A DNA stretch of 64,000 bases from Microbacterium sp. (GTDB lineage Bacteria > Actinomycetota > Actinomycetes > Actinomycetales > Microbacteriaceae), in NCBI RefSeq assembly GCF_017305435.1, contig NZ_JAFKIP010000007.1:1-64000 (forward strand), given 5' to 3'. Shown here piece after piece: positions 1 through 64,000 of this stretch. Position numbers and translations under genes: made by a program. Every line of letters starts with the position of its first letter. The stretch's first letter is position 1. The notes under the pieces were generated by a model that did no database searches, was not told the origin of the DNA, and worked only from the letters and a program-made list of their open reading frames with translations.

Positions 1-110
1 CAACCGAAGCTGGAACGAGGTTAATTGGCATTTGACAAGTGCACGCTGTTGAGTTCTCAAGGATCGAACGCTCCCCCCAGCCAGCCTCACGACCAACCCA
101 GAAGGGCAAC
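1..110 (-). other. 5' leader of a 16S rRNA gene lying off the left edge
   Basis: Read on the minus strand, this segment carries the conserved actinobacterial pre-16S leader: the element TTGAGAACTCAACAGCGTGC spans about 60 to 41 and is followed by a leader that normally runs into 16S rRNA. No part of mature 16S is in the window, so the rRNA operon must start just left of position 1 and run leftward. The TTGAGAACTC core (51-60) is the usual boxA-like antitermination position. The identification rests on recall of this leader in many actinobacteria; the 16S itself is inferred. Confidence 0.85.
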
Positions 111-116
111 TTCACC

Positions 117-145
117 ACCTTACCCCCACACCAACCAACCGTCAA
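117..145 (-). promoter_or_regulatory. rRNA operon promoter, proximal
   Basis: On the minus strand a -35 TTGACG (145-140) and a -10 TAAGGT (122-117) are separated by exactly 17 bp, which is close to the sigma-A consensus. Transcription would start near 110 and run leftward through the boxA-like element into 16S rRNA. This is the best -35/-10 pair in the intergenic region. Confidence 0.8.
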
Positions 146-210
146 ATCCACCTCAGCGCCTCTAGAGGCAAGCCATCGGTGATCTTCGACAGATGTCGAG
201 GAGTGGGGAT

Positions 211-262
211 CCCATCCTAGACCGAAAGGTCGTGTTCTCTCAATCGAGAGGTTTGGGATGGG
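211..262 (-). other. Candidate three-way-junction RNA element upstream of rrn
   Basis: An outer stem CCCATCC (211-217) with GGATGGG (256-262) encloses two hairpins: GACC-GAAA-GGTC (220-231, a GNRA-type tetraloop) and CTCTC-AATC-GAGAG (237-250). The strand is assumed from the candidate upstream rrn promoter at 329-357; nothing shows that it is transcribed. The remaining sequence in 146-401 holds no open reading frame that I can support. Confidence 0.35.
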
Positions 263-328
263 TGGTTCTCCGCTTGAGGGGGCGAGGCCTTCCGGCTCTT
301 GCTCTTCCCTGTGGGGCGAACAGGTATT

Positions 329-357
329 AAGTTACGTGGCTCCGGCGCATGGGGCAA
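329..357 (-). promoter_or_regulatory. Candidate distal rRNA promoter
   Basis: On the minus strand TTGCCC (357-352) and TAACTT (334-329) are separated by 17 bp. Multiple tandem promoters are common for actinobacterial rRNA operons, and this pair lies about 210 bp upstream of the stronger 117-145 promoter. The hexamers are weaker, so this is tentative. Confidence 0.4.
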
Positions 358-401
358 ATCCGCCCCTCATCCCGGGCGTGTCGCGGGGATAGGGTGGCGA
401 C

Positions 402-1670
402 GTGAGCGATCACGTCCCGCTTCCCGCCCGCACTGACGTGTCTGCGCTCGCGGCGAGTGCGGTCGAGCGCGTCGCGGCGGCCGCGACGCGGCTGGCGGGT
501 CAGGGCGAGCGGCCCGCGATCGACCCCGTCCGCGTGGCGATCTCCTACTCCAGCGAGCGGTGGTTCCGTCTGGATGGCTGCGCGCAGACGGGGTTCGCGC
601 CGCTTTCGTCGTTCTTCCGCACGCGCGACGGCCATGTCCGTACGCACGCGAACTACCCGCATCACCGCGATGCCCTGCTGCGTGGCCTCGGGCTGCCGCT
701 TCACACCGAGCGAGACGATGTCGCCGACGCCCTTCGTTCCCGAGACACCGATCGTGTCGTCGCGGACGTCACGGCACAGGGCGGACTGTGCGTACCCGTC
801 CGCGCGGAGGTTCCGGCCAGGGATGCCGCGCTGCGCCGCGCTCCGCTCGTGGAGATGAGCCGGATCGCCCACACGCCACCCCCTCCGCCTCGCGTCATCG
901 CGACGGAAGGGTCGCATGCGCCACTCGGCGGCATCCGGGTCCTCGACCTCACCCGCGTCATCGCGGGCCCGGTCGCCACACGCACGCTCGCCTATCTCGG
1001 CGCCGACGTGTTGCGCATCGACCCGCCGCACGCACCCGAGCTCGAGACGCAGCACCTGGACACCGGGCACGGCAAGCGGTCGGCGCTGCTCGACCTCCGC
1101 TCCCCCGCCGGCACGGCACGCTTCGGAGCGCTCGTGCAGGGCGCCGACATCGTCGTCCTCGGTTACCGCGCCGCGGGCCTCGAGCGCCTGGGCGTCACGC
1201 CTGAACTGCTCATCGCCCGGCATCCCGGACTGATCGTCCTGTCGCTGAGCGCGTGGGGCACACCGGATCGCCGCGGCTTCGACAGCCTCGTGCAGGCCGA
1301 GAGCGGCATCGCGCTGCTCGAGTCGACGTCCGATGAGCCGGGAGCCCTGCCTGCGCAGGCGCTCGACCACACCGCCGGCTACCTCCTTGCGACCGCGGCG
1401 ATCGAGCTCGTGACGCGCCGCGCACGCGAGGGCGGCTCGTGGAGGGCCACCACCTCGCTGCGTCGCATCGCCGCGGAACTGCTCGGCATGCCGCGCACGG
1501 AGCACCCGACCCCGGGTGTCCTGCCGGCCTCGGCGGACGGCCACACCCAGACTTTCGATGTCGACGGTCGGACCGTCACGACGGCCGGACCGGCATTCAC
1601 CTTCCCCGGAGGCCAGGATCGGTTCGCCCCGCCGCGCCCGTGGGGACGCGACGAACCGACCTGGACCTGA
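402..1670 (+). CDS. CoA-transferase family III (CaiB/BaiF)
   Basis: A 422-residue protein predicted to move CoA between organic acids. The family signature GIRVLDLTRVIAGPV, followed by a GADVLRID stretch, begins near residue 176. The segment LDHTAGYL around residue 322 matches the catalytic-Asp region. Unusually, about 175 residues precede the signature, and they carry a motif (TRDGHVRTHANYPHH) that normally lies after it, so the domain order looks permuted. The start is GTG at 402, with a -10-like TAGGGT ending 6 nt upstream, which suggests a leaderless mRNA. It stands alone, divergent from the rRNA operon and convergent with chvE; the substrate cannot be read from the sequence. Confidence 0.85.
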   Translation: MSDHVPLPARTDVSALAASAVERVAAAATRLAGQGERPAIDPVRVAISYSSERWFRLDGCAQTGFAPLSSFFRTRDGHVRTHANYPHHRDALLRGLGLPLHTERDDVADALRSRDTDRVVADVTAQGGLCVPVRAEVPARDAALRRAPLVEMSRIAHTPPPPPRVIATEGSHAPLGGIRVLDLTRVIAGPVATRTLAYLGADVLRIDPPHAPELETQHLDTGHGKRSALLDLRSPAGTARFGALVQGADIVVLGYRAAGLERLGVTPELLIARHPGLIVLSLSAWGTPDRRGFDSLVQAESGIALLESTSDEPGALPAQALDHTAGYLLATAAIELVTRRAREGGSWRATTSLRRIAAELLGMPRTEHPTPGVLPASADGHTQTFDVDGRTVTTAGPAFTFPGGQDRFAPPRPWGRDEPTWT

Positions 1671-1710
1671 GCCCGATCTGGGCCTGAACTCCTCGGAGCG
1701 CCGCGAATGG

Positions 1711-1746
1711 ACGACGGCCCCCGCTCCGAGGAGCGAGGGCCGTCGT
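1711..1746. terminator. Bidirectional terminator hairpin
   Basis: A 10-bp perfect stem, ACGACGGCCC (1711-1720) with GGGCCGTCGT (1737-1746), has a further short stem inside. It sits between the convergent ends of the CoA-transferase (stop 1670) and chvE (stop 1761), so it can serve both. There is no clear T-tract. Confidence 0.65.
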
Positions 1747-1760
1747 GGTGCGGCGGCGTC

Positions 1761-2888
1761 TTACTGAGCAGCCTTCACGATCGCGAGGAGGGTCGGGTTG
1801 TTGGCGTAGGCCTCGGCCGCGTTCTCCTTCGTGACGATGACGGGCGGCAGCAGGTACGCCGGGACGACCTTCACACCGTTGTCGTACTGCTCGGTGTCGT
1901 TGACGTCGACCTCTTCGCCCTTCTGCATCTGACCGATCATCTTGATCGTCTGCTGGACGAGCAGCGTCGTGTCCTTGTTGATCGTCGAGTACTGCTCGCC
2001 GGCCATGATCGACTTCACCGACTCGACCTCGGAGTCCTGACCGGTGACGGTGAACGTCGAGATGTCCTTGCCCGCCTGCTTCACCGAAGTGATGATGGCG
2101 CGGGCGAGGGTGTCGTTCGGCGACAGCACGCCGTCGATCGTCGCGGACGTGTAGTTCGCGGCGAGCAGGGCGTCCATGCGGCTCTGCGCGTTCTCGGCCT
2201 TCCAGCCCTGCGTCGCCGTCTGGGCGATCGCGGTCTGACCGGAGACGACCTTGAGGGTGCCGTCGTCGATCTTCGGCTGGAGCACCTTCATCGCGCCGTT
2301 GAAGAACACCGCCGAGTTCGCGTCGTCGGGCGAGCCGGAGAACAGCTCGATGTTCCACGGGGCGCCGTGTCCCGACCGCTGCGCCAGGCCGTCGAGGAGC
2401 GCCTGGCCCTGGAGCTCACCGACCTTGAAGTTGTCGAACGCGACGTAGTAGTCGACGTTCGGCGTGTTCTCGATGAGGCGGTCGTACGCGATGATCTTGA
2501 CGCCGGCATCCGCGGCCTGCTGCAGCTGGGTGCCCAGCTGCTTGCCGTCCTTGGCACCGATGACGATGACCTTCGCGCCGTTCGTGATCATGGCGGAGAT
2601 CTGGTTCTGCTGCTCGGCGACGGTGTTGGATGCCGGGGCGTACTGCACGTCGCCCGTGAAGCCGGCCTCCTTCAGCCCGTCTTCGAAGAGCTTGCCGGCG
2701 AGGACCCAGTTCTCCGAGGTCTTGTCCGGCAGCGCCACGCCGATCGTCGCGTCCGCCGCGAACCCGCCGGAGGCCCCGGCGTCACCGGAGGCGGAGGGGT
2801 CGGCGGTGCGTCCGGAGCCGGAGCAGCCGGTCAGCGCGAGCGCCGTGGCAGCGGCCAGAGCCGCCGCCGCGAGTGCGATCTTCTTCAT
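1761..2888 (-). CDS. chvE: Sugar ABC transporter substrate-binding lipoprotein
   Basis: A 375-residue periplasmic-binding-protein type I protein that captures monosaccharides outside the membrane for the GguA/GguB transporter. The N-terminus is MKKIALA followed by a hydrophobic stretch and a lipobox ending LALTGC, so it is a lipid-anchored binding protein. The body matches ChvE/XylF proteins: IGVALPDKTSENW near the mature N-terminus, a YDRLIENTPNVDYYVAFDN core, and DGVLSPNDTLARAII. It is the last gene of gguA-gguB-chvE, 66 bp after gguB, followed by a terminator hairpin. In family members the ligand may be galactose, arabinose, glucose or xylose; the exact sugar is not visible here. Confidence 0.92.
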   Translation of the reverse strand: MKKIALAAAALAAATALALTGCSGSGRTADPSASGDAGASGGFAADATIGVALPDKTSENWVLAGKLFEDGLKEAGFTGDVQYAPASNTVAEQQNQISAMITNGAKVIVIGAKDGKQLGTQLQQAADAGVKIIAYDRLIENTPNVDYYVAFDNFKVGELQGQALLDGLAQRSGHGAPWNIELFSGSPDDANSAVFFNGAMKVLQPKIDDGTLKVVSGQTAIAQTATQGWKAENAQSRMDALLAANYTSATIDGVLSPNDTLARAIITSVKQAGKDISTFTVTGQDSEVESVKSIMAGEQYSTINKDTTLLVQQTIKMIGQMQKGEEVDVNDTEQYDNGVKVVPAYLLPPVIVTKENAAEAYANNPTLLAIVKAAQ

Positions 2889-2954
2889 TGATTCATCACT
2901 TTCTCTTGGTGGGTACGGAAGGGAAGGAATGGAAGGGCCGGGATGAGCGGCGGA

Positions 2955-4292
2955 TCAGCCTTTCGGCAGGTCCGCGGGCTGGCTCGAGGTGTTCGTGCCG
3001 GAGGTGGGGACGACGGCGGGGACCTCGGCGATGACCTCGACGGACGTGTCGCGCCGTCGCATCATGAGGCCGATGATCGACGGTCCGCCGCGGCGCTTGC
3101 TGATGACGTCCACCGCGACGGCGAGGAGCAGGACGAGGCCCTTCACGATCGAGACCGTGTCGGCGCCGGCGCCGATCAGCTGGAGACCGTTGTTGAGGAA
3201 CGCCATCACGAGGCCGCCGATGATCGACCCGATCACGGTGCCGATACCGCCCGAGACGGCCGCGCCGCCGATGAAGACCGCGGCGATGGCATCCAGCTCC
3301 CAGCCGTTGCCGTCCTGCGGGCCGGACGCCGTCGCCCGCCCGATGTAGATCATTCCGGCGATTGCGGCGAGCACCGACATGTTCATCATGACGAAGAAGT
3401 CGACGCGGCGATCCTTGACGCCGGACAGGCTCGCGGCGAGGCGGTTGCCGCCGACGGCGTAGATGTGGCGGCCGAACACCGTGCTGTTGGTGAGGAAGGA
3501 GTAGATCACGACGAGGACGAGGAGGATGACGCCCGAGATCGGGAAGCTCGTGCCGGGGCGCCCCGTGGCGAACAGCCATGCCGCCCAGAGGATGGCGGCG
3601 CTCAGCAGGACGACCTTGACGACCGAGACCCACACCGGCGCGCGGTCGGCGTCGATCTTGGCCTGCTGACGGCGCAGCCGGACCTCGTTCCAGACGATCC
3701 AGCCCGCACCGATGAGGCCGAGCACCATCGTCAGCACGTTGAAGTCGAAGGGCAGGGGCAGCTCGGGGAGGTAGCCCGACCCGATGAAGCTGTACTCCGG
3801 CGGGACCGGGATCGTCGTCGACTGGCCGATCGCCTGGTTCGCGCCCCGGAAGATGAGCATGCCCGCGAGGGTCACGATGAACGCCGGCACACCGACGTAG
3901 GCGACCCAGAACCCCTGCCAGGCGCCGGCGAGGGCGCCCACGACGAGGCCGATCGCGATCGCGAACGGCCACGGCACGTTCCACTCGCTCATGGACTTCG
4001 CCACGATGATGCCGACGAAGGCCGCGACAGATCCGACGGACAGGTCGATGTGACCCATGATGATCACCATCACCATGCCGATCGCCAGGATCAGGATGTA
4101 CGACTGCTGGCTGACGACGTTGATGAGGTTCTGGGAGGAGAGGGTCTTTCCCCCGGTCATGATCTGGAAGAAGAGGATGATCGCGATGAGCGATCCGAGG
4201 ATGCCGAACTGGCGGCCGGTCGAGCCGGATCCGAACATCTTGCGCAGGTCGGAGAACCCGCCCTGTCGGTCCTTCGCTGTCGTGTCGGTCAT
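2955..4292 (-). CDS. gguB: Sugar ABC transporter permease
   Basis: A 445-residue integral membrane protein of the ribose/xylose-type permease family (GguB, also called MmsB or XylH), forming the membrane channel of the sugar importer. Many hydrophobic helices are visible, with the family segments [14 protein letters not shown] (residues about 83-96) and [13 protein letters not shown] in the C-terminal half. The ATG start overlaps the gguA stop by 4 bp (ATGA), so the two are translationally coupled. The cytoplasmic C-terminal tail after about residue 405 is low-complexity and Ser/Thr-rich. Confidence 0.92.
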
Positions 4293-5836
4293 GCTCTCGC
4301 CTTCGGTCGGGAGGAGGTCATGCTGCGCATGAGGTTTTCAGGAGTGGCTTCGGATGCCGGGATGTCGTCGGTGATCTGACCTTCGAAGACGGTGTAGATG
4401 CGGTCGGCGATGCCGAGGAGCTCGGGGAGCTCGCTCGAGATGAGGATCACGCCCTTCCCCTGGGACGCCAGCTGCTGGATGATCGTGTAGATCTCGTACT
4501 TGGCGCCGACGTCGATGCCGCGCGTCGGCTCGTCGAGGATCAGCAGGTCGGGATCGGTGAACATCCATTTCGCGAGGACGACCTTCTGCTGGTTGCCGCC
4601 GGAGAGCTTCGAGACGCCGACGTCCACCGACGGCGTCTTGATGCGCAGTCGCTTGCGGTAGTCCTCGGCGATGTCGTTCTCCGCGTAGGGGTCGACGACG
4701 CCGCGACGGGAGATCTTCGAGAGCTTCGCGGCGACGATCGAGCGCTTGATCGTGTCGAGGAGGTTGAGGCCGAGCACCTTGCGGTCTTCGCTGACGTACG
4801 CGAGACCGTGCGCGATCGCGGCCTGGACGTCCTTCAGGACGATCTCCTGGCCGTCCTTGACGATCGTGCCCCCCAGGTACTTGCCGTAGGACCGACCGAA
4901 GATGCTCATCGCGAGCTCGGTGCGCCCGGCCCCCATGAGACCGGCGAGCCCCACGATCTCGCCGCGGCGGACGAACAGGTTCGAGCCTTTCGCCACGAGG
5001 CGCTCGGCGATCTGGGGATGCTGGACGGTCCAGTCGCGCACCTCGAAGAACACCTCCCCGATGTGCGGGGTGCGGTCGGGGAACCGGCTCTCCAGAGATC
5101 GGCCGACCATCCCGCGGATGATGCGGTCCTCGTCGACGCCGCCGCCGCGCAGATCGAGCGTCTCGATGGTGCGGCCGTCTCGGATGATCGTGATCTCGTC
5201 GGCGATCTGCTCGATCTCGTTGAGCTTGTGGCTGATGATGATCGACGTGATCCCCTTGCCCTTGAGGGAGAGGATCAGATCCAGCAGGTGCTGCGAGTCG
5301 TCCTCGTTGAGCGCCGCGGTCGGCTCGTCGAGGATCAGGAGCTTGACGTCCTTCGCGATCGCCTTCGCGATCTCCACGAGCTGCTGCTTGCCGACGCCGA
5401 GGTGCTTGATCTGGGTGTCCGGATCTTCGCGGAGTCCGACGCGGGCGAGCAGGTCGACCGCGCGCAGACGCGCCTCGGACCAGTCGATGACGCCGCCGCG
5501 GGCGATCTCGTTGCCGAGGAAGAGGTTCTCGGTGATGGAGAGCTCCGGGATCAGGGCGAGCTCCTGATGGATGATCGCGATACCGGCCTGCTCGGAGGCG
5601 CGGATGTCGCGGAAGGCCACGAGGTCACCGCGGAACCAGATCTCGCCGGTGTAGGTGCCGTGCGGGTACACGCCGGAGAGAACCTTCATGAGCGTGGACT
5701 TCCCCGCGCCGTTCTCCCCGCAGATCGCGTGGATCTCCCCCGCGCCGACCGTGATCGACACATCGCTCAGCGCCTTGACGCCGGGGAACTCCTTCGTGAT
5801 GGAGCGCATCTCCAGGATCGGGACCGCGTCCGCCAT
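4289..5836 (-). CDS. gguA: Sugar ABC transporter ATP-binding protein (dual ABC)
   Basis: A 515-residue ATPase with two fused ABC domains that powers the GguB/ChvE importer. The first domain has Walker [10 protein letters not shown] (residues about 40-48) and Walker [12 protein letters not shown]; the second has a degenerate Walker A (GLMGAGRTE, as is usual in the family), signature LSGGNQQKV and Walker [13 protein letters not shown]. The start is ATG at 5836, with GAGGAGG 8 nt upstream. It is the first gene of the operon, downstream of a strong promoter with a LacI-type operator (5898-5952). It is also known as mmsA. Confidence 0.94.
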
Positions 5837-5897
5837 GGGCTCGACCTCCTCGTCGTCCGTTATGCCCGAAGCATGATTGCGGCGGTTCTCCGCCGTC

Positions 5898-5952
5898 GAT
5901 GTGACCGTTCACATCGCTTGAACATCGTGCACCCTCCGCCGCCTCGTGTCAA
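5898..5952 (-). promoter_or_regulatory. gguA promoter with LacI-family operator
   Basis: On the minus strand, -35 TTGACA (5952-5947) and -10 CACGAT (5929-5924) are 17 bp apart, placing the start point near 5917. Immediately downstream, 5898-5915 holds GATGTGACCGTTCACATC, a near-perfect 18-bp palindrome (16/18) with the CG centre typical of LacI-family operators. A near-identical site precedes the adjacent lacI-type gene. Binding at the transcription start would block the sugar operon until the inducer is present. Confidence 0.75.
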
Positions 5953-5979
5953 TTACGCGCGGGGCCCGTTATCGAAGCG

Positions 5980-7053
5980 TCATCTTCGACGCGTCGCGGC
6001 GGGCGCCGTGGAGCCCCGCACGACGAGTTCGGGCGTGAGATCGACGATCCCTTCGCCCGCTCCTCCGGCGCCGCCCGCGGCATCCGTCGCCGCCGCGCTC
6101 GCGGGGCCGGCAGGCCCGATCGCGCGCAGCAGCGCACGGACAGCGCGCTCGCCCAGACCCGCGAAATGCTGGTGGACGGTCGTGAGCGGCGGGGCGGCAT
6201 GGCGCGCCAGCGGGATGTCGTCGAAGCCGACGACGCTCATCTGATGCGGCAGGTCCACCCCGACGTCGCGGAAGCCGTGCAGGAGCCCGAACGCCATCGC
6301 GTCATTCCCCGCGAAGACGGCGGTGAAGTCGAGCCGGCGGGAGAGCTCCACGGCAGCCCGGTAGCCGAAGTCGGCTGTCCAGTCGCCGAGGATCGGCGGG
6401 CGGGTCGGCAGATCGGCGTCGGAGAGGGCATGGAGGTAGCCGCGCATCCGGCTCTCGGCCTCGATCCAGTCCTGCGGGCCCGCGACGTGGAGGATCTCGA
6501 CATGGCCGAGCCCGATGAGATGCTCGGTCGCCAGGCGCGCCCCGCGCACCTGATCCTCCGCGATCTCCGCGACGCCGCGCTCGGCCGTGTGCAGACCCAG
6601 ATACGGGACATCGACGTCGAGCTCGGCGAGGACGTCGAAAACGCGCACCTGCGGGGCGTGCACGATGATGCCCTCGACCGACTGGCGACGCAGGTGCTCC
6701 ACGGCCGCGCGGATCGTCTCGGGGCGCGTGTCGGCGAGGTAGGCGGAGTTGACCCAGTAGCCGTGCGCCCGCGCCGCATCCTCGACGGCGGCGACGCTGG
6801 AGGTCGGGCCGTACTCGCCGCGCGACCCGAGAATCAGCCCCAGCGTGCGCGAGCGGCTGGTCACGAGGGCGCGGGCGGCCTGGTTGGGCCGGTAGCGCAG
6901 CTCGGTCATCGCGTCGAGCACGCGCTGCTTCGTCTCGGGGCGGATCGAGGGATGGCCGTTGAGGACGCGCGAGACGGTTTGATACGACACGTCGGCAGCG
7001 CGCGCGACATCGCGGATACTCGCCGTGCGGGTGCGCTCCTCGCCTGCGGTCAC
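5980..7053 (-). CDS. LacI-family transcriptional regulator of the sugar operon
   Basis: A 357-residue repressor. The N-terminal helix-turn-helix (IRDVARAADVSYQTVSRVLN) is followed by the hinge RPNQAARALVT and a periplasmic-binding-protein-like sensor domain ending with VVGFDDIPLARHAAPPLTTV. I place the start at the GTG at 7053, preceded by GGCGAGG, rather than the in-frame GTG at 7098. The upstream frame would run through an operator palindrome (7069-7086) and past the predicted transcription start. It lies directly upstream of gguA, so it is the likely local repressor and probably controls itself. The sugar effector is unknown. Confidence 0.88.
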   Translation of the reverse strand: MTAGEERTRTASIRDVARAADVSYQTVSRVLNGHPSIRPETKQRVLDAMTELRYRPNQAARALVTSRSRTLGLILGSRGEYGPTSSVAAVEDAARAHGYWVNSAYLADTRPETIRAAVEHLRRQSVEGIIVHAPQVRVFDVLAELDVDVPYLGLHTAERGVAEIAEDQVRGARLATEHLIGLGHVEILHVAGPQDWIEAESRMRGYLHALSDADLPTRPPILGDWTADFGYRAAVELSRRLDFTAVFAGNDAMAFGLLHGFRDVGVDLPHQMSVVGFDDIPLARHAAPPLTTVHQHFAGLGERAVRALLRAIGPAGPASAAATDAAGGAGGAGEGIVDLTPELVVRGSTAPAATRRR

Positions 7054-7068
7054 CGCGCCCTCGCCTTC

Positions 7069-7086
7069 GATGTGCACGTTCACATT
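7069..7086 (-). promoter_or_regulatory. Second LacI-family operator (autoregulation)
   Basis: The 18-mer GATGTGCACGTTCACATT matches the gguA operator at 15 of 18 positions and keeps the CG centre. It lies just upstream of the regulator's preferred start (7053) and downstream of a -10-like TAGTGT (7102-7097), a position suited to autorepression. Confidence 0.65.
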
Positions 7087-7113
7087 GCTCGCGTCCACAC
7101 TAGCGCGCGCGGT

Positions 7114-7899
7114 TCACGCACGGCGAGCACGGCTTCGTCGTGCGATGACCGCCACGCAGACGGCGACCGTGAGAACGCCCCACACGGCGCAGGCCGGCGG
7201 CAGCACGCGGTAGGCGAGGTGCTGGGCCGTCCACGTCGCGGTGAGCGGTCCGTAGGCGAGGAGCCCGATGACCCACGCTCCCGCCAGGATCACGGGCAGC
7301 GAGAACCACCACGCACGCCGCACGATCGGCGCGAGCACATGCGGGACGGATGCCGCGGGCGCACGCCGCGACATCCATCGCGCCGCCCACACGGCGAGGA
7401 TGACGAGAGCGATGGCGCTCGATCCGTGCTGGAGCCATTTGTATCCCGCGAGCGGGCCCCACTGCTCGGCGAGGGCGGGGAAGAGACGCACGCCGTACCG
7501 GCCCTCGTGGGTGAAGGCATCCCACGCGATGTGCGAGAGGACCCCGATCACGAGCGAGACGATCACGAGGGCGGCGCGCACCCACGGGCGTCGCGGTGGG
7601 AGCGCGCGCACGATCGCGAGCCCCGTGGCATCCCACTGTGCCGGAAGGCGCCGCGCGACGGATGCCGGGGCGAGTTCGCGCACCGCGGGCCGCAGCAGCG
7701 CGTACCAGAGCACGAGGAGCGCGAGCGCGATCGCCGTCGACAGGGCGACGTTCGTGTGGGTCTGCTGATAGCTCAGCGGCGTGCCTCGCAGGAAGAGCGG
7801 CAGGTCCGGCGTCATGGCGCCGATCGCGATGGCCGCCGGCAGGAGCGGCGTGCGCACGAACGGCAATGCGACGACGGCGTGCGACGGAGTGAACGGCAC
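7114..7899 (-). CDS. DUF4184-family membrane protein
   Basis: A 261-residue multi-pass membrane protein. It begins with the DUF4184 hallmark (PFTPSHAVVALPF, then IGAMTPDLPLFL) and has about six hydrophobic helices. The conserved His and Asp residues near the N-terminus recall the YdjM/metal-dependent hydrolase-like membrane families, but no activity is established. I chose the GTG at 7899, directly before PFTPSHA; it lies 10 bp after the tyrS stop, with GAGG nearby, so the two are probably co-transcribed. An upstream in-frame start would overlap tyrS and add a non-conserved Arg-rich extension. Confidence 0.75.
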   Translation of the reverse strand: MPFTPSHAVVALPFVRTPLLPAAIAIGAMTPDLPLFLRGTPLSYQQTHTNVALSTAIALALLVLWYALLRPAVRELAPASVARRLPAQWDATGLAIVRALPPRRPWVRAALVIVSLVIGVLSHIAWDAFTHEGRYGVRLFPALAEQWGPLAGYKWLQHGSSAIALVILAVWAARWMSRRAPAASVPHVLAPIVRRAWWFSLPVILAGAWVIGLLAYGPLTATWTAQHLAYRVLPPACAVWGVLTVAVCVAVIARRSRARRA

Positions 7900-7909
7900 G
7901 CGCGTGGCC

Positions 7910-9214
7910 TCAGGCGACGAACAGCCCGGCGAGCGTCTTCTTCCCGCGTCGCAGCACCGAGACCCCACCGGGCAGCGTGCCGCTCACGACCGCCGATTCG
8001 TCGTCGACCTTCACGCCGTCGAGCGAGACGCCGCCCTGAGCGATCGCCCGCCGCGCCTCCGACAGGCTCGACACGAGACCGGTGTCCAGGAGCGCCTGGG
8101 CCACCGACGTCTCCGCGGCGACCGCGGCGTGCGGCAGTTCCTCCAGTGCGCTGCGCAACGTCGCCGCGTCGAGCGCCCGGAGGTCGCCCGCGCCGAACAG
8201 GGCCTCGGATGCCGCGACGACCGCTGCCGCGGCGTGCGCACCGTGCACGAAGGTCGTCACCTCGAGCGCGAGTCGCTTCTGCGCGGCGCGGCGGAACGGC
8301 TCGGCGTCGACGAGCGCCGCGTACTCCTCGATCTCGGCGCGGGTGAGGAATGTGAAGACCTTGAGCCGATCGACCACGTCGGCATCGGCCGACGACAGCC
8401 AGAACTGGTACATGCGGTACGGGCTGCACATCGCGGCATCCAGCCAGATCGCGTTGCCCTCGCTCTTGCCGAACTTCGTGCCGTCGCTGTTCGTGATCAG
8501 CGGGGTGCCGATCGCGTGCACCCCCACACCCTCGACGCGATGGATGAGATCGACGCCGCTCGTGAGGTTGCCCCACTGGTCCGAGCCCCCCGACTGCAGC
8601 ACGCAGCCGTACTGGCGGTACAGCTCCAGGTAATCCATCCCCTGCAGGATCTGGTAGCTGAACTCGGTGTAGCTGATGCCCGCTTCGGAGTTCAGCCGCG
8701 CGGAGACGGCGTCCTTCTTCAGCATCGTGCCGACCCGGTAGTGCTTGCCGATCTCTCGCAGGAAGTCGATCGCCGACATCGGCGCCGTCCAGTCGAGGTT
8801 GTTGACCATCCGAGCGGCGCTGTCGCCCTCGAAGCTCAGGAACCGCTCGACCTGGGCACGAAGGAAGCCGACCCACTCGGCGACGGTGTCCTTCGTGTTG
8901 AGCGTGCGCTCCGCGGTCGGTCGCGGGTCGCCGATGAGGCCGGTCGACCCGCCGACGAGACCGAGGGGCTTGTGGCCGGCCAGCTGGAGGCGGCGCATCG
9001 TCAGCAGCTGGACGAGATTGCCCAGATGCAGACTCGGCGCCGTCGGGTCGAATCCGCAGTAGTACGTGATCGGGTCGCCGGACAGCAGCTCGCGCAGAGC
9101 CTCTTGATCGGTGGACACATGCACGAGGCCACGCCAGACGATCTCATCCCAGACGTTCTCGAACGTCGGGTCGTTCGCGGGCTCCAGTGCTTTCACGGAG
9201 ACGGATTCAGACAC
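7910..9214 (-). CDS. tyrS: Tyrosyl-tRNA synthetase
   Basis: A 434-residue cytoplasmic enzyme that charges tRNA-Tyr. The class I HIGH motif appears as HLGNL after CGFDPTAPSL, the KMSKS motif as KFGKS, and the tyrosine-binding segment as YQILQGMDYL. The C-terminal S4-like RNA-binding domain ends at KTLAGLFVA. The length fits bacterial TyrS (about 420-430). I place the start at the GTG at 9214 (VSESVSVKALEP): a -10 TAGCCT lies 7 nt upstream, and family proteins begin at this point. No T-box leader is visible. Confidence 0.95.
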   Translation of the reverse strand: MSESVSVKALEPANDPTFENVWDEIVWRGLVHVSTDQEALRELLSGDPITYYCGFDPTAPSLHLGNLVQLLTMRRLQLAGHKPLGLVGGSTGLIGDPRPTAERTLNTKDTVAEWVGFLRAQVERFLSFEGDSAARMVNNLDWTAPMSAIDFLREIGKHYRVGTMLKKDAVSARLNSEAGISYTEFSYQILQGMDYLELYRQYGCVLQSGGSDQWGNLTSGVDLIHRVEGVGVHAIGTPLITNSDGTKFGKSEGNAIWLDAAMCSPYRMYQFWLSSADADVVDRLKVFTFLTRAEIEEYAALVDAEPFRRAAQKRLALEVTTFVHGAHAAAAVVAASEALFGAGDLRALDAATLRSALEELPHAAVAAETSVAQALLDTGLVSSLSEARRAIAQGGVSLDGVKVDDESAVVSGTLPGGVSVLRRGKKTLAGLFVA

Positions 9215-9256
9215 GCGCTTCAGGCTATCAGTGGCCTTCTGCGGTTTCGGAGCCAA

Positions 9257-9278
9257 GTGGTCTGACCACAGGTAGAAT
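9257..9278 (+). promoter_or_regulatory. Candidate promoter and inverted repeat before the thioester protein
   Basis: A perfect inverted repeat GTGGTC-T-GACCAC (9257-9269) is followed by a -10-like TAGAAT (9273-9278) about 113 bp upstream of the surface-protein start. The palindrome falls where a regulator could cover the -35 to -10 spacer. No good -35 is evident, and the same region also serves tyrS in the opposite direction. Confidence 0.35.
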
Positions 9279-9391
9279 TGATCTGCAGACACCGGACGAC
9301 GTCACCCGCCGTCGTCACGCGGATGCCGTGACCGCCCTCACGAGGGACGGTGCCCCGGGCATCCGCCACGACCCCCTCACAAAGGACGGAC

Positions 9392-11131
9392 ATGCACACT
9401 CGCCCACCCCGCCCCCGCAGAACGACCCGCTGGCTCGCGCGCGCGACGGCATCGGCCACTGTTCTCGCGATCAGCGCCGCACTGGCGCCAGCCGCCTCCG
9501 CCGCGCCGCCCACGATGCCTTCGACATCGATCACGGTCACCGGCAACGCCGCCGGCGAGCGCGTCATCGGCGCGGTGCCGCTCACCGGCGGCGGCACCGC
9601 GATCGACCTCGCCGACCCCTACCCGGACGCGATTCCCGATGGCTATCGTGACCCGCAACGCCTGTGGGCGCGCATCCAGATCGCGCAGACGTCGAGCGGC
9701 ACGGTGCTCGAGATGTACTGCATCGACTTCCTCACGTCGATCGTCCACGGCCATGAGTACGACCAGGGCTCCTGGGCCGAGGCGGGCGTTCCCCACACGG
9801 GGTACATCTCGCGCCTCATGGCCGAGAACTACCCCGCCGTCCCCTCCCAGCCGGTCGACGTCTCCGACGATGTGCGCGCCGCGGCCGTTCAATCCGCGAT
9901 CTGGTACTTCAGCGACGGCTACGTCCTTGCCGCCGATGACCCGATCCGACCCCATACGGCGGCACTCGTGACCGCGGCGCTCGGCGCCGGGCCGCTCAGC
10001 GAGCCCGTCATCCCCGAGCTGTCGATCACCCCCGACGCCCAAGAGGTCCTCCACGACGAGCTCGCCGGCCCGTACACGATCACGGGCTCGGTCGACGCGC
10101 CGACCGTCTCGTCCTCCGGTGCGTCGATGTATGCCGACGCGGACGCCACCGTGCCGATCGCGGACGGCGCGATCGTCGAGAACGGAACGAGCATCTGGCT
10201 ACGCGCCACCGCCGACGGCACCGGTGCGACCCTGACCGCCGTCGGCAGTGTGACGATGCCCGGCGGGTCGACCTTCCTGTACGCGCACCGGCAGGCCGAG
10301 GCCGACGGACAGCGACTCATCGCCGCGCGAGATGCGGATCTCGTCGCGACGGCGCAGGCGACCGCGACCTTCGTGCCGTTCGGCGCCCTCACGGTCACCA
10401 AGACGATCACCGGCGACGGCGCGGGATGGCAGGACGACGTCGTGCTCCACGTCACAAGCGACCACGGTCTGGACGAACGGGTGACGATCCCCGCGGGAGC
10501 CGCCGCCGGTGCGCACCGTCGCACCTTCGACCGGCTGCCCGTCGGATCGGTCGTCACGGTCACCGAGACGAGCACCGGCGCCAACGCCTTCGTCACGGTC
10601 TCCGGCCGCGAGCCGCAGACGGCGACGATCGTCGCCGTCGACATCGTCACGGCAGCGATGACGAACACCTACACGCGCATCCTCGGCGCCGTCGATATCG
10701 TGAAGTCGATCAGCGGCGAGGGCGCCGGGGCGCAAGACGACATCGTGATCGATGTCCTCGCCGATGACGTCCCCCTGCAGACGATCACGATCCCTGCGGG
10801 CACCACCACGCAGACCACGACCTCGATCACCGATCTTCCCGTGGGCACCGTGGTCTCCGCCGTCGAACGCGTGTCCGGCGCGAACGCCGTCGTCACCGTC
10901 GAGGCGAGCGGCACGGAGCCGATCGTCGTCCGCGGCGACGAGCGGGCCCGAATGGACATCGAGAACGTCTACACCTTCACCTCCCCGCCGCCCGTCCCGG
11001 GCGACGACGGCCGGGCGTCCGCGCCGCTCGCGGCGAGCGGAGGGGACGGTGCCGGACTCGCGATGCTCCTCCTCGGCGCCGCCGTTCTCCTGTGCGCAGG
11101 GGCTGCGACCCGGCTCGTGGAGCGGCGCTGA
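9392..11131 (+). CDS. Secreted thioester-domain (TQXA) surface adhesin with DUF5979 repeats
   Basis: A 579-residue predicted cell-surface protein. An Arg-rich signal peptide ends at ALAPAASA (cleavage near residue 37). The first domain has the thioester signature: Cys110 in MYCID and Gln167 in AAVQSAIWYFSDG, which in this family form an intramolecular Cys-Gln thioester able to bond covalently to host or substrate amines. Two repeats of about 100 residues, of DUF5979 type, follow (beginning near 331 and 431: GALTVTKTITG and GAVDIVKSISG). The C-terminus has LAASGG, a hydrophobic helix and Arg residues, resembling a sortase E (LAxTG-like) sorting signal without the usual Thr. The ATG start has AAGGACGG upstream. 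It is monocistronic. The natural ligand is unknown. Confidence 0.85.
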   Translation: MHTRPPRPRRTTRWLARATASATVLAISAALAPAASAAPPTMPSTSITVTGNAAGERVIGAVPLTGGGTAIDLADPYPDAIPDGYRDPQRLWARIQIAQTSSGTVLEMYCIDFLTSIVHGHEYDQGSWAEAGVPHTGYISRLMAENYPAVPSQPVDVSDDVRAAAVQSAIWYFSDGYVLAADDPIRPHTAALVTAALGAGPLSEPVIPELSITPDAQEVLHDELAGPYTITGSVDAPTVSSSGASMYADADATVPIADGAIVENGTSIWLRATADGTGATLTAVGSVTMPGGSTFLYAHRQAEADGQRLIAARDADLVATAQATATFVPFGALTVTKTITGDGAGWQDDVVLHVTSDHGLDERVTIPAGAAAGAHRRTFDRLPVGSVVTVTETSTGANAFVTVSGREPQTATIVAVDIVTAAMTNTYTRILGAVDIVKSISGEGAGAQDDIVIDVLADDVPLQTITIPAGTTTQTTTSITDLPVGTVVSAVERVSGANAVVTVEASGTEPIVVRGDERARMDIENVYTFTSPPPVPGDDGRASAPLAASGGDGAGLAMLLLGAAVLLCAGAATRLVERR

Positions 11132-11184
11132 TTCGCCGAGGGGGCGTGCGGCCGCGGCATCCATCGTCGTGACAGACTGTCCGC

Positions 11185-11805
11185 GTGGATGCCGCAGCCG
11201 TCGACCTCGCTGGGATGACGCTCGACGCGCTCATCCTCGTCGTCGGCGTCGTCGCGGCGCTCACAGCGGCGCTGGTGCTCGTGACGGTCTCTTCCCGGTC
11301 GGTGCGGACGGGCCCGCTCGCGGTCGCCGGAGCGCTCGTCGTGGTGTGCTTCGTCGCCGTCTCGGTCGTCCCGGCACGGATCCCTGCGCTCGCCGGCGCG
11401 GTGCTCGCGCTCCTGACGATCGCGCTCGCGACCGTCGGGGGGAATCCGGTCGCGCGCTGGGTGCTCCGCGCGGCGGACGGAGGAAAGACCACGGAGGGGC
11501 CGCGCGGCGGCATCCTGGTCGAACTGATGGCCGAGCGCTCCGTCGCCGCGACGGTGTCGGGGACACACCAAGAGGAGATCCTGCGCGGCGGCACGACGAT
11601 CGGCTACCTCGAACGGCTGGCGGCGGCGCTCAGTCTGGTCGCGGGCTTCCCCGCGGCGATCGCCGTCATCGTCGCACTGAAGGGCATCGGCCGCTTCACG
11701 GAGCTCGCGACGCCGGCCGCTCGCGAGCGTTTCATCGTCGGCACCCTCGCGAGCCTCGTCTGGGCGTGCGCCGTGGGGGCGATCGCACCGCTCGCCCTGT
11801 GGTGA
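11185..11805 (+). CDS. Small membrane protein, probable SatD partner
   Basis: A 206-residue protein with about five hydrophobic helices: three in the first 90 residues and two at the C-terminus. The C-terminal part (GGTTIGYLERLAAAL, then PAAIAVIVALKGIGRF and ERFIVGTLAS) resembles the membrane protein (DUF3307-like C-terminus) that often sits beside SatD genes. Here the satD gene is convergent and ends 7 bp away. The start is GTG at 11185, with a -10-like CAGACT 6 nt upstream. The function is unknown; the partnership with SatD is inferred from neighbourhood and similarity. Confidence 0.7.
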   Translation: MDAAAVDLAGMTLDALILVVGVVAALTAALVLVTVSSRSVRTGPLAVAGALVVVCFVAVSVVPARIPALAGAVLALLTIALATVGGNPVARWVLRAADGGKTTEGPRGGILVELMAERSVAATVSGTHQEEILRGGTTIGYLERLAAALSLVAGFPAAIAVIVALKGIGRFTELATPAARERFIVGTLASLVWACAVGAIAPLALW

Positions 11806-11812
11806 GCACCCG

Positions 11813-12460
11813 TCAGAGATCGACGAGCTGCGCGTAGGCGAGGATGATCGTCGTCGCGCCGGCCGTGGCGAGCGTCTGGGAGACCGCGGACTGGCTGATC
11901 CCGTGCGCCTCCGCCAGGTCGCCCTGCGTCACGCCGGCGATCCGCCCGGAGACGAGGGCACGAACCCGATCGCTCCAACGCCCGATGACACGGTCGCGCG
12001 CGAGCGCCCCGGCGTTCGCGATCCCGACGAGCTCGTCGACGCCCGCGGATTCCGCCGCATCGGCGACCACCCACGTGCGCGCCTGCGGCGCCTCGCGACG
12101 TGCCACGTCCTCGACGCGCTCGACGGCGGCGCGAGCGGCCCACCATCCGGGACCCTCGGCGAGCACGCCTCCCACCGACGGGATGTCCTGCACGGCGCCC
12201 ATGCCCAATCCGAACCTCAGATCCAGCCCCGACGGCAGCGCGAGCCGCACGAGCAGTGTGCCCGCCAGCGCCGCGCGGAGCGAGGGGAAGACCCCTTGGA
12301 ACTCGTCGCCGACGACGGCTTCCAGCGATCGGACAGGGCGCGCGTGGGCGGGGAGCACGCGCTCGGCATCGGCCAGCGCCTGCTCGATTCCGCGCTGCGC
12401 GACACGTCGATCAGCCAGTTCGCGGGAGCCGACGATGTCGGCGATCACAGGAACCATCAC
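11813..12460 (-). CDS. SatD-family DNA-binding protein
   Basis: A 215-residue cytoplasmic protein. The N-terminus IADIVGSRELADR and the GDEFQGVFPS segment are typical of the SatD family, and a helix-turn-helix is visible near the C-terminus (TQGDLAEAHGISQSAVSQTL), so it is probably a regulator. The preferred start is GTG at 12460: TAGATT lies 6 nt upstream, predicting a leaderless mRNA (an ATG follows at 12457). The upstream region (12461-12522) is unusually AT-rich for this genome and contains the imperfect palindrome ATATTCCGCCGGATAT. It follows argH on the same strand and converges with a membrane protein, its likely functional partner. Confidence 0.8.
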   Translation of the reverse strand: MMVPVIADIVGSRELADRRVAQRGIEQALADAERVLPAHARPVRSLEAVVGDEFQGVFPSLRAALAGTLLVRLALPSGLDLRFGLGMGAVQDIPSVGGVLAEGPGWWAARAAVERVEDVARREAPQARTWVVADAAESAGVDELVGIANAGALARDRVIGRWSDRVRALVSGRIAGVTQGDLAEAHGISQSAVSQTLATAGATTIILAYAQLVDL

Positions 12461-12522
12461 GCCATCAATCTATATCTTATGATGCTGGAGAAAGAAGCTT
12501 TGGGCCTATATTCCGCCGGATA

Positions 12523-13980
<1,458 letters not shown>

Positions 13981-14026
13981 CTACCGACCTCGCCCGGGGC
14001 TCCCGATCCCGCCTCCGCCACCGGAA

Positions 14027-14048
14027 CCAGGTAAGGGTGCCCTAACAT
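14027..14048 (+). promoter_or_regulatory. Candidate iron box (DtxR/IdeR) over the -10 of the ECF gene
   Basis: Positions 14027-14045 (CCAGGTAAGGGTGCCCTAA) match 13 of 19 bases of the DtxR/IdeR consensus TTAGGTTAGGCTAACCTAA and form a partial palindrome. The site overlaps the -10 TAACAT (14043-14048), which lies 7 nt before the GTG start, so an iron-loaded repressor bound here would block transcription. Confidence 0.55.
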
Positions 14049-14055
14049 CGTCACC

Positions 14056-14640
14056 GTGACTCCGCGCGAACGCACGTTCTTCTCGACCCGCACCCTCCTC
14101 ACGCTCGCCGCGATCGGCGTCGGCGCGGGCCTCATCGTGATCCCCATCTCGTGGGTGTCCCAACTGGTGTGGGCAGGGGCGCCCATGCTCTACGGCGCGT
14201 TCGTGATCCCGTGGGTGCTCCCCGGCGTCATCGCGCAGGCCGTCGTGCCCCGCGGCGGCAGCGCACTCGTCTCGGGCCTCATCGCCGGCCTCGTGGCGGT
14301 GCCGTTCACCGGCGGGATCGGCGGGCTCAGCCTGTTCCTGTTCATCGCCGCGTTCCTCGAGCTGCCCTATGCGCTCACACTGTGGCGCCGCTGGACCGCG
14401 GCGATGGCGTACCTCGCAGCCGGTGTCCTGTCGGTCGGCTATGCCGCCTTCTGGTGGTTCACGCTGGATGCGGGGCGCTTCCCGCCCGTCGTCCGGGCGA
14501 TCACGATCGTCGTGCTGGTCGCCGCGATCCTCATCGCGACGGCGCTCGGCCGCCTCATCGCCGCCCGGCTGCAGCGCGCGGGGGTCGGCGTGGCGGCTGG
14601 CCGCGCCCGCGAGGTCAGCGCCCCAGCACCCGTCGGCTGA
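14056..14640 (+). CDS. ECF-type transporter S component-like membrane protein
   Basis: A 194-residue protein with about five to six membrane helices. It resembles YkoE-like S components of energy-coupling-factor importers, which bind a small substrate in the membrane and rely on shared A/A'/T modules. No A or T component gene is adjacent, so it would be a solitary (group II) S unit. A GTG start follows the -10 by 7 nt with no Shine-Dalgarno, so it is probably leaderless. A candidate iron box overlaps the promoter, hinting at an iron-linked substrate such as haem or a chelate; the substrate is otherwise unknown. Its 3' end overlaps the convergent gene by 26 bp. Confidence 0.65.
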   Translation: MTPRERTFFSTRTLLTLAAIGVGAGLIVIPISWVSQLVWAGAPMLYGAFVIPWVLPGVIAQAVVPRGGSALVSGLIAGLVAVPFTGGIGGLSLFLFIAAFLELPYALTLWRRWTAAMAYLAAGVLSVGYAAFWWFTLDAGRFPPVVRAITIVVLVAAILIATALGRLIAARLQRAGVGVAAGRAREVSAPAPVG

Positions 14641-15739
14641 CGACGGCGAGAAGGGCTTCGAGGGGGCCGCGCCCGACGAGGAGCGCCCACGCCGTGCACA
14701 GCAGCACCGTGCCGACGACGAACGGCCAGAACGGATGCAGCGCGCGCATGCCGTCGAGATCGGCGGTATCACCCAGGACGATCGCGGCGACGACGGCCCA
14801 CGCGACGATCTGCGCCACGTATGCCGTCAGCGGCATCGACCCGACCGCGCGAAGCGGCAGAACGGCGGCGGCCACGGCCCGCGCCCGACACACGAGCCCG
14901 CACGCCCCAATGACCGCGAGAGCGACACCGCCCGACCCGACGACCTCGAAGAGACCGCCGGAGTGGGCGCGCGCCGTCAGCACCGCCGTCAGCTCCGCGC
15001 CGAGCAACGGGTCGCCGGCGATCGAGGAGCTGAACGGCGCCGATCCGGCCGCGCCGGCGCGAACGACCGCATCGGCGCCGTAGCCGATCACGGCGAGCGC
15101 CGCACCCGCGCCCAGCAGCCGCGCCTGCGTCGCGCGTACGGCGAGGCCCGAGCGACCGGCGGCGAGACCGGCGACGAGGAAGACGATCCACACCGTCACG
15201 GGATAGTGCCAGCCGAGGAGCAGGGCGAGGATCGCGCCCTGCTCCCCCTGCCAGAGCGGCAGCGCGTCGAGTGCCGGCTGGATCCAGGGCATGACGAGCG
15301 CCAGGGCGGCCGCGACGATCCAGAGTGTCCGGGCCGCCAGCCGCAGGAGCGGGAGCGCGAGGAGGAAGAGGAGCGCGTACGCGGGAAGGATCACGAACAC
15401 CGGCACGCCCGTCGCGATGAGGGCGAGGCCGATGAGCCAGAGCAGGATGCCGCGGATCGCGAGCGCCTGGCGCACGAACGTCAGCCGCGGCCCCCGCGGC
15501 ATCCTGTGCGCGCCCCCCGACACGAGCGCGATCGAGACGCCCGCGAGCGTCGCGAACAGGATCGACGACCGCCCGCTCGCGATGTCACCCCACGTCGCCG
15601 GTTCGCGCCAGTCCCACGGCGCAAGCGCGATGAGGTGCGCCGCGAACATCCCGAGCACGGCGAGCCCGCGCGCGAGATCGACGCCGGGCAGTCGGCCCGG
15701 CGCCGAGAGTCCGCCTCTTACGGCTGACGCAGCAGCCAC
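14615..15739 (-). CDS. DUF1624/DUF418-like membrane protein
   Basis: A 374-residue integral membrane protein with about ten helices. The N-terminus GVDLARGLAVLGMFAAHL is typical of the heparan-alpha-glucosaminide N-acetyltransferase-like (DUF1624) and DUF418 families, and the C-terminal part (GSMPLTAYVAQIVAW) matches DUF418. The biochemical role is not established. The GTG start overlaps the end of argF by 22 bp, so it is probably translated from the arginine transcript. It also overlaps the convergent ECF-type gene by 26 bp at its 3' end. A link to arginine metabolism is not demonstrated. Confidence 0.75.
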   Translation of the reverse strand: MAAASAVRGGLSAPGRLPGVDLARGLAVLGMFAAHLIALAPWDWREPATWGDIASGRSSILFATLAGVSIALVSGGAHRMPRGPRLTFVRQALAIRGILLWLIGLALIATGVPVFVILPAYALLFLLALPLLRLAARTLWIVAAALALVMPWIQPALDALPLWQGEQGAILALLLGWHYPVTVWIVFLVAGLAAGRSGLAVRATQARLLGAGAALAVIGYGADAVVRAGAAGSAPFSSSIAGDPLLGAELTAVLTARAHSGGLFEVVGSGGVALAVIGACGLVCRARAVAAAVLPLRAVGSMPLTAYVAQIVAWAVVAAIVLGDTADLDGMRALHPFWPFVVGTVLLCTAWALLVGRGPLEALLAVVSRRVLGR

Positions 15740-16641
15740 ACCAGCAGCGCCTTCTGCGCGTGCAGGCGGTTCTCGGCCTCATCCCAGACGACCGACTGCG
15801 GGCCATCGATGACCTCGGCGTCGACCTCGTATCCCCGATCGGCGGGGAGGCAGTGGATGAAGATCGCCTCGGGCGACGCGAGCGCCATGATCTCCTCGGT
15901 GACCTTGTAGCCCCCGAGGTCGTGCACCCGCTGGATCTTCTCCTCCTCCTTGCCCATCGACACCCACGTGTCGGTGACGATGACGTCGGAGCCGGCCGCC
16001 GCCTCGTTCGGGTCGGTGAAGAGGGTGACGGACCCGCCAGTCTGCGCGGCGATGCGATCCGCGTCGGCGATGACGTCCGCGCGCGGCGCGTAGGCGGCCG
16101 GGGATGCCACGCGCACGTGCATGCCCGCGGTGACGCAGGCGAGCACGTAGGAGTGGCCCATGTTGGACAGCCCGTCGCCGAAGAAGGTGAGGGTGAGGCC
16201 CTTCAGGTCGCCCTTGTGTTCGCGGATCGTGAGCAGGTCGGCGAGCAGCTGGCAGGGGTGGAAGTCGTCGCTCAGCGCGTTGACGACGGGCACCGTCGTG
16301 CCGCGAGCCATCTCCTCGAGGCCCGCCTGCGCGTACGTCCGCCACACGATGGCGGCGACCTGGCGCTCGAGGACCCGCGCCGTGTCGGACGGAGTCTCCT
16401 TGCCGCCGAGCTGGCTGTTGGCCGTCGAGATGACGAGCGGCGAGCCGCCGAGGTCGGCGATGCCGACGGCGAAGGAGACGCGCGTGCGGGTGGAGCTCTT
16501 GTCGAAGATCACCGCGACGGTCTGCGGACCCTCGAGGGGCTTGAGCTTCCAGCGGTCCTTCTTGAGCGAGACGGCGAGGTCGAGGATCTCGGCCTGCTCG
16601 GCCGGGCTCAGGTCGTCGTCGCGGAGCAGATGGCGGGTCAT
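15718..16641 (-). CDS. argF: Ornithine carbamoyltransferase
   Basis: A 307-residue enzyme converting ornithine and carbamoyl phosphate to citrulline. The carbamoyl-phosphate motif SSTRTR (residues about 51-56), the HPCQ motif in DDFHPCQLLAD, and FIHCLP near the C-terminus are all visible. The ATG at 16641 overlaps the argD stop by 4 bp. A longer in-frame open stretch runs upstream through argD but is not coding. It is the fifth gene of argC-J-B-D-F. Confidence 0.97.
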   Translation of the reverse strand: MTRHLLRDDDLSPAEQAEILDLAVSLKKDRWKLKPLEGPQTVAVIFDKSSTRTRVSFAVGIADLGGSPLVISTANSQLGGKETPSDTARVLERQVAAIVWRTYAQAGLEEMARGTTVPVVNALSDDFHPCQLLADLLTIREHKGDLKGLTLTFFGDGLSNMGHSYVLACVTAGMHVRVASPAAYAPRADVIADADRIAAQTGGSVTLFTDPNEAAAGSDVIVTDTWVSMGKEEEKIQRVHDLGGYKVTEEIMALASPEAIFIHCLPADRGYEVDAEVIDGPQSVVWDEAENRLHAQKALLVWLLRQP

Positions 16642-17909
16642 GCGGGCACCTCCGAGGTCGGGGTCTGGGCATCGAGGAGGAGGGCGTCCTGCACGGTCGC
16701 GAGCGCGCGAGAGAACAGCCGGGTGAACTCGTCGATCTCGACGTCGCCGATTGTGAGCGCCGGCGCGAGCCGGATCGTCGAGTCGTTCGCGGCATTCACG
16801 ATGAGGCCGTGCTGCTGGGCCGCGGCGACGACGGCCGGGGCGACCGGCGCGGTCAGCGCGACGCCGATGAGCAGGCCCTCGCCGCGGCATCCCTCGACGA
16901 GCGTCGAGCCCAGTGCGGCGACCTGCTCGCGCAGCTGGATGCCGCGCTGCCGGGCGTTCTCGACGAGACCGGCGCGCTCGATCTCGGCGAGGACGGCGTC
17001 GGCGACGGCCGTCCCGAGCGGGTTGCCACCGAAGGTGGAGCCGTGGCTGCCGGGGGTGAACAGGTCGCTCGCCGCGCCGAACGTGATGAGCGCACCGATC
17101 GGGAACCCGCCGCCGATGCCCTTCGCGACGGTGATCGCGTCGGGGACGATCCCCGCGCGTTGGAACGCGAACCAGCTGCCGGTGCGGGCCGCCCCGGTCT
17201 GGATCTCGTCGATGATGAGCAGCGCCCCGTGCCGCGCGGTGAGCTCGCGCGCCGCCTCGAGGTAGCCCTCCGGCAGCGGAACGACGCCCGCCTCGCCCTT
17301 GATCGGCTCGACGAAGAGGGCCGCGACGCGGTCGTCCATGGCCGCCTCGAGCGCCTCGACCGTGGAGTCGAGGAACTCCACGCCCGGCACCATGGGCGCG
17401 AACGGCTCCTGCATGTAGGACTTCCCCGTGAGGGCGAGAGTGCCCATCGTGCGCCCGTGGAAGGCGTTCGTGAGCGCCAGGATGCGCGGGCGGGTGTCCG
17501 TGCCGTCGGACCCGCGCCCGTGCAGACGCGCGAGCTTGAACGCGGCTTCGTTCGCCTCGGCGCCCGAGTTGCCGAAGTAGACACGCCCCGCCTCGCCCGC
17601 ACCCGCGAGCCGTTTGAGCGTCGCGGCGAGCGCGAGCTGCGGGGGCGTCGCGAAGAAGTTCGACACATGTGCGAGGGTGGCGGCCTGCTGCGCGACGGCC
17701 TGGACGAAGACCGGATGCGCGTGGCCGAGCGAGGTCACCGCGATGCCGCCCAGGAAGTCGAGGTAGCGGCGCCCCTCGTCGTCCCACAGCGACGACCCCT
17801 CGCCCCGCACGAAGAGCGCGAACCGCTCCCCCGCGTTGCGCACGAGATCGCGTCCGGCATCGTCCTTCCAGCTCGCCTGCGTTCCGCTGTCCTGCTCCAC
17901 CGCGCTCAC
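16638..17909 (-). CDS. argD: Acetylornithine aminotransferase
   Basis: A 423-residue PLP enzyme making N-acetylornithine from the semialdehyde. It shows the class III aminotransferase features: [15 protein letters not shown] for cofactor phosphate, FHGRTMG, the Asp motif [10 protein letters not shown], and the PLP-lysine segment [15 protein letters not shown] use the GTG at 17909, which overlaps the argB stop as GTGA; the longer frame to 18029 reads through argB and adds a non-conserved Arg-rich tail. Translational coupling to argB is likely. Confidence 0.96.
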
Positions 17910-18814
17910 TGCGCCACCACCTCTGTTCCGATTCCCTGTTCCGTGAAGATCTCCACCAGCACCGAGTGGGGCTGGCGGCCATCGATGATGGCGGCCGTCT
18001 CGACGCCGCCGAGCGTCGCGTCCAGGCACGCCTGCATCTTCGGGATCATGCCCGACTCGAGCGTGGGGAGCAGTTCCCGCAGCTCGGATGCCGTGATGTG
18101 CGACACGAGCGAATCGCGACGGGGCCAGTCGGCGTAGAGCCCGGCGACGTCGGTGAGCACCACGAGCTTCGCGGCGCCGAGCGCGATCGCGAGGGACGCA
18201 GCGGCGGCATCCGCGTTGACGTTGAGCGACTGCCCGGGGTTGTCGAGATCGGGCGCGATCGAGGAGACGACCGGGATCCGCCCGGCGGCGAGCTGATCGA
18301 GCACCGGCTGCGGGTCGACGCGCACGACGTCGCCCACCGCGCCGAGGTCGTGCTCGGTGCCGTCGATCACGACACCGCGACGGCGCCCGCCGAACAGTCC
18401 CGCGTCCTCGCCGGAGAGCCCCGCAGCGAACGGACCGTGTGCGTTGATGCGGGCGACGAGCTGCGGATTGACCTGCCCCGTGAGCACCATCCGCACGACG
18501 TTCATGGCCTCCGTCGAGGTGACGCGATAGCCGCCCTTGAACTCGCTCGGGATGGCGAGCCGGTCGAGCATGTGCGAGATCTGCGGGCCGCCGCCGTGGA
18601 CGACGACGGGCTTCACGCCGACGAAGCGCAGATAGGCGATGTCCTGGGCGAAGGCATCCTGCAGCTCTTCGGAGACCATCGCGTTGCCGCCGTACTTGAT
18701 CACGATGATCTGATCGCGGAAGCGCGCGAGCCAGGGCAGCGACTCGATGAGGACGGCGGCCTTCTCGGCGGCCTGCTCGGGCGTCGTGTGCTGGACGTTG
18801 TCGGCGGCACTCAT
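17906..18814 (-). CDS. argB: Acetylglutamate kinase
   Basis: A 302-residue kinase that phosphorylates N-acetylglutamate. Amino-acid-kinase features are visible: IKYGGNAM near residue 40, VVHGGGPQI, and [10 protein letters not shown]. The length matches hexameric, arginine-sensitive enzymes, and an N-terminal helix of the sensitive type is present (about 30 residues before IKYGG), so feedback inhibition by arginine is plausible. The ATG overlaps the argJ stop by 4 bp. Confidence 0.96.
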
Positions 18815-19983
18815 GAGCTGTACGCGCTGTTCTCGTGGACGTAGTCGTGCGTCAGGTCGTTCGTGAAGATCGTCGCCGCCGCGTCGCCGGCCTTGAGATC
18901 GATCAGCACGTCGGTCGCGCGCGGCGTGAGGTCGACCTCCTCCCGGGGGCGGTCGGGCGCGCCGGCGCTGCACAGGCGCACGCCGTTGAAGCTGACGTCG
19001 ACGGCGTAGGGGTCGAACGGAGCCGATGTCGTGCCGATCGCGGCGAGCACGCGCCCCCAGTTCGGGTCGTTCCCGAAGATCGCCGCCTTGAAGAGGTTGT
19101 TCCGTGCGACCGAGCGTCCGACCTCGACGGCGTCGTCTTCGGATGCCGCGCCCACGACGCGGATCGCGATGTCGTGACTCGCGCCCTCGGCATCCGCCTG
19201 CAGCTGGACGGCGAGGTCCGTGCACACCTCCACGAGGGCGGAGCGGAACGCGTCGACGTCGGGGACGATCCCGGACGCGCCGGACACCATGAGGGTGACC
19301 TGGTCGTTCGTCGACATGCAGCCGTCGGAGTCGAGTCGGTCGAAGCTCACGCGCGTCGCAGCGCGCAGGTGCGCGTCGGCCTCGGCGGCGGTGAGGACGG
19401 CATCGGTCGTGAGGACGACGAGCATCGTCGCGAGGCCCGGCGCGAGCATGCCCGCGCCCTTCGCCATCGCCCCGATCGTCCAGCCGTCGCGGCGGAACGT
19501 GACGGTCTTCGGCACCGTGTCGGTCGTCATGATGGCGAGCGCGGCATCCGGGCCGCCCTCGGGAGAGAGATCGGCGATACCGGCCGCGGTCCCGGCCAGG
19601 ACCTTGCCGCGGAAGACCTCGTCCCCAGAGCCGATGAGGCCCGTCGAGCACACCAGCACGTCGCCGGGGCTCACCCCGAGGAGCTCGCCCGCCTTCTCGG
19701 CGGTCTGATGCGTCGTCTGGAACCCGAAGCTGCCGGTGAAGCAGTTCGCGCCGCCGGAGTTCAGCACGATCGCCTCGACGACGCCGTCCGCGATGACCTG
19801 CTGCGACCACAGGATCGGGTTCGCCTTCGCCCGGTTCGACGTGAAGACGGCTGCGGCGACCTTGAGCGGCCCGCGGTTGACGACGACGGCGACATCCGGC
19901 TTGCCGGTGGATTTCAAGCCGACGGCGACGCCGGCCGCCTCGAAGCCCTCGGGCGCGGTCACTCCCTGCGCGGTGGTGCTCAC
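18811..19983 (-). CDS. argJ: Bifunctional ornithine acetyltransferase / N-acetylglutamate synthase
   Basis: A 390-residue enzyme that recycles the acetyl group between acetylornithine and glutamate. The self-cleavage region [14 protein letters not shown] is present; by family precedent the chain is cut before the Thr (about residue 186), which then acts as nucleophile. [17 protein letters not shown] is the other conserved block, near the C-terminus. The GTG at 19983 overlaps the argC stop by 4 bp. The presence of ArgJ means the pathway runs in its cyclic form. Confidence 0.96.
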
Positions 19984-21053
19984 GGTGCGACTCCGTTCAC
20001 GGTCAGGCCCCGATCCTCGGGGAGGCCGAGGGAGATGTTCATCGATTGGATCGCCGCACCCGCGGTGCCCTTGACGAGGTTGTCGACCGCGGCGACGACG
20101 ACGACGCGGTTCGCGGCGCGATCGATCGCGAGGCCGAGGAGGGCCGTGTTGGCGCCCAGGACGTCGGCCGTGCGCGGGAACTGCCCCTCCGGCAGGAGCT
20201 GCACGAAGGTCTCGTCGCCGTACGCCTGCACCCAGGCATCCCGGATCTGCGCGTCCGTGGCGCCCGCCGCGATCGGCGCCGTCGAGGTCGCGAGTATCCC
20301 CCGCGCCATCGGCACGAGGACCGGTGTGAACGAGATGCGCACGTCGCCGCCCGCCGCCGGCGCGGTCGCGGCGGCGAGCGCCTGCCGGATCTCCGGGATA
20401 TGCCGATGCGTGCCGCCGACGGCATACGGGTTGGCGGAGCCGAGGATCTCGGATGCCAAGAGGTTCGTCTTCAGGCTCTTCCCCGCCCCCGACGGGCCGA
20501 CCGCGAGGACGCTCACGATGTCGGAGGCATCGATGACGCCGGCGGCGACGCCGGGCGCGAGGCTCAGCGCGACCGTCGAGGCGTTGCAGCCGGGCGCCGC
20601 GATCCGCGTCGCCCCGGCGAGGTTCGCGCGCTGCCGCGTGCTGCCGGGGCTGCCCAGCCCGCCGACCGGCAGCTCCGGCACGCCGTAGGCCCACGGATCG
20701 TGGAACGCGCCGCCGTAGAACTGCGCCCAGGCATCCGGTGACGTCAACCGGTGGTCGGCACCGGCGTCGATCACGAGCGGTGTGCCGGCGAGCGCGTCGG
20801 TGTACTGTCCGGACTGCCCGTGCGGCAGCGCGAGGAACACGATGTCGTGACCGGCGAGCACGCCGGGAGTCGTCTCCTGAAGCTCGAGGTGCGCGAGCGA
20901 GCGCAGGTGCGGCTGGTGCAGCGCGAGCGGCTGACCCGCGTTGGCGTGCGCGGTCACCGTCGTGATCTCGATGTCGGGGTGCGCGGCGAGCAGGCGCAGG
21001 ATCTCGCCGCCCGCATAGCCGGAAGCGCCGGAAACGGCGACCGAATAGGTCAT
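19980..21053 (-). CDS. argC: N-acetyl-gamma-glutamyl-phosphate reductase
   Basis: A 357-residue NADPH enzyme and the first gene of the arginine string. The Rossmann start [15 protein letters not shown] and the catalytic-Cys motif AAPGCNAS (residues about 152-159) are clear. ATG at 21053 follows TAAGGT (21065-21060) by 6 nt; this hexamer could be a -10 for a leaderless mRNA, while AAGG could alternatively serve as a Shine-Dalgarno. The 223 bp upstream (21054-21276) hold no gene and no ArgR box that I can recognise. Confidence 0.96.
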
Positions 21054-21276
21054 CTCTCAACCTTATTGTCTGTGGTGACGCCGCTCATGACGCGGCACGG
21101 ACCGGAGACGGCGACACCCACTCCTCGACCCGCCGAGGACGGGGAGGTACGGGGCCGCCTAGAGTCGGCGGTCGCCCAGGCGTCGGCGCGCGCGGGACAC
21201 CGCGGAGGCGGTGGTCGGGGCCGAGAGCATGCCGCGACGATAGCGTGCGGGCGGGCCGGGAGGCAAATCCGCGCCC

Positions 21277-22266
21277 TCACAGCTCCAGCGCGGCGATCAG
21301 CTCCCTCTCCTCGGCGCGGGTGAGCCCCGCGGCGCGCGCACGCTCGAGGCCCCGATCCCGCTCGTCGTCGAGAGTGCGCGCGATCGTCTCGCTCAGCGGG
21401 CGGAGTCCGCCGCCGAGCAGGCGGTACATCGCGTTCGACCGCGTCGCGAACCCGGGCGCATCCGCGGGCAGCCACAGCGGGAGGGATCGCGGGCCCGCCC
21501 AGTACTCGACGCCGTGCGCGCGCAGCGCATCGGGGGACGCGGCGACGACGGCACCGGTGTGGCCGGATGCCGCGCGCGCGAGCCGCAGCACCTCCCCGAG
21601 CGGCACGGAGTCGCCCACCGCGTTGACGGCGCCGGTGAATGCGGCGCGACCGACCGCGACGATGAACGCGGCGAGGTCGTCGACGTCGATGACCTGGGCA
21701 CGGGCGTCCGGCGCGTCCGGCACGAGCACGGGCTCCGCCCCGGCGAGGGCGAACCGCGCCGGCCAGTAGCCGAACCGATCGGTCTGATCGCCCGGTCCGA
21801 CGATGAGTCCCGGCCGAACGATGGCCGCGCGGTGCCCGAAGGCCTCGCGCATCGCTCGCTCAGCAGCGGATTTCTGGCCGGCGTAGTCGCCGTCGGCATC
21901 CGGATCCGCCGAATCCACGGGGGCGGCGAGCGCGGCGCGCTCGTCGGCGCCGGGCTCGTCGTCGCGGGCGTAGACGGAGACGCTCGAGACGTACGTGACG
22001 TGGCGGGCAGTCCCCCGCAGCGCGTCGGCGGCCGCCGCGACGTGCGCCGCCCTCGACGAGACATCGACGACCTCGTCCCAGTCCCGGCGGCGGACGTCGT
22101 CGTAAGCGCCGGCCGCGGTGCGGTCGGCGCGGACGAGCCGCGCCCCGTATGGTGCCTCGCGCGCGCCGCGTGCGAGGCACGTGACGGATGCCCCGGCATC
22201 CAGCCAGGCCGTGCAGATCCGGCCGCCCAGCCATCCGGTCCCGCCGAGGATCAGCACGTCGGTCAT
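21277..22266 (-). CDS. NAD-dependent epimerase/reductase family protein
   Basis: A 329-residue extended SDR protein. It opens with the dinucleotide-binding motif LILGGTGWLGG and contains YVSSVSVYA and a YAGQKSAAE segment, the latter providing the Tyr-x3-Lys catalytic pair. The C-terminal substrate domain is about 150 residues. It follows an ABC exporter pair on the same strand, 8 bp after the permease. The substrate is unknown. The ATG at 22266 begins the conserved domain; the open frame continues upstream but overlaps the permease gene. Confidence 0.85.
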   Translation of the reverse strand: MTDVLILGGTGWLGGRICTAWLDAGASVTCLARGAREAPYGARLVRADRTAAGAYDDVRRRDWDEVVDVSSRAAHVAAAADALRGTARHVTYVSSVSVYARDDEPGADERAALAAPVDSADPDADGDYAGQKSAAERAMREAFGHRAAIVRPGLIVGPGDQTDRFGYWPARFALAGAEPVLVPDAPDARAQVIDVDDLAAFIVAVGRAAFTGAVNAVGDSVPLGEVLRLARAASGHTGAVVAASPDALRAHGVEYWAGPRSLPLWLPADAPGFATRSNAMYRLLGGGLRPLSETIARTLDDERDRGLERARAAGLTRAEERELIAALEL

Positions 22267-22274
22267 GGGGCTCC

Positions 22275-23858
22275 TCAGGTCGTCGGGAAGGCCTTGATCC
22301 GCAGCAGCAGATCCGGGCCCGTCCGATCCAGCGTGCGACCGCCGACGACGATGCCGGCGGCGATCTCGGCGATGCCGACCACCAGGCCGACGAGAAGTGC
22401 GACCGCACCGAGGGTCGCCGACGCGGTGCTCATCGCCGTGATCCCGAGGACGAGGGCCGGCAGCGCGAGCAGGCCGCACGCGCCCATGACGACGAACACC
22501 ATGAGCCCGGAGAGGAAGGTTTGGCCGGGCACCGTCTTGAAGGGGCTGTCCCCGGGGGCGGCGACGGGGGTGACGAGGAGCGCCGACGAGACCGAGCTGA
22601 CGGCATGGCCGGCGAGGAGGAGTCCGAGGGATGCTCCCAGGATACCGGGCAACTGCGCCGCCCGTCCGCTGACGATCGCGGTCACGACCGCGACGACGAT
22701 CACGAGCGGGACGCCGACGGTCGCCGCCCCGAGCACGCGCCCCAGCCGGTCCTGCCTCCCCCGGACGCCGCTCGCGAGGACCGACGCGAAGGCCGTGCCG
22801 TCGTAGGAGATGTCCGAGTAGCCGGCGATGCACAGGACGAACGCGACGAGGAGCGCGGATGCGGGGAAGAGGAATCCGTCGATGCCGCCCGTGAACGCGA
22901 ACAGGATCGGGAACAGCGGGACGAGGATGAGCTGTCGCACGTATCGCGGGTCGCGCAGCCATCCCCGCAGCGACCGCGCCCAGGTGGCGCCGACACCGCC
23001 CGTCGGCATGACGCCGAACAGCCCGAGCGCGCCCTGACGCACGGTCCGCGCCGCACGACGCGGCGGCGCGTCCGTCGATCGCTCGAGTGCGGCCCGCCAG
23101 GCCACCCAGAGGGCGCCGAGCGTCGCGAGCGCGATCAGGAGACGGGCGAGGGCGAGGAGCCACTCCCCGGCGGCGACGTCGCCGGGGACGGCCCAGGCCG
23201 CCCCGAGCGGCGTCCAGGCGAGGATGCCGGCGACCTGCTGCAGCTGGGCGACGAGGTCGCGTCCCCCGGACACGAGGGCGACGGCGCCGCTCAGGATCGG
23301 GCCCGCGAAGATCACGACGGCGAGGACGATCGTGCCGATGAGCTCGCGCCCGCGGCGGCCGGCGCCGAGCCCCGTCGAGAGGGTCGCCGCGAGTCGCGTC
23401 GCGACGACGCATGTGAGCACCGCGACGAGGACGCACGGCACCGCGACGATCGCGGCCGGGGGCCACGGCATCCACATCAGGATCGAGAGGAGCGCCGCGA
23501 GCGACGTCGCGATACCCGGGATCCCGGTGAGGCCCGTCGCCGTGAGCACGGCCATCAGCTGGCGCGTGGTGAGCGGGAAGGTCGCGAGCTTCGCGGCATC
23601 CACGGTCGTGTCGACGCCCGCGACCACCAGCGGGCCCACGACCCAACCGAGCAGCAGCACCGAGCCGGCGACGACGACGATCGTGCGGGTGAGGGTCAGG
23701 TCGTGGACCGCGGCGAGCGCGACCGAGCCCGCCCCGACGAGCGCGAGCGCCGACAGCCCCCACAGCGCGCCGAAGCAGAACCCGACGAGCTGCCAGGGGC
23801 TGCGCGCGAGCGTGTTGCCGAGGATGCGATAGCGGAGCCTCAGGACTGTCGCAACCAC
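22275..23858 (-). CDS. ABC transporter permease (large membrane subunit)
   Basis: A 527-residue protein with about twelve hydrophobic helices, partner of the ATPase encoded immediately upstream. The GTG start at 23858 lies inside the last codons of the ATPase gene (19 bp overlap), so translation is coupled. There is no recognisable substrate-specific motif; the organisation (one ATPase plus one large permease) is that of ABC-2-like exporters of unknown cargo. It is followed after 8 bp by a reductase gene. Confidence 0.8.
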   Translation of the reverse strand: MVATVLRLRYRILGNTLARSPWQLVGFCFGALWGLSALALVGAGSVALAAVHDLTLTRTIVVVAGSVLLLGWVVGPLVVAGVDTTVDAAKLATFPLTTRQLMAVLTATGLTGIPGIATSLAALLSILMWMPWPPAAIVAVPCVLVAVLTCVVATRLAATLSTGLGAGRRGRELIGTIVLAVVIFAGPILSGAVALVSGGRDLVAQLQQVAGILAWTPLGAAWAVPGDVAAGEWLLALARLLIALATLGALWVAWRAALERSTDAPPRRAARTVRQGALGLFGVMPTGGVGATWARSLRGWLRDPRYVRQLILVPLFPILFAFTGGIDGFLFPASALLVAFVLCIAGYSDISYDGTAFASVLASGVRGRQDRLGRVLGAATVGVPLVIVVAVVTAIVSGRAAQLPGILGASLGLLLAGHAVSSVSSALLVTPVAAPGDSPFKTVPGQTFLSGLMVFVVMGACGLLALPALVLGITAMSTASATLGAVALLVGLVVGIAEIAAGIVVGGRTLDRTGPDLLLRIKAFPTT

Positions 23859-24610
23859 GCGGGCCCCTCGCTCGTGTGCCGTCCGCCCACGAGGGCGACG
23901 AAGCGGTCCTGCAGGGACTGCTCGCCGCGCACCTCGTCGACCGTGCCGGCGGCGAGCACCCGGCCCGCGGCGATGACGGCGACGTGGTCGCACATGCGCT
24001 GGACGAGGTCCATGGAGTGGCTCGACACGATCACGGTGCCGCCGGATGCCGTGTACGAACGCAGCACGTCCTCGATGTTCGCCGCGGAGACCGGATCGAC
24101 CGACTCGAACGGCTCATCGAGGACGAGCAGGCGCGGGGCGTGCACGAGTGCGCACGCGAGAGCGACCTTCTTCGTCATGCCGGCCGAATAGTCCGCGACG
24201 ATCGTGCCCGCGGCCTCCCGCAGGTCCATGAGGTCGATCAGGTCGCTCACCCGCCCCGCGATCTCGGGACGTGGCAGGGAGAACATCATCGCGGTGTAGG
24301 TGATCAGCTGCTCTCCCGTGAGACGGTCGAACAGGCGCACGCCGTCCGCGAGGTTGCCGATCATGGCTTTCGCGCGGGCAGGCTCGGCCCAGACGTCGAC
24401 GCCGTGCACCCACGCCGTGCCCGCGTCGGGGCGCAGGAGTCCCGTCGCCATCGACAGCGTCGTGGTCTTGCCGGCACCGTTGGGGCCGACGAGCCCGTAG
24501 AACGATCCGGCCGGGACGACCAGGTCGACGCCGGCGACGGCCGTCTTCTCGCCGAAGCGTTTGACGAGGCCGGCGAGTCGGAGGGCGGGGAGGGGGGTTG
24601 TCTCGCTCAT
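23840..24610 (-). CDS. ABC transporter ATP-binding protein
   Basis: A 256-residue ATPase with Walker A GPNGAGKTT, Walker B LLVLDEPFESVD and the switch histidine in VSSHSMDL. The signature is the degenerate YSAGMTKK instead of LSGGQ, as seen in several exporter ATPases. Start at ATG 24610, with TAGGCT 8 nt upstream (leaderless type). The open frame extends upstream, but the extension is Arg/Ser-rich and not conserved. It forms an exporter with the next gene. Confidence 0.88.
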   Translation of the reverse strand: MSETTPLPALRLAGLVKRFGEKTAVAGVDLVVPAGSFYGLVGPNGAGKTTTLSMATGLLRPDAGTAWVHGVDVWAEPARAKAMIGNLADGVRLFDRLTGEQLITYTAMMFSLPRPEIAGRVSDLIDLMDLREAAGTIVADYSAGMTKKVALACALVHAPRLLVLDEPFESVDPVSAANIEDVLRSYTASGGTVIVSSHSMDLVQRMCDHVAVIAAGRVLAAGTVDEVRGEQSLQDRFVALVGGRHTSEGPAWLRQS

Positions 24611-24689
24611 CCTTCCCGAGCCTACCCACGCCCACGCGCCGGTTGTCACCAGATCGACGTCGCAGATCGTCGCCGCCCGCGGGAAGGAG

Positions 24690-27206
24690 CTACTCGCGGA
24701 TCGTCGCGCCGAAACGCGCCGCCGCGACGGCGACACCCGCGAGCTTCGCCTCGGTCGCCTCCGCCGCGGTGAGCGTGCGGTCCGGCGCCCGGAAGCGGAG
24801 GGCGAACGTCAGGCTCTTCGTCCCCTCCGCGAGGCCCTGACCGCGGTAGTCGTCGACGAGGTGGAGCGATTCGAGCAGCTCGCCCGCCCCTTCGCGGAGC
24901 GCCGCGGCGAGGTCGCCCGCCACGACGTCGTCGCCCACCACGAGCGAGACGTCCTGGGTCGCCGCCGGGAAGGACGAGAGGGATGCCTCGACGTCGGGCG
25001 TTCCCGCGAGGCCGAGCACGAGGTCGAGGTCGAGCTCGGCCACGTACGCCCGACCCGGCAGGTCGGCCTCGGCGGAGACGGTGGGGAGGATCTCCCCCAC
25101 GTAGCCGACCTCGACGCCGCCGATCGACAGGGCGCCCGTGCGCCCCGGGTGCAGCGCCGCGCGCTGCCCCTGGGCGACGTCGATGCGCACGCCGGCCGCG
25201 GCCGCGATCGCCTCGACGGCGGCGAGAGCGTCGGAGAGATCGACGGCGACCGCCGGTCGGCCGGGGCGCTTCGTGTCGATGTTGCCGGCGAGGAGGACCG
25301 CGACCAGCCGCGGCTGCGGCGGGATGGACGCATCCAGCGCGGCGAGGGTCGCATCGTCCGGGCGCTCGCCGAGCGGCGGGACGACCTCGGTGCCGTAGGT
25401 CACGCCCGCTTCGGGCGTGAAGACGAGTCCGGTCTCGAAGAGCGCGAGGTCGGTGAAGCCGCGCGAGATGTTGCGGTGCGCCACCTGCATCAGACCGGGC
25501 ACGAGCGATCGGCGCAGGAACGGGGCCTGGCCGTCGAGCGGGTTCGCGAGCCGGACGGCCGGCGCGGCCTCCCCCGAGGCGGAGCCGTGCAGATCGTTCG
25601 CCGCTGCCGTCGTGAAGGGGAACGACGGCGTCTCGACGTAGCCCGCCGCGGCGAGCGCGTTCGCGACGCGGCGCCGACCCTTCTGCAGTGGAGTGAGCCC
25701 ACGGCCGGCGGGCGGCGTCGGCAGCACGGACGGGATGCGGTCCAGCCCGTGGATGCGGGCGACCTCTTCCGCGAGCGTCCAGCGGTCCGTGAGGTCGGGA
25801 CGCCACGACGGCGGGATGACCTCCCAGCCGGCATCCGCATCCTCGAGCGGGGCGACCTCGCACCCGATCGTCTCGAGGGCGCCCGTGATCTCGGCATCCG
25901 TGTAGTCCACGCCGATGAGCGCGGGGACGAAGCCCCTCGGCAGCTCGATCGCCTCGAGGAACACCTCGCCGTAGAGCGCTCCGCCGAGCTCGGTGTCGAG
26001 CGTGCCCCCTGCGAGATCGACCATGAGGTCGGCGACGCGGCGCGCGGCGATGAACGGGATGAGTGGGTCGACCCCGCGCTCGAAGCGTCGAGACGCCTCC
26101 GAGGGCAGCTTGTGCCGCCGCGCGGTGCGCGCGATCGACACGGTGTCGAAGACGGCGGCTTCGATGAGGACGTTGCGCGTGGCATCCGTCATCTCCGTCG
26201 CGCCTCCGCCCATGACGCCGGCGAGGCCGATCGGGCCGGACTCGTCGGTGATGAGGAGGTCTTCGGTCGAGAGCGTGCGCTCCTTGCCGTCGAGCGTCGT
26301 GAGCGTCTCTCCCTCGGCCGCGCGACGCACCGTGATCCCGCCCGAGAGCCGGTCGAGGTCGTAGCCGTGGATGGGGTTGCCGAGCTCGAGCATCACGTAG
26401 TTGGTGATGTCGATGAGGATGCCGAGGGAGCGGATGCCCGCGAGCGTCAGCCGCGCGACCATCCACGCCGGCGTGGGCCGCGACGGGTCGACGCCCCGCA
26501 CGACGCGCACGACGAACTCGCTCGCGCCGACGCGGCCGCGGATCGGGTTCCGATCGTCGACCGCGAGCGGGAACCCGCTGCCGGGCTGCACGTCGTCCCA
26601 CTCGTGCGCGGCGGGGTCGCGGAATGCGGCGCCCGTCGCGTGCGCGTACTCGCGCGCGACACCGCGGATCGACAGCGCGTAGCCGCGATCGGGCGTCACG
26701 TTGATGTCGACGCCGACGTCGTCGAGGCCGAGGAGCGCGATCGCGTCGGTGCCCGGCGCGGGATCGAGCCCGAGCTCGGCGAGGCGCAGGATGCCGCCGT
26801 GCTCATCGCCGAGGCCGAGTTCGCGCGCCGAGGCGATCATGCCGTCGGAGACGTGACCGTAGGTCTTCCGCGCCGCGATCGGGAACGGGCCCGGCAGGAC
26901 GGCGCCGGGCAGGGACACGACGACCTTGTCGCCGACGAAGAAGTTCGATGCGCCGCAGACGATGCCGCGGACGCCTCCGTGCGCCTCGCCCACGTCGACC
27001 TGGCACCAGCGGATCGTCTTGCCGTTCGACTGCGGCTCGGCCTCGAAGGACAGCACCTCGCCGACGACGACGGGACCGGTCACGGCGAAGCCGAGCGCCT
27101 CCTCCTCCTCGAATCCGACGGAGACGAGCGCGGCGAAGACATCGTCGGTCGTCGCCTCCGCGGGGAGATCGACGTACTCACGCAGCCACGAGAGAGGGAC
27201 GCGCAT
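24690..27206 (-). CDS. pheT: Phenylalanyl-tRNA synthetase beta subunit
   Basis: An 838-residue subunit of the alpha2-beta2 enzyme. It starts MRVPLSWLREYVDLP and contains the tRNA-binding (EMAP-like) domain near residues 40-160, the B3/B4 editing region (residues about 210-390: GILIDITNYVMLELG), B5 (SWRPDLT) and the C-terminal anticodon-binding domain (SSFPAATQDVSLVV). The ATG overlaps the pheS stop by 1 bp (TGATG), ensuring coupled synthesis. The length is standard. Confidence 0.97.
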   Translation of the reverse strand: MRVPLSWLREYVDLPAEATTDDVFAALVSVGFEEEEALGFAVTGPVVVGEVLSFEAEPQSNGKTIRWCQVDVGEAHGGVRGIVCGASNFFVGDKVVVSLPGAVLPGPFPIAARKTYGHVSDGMIASARELGLGDEHGGILRLAELGLDPAPGTDAIALLGLDDVGVDINVTPDRGYALSIRGVAREYAHATGAAFRDPAAHEWDDVQPGSGFPLAVDDRNPIRGRVGASEFVVRVVRGVDPSRPTPAWMVARLTLAGIRSLGILIDITNYVMLELGNPIHGYDLDRLSGGITVRRAAEGETLTTLDGKERTLSTEDLLITDESGPIGLAGVMGGGATEMTDATRNVLIEAAVFDTVSIARTARRHKLPSEASRRFERGVDPLIPFIAARRVADLMVDLAGGTLDTELGGALYGEVFLEAIELPRGFVPALIGVDYTDAEITGALETIGCEVAPLEDADAGWEVIPPSWRPDLTDRWTLAEEVARIHGLDRIPSVLPTPPAGRGLTPLQKGRRRVANALAAAGYVETPSFPFTTAAANDLHGSASGEAAPAVRLANPLDGQAPFLRRSLVPGLMQVAHRNISRGFTDLALFETGLVFTPEAGVTYGTEVVPPLGERPDDATLAALDASIPPQPRLVAVLLAGNIDTKRPGRPAVAVDLSDALAAVEAIAAAAGVRIDVAQGQRAALHPGRTGALSIGGVEVGYVGEILPTVSAEADLPGRAYVAELDLDLVLGLAGTPDVEASLSSFPAATQDVSLVVGDDVVAGDLAAALREGAGELLESLHLVDDYRGQGLAEGTKSLTFALRFRAPDRTLTAAEATEAKLAGVAVAAARFGATIRE

Positions 27207-28267
27207 CAGACCACCATTCCGAACTGCTCGCTGAAGCGGACATCGCCCTCGGCCATGTCGCGCATGTCCTGCACGTCGGAGCGGAACATCAGCGCCCGCT
27301 CGACGCCCATCCCGAACGCGAAGCCCGAGTACACCTCGGGGTCGATGCCCGCGGCGCGCAGGACGTTCGGGTTCACCATGCCGCAGCCGCCCCACTCGAT
27401 CCAGCGCGCTCCGCCCTTGAAGGTCGGGTGCCACAGGTCGAGCTCGGCGGACGGCTCGGTGAACGGGAAGAAGTTGGTGCGGAACCGGGTCTTCGCCTCG
27501 GGGCCGAACAGCTGCCGCGCCACGTGGTCGAGCGTGCCCTTGAGGTTCGCCATCGAGATGCCCTTGTCGACCACGAGCCCCTCGAACTGCACGAAGGCGG
27601 GGAGGTGCGTCGCGTCGAACTCGTCGGTGCGGTACACGCGGCCGGGGCACAGCACGTAGATGCCGCGCCCGTCGCGCGTCAGCGCCGCACCGCGCTCGAG
27701 CATCGAGCGCACCTGCACGGGGCTCGTGTGGGTGCGAAGGACCAGGTGGCGCTCCACCGGGTCGACGAAGAAGGTGTCCTGCATCTGGCGTGCGGGGTGG
27801 TCGACGTCGAAGTTGAGGGCGTCGAAGTTGAACCACTCGTGCTCGAGCTCGGGACCCTCGGCGATCTCCCAGCCCATGCCGACGAAGAGATCGGCGATCT
27901 CCTCCTGCAGGAGTGAGACGGGATGCCGGGCGCCGACCCGCGCCCGCGGCGCGATCGCCGTGATGTCGACCCGTTCCGCCTCCAGCTGCGCGGCGGACTC
28001 CGCTTCGGCGAGGACCGCCTCACGGCCGGCGATCGCCTGGCTCACGCGCCCGCGGGCCTGCCCGACGAGCTTGCCGAACGCGGCCTTCTGCTCGTTCGGC
28101 ACGTTCCGCAGCTGCGCGTTCAGCTGCGCGAGCGGGGATGCCTCGCCGGCGTGGGCGGCGCGAGCCGCCTTGAGCTCCGCCGTGGTCGAGGCCGCATCGA
28201 TCGCCGACAGGGCATCGGCGACCGCGGCATCCACGGCTTCTGGGGTGATCAGGGGTGCGTCGGACAC
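27206..28267 (-). CDS. pheS: Phenylalanyl-tRNA synthetase alpha subunit
   Basis: A 353-residue catalytic subunit. The N-terminal coiled coil (residues about 30-85) is followed by the class II core: HPVSLLQEEI, the motif 2 region RTDEFDATHLPAF, and motif 3 GFAFGMGVERALM. GTG start at 28267, with TAGACT 8 nt upstream (leaderless type). It lies 43 bp after gluD on the same strand but has its own predicted promoter. No attenuator or T-box leader is visible. Confidence 0.97.
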   Translation of the reverse strand: MSDAPLITPEAVDAAVADALSAIDAASTTAELKAARAAHAGEASPLAQLNAQLRNVPNEQKAAFGKLVGQARGRVSQAIAGREAVLAEAESAAQLEAERVDITAIAPRARVGARHPVSLLQEEIADLFVGMGWEIAEGPELEHEWFNFDALNFDVDHPARQMQDTFFVDPVERHLVLRTHTSPVQVRSMLERGAALTRDGRGIYVLCPGRVYRTDEFDATHLPAFVQFEGLVVDKGISMANLKGTLDHVARQLFGPEAKTRFRTNFFPFTEPSAELDLWHPTFKGGARWIEWGGCGMVNPNVLRAAGIDPEVYSGFAFGMGVERALMFRSDVQDMRDMAEGDVRFSEQFGMVV

Positions 28268-28310
28268 GAGAGACGAGTCTACCGGCGCAGGCGCGGGCGT
28301 CCGAGCGGAC

Positions 28311-29228
28311 TCAGAAGGCGTTGCTGTCGTACTTGCCTGCGTGCTTCTGAAGCGCGATGAGTTCGGTGTCGGTCCCGTCCCCCACCGGGTGGTGCGGCTG
28401 GCCGCCTTCGGCGGCCTGCTGACGCTGGCGGCGCTTCGTGCGCTGCTCGATGCGGTACGCGACGTAGCTGAGCGCCAGACACATCGCGACGTAGATCGTG
28501 CCGCCGACCATCGCCGTCGGGATGAGCGGCGAACCGTAGACGGCGTTCGATCCGAGCAGCTTGATGACGTAGAGGAGCTCGTGGTACGTGATGATGAACC
28601 CGAGCGCCGTGTCCTTGAGGGTCACCACGAGCTGCGCGACGATGACCGGCATCATGGCGCGGATCGCCTGCGGCAGCAGGATCAACCGCAGCACACCCGA
28701 CTTCCGCAGTCCGATCGCATAGCCCGCTTCGCTCTGCCCGCGCGGCAGCGATTCGACACCCGCCCGGATGACTTCGGCGAGCACCGATCCGTTGTACGCG
28801 ATGAGGGCGATGACCACGGCCCAGTACGGCTCCATCCGGATGCCGACGACGGGCAGTCCGTAGTAGAGCAGCATCATGAAGACGAGGACGGGGATGGCCC
28901 GCAGCACCTCGGTGATCCAGCCGACCGGGACGCGGATCCATGCATGGTCGGAGAGGCGCCCGATCGCGAGCACGAAGCCGAGGACGAGCGCGCCGACGGC
29001 AGCAGCGGCGAACGCGGACAGCGTCGCGAGCACGCCGTCCAGGAGCAGCTGCCAGATGGCGCCGTACGTGAAGATCTCCCACTTCGCGGCGCTGAACTGG
29101 CCGGTGTCGGCGAGCCGCCAGATGACCCAGCCGATGACGGCCAGGACGAGGACGACGGTGACGACGCTGAGGATGCGGTTGCGGGCGACGGCCTTCGGGC
29201 CCGGGACGTCGTACAGGACGGAGCTCAT
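28311..29228 (-). CDS. gluD: Glutamate-type amino acid ABC transporter permease
   Basis: A 305-residue polar-amino-acid permease. Membrane helices start near residue 20, and the coupling-helix (EAA) region reads ESLPRGQSEAGYAIGL followed by LILLPQAIR. A long cytoplasmic Gln/His-rich tail (residues about 265-305) is present. ATG at 29228 overlaps the gluC stop by 4 bp. With GluA, GluB and GluC it forms an importer, by family precedent for glutamate. Confidence 0.9.
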   Translation of the reverse strand: MSSVLYDVPGPKAVARNRILSVVTVVLVLAVIGWVIWRLADTGQFSAAKWEIFTYGAIWQLLLDGVLATLSAFAAAAVGALVLGFVLAIGRLSDHAWIRVPVGWITEVLRAIPVLVFMMLLYYGLPVVGIRMEPYWAVVIALIAYNGSVLAEVIRAGVESLPRGQSEAGYAIGLRKSGVLRLILLPQAIRAMMPVIVAQLVVTLKDTALGFIITYHELLYVIKLLGSNAVYGSPLIPTAMVGGTIYVAMCLALSYVAYRIEQRTKRRQRQQAAEGGQPHHPVGDGTDTELIALQKHAGKYDSNAF

Positions 29229-29872
29229 CGCGCCACCTTCCATCTGCGCTCCATGACGCGTTGCAGCCACGCGAGCAGGAGCACCATGACGATGAAGATC
29301 ACCATGACCCACACGAGGACGGCGAGCTGGTTCTCGCCGCGCTCGCTGAGCCACGATCGGATCGAGCCGAGGTTCAACACGGAGAATCCGGCGGCGACCG
29401 TGGTGTTCTTCAGCAGGGCGATGAAGACGCTCATCATCGGGGGGATGACCGAACGGCTCGCCTGCGGCAGCACGACGAGCGTCATGACCTGTCCGAACGT
29501 GAGGCCGAGCGCCCGGGCGGCCTCGGCCTGGCCGACGGGGACGGTGTTGACGCCGGAGCGGATCGTCTCGGCGACGTAGGTGGCCGTGTAGAACCCGAGT
29601 GCGAGTGTCGCGAGCAGGATCGCGTCGATGCGCTGGCGGAGCAGGATCGGCAGGCAGAACGCGAAGAAGAACATCACGAGGGTCAGCGGGGTGTTGCGGA
29701 TCCAGTTGACGTAGACCGCCCCGACCGTCCGGGCGATGGGGATGGGCGAGACCCGCATGGCGCCGATCAGCAGCCCGACGACGAGTGCGAGCAGGCCCCC
29801 GCCGAAGAACAGGATCAGGGTGCCCCGGACGGCTTCGCCCCACAGATCCAGGTTGTCGGTGATGACGCCCAT
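29225..29872 (-). CDS. gluC: Glutamate-type amino acid ABC transporter permease
   Basis: A 215-residue permease with about five helices and the family coupling segment NTVPVGQAEAARALGL followed by LVVLPQASR. It pairs with GluD as a heterodimeric channel. It begins 87 bp downstream of gluB, after a strong stem-loop in the spacer. Confidence 0.9.
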   Translation of the reverse strand: MGVITDNLDLWGEAVRGTLILFFGGGLLALVVGLLIGAMRVSPIPIARTVGAVYVNWIRNTPLTLVMFFFAFCLPILLRQRIDAILLATLALGFYTATYVAETIRSGVNTVPVGQAEAARALGLTFGQVMTLVVLPQASRSVIPPMMSVFIALLKNTTVAAGFSVLNLGSIRSWLSERGENQLAVLVWVMVIFIVMVLLLAWLQRVMERRWKVAR

Positions 29873-29909
29873 GTGTGGCCTTTCCGGTGGATGTTCGAGA
29901 GGTGGGGTG

Positions 29910-29942
29910 ACCCGGCGGCGGGGACGAGCCGCGCCGCCGGGT
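29910..29942 (-). other. Intergenic stem-loop between gluB and gluC
   Basis: A perfect 10-bp GC stem, ACCCGGCGGC (29910-29919) with GCCGCCGGGT (29933-29942), is closed by a 13-nt loop. It lies directly after the gluB stop and before gluC. Such hairpins commonly stabilise the upstream binding-protein mRNA or partly terminate, giving more binding protein than permease. There is no U-tract, so full termination is unlikely. Confidence 0.6.
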
Positions 29943-29959
29943 CTACGGAGTGGAACGGA

Positions 29960-30877
29960 TCAGCCGACCGGGTCGACCTCGGGCTGGGTGCCCTTGACGC
30001 CCGACGCACCGAGGTTCTTCTCGAAGATCGCCGTCCAGATCTCCCCGCCGTCGGTGAAGGTCGTGTTGATGAACTCCTGGAAGGCGGTGTCGCCCTTCGC
30101 GATGCCGACGCCGTAGCGCTCCTCGCTGAAGACGTCGCCGACGACCTTCAGGTTGTCGGGGTCCTGCGCCGCGTAGCCGATGAGGATCGCCTCATCGGTG
30201 GTGACGGCATCCACCTGTCCGTTCTTGAGGTCCTCGACGCACGCGGAGTACGTGTCGTACTCCTTCGTCTTCGCGGGGGTCTCGTCCTTGATCCGCTGGA
30301 TCGAGGTCGACCCCGTCGCCGAGCAGACGACGTCGTCGGAGGTGAGGGAGTCCTTGCCGGTGATGGTGTCGTTGCCGGCGGCGACGAGGAGCCCCTGGCC
30401 CGTGATGAAGTACGGGCCGGCGAAGGAGATCTGCTCCTTGCGCTTGTCGGTGATCGAGTACGTGCCGACGTAGTAGTCGATGTCGCCGTTGACGATCGCC
30501 TGCTCGCGGTTGGCGGAGGGGATCGCCGTGAATTCGATCTTGTCCTCGTCGTAGCCGAGGGCCGCCGCGATCCAGCGCGCGATGTCGACGTCGAAGCCCG
30601 TGCGCTCGCCCGTGACGGGGTCGAGGTAACCGAGACCGGGCTGGTCCTCCTTGACGCCGACCTTGACGACGCCCGCGGCCTTGATCTTCTCGAACGTGGG
30701 GCTGCCGTCGATCGTGACGCCCTCGGCGACCGTCCACGGGTTGCCGGCGGGAGCCTCGCCGGATGCCTCGCCTCCGGGGGTCGTGTCGGCGCCGGGCGTG
30801 CCGCTGTTGCACGCCGTGAGCGCCAGGGCGGCGATCGCGATGCCGGCGAAGGCGCCGGCGATTCTGGTGGTACGCAT
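29960..30877 (-). CDS. gluB: Glutamate-type ABC transporter substrate-binding lipoprotein
   Basis: A 305-residue extracytoplasmic binding protein. Signal peptide MRTTRIAGAFAGIAIAALAL ends in a lipobox LTAC. The body is a family 3 solute-binding protein: VGVKEDQPGLGY, GFDVDIARWIA and YYVGTYSITDKRKEQISFAGPY are the usual ligand-pocket blocks. ATG at 30877 has an excellent AGGAGG upstream; an earlier in-frame ATG at 30904 lacks one. By similarity to corynebacterial GluB the ligand is probably glutamate or a relative. Confidence 0.92.
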   Translation of the reverse strand: MRTTRIAGAFAGIAIAALALTACNSGTPGADTTPGGEASGEAPAGNPWTVAEGVTIDGSPTFEKIKAAGVVKVGVKEDQPGLGYLDPVTGERTGFDVDIARWIAAALGYDEDKIEFTAIPSANREQAIVNGDIDYYVGTYSITDKRKEQISFAGPYFITGQGLLVAAGNDTITGKDSLTSDDVVCSATGSTSIQRIKDETPAKTKEYDTYSACVEDLKNGQVDAVTTDEAILIGYAAQDPDNLKVVGDVFSEERYGVGIAKGDTAFQEFINTTFTDGGEIWTAIFEKNLGASGVKGTQPEVDPVG

Positions 30878-30936
30878 GTGATCCTCCTGGTTTCGTGTCT
30901 TCATTTCGGGGGTGCCGCGCCGGTGCAGGGCGCGGA

Positions 30937-30972
30937 CGTCTCAGTGCGCGATGCGCGTCTCAGTGCGTGATG
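30937..30972. repeat. 17-bp direct repeat duplicating the gluA 3' end
   Basis: CGTCTCAGTGCGCGATG (30937-30953) and CGTCTCAGTGCGTGATG (30956-30972) differ by one base and have a 19-bp period. The second copy is the actual gluA end including its stop codon; the first lies in the gluA-gluB spacer. Confidence 0.7.
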
Positions 30973-31748
30973 AGCTTGGAGAGGAAGTCCTTCGCGCGCT
31001 CGCTCTTCGGGTTCGTGAAGAAGTCGTCGGGGGTCGCCTCCTCGACGATCTGCCCGTCCGCCATGAACACGACGCGGTCGGCGGCCTTGCGCGCGAACCC
31101 CATCTCGTGGGTCACGACGACCATCGTCATCCCGTCCTGCGCGAGGCCGACCATGACGTCGAGGACCTCGTTGATCATCTCGGGGTCGAGGGCGCTCGTC
31201 GGCTCGTCGAACAGCATGACCTTGGGCTTCATCGCGAGAGCGCGCGCGATCGCGACGCGCTGCTGCTGCCCGCCCGAGAGCTGCGCGGGCAGCTTGGATG
31301 CCTGCTGGGCGACGCCCACACGCTCGAGAAGCGCACGCGCCTCGGCTTCGGCATCCGCCTTCTTCATCTTCTTGACCTTGATCGGGCCGAGCGTGACGTT
31401 CTCGAGGATCGTCAGATGCGAGAACAGGTTGAACGACTGGAACACCATGCCGACGTCGGCGCGGAGCCCGGCGAGCGCCTTGCCCTCCTTGGGCAGCTCC
31501 TTGCCGTCGATCGTGATGGAACCGCTCGTGATCGTCTCCAGGCGGTTGATCGTGCGGCACAGCGTCGACTTGCCCGAGCCCGAGGGGCCGATCACCACCA
31601 CCACCTCGCCGCGGTTGACGGTGAGGTCGATGTCCTTCAGCGCCTGGAACTGTCCGTAGTGCTTCTGCACGTCCGAGACGACCACGAGCGGGTCGCCGCG
31701 GCGGACGGTGATGTTGCTGGTCGCGGGGGCAGGATCCGGGGTCGCCAT
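30960..31748 (-). CDS. gluA: Glutamate-type ABC transporter ATP-binding protein
   Basis: A 262-residue ATPase of the polar amino acid uptake family. Walker [10 protein letters not shown], the Q-loop segment MVFQSFNLF, signature LSGGQQQR, Walker [13 protein letters not shown] and the H-loop VVTHEMGF are all intact. ATG at 31748 follows TAGGCT by 6 nt (leaderless type); another candidate -10, TATAAC (31791-31786) with an upstream TG, could make a leadered mRNA. It is the first gene of gluA-B-C-D. Confidence 0.94.
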
Positions 31749-31836
31749 GGGGTCAGCCTAGGCAGAGCCCCCCGAGGGCGCTCAAGTTATACACAGGATC
31801 TTGACCGAGCCGTTACGGGGCTGGAACAATCCCCGC

Positions 31837-32637
31837 TCAGCCCGCCGCGCGCTGCGCGAAGGCCGTCTCATACAGACAGACGCTCGCCGCCGTCGCGAGA
31901 TTGAGCGACTCGGCACGGCCGTAGATGGGGAGGCGCAGCGAGAGATCGGCGTGCGCGAGCGCCTCCGGCTCCAGCCCGCGTGCCTCGTTGCCGAACAGCC
32001 ACGCCGTCGGCTCGGCGAGGAGGTCACGGCGGGCGAGGAAGTCCTCTCCCCCGACATCCGCGGCGACGACCCGCAGCCCCGCCGCGTGCGCACGCTCGAC
32101 GGTCGTCTCGAGATCGGCGGCCACCGCGACCGGCACGTGGAAGAGCGACCCGGTCGTGGCGCGCACGACCTTGGGGTTGTACGGATCCACGGTGCGGCCG
32201 GTGAGGATCACGGCATCCGCCCCCGCCGCGTCGGCCGCGCGGATGATCGTGCCGAGGTTGCCGGGATCGCGCACCTCCTCGCAGATCGCGATGAGGCGCG
32301 GGGATGCCGCGAACACGTCCTTCAGCGCGGTCGGCGACTGGCGCGCGACGGCGACGATGCCCTGCGGCGTGACGGTGTCGGCCATGGCGTCGAGCACCGC
32401 CTCGGTCGTGAACTCGATGTCGAGTCCCGCCGCGCGGGCCGCATCGCGCACGTCCTGATGACGCTCCATCGCGGTCGGCGTCGCGTAGAGCTCGACGACG
32501 GTGTCCGGCCGGTACGCAAGCGCTTCGCGCGCCGCCTGCGGCCCCTCCAGCAGGAACAATCCCGTCTCCTGACGGGCGCTGCGCTTGGTGAGCTTGGCGA
32601 CAGCCCGCACGCGCGGGGAACGAGGGTTCTCGAGCAC
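31837..32637 (-). CDS. TrmH/SpoU-family RNA 2'-O-methyltransferase
   Basis: A 266-residue SAM-dependent RNA methyltransferase with the trefoil-knot SPOUT motifs: motif 1 DPGNLGTIIRAADAAGADAV, motif 2 WLFGNEARGL and motif 3 LNLATAASVCLYE. An N-terminal substrate-binding domain (LEGPQAAREAL) resembles RlmB-type and TsnR-like enzymes, so the target is probably 23S rRNA; the exact nucleotide is not predictable. GTG start with TAGGAT 6 nt upstream. Confidence 0.88.
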   Translation of the reverse strand: MLENPRSPRVRAVAKLTKRSARQETGLFLLEGPQAAREALAYRPDTVVELYATPTAMERHQDVRDAARAAGLDIEFTTEAVLDAMADTVTPQGIVAVARQSPTALKDVFAASPRLIAICEEVRDPGNLGTIIRAADAAGADAVILTGRTVDPYNPKVVRATTGSLFHVPVAVAADLETTVERAHAAGLRVVAADVGGEDFLARRDLLAEPTAWLFGNEARGLEPEALAHADLSLRLPIYGRAESLNLATAASVCLYETAFAQRAAG

Positions 32638-32652
32638 GCTCTCATCCTAGAG

Positions 32653-32696
32653 AACGAGAAAGGGTGTCCCCCGTTCGGGGGACACCCTTTCTCGTT
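32653..32696. terminator. Strong bidirectional terminator after rplT
   Basis: A perfect 20-bp stem (32653-32672 with 32677-32696) and a GTTC loop. Within it GGGTGTCCCCC/GGGGGACACCC is flanked by TTTCTCGTT on each strand, giving a T-rich tail in both directions. It lies 8 bp past the rplT stop, so it ends the infC-rpmI-rplT transcript, and it also insulates the methyltransferase promoter. Confidence 0.9.
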
Positions 32697-32704
32697 CGCG
32701 CTGC

Positions 32705-33085
32705 TTACGCCTTGGGGGCGTTCACGTCGGCCGGGAGCGCCTTCTTGGCGGTCTCGACGAGCGACGCGAAGGTCTTCGGCTCGTTCACCGCGAGCTCGGC
32801 GAGCATGCGACGGTCGACCTGCACACCCGCGAGACCCAGACCCTGGATGAAGCGGTTGTAGGTGACGCCGTTCTGACGCGCGGCGGCGTTGATGCGCTGG
32901 ATCCACAGACGGCGGAAGTCGCCCTTGCGCTTGCGACGGTCGCGGTACGCGTAGACGAGCGAGTGGGTGACCTGCTCCTTCGCCTTGCGGTACAGGCGCG
33001 ACCGCTGACCCCGGTAACCGGAGGCGCGCTCGAGGATGACGCGGCGCTTCTTCTGGGCGTTGACGGCCCGCTTGACTCTAGCCAT
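32705..33085 (-). CDS. rplT: 50S ribosomal protein L20
   Basis: A 126-residue ribosomal protein needed for early 50S assembly. The basic N-terminal helix (AKRRV-type segment [20 protein letters not shown]) and the conserved [13 protein letters not shown] block are clear. It is the third gene of infC-rpmI-rplT, with 28 bp between rpmI and rplT, and is followed by a strong terminator. Confidence 0.98.
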
Positions 33086-33113
33086 TTCTCAATTTCCTAT
33101 CGTGCGTCGCGGC

Positions 33114-33308
33114 TCAGAGGCCGAGGAGCTTCTTGGCGACCTTGGCGTCACCCGGGGCGAGGACCTGGTCCTGCGAGAGGCGACGGGTGCGCTTGGTGGG
33201 CTTGCCCTCGAAGTTGTGGCGGAGGTTCGCCTGCTGCTTCATGATCTTTCCGCTACCGGTGACCTTGAAGCGCTTCTTGGCACCCGAGTGGGTCTTCTGC
33301 TTCGGCAT
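33114..33308 (-). CDS. rpmI: 50S ribosomal protein L35
   Basis: A 64-residue basic ribosomal protein, full length for the family. It shows [21 protein letters not shown] at the start and [16 protein letters not shown] in the centre. It lies between infC and rplT in the standard order, with 54 bp after infC. Confidence 0.98.
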
Positions 33309-33362
33309 GTCTCTATCCTTCGTTGTGGTTCCCGCAGGGCGGGAGTCTGTGGGGCCCGCGCC

Positions 33363-34001
33363 TCAGGAGGCGGGGGCGTCGGCGGCCGGAGCCGCCGCGG
33401 CGGGGGCGGTCTCACCGGGGGTGCTGCGCGCCTGGCGCGCCGCCTCCTTGTTCGCAGCGCGCTGCGCGTTCTGCTCGGTCTTGACCTCGGACTTGTTCTT
33501 GTGCGGCGCGATCACCATGACCATGTTGCGTCCGTCGATCGTGGGGTTGGACTCCACAGTGCCGAACTCGGCGACGTCCTCGGCGAACTTGCGGAGAAGG
33601 CGCACGCCCTGCTCGGGGCGGGACTGCTCGCGTCCGCGGAAGAGGATCATGGCCTTGACCTTGTCGCCCGCCTGGAGGAAGCCCTCGGCGCGCTTGAGCT
33701 TCGTCGTGTAGTCGTGCGCCTCGATCTTCAGGCGGAAGCGGACTTCCTTGAGCACGGTGTTGGCCTGGTTGCGACGGGCTTCCTTGGCCTTCTGCGCCGT
33801 CTCGTACTTGAACTTCCCGTAGTCCATGATCTTGACCACGGGCGGCTTCGAGTTCGGGGCGACCTCGACGAGGTCGAGATCTGCTTCCTGCGCGAGGCGG
33901 AGCGCCGCCTCGATGCGGACGACGCCGACCTGCTCACCGTTCGGCCCGACGAGGCGGACCTCGGGGACGCGGATGCGGTCGTTGGTGCGGGGATCGCTGA
34001 T
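33363..34001 (-). CDS. infC: Translation initiation factor IF-3, ATC start
   Basis: A 212-residue factor that binds the 30S subunit and checks the start codon. The conserved protein begins [16 protein letters not shown] place the start at ATC (34001-33999) because AGAGGAG lies 6 nt before it and family homology starts there, whereas the in-frame GTG at 34034 has no ribosome site and adds 11 non-conserved residues. Infrequent infC start codons are known and allow IF-3 to limit its own synthesis. The [11 protein letters not shown] linker and the C-terminal domain ([15 protein letters not shown]) are standard; an Ala-rich tail of about 25 residues is extra. Confidence 0.9.
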
Positions 34002-34075
34002 GCGGAACTCCTCTGTCGTACGGGTGGATGCCACCGCTCGACGGAAGTCTTACGGGCGGAAGAGTCTCACGCCCA

Positions 34076-34247
34076 CCCGGCGCGACGCCGGGAAGTTCTA
34101 CACCCTGTCCTCCACGGCTTCTCGCCGTGCGGAGCTACCCGGTGCCGATGTCGCTGGCAGGCCGGGCGGAGTGCGGGACCCGGTAGCCTGGAGCGGCAAG
34201 CGCGGGTGGGATGTGATCCACTTTCGATCCGGAGCAGAACACTCCGG
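34076..34247 (-). promoter_or_regulatory. Structured 5' leader of infC-rpmI-rplT
   Basis: Four stable hairpins lie upstream of infC: CCGGAG/CTCCGG (34229-34247), CCGGG/CCCGG (34162-34183), CACGGC/GCCGTG (34113-34129) and CCCGGCG/CGCCGGG with a 3-nt loop (34076-34092). A long folded leader is typical of operons controlled by L20 or by attenuation, but no named riboswitch or L20 leader class is recognised. Sequence and pairing are seen; function is inferred. The region 34035-34276 otherwise holds no gene. Confidence 0.5.
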
Positions 34248-34276
34248 TGCGCGGCAAGTCTAGCAGAAAGCGATCC

Positions 34277-34696
34277 GTGAGCACGAACGCCCCCTCCCCC
34301 GACCATTCGCACGCCGCCCCCTCCGCCGCGGAGGCCGAACGCCTCGCGCGCTGGGAGGAGCAGGAGCGGGCCGCCGCCGCGGCATCCCGCGACATCGCCG
34401 ATGTCCCCGCGGTCGAAGTCATCACGACGGCGGCCGTCCATCTCATGAGCGCCGCCGCCGTGAAGGTCGGTCTCGCCGACGCCCCCGAGACGCAGACCGA
34501 CCTGGACGAGGCGCGCAAGCTGATCAACGCCCTCGCGGGACTCATCACCGCCGGCGCCCCCGAGATCAGCGACATGCACGCGCGATCCCTGCGCGACGGG
34601 CTGCGCTCGCTGCAGCTCGCCTTCCGCGAAGCCTCCGTCATCCCCGACCCGATCGGCAAGGGCCCCGGCGAGAAATGGACCGGCCCGGTCACCTGA
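34277..34696 (+). CDS. DUF1844 domain protein
   Basis: A 139-residue soluble protein, divergent from infC. After an Ala/Glu-rich N-terminal helix it carries the DUF1844 core ([19 protein letters not shown], then [15 protein letters not shown]), a small helical family common in actinobacteria and often next to infC. The function is unknown. GTG start at 34277; there is no strong Shine-Dalgarno. It converges with an SseB-like gene 10 bp away. Confidence 0.85.
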
Positions 34697-34705
34697 CCCG
34701 GCGCG

Positions 34706-35461
34706 TCAAGCGCGGAGGAGCTTGACCGTCAGCGAGTCGACGAGCACCGCGATGCGGTCATCGGCCGCCCAGCGCCCCGCGAGCCGCTGCAGGATCGCAT
34801 CGAGCTCGGCCTGCGCGAGGCCGTCCACGAGATGGAGCCGCACGATGAGCTCCGGACCGCGGAGGCGACCGGACGGATCGCCGTCCTCCACGGAGAGGTC
34901 GATCACGCCGAGTTCGCCGCCGATGGATGCCTGCAGGCCCGAGAACACCTCCGGCGAGCGATGCGCGGGTTCCCACGCCTGGCCTTGGCCGATCGCCCAC
35001 ACGGCGGGGCGACGGAGGATGAACTCCGTCGGCGAGGTCGGATCGATCACGATCAGGTCGGTGTCGTCGGCGGCCGCCGACAGCGCCGTGCGCACACCGT
35101 CGACGGGCACGGGGCGCGCGCGCGGGTCCCACGCGGCGAGCGCCGCGACCGACGTGAACACCGGCAGCACGCGCCGCCCGTCGGGAGCGGCGACCGTCAC
35201 GATCGAGAGCTCTTGCGTCTTGTCGACGGCGAGACCAGACGGGGCGACGCCGACGTCCCCCGCCTCGGCGACGAGCGGGATCAGCAGCCGCGCGGTGCGG
35301 TAGGCCTCGACCACGGCGACGGCGTCGCCGACCCCGGCGCGGACCTCCTCGAGGGCGCGCAGCAGCGCGGCATCCGCCGATCCGTCGTCGCCCGCGTGCG
35401 GATTCGACTCGAAGCTGCGCCCCTCCCACGGGACGCCGGCGCTGTCAGCCTGCTGCGACAT
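34706..35461 (-). CDS. SseB-family protein
   Basis: A 251-residue protein with an SseB N-terminal-type domain (residues about 30-140: [48 protein letters not shown]), followed by a C-terminal domain of unknown role. It overlaps the end of the isomerase gene by 17 bp, so it is co-transcribed with the histidine genes, as is common in actinobacteria. No catalytic motif is visible; the role is unknown. Confidence 0.82.
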
Positions 35462-36191
35462 CCAGCGCCTCGGCGAGCGTGAAGGCGCCCGCGTACAGCG
35501 CCTTGCCGACGATCGCGCCCTCGACGCCGAGCGGCACGAGCTCCCGCAGCGCCGCGATGTCATCGAGGCTCGAGATGCCGCCGGAGGCGACGACGGGGCG
35601 CGTCGTGCGCGACGTGACCTCGCGCAGGAGTTCCAGGTTCGGCCCCCGGAGGGTGCCATCCTTCGTGACGTCGGTGACGACGTAGCGGCTGCACCCGGCA
35701 TCCTCCAGGCGATCCAGCACGTGCCACAGATCGCCGCCGTCGCGCGTCCACCCGCGTGCGGCGAGCGTCGTGCCGCGCACGTCGAGTCCGACCGCGATGG
35801 CCTCGCCGTAGCGTCCGATGACGTCGGCCGCCCACTCGGGGTTCTCGAGCGCAGCGGTGCCGAGGTTGATGCGCGCGGCGCCGGAGTCGAGCGCCGCCTC
35901 GAGCGACGCATCGTCACGGATGCCGCCGGACAGCTCGACCTGCACGCCGCGCAGCTGCTTGATGGCCTTGCGAATGACGGCCGTGTTGTTCCCGCGTCCG
36001 AATGCGGCGTCGAGGTCGACGAGGTGGATCCACTGCGCACCGTCGCGCGCCCAGGCGAGGGCCGCGTCGACGGGGTCGCCGTAGTTGGTCTCGGTCCCCG
36101 CCTCGCCCTGCGTGAGGCGGACGGCCTTGCCGTCGGCGACGTCGACGGCCGGCAGGAGGATCAGTTCAGGGGTCGACGCGAAATCGTTCAT
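35445..36191 (-). CDS. priA: Phosphoribosyl isomerase A (HisA, possibly HisA/TrpF)
   Basis: A 248-residue (beta/alpha)8 isomerase converting ProFAR to PRFAR in histidine synthesis. [15 protein letters not shown] with its catalytic Asp, [10 protein letters not shown], and [11 protein letters not shown] for phosphate binding are visible. In actinobacteria this enzyme (PriA) usually also performs the TrpF step; whether trpF is missing elsewhere cannot be seen. The start is ATG 36191 (MNDFAST), preceded by GGAGCC as at dapA; an upstream ATG at 36212 would add seven residues and lacks a ribosome site. Confidence 0.93.
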
Positions 36192-36285
36192 GGCTCCAGG
36201 TGGGGTGGTCATGGCCCGGGATCTCGGCGGTCGAGCCCCGGCACAATGAGAGAGACTACCCGCCCGCTGCGGGCACGTCGTACAC

Positions 36286-36942
36286 TCATGCCGTCCGCGG
36301 CAGCGCGGAGATCCAGTTGCCGAGCAGGCGGATGCCGGCGGCGCCGCTCTTCTCGGGGTGGAACTGCGTCGCGCTCAACGGACCGTTCTCGATCGCCGCG
36401 AGGAACGGCTGCCCGTAGTCGCACCACGTCGTCACCGGCGCACGGAAGGGCCGCATCGGCTCGAGGGTCCAGTGCTGCGCTCCGTACGAGTGGACGAAGT
36501 AGAACCGCTCGTCCTCGATGCCGTCGAACAGGACCGAGCCTTCACCGGCACGGAGGGTGTTCCAGCCCATGTGCGGCAGGACGGGCGCGTCGAGTTCGGT
36601 CACCGTGCCGGGCCACTCGCCGAGGCCGTCCGTCTCGATCCCGCGCTCGACGCCGTGCTCGAAGAGGACCTGCATGCCGACGCAGATCCCGAGGACGGGG
36701 CGCCCGCCGGACAGGCGCCGCTCGATGAGCTCATCCCCGCGGATGCCGCGGAGCGCGCTCATCACGGCGTCGAACGCCCCGACGCCGGGAACCACGAGGC
36801 CGTCCGCCTCGGCGACGAGTCCGCGATCCGCCGTCAAGCGGGCGTCCGCGCCCGCAGCGACCAGGGCCTTGACGGCGGAGTGGACGTTTCCCGAACCGTA
36901 GTCGAGGACGGCGACGATCGGGCGGGAAGCGGCATCCGTCAC
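36286..36942 (-). CDS. hisH: Imidazole glycerol phosphate synthase, glutaminase subunit
   Basis: A 218-residue class I glutamine amidotransferase that feeds ammonia to HisF. The nucleophile motif [11 protein letters not shown] has its Cys in place, and the His-Glu pair is in [18 protein letters not shown] is the usual N-terminal block. GTG at 36942 overlaps the hisB stop by 4 bp. hisF is not in this window. A short GCCCGC-A-GCGGGC hairpin occurs in the 94-bp gap before priA. Confidence 0.95.
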
Positions 36943-37565
36943 AGGGCGCCCTTCGTGCTCGGGATGCCGTCGACGAGCGGGTCGAGCGCTTTGGCCTGCC
37001 GGAACGCACGCGCGAACGCCTTGTACTCCGCCTCGGCGATGTGGTGCGGGTCGCGCCCGCCGAGGACGGTGACGTGGACCGTCAGGCCTCCGTTGAAGGC
37101 GATCGCCTCGAACGTGTGCCGCACGAGTGACCCCGTGAAGTGACCGCCGATGAGATGGTGCTCGTAGCCCGCGGGCTCCCCCGTGTGCACGAGGTACGGG
37201 CGCCCGCTGATGTCGACGACGGCCTGCGCGAGCGCCTCGTCGAGCGGGACGAGAGCGTCGCCGTAGCGGGAGATCCCCGCCTTGTCGCCGAGAGCCTGAC
37301 GGATCGCCTGACCGAGGACGATCGCGACGTCCTCGACGGTGTGGTGGGCATCGATGTGCGTATCGCCGGAGGCGCGGACGGTCAGGTCGGTGAGCGAGTG
37401 CTTCGCGAAGGCCGTCAGAAGGTGATCGAAGAACGGCACCGTCGTGTCGATGTGGCTCGTGCCCGTACCGTCCAGATCGAGGTCGAGCTCGACCGTGGAT
37501 TCGCTCGTCACCCGACGGAGGGATGCCGTGCGATCAGAGGCGGACGGAAGGGACGCGGATGCCAT
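36939..37565 (-). CDS. hisB: Imidazoleglycerol-phosphate dehydratase
   Basis: A 208-residue monofunctional IGPD that dehydrates imidazole glycerol phosphate with two Mn ions. The metal-binding blocks [28 protein letters not shown] and [13 protein letters not shown] are intact; there is no phosphatase domain. ATG 37565 follows a TAGACT by 7 nt, suggesting an internal promoter in addition to read-through from hisC 26 bp upstream. Confidence 0.97.
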
Positions 37566-37591
37566 GCTGCCGAGTCTAGCGACGCACGCGC

Positions 37592-38710
37592 TCAGTCCCG
37601 ATCGGACGAGACCTCACCCGCGTGCGCTCCGCCGTCGCCGAGCGACGCGAGCGCGTCGAGGAAGGCGGTGGACTCCTCTTCCGTGCCCGCGGTCACGCGC
37701 AGGCTGCGGGGCAGCCCCACGTCGCGGACGAGCACTCCCTGGTCGTAGAGCCCCTGCCACGTGGCGGCGGGATCGTCGACGCCGGCGAAGAGCACGAAGT
37801 TGGTCCAGCTCTGGAACGGCTCGTAACCCAGCGCATCGAGGGTCGCGGAGATCCGGTCCCGCTGCGCGACGATGTCATCGACCATCGCGAGCATGGCGGG
37901 GGCGTGACGGAGCGCGGCGATCGCCGCCGCCTGCGTGAGCGCGCTCAGGTGATACGGCAGCCGGACGAGGCGCAGAGCGTCGATGAGCGCCGGATCGGCC
38001 GCGAGATAGCCCACGCGGGCGCCGGCGAAGGCGAAGGCCTTGCTCATGGTGCGCGAGACGACGAGCCGCTCGCGACCCGGCAGCAGCGTCAGCGCGGAGC
38101 GGACATCACGCGGCGCGAACTCCTGATACGCCTCGTCGACGATCACGATGCCGTCGGTCGCGTCGTAGACGGCCTCGATCACATCGAGTCCGAGCGGCGT
38201 GCCGGTGGGGTTGTTGGGAGAGCACAGGAAGGTGACGTCGGGGCTCGCCTCTTCGATCTGCGCGGCGGCGTCGTCCGCGGCGATCGTGTAGTCGACGCCG
38301 CGCGTGCCGGCGACGTAGGACGCTCCCGTGGCGCGGGTGAGAAGGGGGTACATCGAGTAGGTGGGGCCGAAGCCGAACGCCGTGCGCCCGGGGCCGCCAA
38401 ACGCTTGGAGAAGGTGCTGCAGGACCTCGTTCGACCCGTTCGCCGCCCAGATCTGCTCGGGGAGCAGACCGTGTCCGAGGTATTCGGCGAAGCCCTCGCG
38501 CAGCGCCGTGAACTCGCGATCCGGGTAGCGGTTGACGTCGCGCAACGCGTGCGCGAGTGAATCGAGGATGTCGTCCGCGACCTCCTCCGGCACCGGGTGA
38601 GTGTTCTCGTTGACGTTGAGGGCGACCGGCAGCGGCGCCTGCGGCGCCCCGTATGGGGTCAGTCCACGCAGATCGGGCCGGAGGGGAAGGTCATCGAGAC
38701 GCGCGCTCAC
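37592..38710 (-). CDS. hisC: Histidinol-phosphate aminotransferase
   Basis: A 372-residue PLP aminotransferase (class I/II). [10 protein letters not shown] near the N-terminus, the phosphate site NGSNEVLQ, the [10 protein letters not shown] block, the cofactor Asp in [12 protein letters not shown] and the Schiff-base Lys in [17 protein letters not shown] are all visible. GTG 38710 has TACGAT 6 nt upstream (leaderless type). It lies 27 bp after the LysM gene on the same strand. Confidence 0.96.
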
Positions 38711-38737
38711 AGCACCATCGTAAAGCGCGACCGGTCC

Positions 38738-39103
38738 TCAGTGCTCCGCGCGGACGGGGAGCGAGATCGTCTGACCGACCACGAGCGCGCCTGACGGAAG
38801 CGCGTTCAGCCGAACGATCTCGTCGACGACGTCTCGCGGGTCGGATGCCGGGTCCGCGGCTTCGGCGATCGACCACAGGGTGTCGCCGGGCATGACCGTC
38901 ACCTGCTCGAACGAGTCTGCCGGGGCGCCTCCGTCGCTCGAGGCGAGCGCCCCGCCGCCGGAGACGATCGCGAAGGCGAGAGCGAGGACCGCGGGAAGTG
39001 CGGCGATCGCGGCGAGCACGCGACGCCCGCGCACGGTCAACCGTAGCCGCGTCGCGGGGACGCGCGGAACGAACGTGGCGGTGGTGAGGTCGATCGTGGT
39101 CAT
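38738..39103 (-). CDS. LysM-domain membrane protein next to lexA (SOS division-inhibitor type)
   Basis: A 121-residue protein with an N-terminal cytoplasmic segment, one membrane helix (residues about 30-50: [20 protein letters not shown]) and an extracytoplasmic LysM domain ([18 protein letters not shown] to [10 protein letters not shown]) that binds peptidoglycan. Its position divergent from lexA matches YneA/DivS and Mycobacterium ChiZ (Rv2719c), small SOS-induced cell-division regulators. ATG 39103 has AGGAGAAGACA upstream. A promoter with a LexA-like site lies at 39179-39210. The role as an SOS division inhibitor is inferred from context. Confidence 0.82.
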
Positions 39104-39178
39104 TGTCTTCTCCTCGACGGAAGTCGTGATCTTCGCATCCGACTCTCGGCCGGGAGAGCCGGATACGAAGTTCTCTTC

Positions 39179-39210
39179 CGAACCTATCTTCGATATAGTA
39201 CGGGTGTCAA
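39179..39210. promoter_or_regulatory. Divergent lexA/LysM promoters with LexA-box-like site
   Basis: CGAACCTATCTTCG (39179-39192) matches the Gram-positive SOS box CGAAC-N4-GTTCG at 9 of 10 fixed positions. On the minus strand it covers the -10 TAGGTT (39186-39181) that pairs with TTGACA (39210-39205) over 18 bp, the LysM promoter. On the plus strand it lies just before TATAGT (39194-39199), a good -10 for lexA. One site can therefore control both genes. Confidence 0.65.
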
Positions 39211-39312
39211 GATCGCATCGGATCGGAAGCGGATCGAACGCGACACGCGTGAGCCTGTCGGTCGGGGCGTCCGGGACCGGATACGGTTTCGACGAGGACA
39301 CCCCATCACCGA

Positions 39313-39354
39313 CCTCCGACATTCGAAGACGAGCCTCCGGCATTCGAAGACGAG
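39313..39354 (+). repeat. Tandem 21-bp repeat in the lexA leader
   Basis: CCTCCGACATTCGAAGACGAG-type units occur twice in direct succession (39313-39333 and 39334-39354), differing at one base. Each unit contains the palindrome TTCGAA. They lie 30-70 bp upstream of the lexA start within its predicted 5' UTR. Confidence 0.8.
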
Positions 39355-39383
39355 AGCGCGCGGTGCGATCGAAGGAGAGCGAC

Positions 39384-40046
39384 ATGGAACGGCCGCAGAC
39401 TCGGCGACGCAAGAGCCTGAGCGACAAGCAGCTCGCGATCCTGGAGGTCATCCAGCGCTCGATCGCGCGGCACGGCTATCCGCCGAGCATGCGCGAGATC
39501 GGCGACGCCGTGGGGCTCAAGTCGCTCTCGAGCGTCACCCACCAGCTCAACCAGTTGGAGCTGAGCGGGTACCTGCGCCGCGACGCGGGCAAGACGCGCG
39601 CCATGGAGGTCCTCATCGACCTGCCCGGATCGTCCGCCGAGAACCCCGCTGACGAAGCGCCCGCCGTGGGCGACGCCGCGCTCGTCCCGCTCGTCGGCCG
39701 GATCGCAGCCGGTGTTCCTATCACGGCGGACCAGCAGGTCGAGGAGATCTTCCCGCTCCCCCGCCAGCTCGTCGGCAAGGGCGAGCTGTTCATGCTGAAG
39801 GTGAGTGGCGAGTCGATGATCGACGCCGCGATCTGCGACGGCGACTGGGTCGTCGTCCGTTCCCAGCCGAGCGCGAACAATGGGGACATCGTCGCGGCCA
39901 TGCTCGACGGCGAAGCGACGGTGAAGACGTTCCGCCAACGCGACGGCCACACGTGGCTCCTGCCGCGCAACACGGCGTTCGAACCCATTCTCGGCGACGA
40001 CGCCACGGTGCTCGGGAAGGTCGTCGCGGTCCTGCGCGCAGTCTGA
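39384..40046 (+). CDS. lexA: LexA repressor
   Basis: A 220-residue SOS repressor. The winged-helix N-terminal domain ([29 protein letters not shown]) binds DNA; the C-terminal domain carries the Ala-Gly cleavage site in RIAAGVP, the nucleophile Ser in [12 protein letters not shown] and the Lys in EATVKTF. RecA, encoded 14 kb away, triggers its self-cleavage. ATG 39384 is preceded by GGAGAG. The open frame continues upstream, but the extension is not LexA-like. Confidence 0.97.
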
Positions 40047-40073
40047 GCCGTCCACGCCGGCGACGCGGTGCGT

Positions 40074-40100
40074 CTCCCCGGCCGAGTTTTCGGCGGGGAG
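40074..40100 (+). terminator. lexA terminator hairpin
   Basis: CTCCCC (40074-40079) pairs with GGGGAG (40095-40100), and inside them GCCGA pairs with TCGGC around a short T-containing loop, followed by ATCGTCTCTT. It lies 27 bp after the lexA stop and 26 bp before the next gene. Confidence 0.65.
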
Positions 40101-40126
40101 ATCGTCTCTTCCGCCACAATGGCGCC

Positions 40127-41476
40127 ATGACGAACGGCGCCACGACGCAGGACGAGGATCTTCCCGCGCGCATCTCGGCCCTCGAGGCGGAGAACGCCCG
40201 GCTCCGCGAGGCGGTCGCGCCCGTGCACGGCCGAGGCGCGGGGCGATGGCGGGCGTGGCTCTCGGCGCTCTGCATCGTCGTGGCATCCGTCCTCGTTCCG
40301 GTGTCGGTCGTCACGGCGTGGGGCCGGGCACAGCTCGTCGATGAGGATGCCTTCGTCGCGACGCTCGCACCCCTCGCCGCGGACCCGGCGGTCCAGTCGA
40401 TGATCATCGACGAGACGATGGATGCCATCACGGCACAGGTCGACTTCACCGCGATCACCTCGAGCGCCATCGACGGCATCGCGGATCTCGGCCTTCCGCC
40501 GGCGGCCGTGTCAGCGCTGACGCTGCTCAAACAGCCCGCGGCGGACGGCCTCGAGAGCCTGGTCGAACGCGCCGTCACGCGGGTCGTCACCTCGGACGCC
40601 TTCGCCGAGGTCTGGGCGACGACGACACGCGCCGGCCATCGGGCGTTCACGACCGCGGCGACCTCCGACGGGGGCGGTCTCGTCGTCCGGACCGACGACG
40701 GCGTCGGCGTCCAGCTGGGCGCGATCGTCGAACGCGTGACGCAGACCCTGACGGCGCAGGGCGTCGGCATCGCCGGCCTCATTCCGCGCGTGGATCGGGT
40801 CGTGATCCTCGGTTCCGGGGAGAGTCTCGCGCAGGTTCGGACGGGCTACGCCGTCGCCGCGGGGGTCGGCTACTGGGCGCCCGTTCTGACGCTAGGGCTT
40901 CTCGTGGGCGGGATCCTCATCGCGCGCCGTCGGCAGACGGCCCTCCTGGGAGCAGGGCTCGGGCTCCTCATCGGGGGCGGCGTCCTCGCGATCGTCATCT
41001 CGATCGGTTCCGCCCTGATGGCGGCCGTCGGCGCCCAGACCGGACTCGAGCCGGCGGCGCTCGCCGCGATCTACGCACAGGTGTCTGATGGGATGGCGCG
41101 GACGTCGGTGGTCCTTGCCCTGATCGGCGCCGCCGTCGCCGCCGTCGCGTGGGTGCACGGGCGGTCACGTCCGGCGGTCGCCCTCCGCAGCACGTTCGGC
41201 TCGATCAATCGCAGTCTGCGCCGCGCGCGCACCGCACGCGGCCTCGAGACGGGCGCGGTCGGCCGGTGGCTCTATGCGCAGCGCGTGCTGGTGCGCGCCC
41301 TGATCGTCGCGCTCGCCGTCGCCGGCCTGCTCGTCTTGCGTCCGCTGACGGTGAGTGCCGTCATCCTCGTCGGAGTTCTCGCGCTGTTCGCCTGGTGGAT
41401 CGCAGAGCTCCTGCAGGCGCGTCCCGACGAGGCGATCACCGCCACGGAGGAGAGTGCCGCGCCGGTCTCGCTCTGA
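40127..41476 (+). CDS. Membrane protein of unknown function with N-terminal coiled coil
   Basis: A 449-residue protein. Residues 10-35 form a short cytoplasmic coiled coil (ARISALEAENARLREAV), then one helix (about 42-64), an extracytoplasmic segment of about 180 residues (VDEDAFVATLAPLAADPAVQ...), and four to five helices between residues 245 and 435. The layout resembles other actinobacterial integral membrane proteins with this AFVATLAPLA-type loop, with no known activity. ATG 40127 follows CACAAT by 6 nt (leaderless type). It converges with a flavin reductase gene. Confidence 0.75.
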   Translation: MTNGATTQDEDLPARISALEAENARLREAVAPVHGRGAGRWRAWLSALCIVVASVLVPVSVVTAWGRAQLVDEDAFVATLAPLAADPAVQSMIIDETMDAITAQVDFTAITSSAIDGIADLGLPPAAVSALTLLKQPAADGLESLVERAVTRVVTSDAFAEVWATTTRAGHRAFTTAATSDGGGLVVRTDDGVGVQLGAIVERVTQTLTAQGVGIAGLIPRVDRVVILGSGESLAQVRTGYAVAAGVGYWAPVLTLGLLVGGILIARRRQTALLGAGLGLLIGGGVLAIVISIGSALMAAVGAQTGLEPAALAAIYAQVSDGMARTSVVLALIGAAVAAVAWVHGRSRPAVALRSTFGSINRSLRRARTARGLETGAVGRWLYAQRVLVRALIVALAVAGLLVLRPLTVSAVILVGVLALFAWWIAELLQARPDEAITATEESAAPVSL

Positions 41477-41493
41477 GCTCTCAGGCCTGGTTC

Positions 41494-42069
41494 TCAGGCG
41501 TCGATGCGGGACCGGTCGCTGAGCCGGTGCCACGTGCGGTTGTGGTACACGAGGGCATCGCCCGCGTCACCCGCCCCGAGCTCACGCCCGAATCCGCTCT
41601 CGAGCGCGTGCGCGGCGATGACGGTGGAGGTCCCGGCATCCATGCGATCGATGACGGCGCAGCGCACCCAGGCGCGCACACCGTCGTACACGGGCTCCCC
41701 CGTCGCGAGCCGCGACCAGCCCTGCTCCTGCGCGAAGCGGTCGACCCCGCGCGCCGCGCCGAGCTTCGCGACCTCGATGTCGTTCGCATCCAGCAGATGG
41801 ACGACCACGGTCTCGGCGCGCGCGAGGACATCGGAGGACGACGACAGCGTCGAGATCGAGAAGATGAGCAGCGGCGGCTCCGCACTCACGGACACGACCG
41901 ACGTCGCCGTCAGCGCGACAGGCCCGTCGCCGGCGTCGGCGGTGATGACGGCGACACCACCCGGATGCCCGCGGAAGAGCGCCTTGAACTCGTCTGCGGA
42001 CAGCGAAGACGCGAACCCGTGCCGGGCTTCGGCCTCGACGCCCGACGGGGCACCGGAGGGCGCGGTCAC
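41494..42069 (-). CDS. Flavin reductase-like FMN-binding protein
   Basis: A 191-residue protein of the flavin reductase-like domain family (two-component monooxygenase reductases). The core FRGHPGGVAVITADAG, ALTATSVVSVSAEPPLLIFSIS and NDIEVAKLGAARGVDRF is the typical split-barrel flavin site. GTG 42069 overlaps the mesD stop by 4 bp. Its fixed place behind mesX-mesD suggests it supplies reduced flavin to that oxygen-dependent system; this is inference. Its own donor (NADH or NADPH) is not readable. Confidence 0.85.
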   Translation of the reverse strand: MTAPSGAPSGVEAEARHGFASSLSADEFKALFRGHPGGVAVITADAGDGPVALTATSVVSVSAEPPLLIFSISTLSSSSDVLARAETVVVHLLDANDIEVAKLGAARGVDRFAQEQGWSRLATGEPVYDGVRAWVRCAVIDRMDAGTSTVIAAHALESGFGRELGAGDAGDALVYHNRTWHRLSDRSRIDA

Positions 42070-43124
42070 GGCCGCACTCCGGTGGCCTCCGTGAGCTCGC
42101 CCCGGACGAGGGCGGCGCCCGCGCTCAGCGCGGTGAGCTTTCGGAGCGCGACGTCCCGAGGGAAGGGCGCCATGCCGCAGTTCGTGCTCGGGATGAGCTT
42201 GTCGGCATCGACGAACGCGAGCGCGCGGCGCAGCGTATCGGCCACCTCCTCCGGTGTCTCGACCGTCTCGTCCGCCACATCGATCGCGCCGAGCATGACC
42301 TTCTTGCCGCGGACGAGCTCGATGAGCTCCATCGGCACGTGCGAGTGCTGACACTCCAGGGAGATGATGTCGATGCTCGACTCCTGCAGAAGGGGGAAGG
42401 ACTCCTCGTACTGCCGCCACTGCGACCCGAGACCGGCCTTCCAGTCCGTGTTGGCCTTGATCCCGTATCCGTAGCAGATGTGCACGGCGGTCTCGGCGCG
42501 CAGGCCTTCCGTCGCTCTCTCGAGCGTCGCCACGCCCCACTCCTTCACCTCGTCGAAGAAGACGTTGAACGACGGTTCGTCGAACTGGATGATGTCGACG
42601 CCGGCGGCCTCGAGGGCGCGCGCCTCCTCGTTGAGGATCGTCGCGAACTCCCACGCCAGCTTCTCGCGGCTCTTGTAGTGCGCGTCGTAGAGAGTGTCCA
42701 CCATCGTCATCGGCCCGGGGAGGGCCCATTTGATCGGCCGATCGGTGGTCTCGCGCAGGAAGCGTGCGTCGTCGACGAACACGGGACGCTCGCGACGCAC
42801 CTCGCCGACGACGGTCGGAACGCTCGCGTCGTAGCGATCGCGGATGCGCACGGTCTCGCGTTTCTCGAAATCCACTCCGCTGAGATGCTCGATGAACGTC
42901 GTGACGAAGTGCTGTCGAGTCTGCTCACCGTCGCTGAGGATGTCGATCCCACGCCGGGTCTGCTCCTGCACGGCGATGCGCAGCGCGTCCTGCTTGCCTT
43001 CGATCAGGGCGTCGCCCTCGAGCGTCCATGGCGACCAGAGCACTTCGGGCTGTGCGAGCCACGAAGGTTTGGGCAGACTCCCGACGATCGTCGTGGGCAG
43101 CAGCGCGGGGGCGGGGACGGTCAT
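42066..43124 (-). CDS. mesD: Core methionine synthase MesD (MetE C-terminal domain only)
   Basis: A 352-residue protein matching only the catalytic half of cobalamin-independent methionine synthase, so it lacks the N-terminal folate-binding domain of MetE (about 750 residues). The zinc ligands are conserved: His215 and Cys217 (HICYG), Glu257 (SLECQ) and Cys316 (STNCG). TTIVGSLPKP is the usual N-terminal block. It is encoded between DUF1852 (MesX) and a flavin reductase, overlapping both by 4 bp. MesD enzymes make methionine from homocysteine without methylfolate or B12 but need MesX and oxygen; the methyl donor is unknown. Confidence 0.88.
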   Translation of the reverse strand: MTVPAPALLPTTIVGSLPKPSWLAQPEVLWSPWTLEGDALIEGKQDALRIAVQEQTRRGIDILSDGEQTRQHFVTTFIEHLSGVDFEKRETVRIRDRYDASVPTVVGEVRRERPVFVDDARFLRETTDRPIKWALPGPMTMVDTLYDAHYKSREKLAWEFATILNEEARALEAAGVDIIQFDEPSFNVFFDEVKEWGVATLERATEGLRAETAVHICYGYGIKANTDWKAGLGSQWRQYEESFPLLQESSIDIISLECQHSHVPMELIELVRGKKVMLGAIDVADETVETPEEVADTLRRALAFVDADKLIPSTNCGMAPFPRDVALRKLTALSAGAALVRGELTEATGVRP

Positions 43125-44149
43125 GCGACGGCCACCGCCGTCTGCGCGGCCACCGTCACCTGAGCGGCCCAGCGCTCGAGCACCTCGCGGTGCGGCTCGA
43201 TGAAATGCTCCTGCGCGAACCGGCCCTGGGTGAGGGCGAGTCGGTTGCGCTCGTCGCGGTCGTAGTCGATCTGCGTGCGGGAGAAGTCCTGCGCGCCCAG
43301 GCTCGGCCGGTAGACGGCGGGTGCGGCGGAGTTCGCGTTGTAGATCTCGGGGCGGTAGATCTTCTGGAAGGTCTCCATCGCGCTGATCGTCCCGATCAGC
43401 TGCAGGTCGGAGTAGTCCGCGAGCAGGTCGCCGCGGAAGTAGAAGGCGAGCGGGGCGACGCTGCCGCGCGGCATGAAGTACCGCACCTGCAGGCCCATCT
43501 TCGCGAAGTACTCGTCGGTGAGGGAGTACTCGTCCTGCCGATACTCGACACCCAGGACCGGATGGTGAGTGGTCGTGCGGTGGTAGGTCTTGCTGGTGGA
43601 GACGCTGATGCAGATCACCGGGGTCTGCGGGAACCGCTCGCGATACGCGTCGGACTCGAGGAACTGCTGGAACAGCTTGCCGTGGAGCACCCCGAAACCC
43701 TCCGGCAGCACGGGTGCACCCGTGCGCCCGTCGTTCGCCGCCGGCAGAAGCACGCTGAAATCGAAGTCGCGGACGTACGAGGAGAAGTTGTTGCCCACGA
43801 TGCCGTGCGTCCGCGTGCCGGTGCGGGTGTCGACGATCTGGATGTCGAGGACTTCGAGGAGCGGAAACTGCTGGTCGGCATCCGCGCCCTGCCCACCCTG
43901 TGCGGTGAACTGCAGGTCGACCGAGACGATGTCGAGTTCGACGGTGTAGCGGTCACCCGTGGGGTTGTCCGCATCGGCGAGGTCGTTGAAGCGGTTGTCG
44001 ATCATGGTCAGCGCACCACGCAGGTTCTGTCGGCGATGCTCGCCGCGCGCGAGGTTCGCGAAGTTCGTCGTGATCCGGGAGCTCTCCGACGGGGCGTAGT
44101 CCTCGTCGAACCGGGTCGTCCTGATGCTGAACGCGAATTCCTCCGCCAT
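43121..44149 (-). CDS. mesX: DUF1852 protein MesX, partner of MesD
   Basis: A 342-residue protein of DUF1852, opening with FAFSIRTTRFDEDYAPSESS and containing TNFANLARGEHRRQNL. It is the first gene of the methionine synthase operon, ending in an ATGA overlap with mesD. In other aerobic bacteria this family is required for MesD activity together with oxygen; its reaction is unknown, but an oxygenase-like step releasing a methyl group is a reasonable guess. No metal or cofactor motif is obvious. The divergent LysR gene probably controls it. Confidence 0.87.
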   Translation of the reverse strand: MAEEFAFSIRTTRFDEDYAPSESSRITTNFANLARGEHRRQNLRGALTMIDNRFNDLADADNPTGDRYTVELDIVSVDLQFTAQGGQGADADQQFPLLEVLDIQIVDTRTGTRTHGIVGNNFSSYVRDFDFSVLLPAANDGRTGAPVLPEGFGVLHGKLFQQFLESDAYRERFPQTPVICISVSTSKTYHRTTTHHPVLGVEYRQDEYSLTDEYFAKMGLQVRYFMPRGSVAPLAFYFRGDLLADYSDLQLIGTISAMETFQKIYRPEIYNANSAAPAVYRPSLGAQDFSRTQIDYDRDERNRLALTQGRFAQEHFIEPHREVLERWAAQVTVAAQTAVAVA

Positions 44150-44222
44150 GAGTGGCCAATCCTGTGGGTCTGCGGCCGACTCGGCCGTACGTGAAAGGAG
44201 TCAGATCCATCGTGCAGCGAAT

Positions 44223-44243
44223 CCGAGATATCGAGTAACTCGG
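44223..44243. promoter_or_regulatory. Candidate LysR-type operator
   Basis: CCGAG (44223-44227) and CTCGG (44239-44243) form an inverted repeat separated by 11 nt, the T-N11-A-like geometry used by LysR regulators. It lies in the 124-bp gap between the divergent mesX and lysR genes, upstream of the lysR -10-like TATAGC (44260-44265). Confidence 0.5.
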
Positions 44244-44273
44244 TGGAACTATGGATAGATATAGCCTTGCACT

Positions 44274-45215
44274 ATGGCTCAGGGAACGAGCGGTCTGACG
44301 CTCCAGCAGCTCCGCTACTTCATCGAGGTCGCCGCCGAGGGATCGATCTCAGCGGCTGCCGACGTGCTGTACGTCGCGCAGCCCACGATGTCGGCGGCGA
44401 TGAAGGACCTCGAGTCGCGGGTCGGCCGCGCGCTCCTGACCCGCTCGGCGCGCGGCGTCAGCCTCACCGATGACGGTGCGGAGTTCCTCGGGTACGCCCG
44501 CCAAGTCGTCGAACAGGTGGCGCTCCTCGAGCAGCGGTACCTCGGGCGCCCGCCCTCCCGGCGCCTGCTGGGCGTCTCTGCCCAGCACTACTCGTTCGCT
44601 GTCGACGCCTTCGTCCGGATGGTCAAGGCGAGCGGTGCCGAGGAGTACGAGTTCTCGCTGCGCGAGACGCGCACGTGGGACATCATCGAGGACGTCCGGA
44701 CGCTCCGCAGCGAGCTCGGCATCCTCTACCGCAATGACTTCAACCGCGCCGTCCTGGAGCGACTGCTGCGCGATTCCGGCCTCGCGTTCCATCCCCTGTT
44801 CGTCGCCGAGCCGCACATCTTCGTCTCCCGCCGCAATCCCCTCGCGGCGAAGGAGCGGGCGACGCTCGCCGATCTCGCGGGCCTCCCGCGACTCACGTTC
44901 GATCAGGGAGCGAACAACTCCTTCTACTTCGCGGAGGAGATCCTCTCCACCCTGTCGAGCGCTCAGGAGATCCGCGTGTCCGACCGCGCGACGATCTTCA
45001 ACCTCATGATCGGACTCGACGGGTACACGATCTCGACGGGCATCATCAGCGATCAGCTCGACCCCGAGATCGTCGCCGTGCCGCTCGACGTCGACGAACG
45101 CATCGAGATCGGGTGGATCGGGCATGCCGCGATCCCGCTCACCGAGCAGGCGCAGCGCTACCTCACCGAGGTGCGGGCCGTCGTGGCAGGCTTCGGCGTC
45201 ACCCTGCTGGAGTGA
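44274..45215 (+). CDS. LysR-family regulator of the mes operon
   Basis: A 313-residue regulator with the LysR N-terminal winged helix (LTLQQLRYFIEVAAEGSIS, AQPTMSAAMKDLESRVGRAL) and an effector domain (residues about 90-300) that ends DERIEIGWIGHA. It is divergent from mesX-mesD and shares a 124-bp control region, so it is the likely local regulator. The effector is unknown; homocysteine, methionine or a methyl donor would fit. ATG 44274 has a TATAGC 8 nt upstream. Confidence 0.85.
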   Translation: MAQGTSGLTLQQLRYFIEVAAEGSISAAADVLYVAQPTMSAAMKDLESRVGRALLTRSARGVSLTDDGAEFLGYARQVVEQVALLEQRYLGRPPSRRLLGVSAQHYSFAVDAFVRMVKASGAEEYEFSLRETRTWDIIEDVRTLRSELGILYRNDFNRAVLERLLRDSGLAFHPLFVAEPHIFVSRRNPLAAKERATLADLAGLPRLTFDQGANNSFYFAEEILSTLSSAQEIRVSDRATIFNLMIGLDGYTISTGIISDQLDPEIVAVPLDVDERIEIGWIGHAAIPLTEQAQRYLTEVRAVVAGFGVTLLE

Positions 45216-45235
45216 GCGCGCGTACCGTAAAGGTC

Positions 45236-47161
45236 ATGGTCGACACGCTGCCCTACGGATCCTGGCCTTCCCCACTGACGGCGCAGTGGGCGTCCGTCTC
45301 CTCACCGCGCGTCGACGGGGCGGCGTTCGTCGGCGACGAGATCTGGTGGGGCCAGTCCGTTCCCGAGGAGGGCGGCCGCACGACGGTACGGCGGCGGATG
45401 GATGCCGGGGTCGTCGACATCCTGGAAGCACCCTGGAACGTGCGTTCGCGCGTACACGAGTACGGCGGCGGGGCGTGGGCGGCGACGGACGACGGACGAC
45501 TCGTGTTCGTCGAGAAGACCGATCAGCGCGTCTGGATCGTCGATCCGGGCGGCGACCCCCGTGCGCTCACCGCGGTGGACGAGTCGGCGTGCTACGGCGG
45601 GCTGCGGTTCTCGCACGGCCGGCTGCTCGCCGTGCGGGAGTGGCAGGGCGAAGGCGTCGTGCGGCGGGGCATCGTGGAGATCGCGCTCGAGGGCGCGGCA
45701 TCCGTCCGTCAGCTCGTCGGGGACAGCGACTTCGTCGCCCAGCCCGACCTCTCCCCCGACGGCACGCACCTCGCGTGGGTCGCCTGGAACCACCCGCACA
45801 TGCCGTGGGACCGCACCGAGGTGCGTGTCGGCCGCATCGACGACGGCCGCGTGCGGTCGTGGTCCGCCGTGACGGCGGGCGACACGGCGGCGCTCCAGCC
45901 CACGTGGCGCAGCGACGCGGAGCTCGTCTACCTCGACGAGCCGACGGGCCGCTGGAACCTCTGGAGCCGGGGGCACGACGCGCGCACGGACGGCACGCGC
46001 ACGCAGGGCTTCGGCGCTGCCGTGCCGCTCGCGCCGTTCGACGCCGACACGGGCGGCGCGCTCTGGTCCCTCGGGATGCGGTGGTACGGCGTGCTGAGCG
46101 GCGGCCGCATCGTCGCCGTCCGCACGAACGGTTCCGACGAACTCGTCCTCATCGGCGCGGACGGCGGGGTCGCGCCGCTCCCCATCCCCCCGACGGCCGA
46201 ACTGAACGTCGAGGCCGTCTCCGGTGGGCGCGCGCTCGTCTCCGGCAAGGCCGCCGGAACGGGCGGCCTGTGGCTCGTGGACGTCGACACCGGCACGGCG
46301 CGGCAGGTCGTCGGCACCCCCGGCGAGATCGACGGTCGATGGATGCCGCGGACCCGCGCGATCACGGTGGACGGACCGCACGGTCCCGTCCACGCGTTCG
46401 TGTACCCGCCGACCCACCCGGACGTCACGGGTTCCCCCGGCGAACTGCCCCCGTACGTCGTCCTGGTGCACGGCGGACCGACCGGTCACGAGGGCGGGGT
46501 GACGGATGCCAAGACGGTGTACTTCACGAGTCGCGGCATCGGCGTGGTTCAGGTGAACTACGGCGGATCGACCGGCTACGGACGCGACTACCGCGAACGT
46601 CTGTGCGGCCAGTGGGGCGTCGTCGATGTCGATGACGTCGTGGCCGTCGCGGCAGGACTCGTCGTCGCCGGCGACGCCGACCCGGCGCGGATCGCGATCA
46701 AGGGCGGCTCCGCCGGCGGCTGGACGGTGCTCGCGGCGCTGGCGCGCACCGACGCGTTCGCCGCGGGCATCAGCCGGTACGGCGTCGCCGACGCCCGCGC
46801 GCTCGCGGAGGACACGCACGACTTCGAGTCACGCTATCTCGACGGCATGATCGGCCCGCTCCCCGAGGCGGACGAGGTGTACCGGGAACGCTCGCCCCTG
46901 ACGCACGTCGACGGCTTCACCGCACCCGTGCTGCTCCTGCAGGGAAGCGACGACCGGGTCGTGCCGCCGTCGCAGTCCGAGGCGATCCGCGATGCTCTCG
47001 CCGACCGCGGCATCCCGCACGCCTACCGCCTCTACGAGGGCGAGGGCCACGGGTTCCGCCGCGCCGAGACCATCATCGACGCGGCGGAGGCCGAGCTCGC
47101 GTTCCTCGGCGCCGTCTTCGGGTTCACGCCGCCGGGCATCCCGCCGATCGCGCTCGACTGA
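45236..47161 (+). CDS. S9-family prolyl oligopeptidase
   Basis: A 641-residue serine peptidase: a beta-propeller-type N-terminal domain (residues about 20-380) and an alpha/beta-hydrolase domain. The catalytic Ser is in IKGGSAGGW, Asp in LQGSDDRVVP and His in YEGEGHGF; HGGPTGHEGG is the oxyanion region. No signal peptide, so it is cytoplasmic and probably trims small peptides. ATG 45236 follows TACCGT by 7 nt and also AAAGG. It lies 20 bp after the LysR gene and converges with hflX. Confidence 0.9.
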   Translation: MVDTLPYGSWPSPLTAQWASVSSPRVDGAAFVGDEIWWGQSVPEEGGRTTVRRRMDAGVVDILEAPWNVRSRVHEYGGGAWAATDDGRLVFVEKTDQRVWIVDPGGDPRALTAVDESACYGGLRFSHGRLLAVREWQGEGVVRRGIVEIALEGAASVRQLVGDSDFVAQPDLSPDGTHLAWVAWNHPHMPWDRTEVRVGRIDDGRVRSWSAVTAGDTAALQPTWRSDAELVYLDEPTGRWNLWSRGHDARTDGTRTQGFGAAVPLAPFDADTGGALWSLGMRWYGVLSGGRIVAVRTNGSDELVLIGADGGVAPLPIPPTAELNVEAVSGGRALVSGKAAGTGGLWLVDVDTGTARQVVGTPGEIDGRWMPRTRAITVDGPHGPVHAFVYPPTHPDVTGSPGELPPYVVLVHGGPTGHEGGVTDAKTVYFTSRGIGVVQVNYGGSTGYGRDYRERLCGQWGVVDVDDVVAVAAGLVVAGDADPARIAIKGGSAGGWTVLAALARTDAFAAGISRYGVADARALAEDTHDFESRYLDGMIGPLPEADEVYRERSPLTHVDGFTAPVLLLQGSDDRVVPPSQSEAIRDALADRGIPHAYRLYEGEGHGFRRAETIIDAAEAELAFLGAVFGFTPPGIPPIALD

Positions 47162-47176
47162 CCGGCCGGCGGACGA

Positions 47177-48724
47177 TCAGATCGCGAAGGCCGCGAGTCG
47201 CCCGCCCAGGATCGCCGGCACGTGCGCGTGCAGGATCGTGCCGTCGGGACCATGGTCCTCGCTCAGGATGATGCCGTGCTCATGCACGGCCGAGACGAGG
47301 TCGCCCCGGTCGTACGGCACGACCGCACGCACCTCGACGGCGGGAAGCGGGAGGGTCTCCTCGACGCGTGCGCGCAGCTCGTCGACGCCCTCCCCCGTCC
47401 GCGACGACACGAACAGGGCCTGCGGCACGAGCCCGCGCAGCACGAGGCGCGTGTCGTCGTCCAGCAGGTCGGCCTTGTTGAAGACGACGATCTCGGGGAT
47501 GTCGCGCGCGCCGACGTCGCCGATCACGTCGCGGACGGTCTGCAGCTGGGCGGCCGGGTCGGGGTGCGAGCCGTCGACGACGTGGACGATGACATCGGCA
47601 TCCCCCACCTCTTCGAGGGTCGAGCGGAACGCCTCGACAAGCTGATGGGGCAGATTCCGCACGAAGCCGACGGTGTCCGTGAGCGTGTACACGCGACCGT
47701 CGACGGTCTCACTCCGCCGCACCGAGGTGTCGAGTGTCGCGAACAGCGCGTTCTCGACGAGCACGCCGGCGCGGGTCAGCCGGTTGAGCAGGCTCGACTT
47801 GCCGGCGTTCGTGTAGCCGGCGATCGCGACGGCGGGGATCGTGTGACGCTTGCGCTCGGCGCGCTTCGCCTCGCGCGCCGGAGCGAAGTCGCGCAGCTGC
47901 CTGCGCAGTTGGGCCATCTTGGTGCGGATGCGGCGGCGATCGAGCTCGATCTTCGTCTCACCCGGACCGCGGGAGCCCATGCCCGCGCCTCCCGCGCCGA
48001 CCTGACCACCCGCCTGCCGGCTCATCGACTCGCCCCAGCCGCGCAGCCGCGGCAGAAGGTACTCGAGCTGGGCGAGCTCGACCTGGGCCTTGCCTTCGCG
48101 ACTCTTGGCGTGCTGGCTGAAGATGTCGAGGATGACGGTCGTGCGGTCGATGACCTTGACCTTCACGACGTCCTCGAGCGCACGTCGCTGGCTGGCCGCC
48201 AGCTCGGTGTCGGCGATGACGGTGTCCGCGCCGACTGCGGCGACGAGATCCCGGAGCTCGGCCGCCTTGCCGCGACCGATGTACGTCGCCGGGTCGGGGT
48301 GCGGGCGCCGCTGCAGCACGCCGTCGAGGACGACGGCTCCCGCGGTCTCGGCGAGCGCCGCGAGTTCGCGCAGCGAGTTCTCCGCATCGTCGTGCGAGCC
48401 CTGCGGGTAGACGCCGACGAGGACGACGTTCTCGAGGCGCAGCTGGCGGTACTCGACCTCGGTGACGTCCTCGAGCTCCGTCGACAGGCCCGGCACGCGG
48501 CGCAGTGCGGCGCGCTCCTCACGGTCCCACTGGTCGCCGTCGGTGTCGCCGTACGCGACGGTCGCCTCGTCCTGCAGCGCCTGGGCGGCGCCGAACACGT
48601 GCACGCCGGCGCGCGATTCCGCGCGCGCGAGCACCCGATCGACGGGGTCGATCGGGTCTACGCCGACCGTGACGGCCTCGTCAGCGGTGTCGGCGGCGTC
48701 CGTGAAGCCGGTGTCCTGAGTCAT
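47177..48724 (-). CDS. hflX: GTPase HflX
   Basis: A 515-residue ribosome-associated GTPase. The N-terminal HflX domain (YIGRGKAAELRDLV; ERAALRRVPGL) and the glycine-rich linker (GAGGAGMGSRGPGE) precede the G domain: G1 GYTNAGKSS, G3 DTVGF, G4 NKADLL. HflX splits stalled ribosomes after heat stress. The N-terminal 40 acidic residues are an extension. ATG 48724 has AGAAGGAACGA upstream. Confidence 0.95.
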   Translation of the reverse strand: MTQDTGFTDAADTADEAVTVGVDPIDPVDRVLARAESRAGVHVFGAAQALQDEATVAYGDTDGDQWDREERAALRRVPGLSTELEDVTEVEYRQLRLENVVLVGVYPQGSHDDAENSLRELAALAETAGAVVLDGVLQRRPHPDPATYIGRGKAAELRDLVAAVGADTVIADTELAASQRRALEDVVKVKVIDRTTVILDIFSQHAKSREGKAQVELAQLEYLLPRLRGWGESMSRQAGGQVGAGGAGMGSRGPGETKIELDRRRIRTKMAQLRRQLRDFAPAREAKRAERKRHTIPAVAIAGYTNAGKSSLLNRLTRAGVLVENALFATLDTSVRRSETVDGRVYTLTDTVGFVRNLPHQLVEAFRSTLEEVGDADVIVHVVDGSHPDPAAQLQTVRDVIGDVGARDIPEIVVFNKADLLDDDTRLVLRGLVPQALFVSSRTGEGVDELRARVEETLPLPAVEVRAVVPYDRGDLVSAVHEHGIILSEDHGPDGTILHAHVPAILGGRLAAFAI

Positions 48725-48808
48725 TCGTTCCTTCTCGTCAGTGAGCCTTGCAGTCTAGCCGCTCTCCGGGCTATCTGGCCGCGCGGCGCCTCCGGTACGC
48801 TGGCGGGC

Positions 48809-49456
48809 ATGGGGCTCGATCACTACTTCAGTGCATCCCCGTCCAGTGCAGAGCACCTTCGCCGCATCCCTGTCTCGCTCGCGGGGCGCTCCGGCGAGGT
48901 GACGACCGCGGGCGGGGTGTTCAGCCCCGACCACGTCGACGGCGGAACCGCCGTGCTCCTGTCCAACACGCCTCCCGCCCCGCCGGGTGGGCATCTGCTG
49001 GACCTCGGATGCGGGTGGGGTCCGATCGCGATGAGCCTCGCGATCGCCTCTCCGCACGCGACCGTGTGGGCCGTCGACGTCAACGAGCGGGCGCTCGATC
49101 TCGTGCGTCGCAATGCTCACGGCTGGGGGCTCGAGAACATCAACGCGGTTCTCCCCGACGACGTGCCCGACGACGTCGTCTTCCGCACGATCCGCTCGAA
49201 CCCGCCCATCCGGGTCGGCAAGAACGAGCTGCACGGACTGCTCGAGCGGTGGATCCCCCGCCTCGACGAGCGCAGCGACGCGTGGCTCGTCGTGCAGCGG
49301 AACCTCGGTTCCGACTCGCTGCAGCGGTGGCTGGATGCCACGTTCCACGCGGGCTACTCGGTCACTCGTGCCGCGACCGCGCGCGGGTTCCGCGTGCTGA
49401 AGGTGCGCCGCCACGGCGCCGTGCGGACGGGCGCCGTCGACGTGGTGGACGCGTGA
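48809..49456 (+). CDS. Class I methyltransferase, RsmC-like
   Basis: A 215-residue SAM-dependent methyltransferase. Motif I LLDLGCGWGPIAM binds SAM, VDVNERAL is motif II, and SNPPIRVG is the NPPY-like catalytic motif of nucleic-acid base methyltransferases. It is most like the catalytic half of RsmC (16S rRNA G1207). ATG 48809 with TACGCT 7 nt upstream (leaderless type). Divergent from hflX and convergent with dapF (11 bp). Confidence 0.88.
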   Translation: MGLDHYFSASPSSAEHLRRIPVSLAGRSGEVTTAGGVFSPDHVDGGTAVLLSNTPPAPPGGHLLDLGCGWGPIAMSLAIASPHATVWAVDVNERALDLVRRNAHGWGLENINAVLPDDVPDDVVFRTIRSNPPIRVGKNELHGLLERWIPRLDERSDAWLVVQRNLGSDSLQRWLDATFHAGYSVTRAATARGFRVLKVRRHGAVRTGAVDVVDA

Positions 49457-49467
49457 GCGCAGACTAC

Positions 49468-50334
49468 TCAGGCGAGCGCGACCTCGCCCGAGTAGACGAG
49501 GGTCGCGGGGCCCGACAGCAGCACGTGTGATCCGTCGCGCTCCTCCACGATGCGGACGCCCAGGATCCCGCCCGGGACGTCCACGATCCACTCGTCGGGC
49601 GCGGCGGCCCCCGCCCAGTGCCGCACGGCGAGCGCGGATGCCGCGACGCCCGTGCCGCACGAGAGTGTCTCCCCCACCCCGCGCTCGAACACGCGCATGC
49701 GGATCGCGCCGACGCCCCCGGTGACGAGCGGATCGGCGGGCACGACGAACTCCACATTCGCGCCGTGCGGCGGGAGCGGCGAGAGCACGGGCTGGAGGGC
49801 GAGGTCGAGCGCGTCGAGCTCTGCGGCCGCACCGAGCGCGACGACGACGTGCGGGTTTCCGACGTCGATGCCGAGCCCCGGCCGCGGCACGTCGAGTCCG
49901 CGCGCCCGCACGAGGACGTCGGACTCGTCGACGGCGAACAGTCCCAGGTCGACCTCGAACCCGAGCGCGCTGCGGGTGAGCACCTTGGTCCCGGCACGCG
50001 TTCCGATGCGCAGCGGGGCGTCGTCGATGGACGCGAGCCCCGACTCGACGAGGTACTTGGCGAACACGCGGGTGCCGTTTCCGCACATCTCCGCCGCGGA
50101 GCCGTCGGCGTTGCGGTAGTCCATGAACCACTCCGCATCGGGCGTCGCGGCGCCCTCGGGCAGGTTCGCGGAGCGGACGACGCGCAGCGTGCCGTCGGCG
50201 CCGATGCCGAACCGGCGGTCGGTGAGAGCGGCCACCTGATCGTCGCTCAGGACGAGCTCGCCGTCCGGATCGGGCAGGATCACGAAGTCGTTGCCCGTGC
50301 CGTGGCCCTTGGTGAACGCGACCGTCCGAGTCAT
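49468..50334 (-). CDS. dapF: Diaminopimelate epimerase
   Basis: A 288-residue enzyme making meso-diaminopimelate for lysine and the cell wall. The two catalytic cysteines appear in AEMCGNGTR and LSCGTGVAA, and [12 protein letters not shown] is the N-terminal block. ATG 50334 follows TAAGCT by 6 nt (leaderless type). It sits next to miaA and miaB as in other actinobacteria. Confidence 0.96.
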
Positions 50335-50363
50335 GCGTTCAGCTTAGAGCCGCCGGACGAGCG

Positions 50364-50787
50364 TCAGTCCGGGATGAGCCGCTTGGCGGTCGTCCAGATC
50401 TCGAACGGCTCGTAGCCGACGGCGGCGTAGAAATCGTGGACACCGCCGTTCTCGGGCCGCACCATGAGCTGCACTTTGGGGCATCCCATGTCGCGGAGGA
50501 GTTCCTCGGCGCGCGCCACCAGCCGACGTCCGATGCCCTCACCGCGGCGCTCCGGCGCACTCGCGAGGTAGTAGAGCCACCCGCGGTGTCCGTCGTAGCC
50601 TGCCATCACGGTCCCGACGATCCCGTCGTCGTCCACGGCGACGAGGAAGAGCTCCGGCTGCACCGTCAGCTTGCGTCTGATGTCCTGGGTACGGGTCGTT
50701 CCACGGGCGCGTGAGACCCGTCTCCTGCCAGAGCTCGACGACGGCGTCCGTATCGAGGACGGAGAACGGGCGGATCTCGATGGTCAT
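50364..50787 (-). pseudogene. GNAT acetyltransferase (YpeA-like), frameshifted
   Basis: Two reading frames encode one acetyltransferase: [20 protein letters not shown]...PWNDPY in one frame and DIRRKLTVQPELFLVA...AKRLIPD in the next. Removing one base from the GGG run at 50687-50689 joins them into about 140 residues with the acetyl-CoA motif APERRGEGIGRRLV, a good YpeA-like protein. The ATG overlaps the miaA stop by 4 bp (ATGA), supporting this start. As given, the gene is broken; a homopolymer sequencing error is the alternative. Confidence 0.85.
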
Positions 50788-51713
50788 CCGATCGAGTCTG
50801 CCAGGGCGGCGGCATCCGCGTCCGGCCCTGTCCACACGATGCCGGGGTATCGACGGAACCATGACACCTGCCGGCGCGCGTAGCGACGCGTCAGGGCCTG
50901 GGTCTGCGCGATCGCCTCGTCCTGGCCGATGGCCCCCTCCAGGTGCGCGAGCGCCTGCGCATAGCCGATCGCTCGGCCAGCGGTCGGCGAGTCCGCGATC
51001 CCCCGACCGCGCAGCGCGTCGACCTCGGCGCGGAGCCCGTCCGCCCACATGCCCTCGACGCGGGCATCCAGCCGGGCGACGAGCGCCGCGCGATCGAGCG
51101 CGACGCCGACGAGCGTCGTCCGCTTATGCCAGAGCGCCGGTTCGTCGGGCAGCGCGGCGCCGTGCGTGTCCGCGCCCTGCGCGAGCACTTCGAGCGCTCG
51201 CACGATGCGGCGCCCGTTGCGCGGGTCGACGCGGGCCGCCGTGGCCGCGTCGAGAGCCCGCAGGCGCTCGTAGAGGGCGGCGGGGCCGCTCGCCGCGAGG
51301 TCGGCTTCGAGCCGCGCGCGCACGGCGTCGTCGTGCGGCGGGAAGCGGAAGTCGTAGACGACGCTCGAGACGTACAGCCCCGAGCCGCCGACGAGGATCG
51401 CGTCCGACCCGCGGGCGAAGATCTCCGTGATCGCCGTGCGCGCGGCATCCTGGTACCAGGCGACGGCGGCTTCGTCGGTCACCTCCAGCACGTCGAAGAG
51501 ATGGTGCGGAATGCCGCGACGCTCCGTCTCCGGGAGCTTCGCCGTGCCGATGTCCATGCCGCGGTACAGCTGCATCGCGTCGGCGTTCACGATCTCGGCG
51601 GGGCGGCCGCGTGCAGCGAGCGCCTCCGCGAGGCGGAGCGAGAGGTCGGTCTTCCCCGTCCCGGTCGCGCCGACCACGGCCCACAGGCGGGGCGGCCGCG
51701 GCGGGGCGTTCAC
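50784..51713 (-). CDS. miaA: tRNA dimethylallyltransferase
   Basis: A 309-residue enzyme adding dimethylallyl to A37 of tRNAs reading U-initial codons. P-loop [29 protein letters not shown] and the tail [13 protein letters not shown] are characteristic. GTG 51713 overlaps the miaB stop by 4 bp. The frame continues upstream through miaB but is non-coding there. MiaB, encoded just upstream, then adds the methylthio group to the same base. Confidence 0.96.
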
Positions 51714-53272
51714 CGCGCGTCGACGGGGCGGAGCACCGGGATGCCGAGGCCGACGGCGCGGCGCCCGTCGGCGGTGAGCGTCGCGGCGGGCGCGGGAACG
51801 CCGCACGATTCGGCCTGCGTGCGGTCCCACGCATCCCCCGCGCGGGTGCGCCGGATGCGCAGCGGAGCGCCGTCGGGGCTGTCGGCGAGGAGGTGGAAGG
51901 GCGCGGCGTGGGTGACGGTCACCGTCACGACGTCACCGGGGCGGGGGCGCGCGCTGCCGGCGGGGAGCTCGAAGTGGACGAGGCGGTTGTCTTCGGCGCG
52001 GCCGGTGAGGCGGTGCGTCTCGGCATCCTTCTTGCCCTCGCCGGTCGACACGAGCACCTGCAGCTCGCGGCCGACCTGCGCCTGGTTCTCCTCGAGCGAG
52101 ATGCGCTCCTGCAGCGCGGTCAGACGCTCGTAGCGTTCCTGCACGACGGCCTTCGGCACCTGATCGGGCATCGTCGCGGCGGGGGTGCCCTCGCGGATCG
52201 AGTACTGGAAGGTGAACGCGCTCGCGAACCGTGCCTGCTCGACGACGCGCATCGTGTCTTCGAAGTCCTCGTCGGTCTCGCCGGGGAAGCCGACGATGAT
52301 GTCGGTCGAGATCGCCGCGTGCGGAATGCGCTCGCGGACGCGGTCGAGGATGCCGAGGAAGCGCTCGCTGCGGTACGAGCGCCGCATCGCCTTGAGGATG
52401 CGGTCGGACCCGGACTGCAGCGGCATGTGCAGCTGGGGCATGACGGCGGGTGTCTCGGCCATGGCGTCGATGACGTCGTCGGTGAACGCCGCCGGGTGGG
52501 GGCTCGTGAAGCGGATGCGCTCGAGGCCCGGGATCTCGCCCGCGGCGCGCAGCAGCTTGCCGAAGGCCTGACGGTCGCCGAACTCGACGCCGTAGCTGTT
52601 GACGTTCTGACCGAGGAGCGTCACCTCGATCGCGCCGTCATCGGTCAGCAGGCGGATCTCGTTCAGGATGTCGCCGGGGCGACGGTCCTTCTCCTTGCCC
52701 CGCAGATGCGGGACGATGCAGAACGTGCAGGTGTTGTTGCAGCCGACCGAGATCGACACCCAGCCGCTGTAGACCGAATCGCGCTTGGTGGGCAGCGTGC
52801 TCGGGAAGACCTCGAGCGACTCGAGGATCTCGAGCTCGGCATCGCCGTTGTGGCGCGCCCGCTCGAGGAGCGTCGGCAACGAACCCATGTTGTGCGTGCC
52901 GAACACGACGTCGACCCAGGGCGCCTTCTCGAGCACCGCATCCTTGTCCATCTGCGCGAGGCATCCGCCGACGGCGATCTGCATTCCCTCGTGCTTGTCC
53001 TTGCGGCTCTTCAGGTGACCGAGCGTTCCGTAGAGCTTCCCCGCGGCGTTGTCGCGCACCGCGCACGTGTTGATGACGACGATGTCGGCATCCGCGCCGG
53101 CGTCGGCCCGCACGTACCCGGCCGACTCGAGCGAGCCGGAGAGCCGCTCGGAGTCGTGGACGTTCATCTGGCAGCCGAACGTGCGCACTTCGTACGTGCG
53201 TACGCGACCGTCGGCGGCGACGGCTGCGACAGAAGGCGCGATGAGGGTGGGGGCGGCGGACGGAGAGGTCAT
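51710..53272 (-). CDS. miaB: tRNA-2-methylthio-N6-dimethylallyladenosine synthase
   Basis: A 520-residue radical-SAM methylthiotransferase. The UPF0004 domain has its three cluster cysteines in TFGCQMN, NTCAVRD and GGCLAQ; the radical-SAM cysteines are in [11 protein letters not shown]; and a C-terminal TRAM domain follows (residues about 390-460). The remaining C-terminal about 50 residues are an extension. ATG 53272 has TACAAT 9 nt upstream. It is the first gene of miaB-miaA-GNAT. Confidence 0.96.
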
Positions 53273-53327
53273 GATGCGTCCATTGTACGAGCGGTGCACC
53301 GGAGGGATGCCGGTCGGGCGGCGCCGT

Positions 53328-54032
53328 TCAGGGCTCGAACCGGACGCCGCTGCCCGAGGAGCGCGGTGTGGTCTCATCGAGCGCCCGACGCGCGACCTCG
53401 AGCGACAGCCCACCGTATCCGCGCCGGGCCAGCTGGCCGGCGAGACGGCGCAGTGCGACGTCGCGCTCCAGCCCGCGCATCGCGCGCACCTTGGTGCGCG
53501 CGAATTCGAGGGCCCGCGCGAACTCGTCGTCCGGGAGGGCGCCGAGCGCCTCGTCGATCACGTCGCGTGCGATCCCCCGCTGGGCGAGACTGCGCGCCAG
53601 CGCGGACCGCCCCTGACTCTTGCGTGCGACCCCGGTGTGCAGCAGCTGCTCGGCCAGGCGTGCATCGTCGAGATAGCCGTTGCCGAGGAACCGCGCGACG
53701 ATCGCCCCGATGGATGTCTCGTCCACCTCGCACGCTGCGAGCACATCGCGCGCCTCGCGCTCCGACAGCGATCGGGTGCGCAGCTTCCGCAGCAGCGTCG
53801 CCTCGCCCGCGGCGGCGATCTCGTCATCGGCGGGCGGATCGTGCGGCGCGGAGACGCCGGGCATCTCCGTGGCGCGGTCGGCCCAGGTGTTGTTCCACGC
53901 CGCCGCGTCGTCGGCGGATGGCCTCGATGCGCTCGCGCCCTGCGACCGCCCGCGGCCGGCGGCATCTCCACCAGCACCGAACAGGGGGATCACAGGGGCG
54001 AGGTCACCCTCGCCCCCGTCGTCGAAACACAT
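53328..54032 (-). CDS. recX: Regulatory protein RecX
   Basis: A 234-residue RecA modulator made of three-helix repeats: [32 protein letters not shown] and [27 protein letters not shown] are the diagnostic blocks. The first about 75 residues are a low-complexity, poorly conserved extension. ATG 54032 shares one base with the recA stop (TGATG), so it is translationally coupled to recA. Confidence 0.92.
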
Positions 54033-55087
54033 CAGGCCGGGCGACGCTCGGCCAGGTCGGCGACCGGCGCCGCGGCATCCGTCGACTTCGGCTGGCCGAT
54101 GCCGAGCTTCTGCAGGATCTTCTGCTCGATGTCGGCGGCGATGTCGGCGTTCTTCAGCAGGAAGTTGCGCGCGTTCTCCTTGCCCTGACCGAGCTGCTCG
54201 CCGTCGTACGTGTACCACGCGCCGGACTTCTTCACGATGCCCTGGTCGACGCCGTAGTCGATGAGCGACCCTTCGCGGGAGATGCCGACGCCGTACAGGA
54301 TGTCGAACTCGGCCTGCTTGAACGGCGGCGCCATCTTGTTCTTGACGACCTTCACGCGGGTGCGGTTTCCGACCGCTTCCGTCCCGTCCTTCAGGGTCTC
54401 GATGCGACGGATGTCCAGGCGCACGGACGCGTAGAACTTCAGCGCCTTGCCGCCGGCGGTCGTCTCGGGCGATCCGAAGAAGACGCCGATCTTCTCGCGC
54501 AGCTGGTTGATGAAGATCATCGTGGTGCCGGTCTGGCTGAGACCACCCGTCAGCTTGCGGAGGGCCTGCGACATGAGGCGTGCCTGGAGGCCCACGTGCG
54601 AGTCGCCCATCTCGCCCTCGATCTCCGCCTTGGGAACGAGGGCCGCGACGGAGTCGATGACGACGAGGTCGATCGCCCCCGAGCGGACGAGCATGTCGGC
54701 GATCTCGAGAGCCTGCTCCCCCGTGTCGGGCTGCGAGACGAGGAGCTGGTCGATGTCGACCCCGAGCTTCTGTGCGTAGTCGGGATCGAGCGCGTGCTCG
54801 GCATCCACGAAGGCGGCGATGCCGCCGGCGCGCTGGACGTTGGCGATCGCGTGCAGCGTGAGGGTCGTCTTACCGGAGGACTCCGGACCGTAGATCTCCA
54901 CGATGCGACCCCGCGGCAGCCCGCCCACGCCGAGAGCGACGTCGAGAGCGATGGACCCGGTGGGGATGACGGCGACGGGAGCGCGCTCGTCGCTGCCGAG
55001 GCGCATCACCGAGCCCTTTCCGAACTGCCGGTCGATCTGGGCGAGGGCCGATTCGAGCGCCTTCTCGCGGTCGGCGGGTGATGGCAT
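54032..55087 (-). CDS. recA: Recombinase RecA
   Basis: A 351-residue recombinase for strand exchange and SOS signalling. Walker A GPESSGKT (residues about 67-74), Walker [12 protein letters not shown] and loops around [15 protein letters not shown] are intact; no intein. ATG 55087 has AAGGAG 7 nt upstream. No GAAC-N4-GTTC SOS box is seen upstream in 55088-55344. Confidence 0.98.
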
Positions 55088-55344
55088 GACGTGCTCCTTC
55101 TGTTCGCGTGTCCGTCGCCTGTAGGCTGTCGCGCCCCGCCCCGACGGGGCGGCATCTGCGACAAGGCGGAGGTGTCGTGGTGACATCGCCTACGTTACGA
55201 AGGGCCTCCGACATCGGTCGGCGGAAACTGCGAAACGGTGGATAACTTCTCCGCGACACCTCTTGTGGAGGAGCCTATGACAGGGTCGAACAAAAGTACG
55301 ACGACACGCCGCGTCCCGATGGACCGGCGCCGGCAGCGACGCGC
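55088..55344. other. recA upstream intergenic region
   Basis: This 257-bp gap holds no gene. A perfect hairpin CCGCCCC-GAC-GGGGCGG (55136-55152) lies about 50 bp before recA; it could sit in the recA leader. No convincing LexA box or -35/-10 pair was found, so the promoter is unassigned. Confidence 0.5.
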
Positions 55345-55569
55345 TCAGCGCCGTCGCGGCTCCAGCCGCCCCACCCCATGGCGGCGCGAATCGGGCACAT
55401 CCATCTCGGCGCACAGCGCCAGCCAGACCTCGCGCGGCGGCACGCCGTCCGCGATCGCCTGCCGGGCCGTGCGATAGCCGATGCCGCCGAGCGTCAGATC
55501 GCCCACGACGTAGCTCGCGCGCGGCCCGAACTCATCGGCGACGGCGCGGTCGAACTCGCTGCGCCGCAC
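55345..55569 (-). CDS. DUF3046 protein
   Basis: A 74-residue protein with the DUF3046 pattern: SEFDRAVADEFG at the start, GYRTARQAIADGVPPREVWLALC in the middle and DVP near the end. The family is restricted to actinobacteria and almost always lies directly upstream of recA (compare Mycobacterium Rv2738c). The function is unknown. GTG 55569 starts 1 bp after the clgR stop (TGAC GTG). Confidence 0.85.
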   Translation of the reverse strand: MRRSEFDRAVADEFGPRASYVVGDLTLGGIGYRTARQAIADGVPPREVWLALCAEMDVPDSRRHGVGRLEPRRR

Positions 55570-55570
55570 G

Positions 55571-55888
55571 TCAGCGCAGCGAGAGCTGCGACTGGATGTC
55601 ACGGTCGAGCGCGACGAGGTCGTCGGGAACGACATCGGGGAAGACCTGCAGCCCCTCGAGGACCGAGATCCGGTCGCCGACCTCACGCATGATGGTGGAG
55701 ATGGGCACGTCGAGCGCCTCCGCGACCGAGGCCAGGATCTCGCTCGAGGCCTCCTTCTGACCGCGCTCGACCTCACTGAGGTAGCCGAGGGCGACGCTCG
55801 CGCGCCCCGCGACCTGGCGGAGGGTGCGCCCCTTCTGCAGACGGAAGTCGCGCAGGACTTCGCCGATCTCTTGACGTACCAGGATCAT
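55571..55888 (-). CDS. clgR: XRE-type regulator ClgR
   Basis: A 105-residue helix-turn-helix protein: RDFRLQKGRTLRQVAGRASVALGYLSEVERGQKEAS is the DNA-binding region. Its size, sequence and place after ftsK-pgsA-cinA match ClgR, the actinobacterial activator of clp protease and stress genes. ATG 55888 has AAGGAGG upstream. The usual C-terminal degron-like AA is not present; the protein ends SQLSLR. The 182-bp gap upstream (55889-56070) holds no gene. Confidence 0.88.
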   Translation of the reverse strand: MILVRQEIGEVLRDFRLQKGRTLRQVAGRASVALGYLSEVERGQKEASSEILASVAEALDVPISTIMREVGDRISVLEGLQVFPDVVPDDLVALDRDIQSQLSLR

Positions 55889-56070
55889 GTCGGGCCCCCT
55901 CCTTACGATGATCGAACCGTGTCCCGGGTGGACTACAGTACAGCACCTTGCGAGTCACACTAGACCCCCGGCCCTGAGGAATGGCCTGGAATCACTGAGA
56001 CGTAACAGGGACGACATCTGCGGTATTCCCGGCGCCGACGGAAGGGCGCCGCGGGCGGTACCCGCCCGCA

Positions 56071-56658
56071 TCACAGCGCGTCGAGAGCCAGCCGGATCGC
56101 CCGCGCGGCGGCCTCCGCACGGATCGACGCGCGGTCGCCGCGCAGACGCAGGGACTCGACACGCGATCCGAGGGCGGTCGCCACGGCGAGGTGGACCGTT
56201 CCCACCGGCTGCCCGTCGGGCGACATCGGTCCCGCGATGCCCGTCGTCGCGATGCCCACGTCGGCGGGCTCGCCGGCGCCGGCGACCGTGCGCCGGACGC
56301 CCTCGGCCATCTGTCGCGCGACCCGGGGGTGCACGGGGCCGTGCGCGGCGAGCAGGGTCTCGTCGACGCCCAGCAGCGCGGCCTTGAGGTCGGTCGCGTA
56401 GGCGACGACGCCCCCGCGCAGCACCTGGGACGACCCCGCGACGTCGACGATGGTCGACAGGACGAGCCCGCCCGTCAGCGACTCCGCGACGCCCAGGCGC
56501 CAGCCGAGTTGGGACAGACGCGCGACGAGCCGCTCCGGCTCGCTCAGCCGACCGCTGGAGACCTGCGTGCGTTCGAGATCATCGGTGCGCTCCAGATCGT
56601 CGGTGCGCTCGAGATCGTCGCCGAGTTCCGGCGCGGGCGGCTCCAACCACCCGCTCAC
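56071..56658 (-). CDS. cinA: CinA C-terminal (nicotinamide-nucleotide amidase) protein
   Basis: A 195-residue stand-alone CinA C-terminal domain (PncC type), which deamidates NMN. LGVAESLTGGLV, GGVVAYATDLKAALLGV and ATTGIAGPMSPDGQPVGTVHLAV are the family blocks. The first 35 residues are not part of the domain and include three copies of DDLERT. GTG 56658 overlaps the pgsA stop by 4 bp. Confidence 0.9.
   Translation of the reverse strand: MSGWLEPPAPELGDDLERTDDLERTDDLERTQVSSGRLSEPERLVARLSQLGWRLGVAESLTGGLVLSTIVDVAGSSQVLRGGVVAYATDLKAALLGVDETLLAAHGPVHPRVARQMAEGVRRTVAGAGEPADVGIATTGIAGPMSPDGQPVGTVHLAVATALGSRVESLRLRGDRASIRAEAAARAIRLALDAL
56567..56620 (-). repeat. Three tandem 18-bp repeats inside cinA
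   Basis: Three 18-bp units (56567-56584, 56585-56602, 56603-56620) differ by only two or three bases and encode DDLERT three times near the CinA N-terminus. Being in frame, the copy number can vary without breaking the gene. Confidence 0.9.
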
Positions 56659-57251
56659 GCGTCACCCGAGGGACGCTCGGATGCCGCCGCGCGCGCCGCG
56701 CGCGATCCGCGCACTTCGGTCACGACGTAGTCGATGCCGCTCGCGACCGTCAGGGCCACCGCGATCCACATCGCCACCGTGTTCACGACGTGGATCCAGT
56801 CCCCCACCAGAGTCCACAGCGGCAGGAGCGCCAAGGAGAGCGCGACGGCCTGCGCGACGGTCTTGAGCTTTCCCATCCAGGCAGCGGCGACGACGTGATT
56901 CGAGGCGACGACGAGCCGATGCACCGTGATGCCGACCTCGCGCACCAGGACCAGGACCGTGACCCACCACGGCAGCTCTCCCAGGATCGACAGCCCGACG
57001 AAAGCACACCCCGTGAGCGCCTTGTCGGCGATCGGGTCGAGGAGCTTCCCGAGGTCGGTGACGATCTCGTACCTGCGGGCGAGGTAGCCATCGATGCCGT
57101 CCGTCGCGATCGCGACGATGAACAGGACGCCGGCCCACCATCGCAGCGGCCCGTCCGCCCCGGCATCCGCCAGCAGCATCCACAGGAAGATGGGGGCGCA
57201 GAAGATGCGCACGATCGTGATCGCATTGGGGAGTTGCCTGGGGATCGCCAC
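56655..57251 (-). CDS. pgsA: CDP-diacylglycerol-glycerol-3-phosphate 3-phosphatidyltransferase
   Basis: A 198-residue membrane enzyme of the CDP-alcohol phosphotransferase family making phosphatidylglycerophosphate. The motif D-G-x2-D-G-x2-A-R-x8-G-x3-D-x3-D is spelled by DGIDGYLARR, LGKLLDPIADK. Five to six membrane helices. GTG start at 57251; 23 bp downstream of ftsK. Confidence 0.94.
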   Translation of the reverse strand: MAIPRQLPNAITIVRIFCAPIFLWMLLADAGADGPLRWWAGVLFIVAIATDGIDGYLARRYEIVTDLGKLLDPIADKALTGCAFVGLSILGELPWWVTVLVLVREVGITVHRLVVASNHVVAAAWMGKLKTVAQAVALSLALLPLWTLVGDWIHVVNTVAMWIAVALTVASGIDYVVTEVRGSRAARAAASERPSGDA

Positions 57252-57274
57252 GGTCAGACTCTAGCCGGGACGGG

Positions 57275-59977
57275 TCAGTCGCGACCCGTCAGACCCCACG
57301 CGTCTTCGGACTCGCTGCCGTCGACGACTTCGTAGCCGTCGTAGCGAGCGTCGACGGCGTCCGGTCCGTAGGGGTCGTCGGATGCCGCACCGCCGGCGGC
57401 CGCCGGCGGGTCGTCGCCGCGGAGGCGCGCGAGCACTTCGGGCAGCTGCTCGGGCGTCACGAGCACGTCGCGTGCCTTCGACCCCTCCGACGGACCGACG
57501 ATCTCGCGCGACTCGAGCAGGTCCATGAGACGCCCCGCCTTCGCGAACCCGACGCGGAGCTTCCGCTGCAGCATCGAGGTCGACCCGAACTGGGTCGAGA
57601 TGATCTGTTCCGCCGCGGCGAGCAGCAGGTCGAGGTCGTCACCGATGTCGGCGTCGATCTCCTTCTTCTCCGCAACGGCCGCGACATCTGCCCGGTACTC
57701 GGGGCGGGCCTGGTTCTTGACGTGGTGGACGACCTTCTCGATCTCGCTCTCGGCGACCCACGCGCCCTGGACGCGCAGCGCCTTGGACGCCCCCATCGGG
57801 AGGAACAGGCCGTCGCCCTGCCCGATGAGGCGGTCGGCGCCCGGCTGATCGAGAATGACGCGCGAGTCCGTGACGCTCGTCACGGCGAACGCGAGCCGGG
57901 ACGGCACGTTGGCCTTGATGAGGCCCGTGACGACGTCGACCGACGGGCGCTGGGTGGCCAGCACGAGGTGGATGCCGCTCGCGCGAGCGAGCTGTGTGAT
58001 GCGGACGATCGAGTCCTCGACGTCGCGCGGTGCGACCATCATGAGGTCGGCGAGCTCGTCGACGACGACCAGCAGGTACGGATAGGGCTTGAGCACGCGC
58101 TCGCTTCCCGCCGGCAGCTGGATCTCGCCGGCGACGACGGCACGGTTGAAGTCGTCGATGTGGCGGAACCCGAACGACGCGAGGTCGTCGTACCGCATGT
58201 CCATCTCCTTCACGACCCACTGCAGCGCCTCGGCGGCCTTCTTGGGGTTCGTGATGATGGGGGTGATGAGGTGCGGGACGCCCGCGTAGCTCGTGAGCTC
58301 GACGCGCTTCGGGTCGATGAGCACCATCCGCACCTCGGACGGCTTCGCGCGCATGAGGAGCGACGTGATCATCGAGTTCACGAAGCTCGACTTGCCCGAG
58401 CCGGTGGAGCCCGCGACGAGGAGGTGCGGCATCTTCGCGAGGTTCGCGACGACGTAGCCGCCGCCCACGTCCTTGCCGACACCGATCGTCATGGGGTGGG
58501 TCTGGCTCGTCGCGGCCTGCGAGCGCAGGACGTCGCCGAGCGTCACGATCTCGCGGTCGGTGTTCGGGATCTCTACGCCGATCGCGCTCTTGCCGGGGAT
58601 CGGGGCGAGGATGCGGACCTCGTTGGATGCCACGGCATAGGCGATGTTGTTCGTGAGCGCGGTGATGCGCTCGACCTTCACGCCGTGTCCGAGGGCGATC
58701 TCGTACTGCGTGACCGTCGGGCCGCGCGAGAAGCCGGTGACCCGGGCATCCACCGAGAACTGGTCGAACACGCCGGTGATGGCGGCGACGACCCGGTCGT
58801 TGGCCTCGGAACGGGCCTTCGGCGGGGTGCCGGCGGCCAGTGCCGTGACGGCGGGCAGTCGGTAGGGGGGCGCCGGCGGCCGGCCGTCGTGGTCGTCGCC
58901 GAGTGCCGAGATGCCGGGCAGCGTGCCGTCGTCGAGGACGATCTCTCCGCTGTCCTCGCGGATGCCGGTGTCGGCGCCGCGCGCCGCCTTCTTCGCGTGC
59001 GCGATGACCGCGGGGTCGATGACCTCCGTCGCGGCGTCAGGGAGCGGCGGGAGCGGCGGCGGCGGCGACGCGATGGCCTGCTCGAAGCCGCCGTCGCCGG
59101 ACGTGCTCAGCAGGGCCGTCAGATCGTCGGAGCCGAGGTGCCCGTCTGCATCCTCCTCGCGGCCGGTCTTGTTGCGACGCCACCACGGCGTCCCCGCGTC
59201 CTTCGCGTCGTCCTCGCCCGCCCCGAAGGCGACGGTGGGGCCGGTCGCCGTGGCATCTGGCGTCTGGTGGACGGGGCGTTCGGCGCCGAACATCCACGCG
59301 TACAGGTCTCCGAGGCGGCGCCCGATGCGGTTCGGCGGCGTCTTCGTGAGGATCAGGACGGCGAGGACGGCGAAGATCCCGAGGATCAGGTACGCCCCGA
59401 CCACGGTCAGGAATGTGAGGGGCTCACCGACCATCCACCCGAACAGGCCGCCGCCCTCGCTCAGGGCGGGAAGCCCGGCGCTCGGCTGCGGGCGGTTCCC
59501 GGCGACGTGGCAGAACCCCGCGATCGCGAGGACGAAGAGGCCGAATCCGATGCCGATGCGCCCGTTGTCGTGCACGGACGGCGGGTGGCGGAAGAGCCAG
59601 CCGGCCAGCAGCAGGAGGAGCACGGGCATGATGAAGGCGACCCGGCCGATGAGCGCTCCGACCGAGTAGGCGCTGATCGTCGTGCCCACCTGGGTGCCGA
59701 TGAGGAACCACTCCACGATCGCGCCGACGACGGCGAGCAGCACCAGCAGGAACGGGAACCCGTCGCGCCGCTGGTCCTTCTCGAGCACCTCGGGGCCGAA
59801 AGCGCGGAACATGCCGCCCGTGGCATGCGCGAGACCGAGCCACATCCGCACGAGAACTGGCGGCTTGTCGATGTCGTCGACGTAGCGCTTGGGCGCGGGG
59901 TCGGGCTTCCGCGCGCGCGACGAGGAGCCCTTCGCGGACGCGCGGGCGTTCGTGGGCGTCGAAGTGCTCCTGGCCAT
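57275..59977 (-). CDS. ftsK: DNA translocase FtsK
   Basis: A 900-residue chromosome-segregation motor at the division septum. N-terminal four-helix membrane domain (residues about 65-215), a Pro/Asp-rich linker (about 240-370), then the RecA-like motor with Walker [13 protein letters not shown] and Walker [15 protein letters not shown], and a C-terminal gamma domain ([22 protein letters not shown]) that reads orientation sequences. I prefer the ATG at 59977, since TACCGT ends 6 nt upstream; a GTG directly before it is also possible. Confidence 0.96.
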
Positions 59978-60067
59978 CACTCCACGGTACGGCCGAGCGC
60001 CGGTGTTTCCGCGGATTGACCCGCGGATCGACGCGGGAGTCGGCGCGGCACCTGCGGCAGCCGCGGC

Positions 60068-60085
60068 GGCACCAGGGACGGTGCC
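60068..60085 (-). terminator. Hairpin after the GNAT gene
   Basis: GGCACC (60068-60073) pairs with GGTGCC (60080-60085) around a 6-nt loop, 18 bp after the GNAT stop. It is short and lacks a T-tract, so it is a weak terminator candidate. Confidence 0.4.
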
Positions 60086-60103
60086 CCTGCCGACACCGAT
60101 GCC

Positions 60104-60598
60104 TCAGCGGAGGCGCTTGACCATGGTGTCGCGGCCGTGGCCGGCGTGCGTCACCGCGAAGCCCTCGCTGCGGTAGAGCGTTCGCGCGAAGTTTCCGCGT
60201 TCGACCGAGAGGGTGATCCGACCGAATCCCTGCGCCCGCGCGTGTTCGCACAGCCGCTGCAGCAGGGCGCGGCCGACGCCGTGCGCGCGCCAGATCGGGC
60301 GGACGCCGATGATGAGTTCGGGCACGCCCGTGCCGATGTAGCCGTACCCCGGCTCGGTCCGCGGCAGCATCCGGTACCACGCGGCGCCGATGGGCTGATC
60401 CTGGGCATCCACCGCGACGAAGCCGGCATCGCCGGGCCGCATCCATCCCGCGACGTAGCGGCTGTGATCGGGGTGGGCCATGACCTCGTGCCGCGGCCGG
60501 GTGCCGCCCTGGCGCCAGTTCGCCGCCTCGACGACCATGTCGCCGAGGAATGCCCCGTCAGCCTGCGTCGCGGGGCGGATGCGGAAGCTGGCGGGCAT
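60104..60598 (-). CDS. GNAT-family N-acetyltransferase
   Basis: A 164-residue acetyltransferase. ATQADGAFLGDMVVEAANWRQ opens the fold and the acetyl-CoA loop is VRPIWRAHGVGRALLQRL. The substrate is unknown. ATG 60598 follows TACCCT by 6 nt (leaderless type). It stands alone between rnj and ftsK on the same strand. Confidence 0.87.
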   Translation of the reverse strand: MPASFRIRPATQADGAFLGDMVVEAANWRQGGTRPRHEVMAHPDHSRYVAGWMRPGDAGFVAVDAQDQPIGAAWYRMLPRTEPGYGYIGTGVPELIIGVRPIWRAHGVGRALLQRLCEHARAQGFGRITLSVERGNFARTLYRSEGFAVTHAGHGRDTMVKRLR

Positions 60599-60695
60599 AC
60601 GACGAGGGTAGCGGCGCCGTGTTACGCCCTGATCACGACAGCCGGCCGCGCCCCGCGCGGAGCGGCGACCGGCCGTCGCGCCTCGCCGGCGACGC

Positions 60696-62372
60696 TCAGG
60701 CCTCGATGACGAGGGGCACGATCATGGGGCGGCGGCGGAGCTGCTGGTTGACCCAGCGCCCGATCGTTCGGCGCACGACCTGCGAGAGGGCGTGCGTGTC
60801 GCGAACGCCCGACTGCGCGGCCTCGGTGAGCGCCGCCGCGATCTTGGGCTTGACAGAGTCGAAGACGCTGTCGTCCTCCGCGAAACCGCGCGCGTGGATC
60901 TCCGGACCGGTGATGATGCGCCCCGTCGCCGAATCCACGACGACGATGACCGAGATGAAGCCCTCTTCGCCGAGGATGCGACGGTCCTTGAGATCTGCGT
61001 CGGTGATCTCGCCGACGGTCGAGCCGTCGACGTAGACGAGGCCGATGTCGAGCTGGCCGACGACCTTCGCCACGCCGTCACGGAGATCGACGACGGTGCC
61101 GTTCTCGGCGATGATCGTGTTCTCCGCGGGGATGCCGGTGTCCTGCGCGAGCTTGGCGTTCGCGATCAGGTGCCGGTACTCGCCGTGCACGGGCATGACG
61201 TTGCGCGGCTGGAGGATGTTGTAGCAGTAGAGCAGCTCCCCCGCCGCGGCGTGACCGGAGACGTGGACCTTGGCGTTGCCCTTGTGCACGACGTTCGCGC
61301 CGAGCTTCGTGAGCCCGTCGATCACGCGATACACCGCGTTCTCGTTGCCGGGGATGAGGCTGGATGCCAGGATCACCGTGTCGCCGGGGCCGGGCTCGAT
61401 CGCGTGGTCGAGGTTCGCCATGCGCGACAGCACCGCCATCGGCTCACCCTGCGAGCCGGTCGACATGTACACGATCCTGTCGTCGGGCAGGTCCTTGGCC
61501 TTCTTGTAGTCGATGAGCACGCCGTCGGGCACGCGCAGATAGCCGAGGTCCTCGGCGATCGTCATGTTGCGCACCATGGAGCGACCGAGGAACGCGAGGC
61601 GTCGCCCGTTCGCCGCGGCGGCGTCGATGACCTGCTGCACGCGATGCACGTGGCTCGAGAAGCTGGCGACGATCACGCGCCGCGGCGCCTTCGCGATGAC
61701 CTGGTCGAGCACCGGGCCGATGTCGCGCTCGAGCGGCGTGAACCCCGGGACGTCGGCGTTGGTCGAGTCGACGAGGAAGAGGTCGACACCGTCCTCGCCG
61801 AGGCTCGCGAAGGCGCGGAGGTCGGTCAGGCGGCCGTCGAGAGGCAGCTGGTCCATCTTGAAGTCGCCCGTGGCGAGGACCGTCCCGGCATCCGTGTGGA
61901 TGGCGACGGCGAGCGCATCGGGGATCGAGTGGTTGACCGCGACGAACTCGAGGTCGAACGGGCCGACCTGCTCCTCCTGCCCCTCTTCGACCGTCAGCGT
62001 GTACGCCTTGATGCGGTGCTCCTTGAGCTTGGCTTCGACGAGTGCGAGGGTCAGCCGCGAGCCGATCAGGGGGATGTCCTGCTTGAGGCGCAGAAGATAG
62101 GGGACGGCCCCGATGTGGTCTTCGTGGCCGTGCGTGAGAACGAGCCCGACGACGTCGTCGAGGCGACCGCGGATCGGCTCGAAATCGGGAAGGATCAGGT
62201 CGACGCCGGGCTGGTGCTCCTCGGGGAACAGGACGCCGCAGTCGACGATGAGGAGCTTTCCGTCGAACTCGAAGACGGTCATGTTGCGACCGATCTCACC
62301 GAGCCCGCCGAGCGGGATGACGCGGAGGGCGCCCTTTTCGAGGGCGGGCGGGTCGAAGACGTTCGTGCTCAT
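60696..62372 (-). CDS. rnj: Ribonuclease J
   Basis: A 558-residue metallo-beta-lactamase/beta-CASP nuclease for rRNA maturation and mRNA decay. The metal motif LTHGHEDHIGA, STNADVPGFTPLE, and the beta-CASP block NAKVHVSGHA are intact. The C-terminal RNase J domain ends RRRPMIVPLVIEA. ATG 62372 overlaps the dapA stop by 4 bp, the usual actinobacterial dapA-rnj pair. Confidence 0.96.
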   Translation of the reverse strand: MSTNVFDPPALEKGALRVIPLGGLGEIGRNMTVFEFDGKLLIVDCGVLFPEEHQPGVDLILPDFEPIRGRLDDVVGLVLTHGHEDHIGAVPYLLRLKQDIPLIGSRLTLALVEAKLKEHRIKAYTLTVEEGQEEQVGPFDLEFVAVNHSIPDALAVAIHTDAGTVLATGDFKMDQLPLDGRLTDLRAFASLGEDGVDLFLVDSTNADVPGFTPLERDIGPVLDQVIAKAPRRVIVASFSSHVHRVQQVIDAAAANGRRLAFLGRSMVRNMTIAEDLGYLRVPDGVLIDYKKAKDLPDDRIVYMSTGSQGEPMAVLSRMANLDHAIEPGPGDTVILASSLIPGNENAVYRVIDGLTKLGANVVHKGNAKVHVSGHAAAGELLYCYNILQPRNVMPVHGEYRHLIANAKLAQDTGIPAENTIIAENGTVVDLRDGVAKVVGQLDIGLVYVDGSTVGEITDADLKDRRILGEEGFISVIVVVDSATGRIITGPEIHARGFAEDDSVFDSVKPKIAAALTEAAQSGVRDTHALSQVVRRTIGRWVNQQLRRRPMIVPLVIEA

Positions 62373-63346
62373 CGGGTCGTGCCGTGCACCTTCGGAAGGG
62401 CGCCGCCGGCGGCGGCGTTGCGGTCGGGTCGGAAGTTGGAGAAGTCGGCGCCATCGACATCCTGGACGAGCGCGAGCTCGTCCTCGATGAGGGCGGCTTC
62501 CCACTCCTCCGGGCCGACGAGCGGAAGCCGGACGCGCGGGCTTCCGATGCGGCCGAGGCCGTGCAGGATGTACTTCGCGCTGACGGTACCGGGGACGTGC
62601 GTCATGACGGCGCGCACGAGCGGCTCGAGGCTCTTGTGCGCGGCCGTCGCCGCCGCGAGGTCGCCGCGGTTCACGGCATCCACCATGACGCGATACGGCG
62701 CCGCCGTGATGTTGGCCGTCACGCCGATGAGGCCCGTCGCACCGATCGCCATGTGCGGGAGTGCATTGGCGTCGTCCCCGGAGAAGTACATCAGGTCGGT
62801 CTGGTTGAGCACGCGGCTCACCTCGCTGAAGTCGCCCTTGGCGTCCTTCACCGCGAGGATGTTGGGGTGCTTCGCGAGGCGAAGGATCGTCTCGTACTTG
62901 ATCGGCACTCCCGTACGGCCCGGGATGTCGTAGAGGATGACCGGGAGGTCGGTCGCGTCGGCGACGAGTCGGAAGTGAGTGAGGATGCCCGCCTGGGTCG
63001 GCTTGTTGTAGTACGGCGTGACGATCATGATGCCGTCGGCGCCGGCCTTCTCACTCGCCTTGTACAGCTCGATCGCGTGCGCGGTCTCGTTCGATCCGCC
63101 GCCGGTGATGATCTTCGCGCGGCCGGCCGCGACCTCCTTGCCGATCTCGACGAGACGGAGCTTCTCGGGGTCCGTGAGAGTCGAGGTCTCACCCGTCGTG
63201 CCCGTGACGACGATGCCGTCGGCGCCCGCCGTGATCACGTCGTCCATGTGCTTCTCGACGGCGGGCCAGTCGACCTCGCCGTCAGCCGTCATCGGCGTGA
63301 CGAGGGCCACGAGGACCTGTCCGAAGGGATTGCCCGAATGCGTCAT
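62369..63346 (-). CDS. dapA: 4-hydroxy-tetrahydrodipicolinate synthase
   Basis: A 325-residue class I aldolase that condenses aspartate semialdehyde and pyruvate toward lysine and diaminopimelate. TGTTGETSTLT, the catalytic Tyr in LYDIPGRTG and the Schiff-base Lys in ILAVKDAKGD are visible. ATG 63346 with GGAGCC just before it and TAGCCT 6 nt upstream. It probably forms one transcript with rnj. Confidence 0.96.
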   Translation of the reverse strand: MTHSGNPFGQVLVALVTPMTADGEVDWPAVEKHMDDVITAGADGIVVTGTTGETSTLTDPEKLRLVEIGKEVAAGRAKIITGGGSNETAHAIELYKASEKAGADGIMIVTPYYNKPTQAGILTHFRLVADATDLPVILYDIPGRTGVPIKYETILRLAKHPNILAVKDAKGDFSEVSRVLNQTDLMYFSGDDANALPHMAIGATGLIGVTANITAAPYRVMVDAVNRGDLAAATAAHKSLEPLVRAVMTHVPGTVSAKYILHGLGRIGSPRVRLPLVGPEEWEAALIEDELALVQDVDGADFSNFRPDRNAAAGGALPKVHGTTR

Positions 63347-63399
63347 GGCTCCAGGCTATCTGGTCGGCGGGCGCCCGCCCGGGTGCGCGTCCACGTGCG

Positions 63400-63454
63400 T
63401 TCGGGAGGAGATCTGCATTCCGGAGGACGAATGCCGATTCGGAGTCCTCCCGAA
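63400..63454 (-). other. Nested inverted repeat upstream of dapA
   Basis: Outer arms TTCGGGAGGA (63400-63409) and TCCTCCCGAA (63445-63454) enclose inner arms GCATTC (63415-63420) and GAATGC (63429-63434). A further CTCCCGAAC copy lies at 63465-63473. It is in the 149-bp gap between the SDR stop and dapA, so it may terminate the SDR transcript or lie in a dapA leader. It is not a recognisable lysine riboswitch. Confidence 0.55.
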
Positions 63455-63495
63455 CGCCGAAGCCCTCCCGAACGACGGACCGGACATCTGCGCGG

Positions 63496-64000
63496 TCAGC
63501 GTCCCGTCTTCGCCAACCGCGCCGAGATCGGGCCCGGCAGGATGCGCATGAGGCCGATCAGCACCGTGTAGCGCAAGGACGGGATCGAGACGGGCTTTCC
63601 CCGCGCCGCGTCGCGGAGCCCCTCGCGGACGACCGTCTCGGCATCCAGCCAGAGGAACGGCGCGATCCCCTCCTGCCCGGGGGCGAGCCCCAGCCGCTCA
63701 TGGAAGTTCGTGCGCGTGAACCCCGGGCAGACCGCCGTCACCGTCACTCCGCGCGGGCGGTAGACGGCGTTCGCCCAGCGGCTGAACGAGACGACCCACG
63801 CCTTCACGGCGCCGTAGGTCCCCCGTGGCATGAAGGCCGCGACGGATGCCACGTTGACGATGCGTCCGTGCCCTCGTGCGAGCATCGCCCCGAGGGCCGC
63901 GTGCGAGAGGCGCATCGTCGCTCGCACATGGAGGTCGAGATGACGCTCCTCCTCGGCGTAGGCGTTCGCTGCGAAGTCGAGATCGAGCCCGAAGCCGGCG
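63496..64000 (-). CDS. Short-chain dehydrogenase/reductase (5' end off the window)
   Basis: The C-terminal about 168 residues of a classical SDR; the gene runs past position 64000. GFGLDLDFA, VNVASVAAF (the catalytic Ser region) and YGAVKAWVVSFS (Tyr-x3-Lys) are followed by VTAVCPGFTRTNFHE. The N-terminal nucleotide-binding motif is outside. The substrate is unknown. Confidence 0.85.
   Translation of the reverse strand, partial: AGFGLDLDFAANAYAEEERHLDLHVRATMRLSHAALGAMLARGHGRIVNVASVAAFMPRGTYGAVKAWVVSFSRWANAVYRPRGVTVTAVCPGFTRTNFHERLGLAPGQEGIAPFLWLDAETVVREGLRDAARGKPVSIPSLRYTVLIGLMRILPGPISARLAKTGR

Follow-up and report, generated by a model that had tools for sequence, protein, structure and literature searches.

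Core methionine synthases of the MesD type have been described in Acinetobacter baylyi and Sphingomonas koreensis, and the passages of Price et al. 2021 (PMC7857596) considered here state that MesD requires its partner MesX and oxygen but not MetF, and that mesD and mesX alone rescue E. coli. The same passages note a flavin reductase near mesXD, predict that MesX uses flavin, and leave open the source of the methyl group in MesD-made methionine. Excerpts of other papers report that an Acinetobacter baylyi mutant without ACIAD3523 cannot make methionine without B12 (PMC2606687) and that MesD is insensitive to N2O (PMC13059711); PMC12366255 makes no mention of MesD in the passages considered. 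No later biochemistry on MesX was found in the open-licence PubMed Central literature. MesX and MesD, their oxygen need, the nearby flavin reductase and the flavin prediction for MesX are therefore published knowledge.

Here we compare with these systems a mesXD locus from a Microbacterium sp. contig (NZ_JAFKIP010000007.1), of which a stretch of 64,000 nucleotides was analyzed (the window). The sequence-only reading of this locus correctly recognized a system that was already described, and what is new is not the window itself but comparative evidence that homologous and non-homologous flavin reductases have been recruited repeatedly to mesXD. This pattern was not met in the main-text passages of the open-licence publications examined. 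We consider it moderately probable that the window encodes a MesX/MesD synthase like those in Price et al. 2021, accompanied by a dedicated reductase, which would give reduced flavin for the reaction of MesX with O2, the resulting methyl unit passing to MesD and into methionine.

Organization of the mesX-mesD-flavin reductase operon

The three genes lie on the minus strand in the order mesX, mesD, flavin reductase (Table 1), joined by two 4-bp overlaps exactly where the sequence-only reading had placed them, with the GTG at 42069 as the reductase start giving 4-bp overlaps on either side. Its assignment of the first gene to DUF1852/MesX and of the third to a flavin reductase-like protein also stood: the PF08908 profile (“Putative oxygenase MesX”, cut-off 25) is matched over positions 1-323 of 323, and the reductase is well above the PF01613 cut-off of 27. 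The 4-bp overlap of mesX and mesD recurs in 40 of 81 aligned rows, window included. Overlap of mesD with the reductase occurs in only 3 of 29 rows, again including the window, so such tight coupling is not general. Near the operon, at 36939-40046, are hisB-like and aminotransferase (hisC-like) genes along with LysM-like and LexA-like frames recognized by eye, which are ordinary chromosomal surroundings.

Table 1. Coordinates of the operon, its divergent regulator and the candidate operator in the window.
Feature	Position	Strand	Details
mesX (DUF1852, PF08908)	43121..44149	-	342 aa; 550.6 bits to PF08908
mesD, core methionine synthase, MetE catalytic domain only	42066..43124	-	352 aa; PF01717 only; NF006589 650 bits; 3RPD 593.6 bits
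Flavin reductase (PF01613)	41494..42069	-	191 aa; PF01613 94.9 bits; GTG start overlaps mesD stop by 4 bp
LysR-type regulator, divergent	44274..45215	+	313 aa; PF00126 + PF03466
Inverted repeat CTAT-N8-ATAG, probable LysR operator	44249..44264		in 59/60 LysR-mesX intergenic regions, window included

MesD as a core methionine synthase

The second gene had been read as a short MetE-like protein with four zinc ligands and no folate domain, and both the domain scan, which finds PF01717 but no N-terminal folate domain, and the alignment bear this out. MesD and E. coli MetE share the catalytic domain: the zinc ligands H215, C217, E257, and C316 align with H641, C643, E665, and C726 of MetE, and S16, E67, and D182 align with the homocysteine-binding S433, E484, and D599. 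These residues are kept in all 81 MesD rows apart from a single gap at C316 (the L045 locus is cut by a contig end inside mesD). The two proteins differ in the N-terminal folate domain, which MesD lacks, and are 28% identical over 322 aligned residues. The MesD score to NCBIfam model NF006589 (“methionine synthase”) is above the cut-off of 392. By phmmer with the A. baylyi DSM 14961 MesD (L062) as query, the window protein scores 607.4 bits, which passes the 560-bit threshold that Price et al. 2021 applied with A. baylyi MesD, and it is adjacent to DUF1852. The closest solved relative is 3RPD, treated as a MesD structure in the same passages of PMC7857596. By analogy with its published relatives, the window MesD would be expected to make methionine without methylfolate or B12, given MesX and O2.

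Methionine synthesis elsewhere in the host genome

The host genome (3.5 Mb; tool-reported completeness 100 and contamination 0.6) yielded no match to the MetE folate domain, the MetH activation domain, or the homocysteine S-methyltransferase domain, searches that in control runs gave matches in 10, 7, and 9 of 14 known genomes, respectively. MesD/MesX is the sole recognizable methionine synthase in this genome, and its chemistry may therefore be essential in the host. A further protein on contig C3 has a weak MetE-catalytic match (35 bits; 46 bits for a 399-aa stretch) below every methionine-synthase cut-off, and because the H-x-C, E, and C motifs are readable in it by eye, it may be a second methionine synthase. 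Two adjacent MTHFR-like proteins score above the PF02219 cut-off and far below those of the MetF models.

Two side observations concern MetE-like frames. A second MetE-catalytic-domain protein of the host genome (L118:1444-2640) lies beside what looks by eye like an aldehyde-dehydrogenase frame. In Alcaligenes (L074:3468-5759, similar in L080), a 763-aa frame, by eye a full-length MetE, is directly upstream of mesX-mesD, its C-terminal part matching MesD at 23%.

A divergent LysR regulator and its candidate operator

A tblastn match to the LysR protein above 250 bits, divergent from mesX, is present in 59 of 80 relatives. The CTAT-N8-ATAG repeat, whose rate in shuffled sequence is 0.00075, keeps the same spacing to the LysR start across the 12 rows inspected; its near-universal presence in the intergenic regions (Table 1) overstates independence, because the rows are related. 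The divergently encoded LysR protein is the probable regulator of the operon, and the repeat is its probable operator. In 18 proteobacterial loci the box was looked for in the 300 bp before mesX and not found; 5 of these loci have a MetR-like TGAA-N5-TTCA core in that interval, and excerpts of PMC4239095 place PF08908-metE2 in the MetR regulons of Proteobacteria. Standard MetR control was rejected for the window, since the LysR protein shares just 29% identity with E. coli MetR across 200 residues, as was riboswitch control, with no Rfam match above cut-off in 38000-48000. A second short motif, GATTGG, occurs in 42 of 60 LysR-mesX regions (Actinobacteria); in the rows inspected it precedes mesX by about 9-12 bases.

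MesX and a possible metal oxygenase reading

MesX is conserved in sequence and has no convincing match among solved structures. An alignment of 91 rows, window included, has 72 invariant columns, among them H156, H196, E99, E202, E268, D107, D128, D130, and D297. Modelling of MesX, which the sequence-only reading had proposed as a way of finding a flavin or metal pocket, gave two models (window protein without its first methionine, 341 residues, 28 sequences: pLDDT 84.6, pTM 0.87; A. baylyi protein, 56 sequences, the good one: pLDDT 91.5, pTM 0.90), but Foldseek found no match to either in the PDB at E<=0.001, and so no solved flavoenzyme. Against PDB sequences the window MesX has no match at E<=1, and the sole match of the MesX profile (E 0.05) is unrelated. 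The window MesX and MesD sequences used in the PDB sequence searches also began after the initial methionine, with no visible effect. On these models, MesX may have a new fold.

Because H156, H196, and E202 are among the invariant residues, a metal site in MesX is conceivable, and these residues frame an alternative that we judge unlikely, in which MesX is a metal (e.g., iron) oxygenase and not a flavin enzyme, the reductase keeping the metal reduced as a general electron source. The two histidines together with the invariant acids would suffice for a two-His-one-carboxylate site, and the failure of MesX to match a solved flavoenzyme fits as well. This alternative does not readily account for the recurrent partners, whose families carry the names of reductases of flavin-using monooxygenases, nor was an iron-sulfur partner found among eight downstream neighbours scanned, a small sample.

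Distribution of flavin reductases at mesXD loci

How often a flavin reductase adjoins mesXD was asked of a comparison set of 80 mesXD loci kept from 561 relatives, using one PF01613 profile built from linked reductases and one tblastn query for MsuE over flanks of up to 6 kb; the counts rest on tblastn and profile matches, and some loci are cut by contig ends. A PF01613 gene is present in 29 of the 80 loci, just downstream of mesD in 28 and beside the LysR gene in one (L012). Three more have an MsuE-type gene upstream of mesX, at about 45 bp (L061), 170 bp (L071), and 540 bp (L057). One of the two kinds is thus present in 32 of 80 loci, both in none (an absence of overlap that is not significant because MsuE loci are so few), and neither in 48, a count that includes two Glutamicibacter loci (L041, L046) where tblastn found only broken reductase pieces and which are labelled as linked on the MesX tree. 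On that tree the PF01613 label needs 5 changes. Since a reductase adjoins mesXD in only 32 of 80 loci, it is not obligatory, and the proposal of a “three-component system” was too strong, given also that mesD and mesX alone rescue E. coli.

A PF01613 gene adjoins mesD far more often than background density would give. Eight genomes totalling ~39 Mb contain 43 PF01613 matches, or about one gene per 0.9 Mb, from which we roughly estimate that about 1 in 7000 places would have a same-strand PF01613 start in the next 250 bp downstream. Among 399 genomes of Burkholderiales, the order of L061, 12 have mesX, and 8 of these 12 have one kind of reductase: PF01613 beside mesD in 5 and MsuE in 3 (one of them, G745, is the genome of L061), with neither in 4. 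For plasmids, 16 annotated regions out of 209 records with a match were compared; in 3 the gene listed beside mesD is a flavin reductase (in one case of just 92 aa), and in 1 msuE is listed beside mesX, in gene tables that are incomplete, with L166 repeating the record of L072 and a pyridoxamine-phosphate-oxidase-like gene upstream in L165 left uncounted.

PF08908 occurs in 1 of 296 genomes of the phylum and 51 of 299 of the family, and in 2 of 147 genomes of the order of L068, one of them a fragment of only 73 positions. Several records deserve separate mention: the L077 contig titled Bacillus subtilis has a mesX almost identical to that of Pseudochrobactrum (L076) and is probably a mislabelled or contaminated assembly; the MesX annotated in the Acinetobacter phage MD-2021a records H41 and H42 is possibly host DNA and not a phage gene; and pieces of a second, broken mesX (G844 C1:2175963-2176446; L189, L190) occur alongside an intact copy in the same genome.

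The gene downstream of mesD was also scanned in eight loci without a reductase: L024 has an aldo/keto reductase, six have other families, and one (L132, perhaps in the wrong frame) matches none. With 1 redox-type neighbour in 8, the idea that another redox gene takes the place of the reductase was rejected, and no hint of the methyl donor was seen among the neighbouring genes. By clustering, the gene after mesD is of the aldo/keto-reductase type in five loci of Microbacteriaceae (L024, L025, L048, L050, and L051), one of which was scanned.

The 48 loci where neither kind was found, and the variety of genes that take that position in the eight scanned, would suit an explanation in which the reductase is a passenger of a methionine or sulfur regulon with no direct part in MesX chemistry. 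We regard this as improbable because reductases arrived independently four or more times, once at a site between mesX and mesD (see below), and because of the joint response to B12 in A. baumannii. There, according to the excerpts of PMC12892962, B12 lowers the DUF1852 gene (log2 -8.3) together with the flavin reductase ABUW_3196 (log2 -2.5), two locus numbers away, the intervening gene not being named.

Independent recruitment of flavin reductases

The linked PF01613 reductases were sorted into groups A (actinobacterial), B (Moraxellaceae-type), C (Rhizobiaceae/Brucellaceae-type), D (L158), and E (Burkholderiales, HsaB-like), and placed in trees alongside a background of 25 PF01613 proteins drawn from 8 genomes, which are what was left of the 43 matches after 13 without a locus, L144 (missed by the profile), and four self- or duplicate matches. 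Near- or self-copies were dropped (13 rows from the first two trees, 16 from the tree with group E), and the 92-aa L150 reductase is in none. A single clade of all linked reductases was rejected (p-AU 0.001; 2e-42 with more rows), as were the pairs A+B (2e-49), A+C (5e-17), A+E (2e-77), and B+E (5e-7); the trees are quick ones with long branches, so extreme values are to be read simply as rejection. B+C was not rejected in two trees (p-AU 0.81 and 0.41, the better B+C tree having been missed in one search), and these groups may be one recruitment. A grouping of L158 with A was rejected (0.013); groupings with B (0.19), C (0.23), or E (0.13) were not.

The MsuE type belongs to PF03358, a flavodoxin-like FMN reductase family unrelated to PF01613. 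Proteins from six loci, counted as distinct places after merging two pairs and one triple of locus ids for the same place (e.g., L201 = L188), pass TIGR03566 with 232-257 bits against a cut-off of 212.5. The gene is upstream of mesX in L057, L061, L071, L163, and L191. In L201 it stands between mesX and mesD, in the order divergent LysR, mesX (3866-4849), msuE (4836-5471), and mesD (5538-6566), the msuE and mesX frames overlapping by 14 bp. Three PF01613 lineages plus MsuE imply, as far as these trees can tell, at least four independent arrivals of flavin reductases at mesXD.

That reductases of unrelated families were recruited again and again is an argument for the consumption of reduced flavin, probably FMN, in MesX chemistry. 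FMN is favoured because MsuE is a named FMN reductase and passes its cut-off. The choice is nonetheless inferred, as the RutF-like linked reductases (203-216 bits) fall below the RutF cut-off of 254.75 and the window reductase comes nowhere near the cut-off of any NCBIfam equivalog. Searched against PDB sequences, the window reductase matched 18 at E<=1e-5, several of them named reductases of two-component monooxygenases. A second, unlinked reductase of the host genome (G000 C5:193079-193522; L139) falls in or next to the actinobacterial clade linked to mesXD, in a 3.4-kb locus with no mesX or mesD.

Proposed role of reduced flavin

In the mechanism we prefer, the reductase would use NAD(P)H to convert flavin (probably FMN) to its reduced form and deliver it to MesX, which with O2 would oxidize a common metabolite, freeing or carrying a one-carbon (methyl) unit; MesD would then transfer this unit to zinc-bound homocysteine to form methionine. 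We infer the delivery to MesX, the identity of the flavin, the order of steps, and the role of the LysR protein. The linked reductase would be a convenience part, helpful and not essential, as mesD and mesX function in E. coli with no partner gene; if some other cellular flavin reductase can stand in, the linked one can be absent from many loci. The sequence-only reading had likewise proposed that the reductase supplies reduced flavin to MesX. This gains support from the repeated recruitment of unrelated reductases but is not new, since Price et al. 2021 had already predicted that MesX uses flavin. Our explanation is tempered by the 48 of 80 loci and the third of sampled mesX-bearing Burkholderiales genomes where neither kind was found, by the sufficiency of MesD and MesX in E. 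coli, by the MesX models matching no solved flavoenzyme at E<=0.001, and by the flavin binding of MesX being a prediction.

Reduced flavin might also act as more than a reductant. Flavin with an N5-methylene group is known from ThyX and TrmFO. By extension, MesX could make a one-carbon adduct at flavin N5 that MesD uses in place of methylfolate, which would agree with a MesD devoid of any folate domain and with the recurrence at mesXD of suppliers of free reduced flavin. This proposal is purely conjectural and would call for a separate one-carbon source to account for the oxygen requirement, and we think it very improbable.

A broader claim, which we offer tentatively and with more doubt than conviction, is that MesX founds a novel structural class, whose FMNH2- and O2-dependent members make the methyl group of methionine from a common metabolite without folate, B12, or S-adenosylmethionine, the boldest form having reduced flavin carry the one-carbon unit to MesD. 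Returning to the preferred mechanism, repeated recruitment sharpens the reduced-flavin hypothesis and makes it easier to test: if unrelated reductases have repeatedly been drawn to mesXD, reduced flavin, probably as FMN, becomes the cofactor to try in vitro, and loci with MsuE or the several PF01613 types provide ready-made enzyme sets.

Comparison with known systems

Two-component flavin monooxygenases (of the HpaBC, RutAF, HsaAB, and MsuDE type) resemble the window operon in having a small flavin reductase of the same families beside an oxygen-dependent partner. They differ in that partner, as MesX matches no solved protein convincingly by sequence, profile, or Foldseek. The window therefore has the reductase component of such a system but not an oxygenase related to a known monooxygenase, and MesX may work like the oxygenase of a two-component monooxygenase, yet we do not file it as one.

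The closest described systems are MesD/MesX of A. baylyi (ACIAD3523/3524) and Sphingomonas koreensis (Price et al. 2021), which share with the window both proteins, the gene order, and the residues; Acinetobacter also has a PF01613 reductase downstream. The window departs from these systems in its reductase, which shares 4 bp with mesD and comes from a different PF01613 lineage, and in that its mesX is flanked by a LysR gene with its own box.
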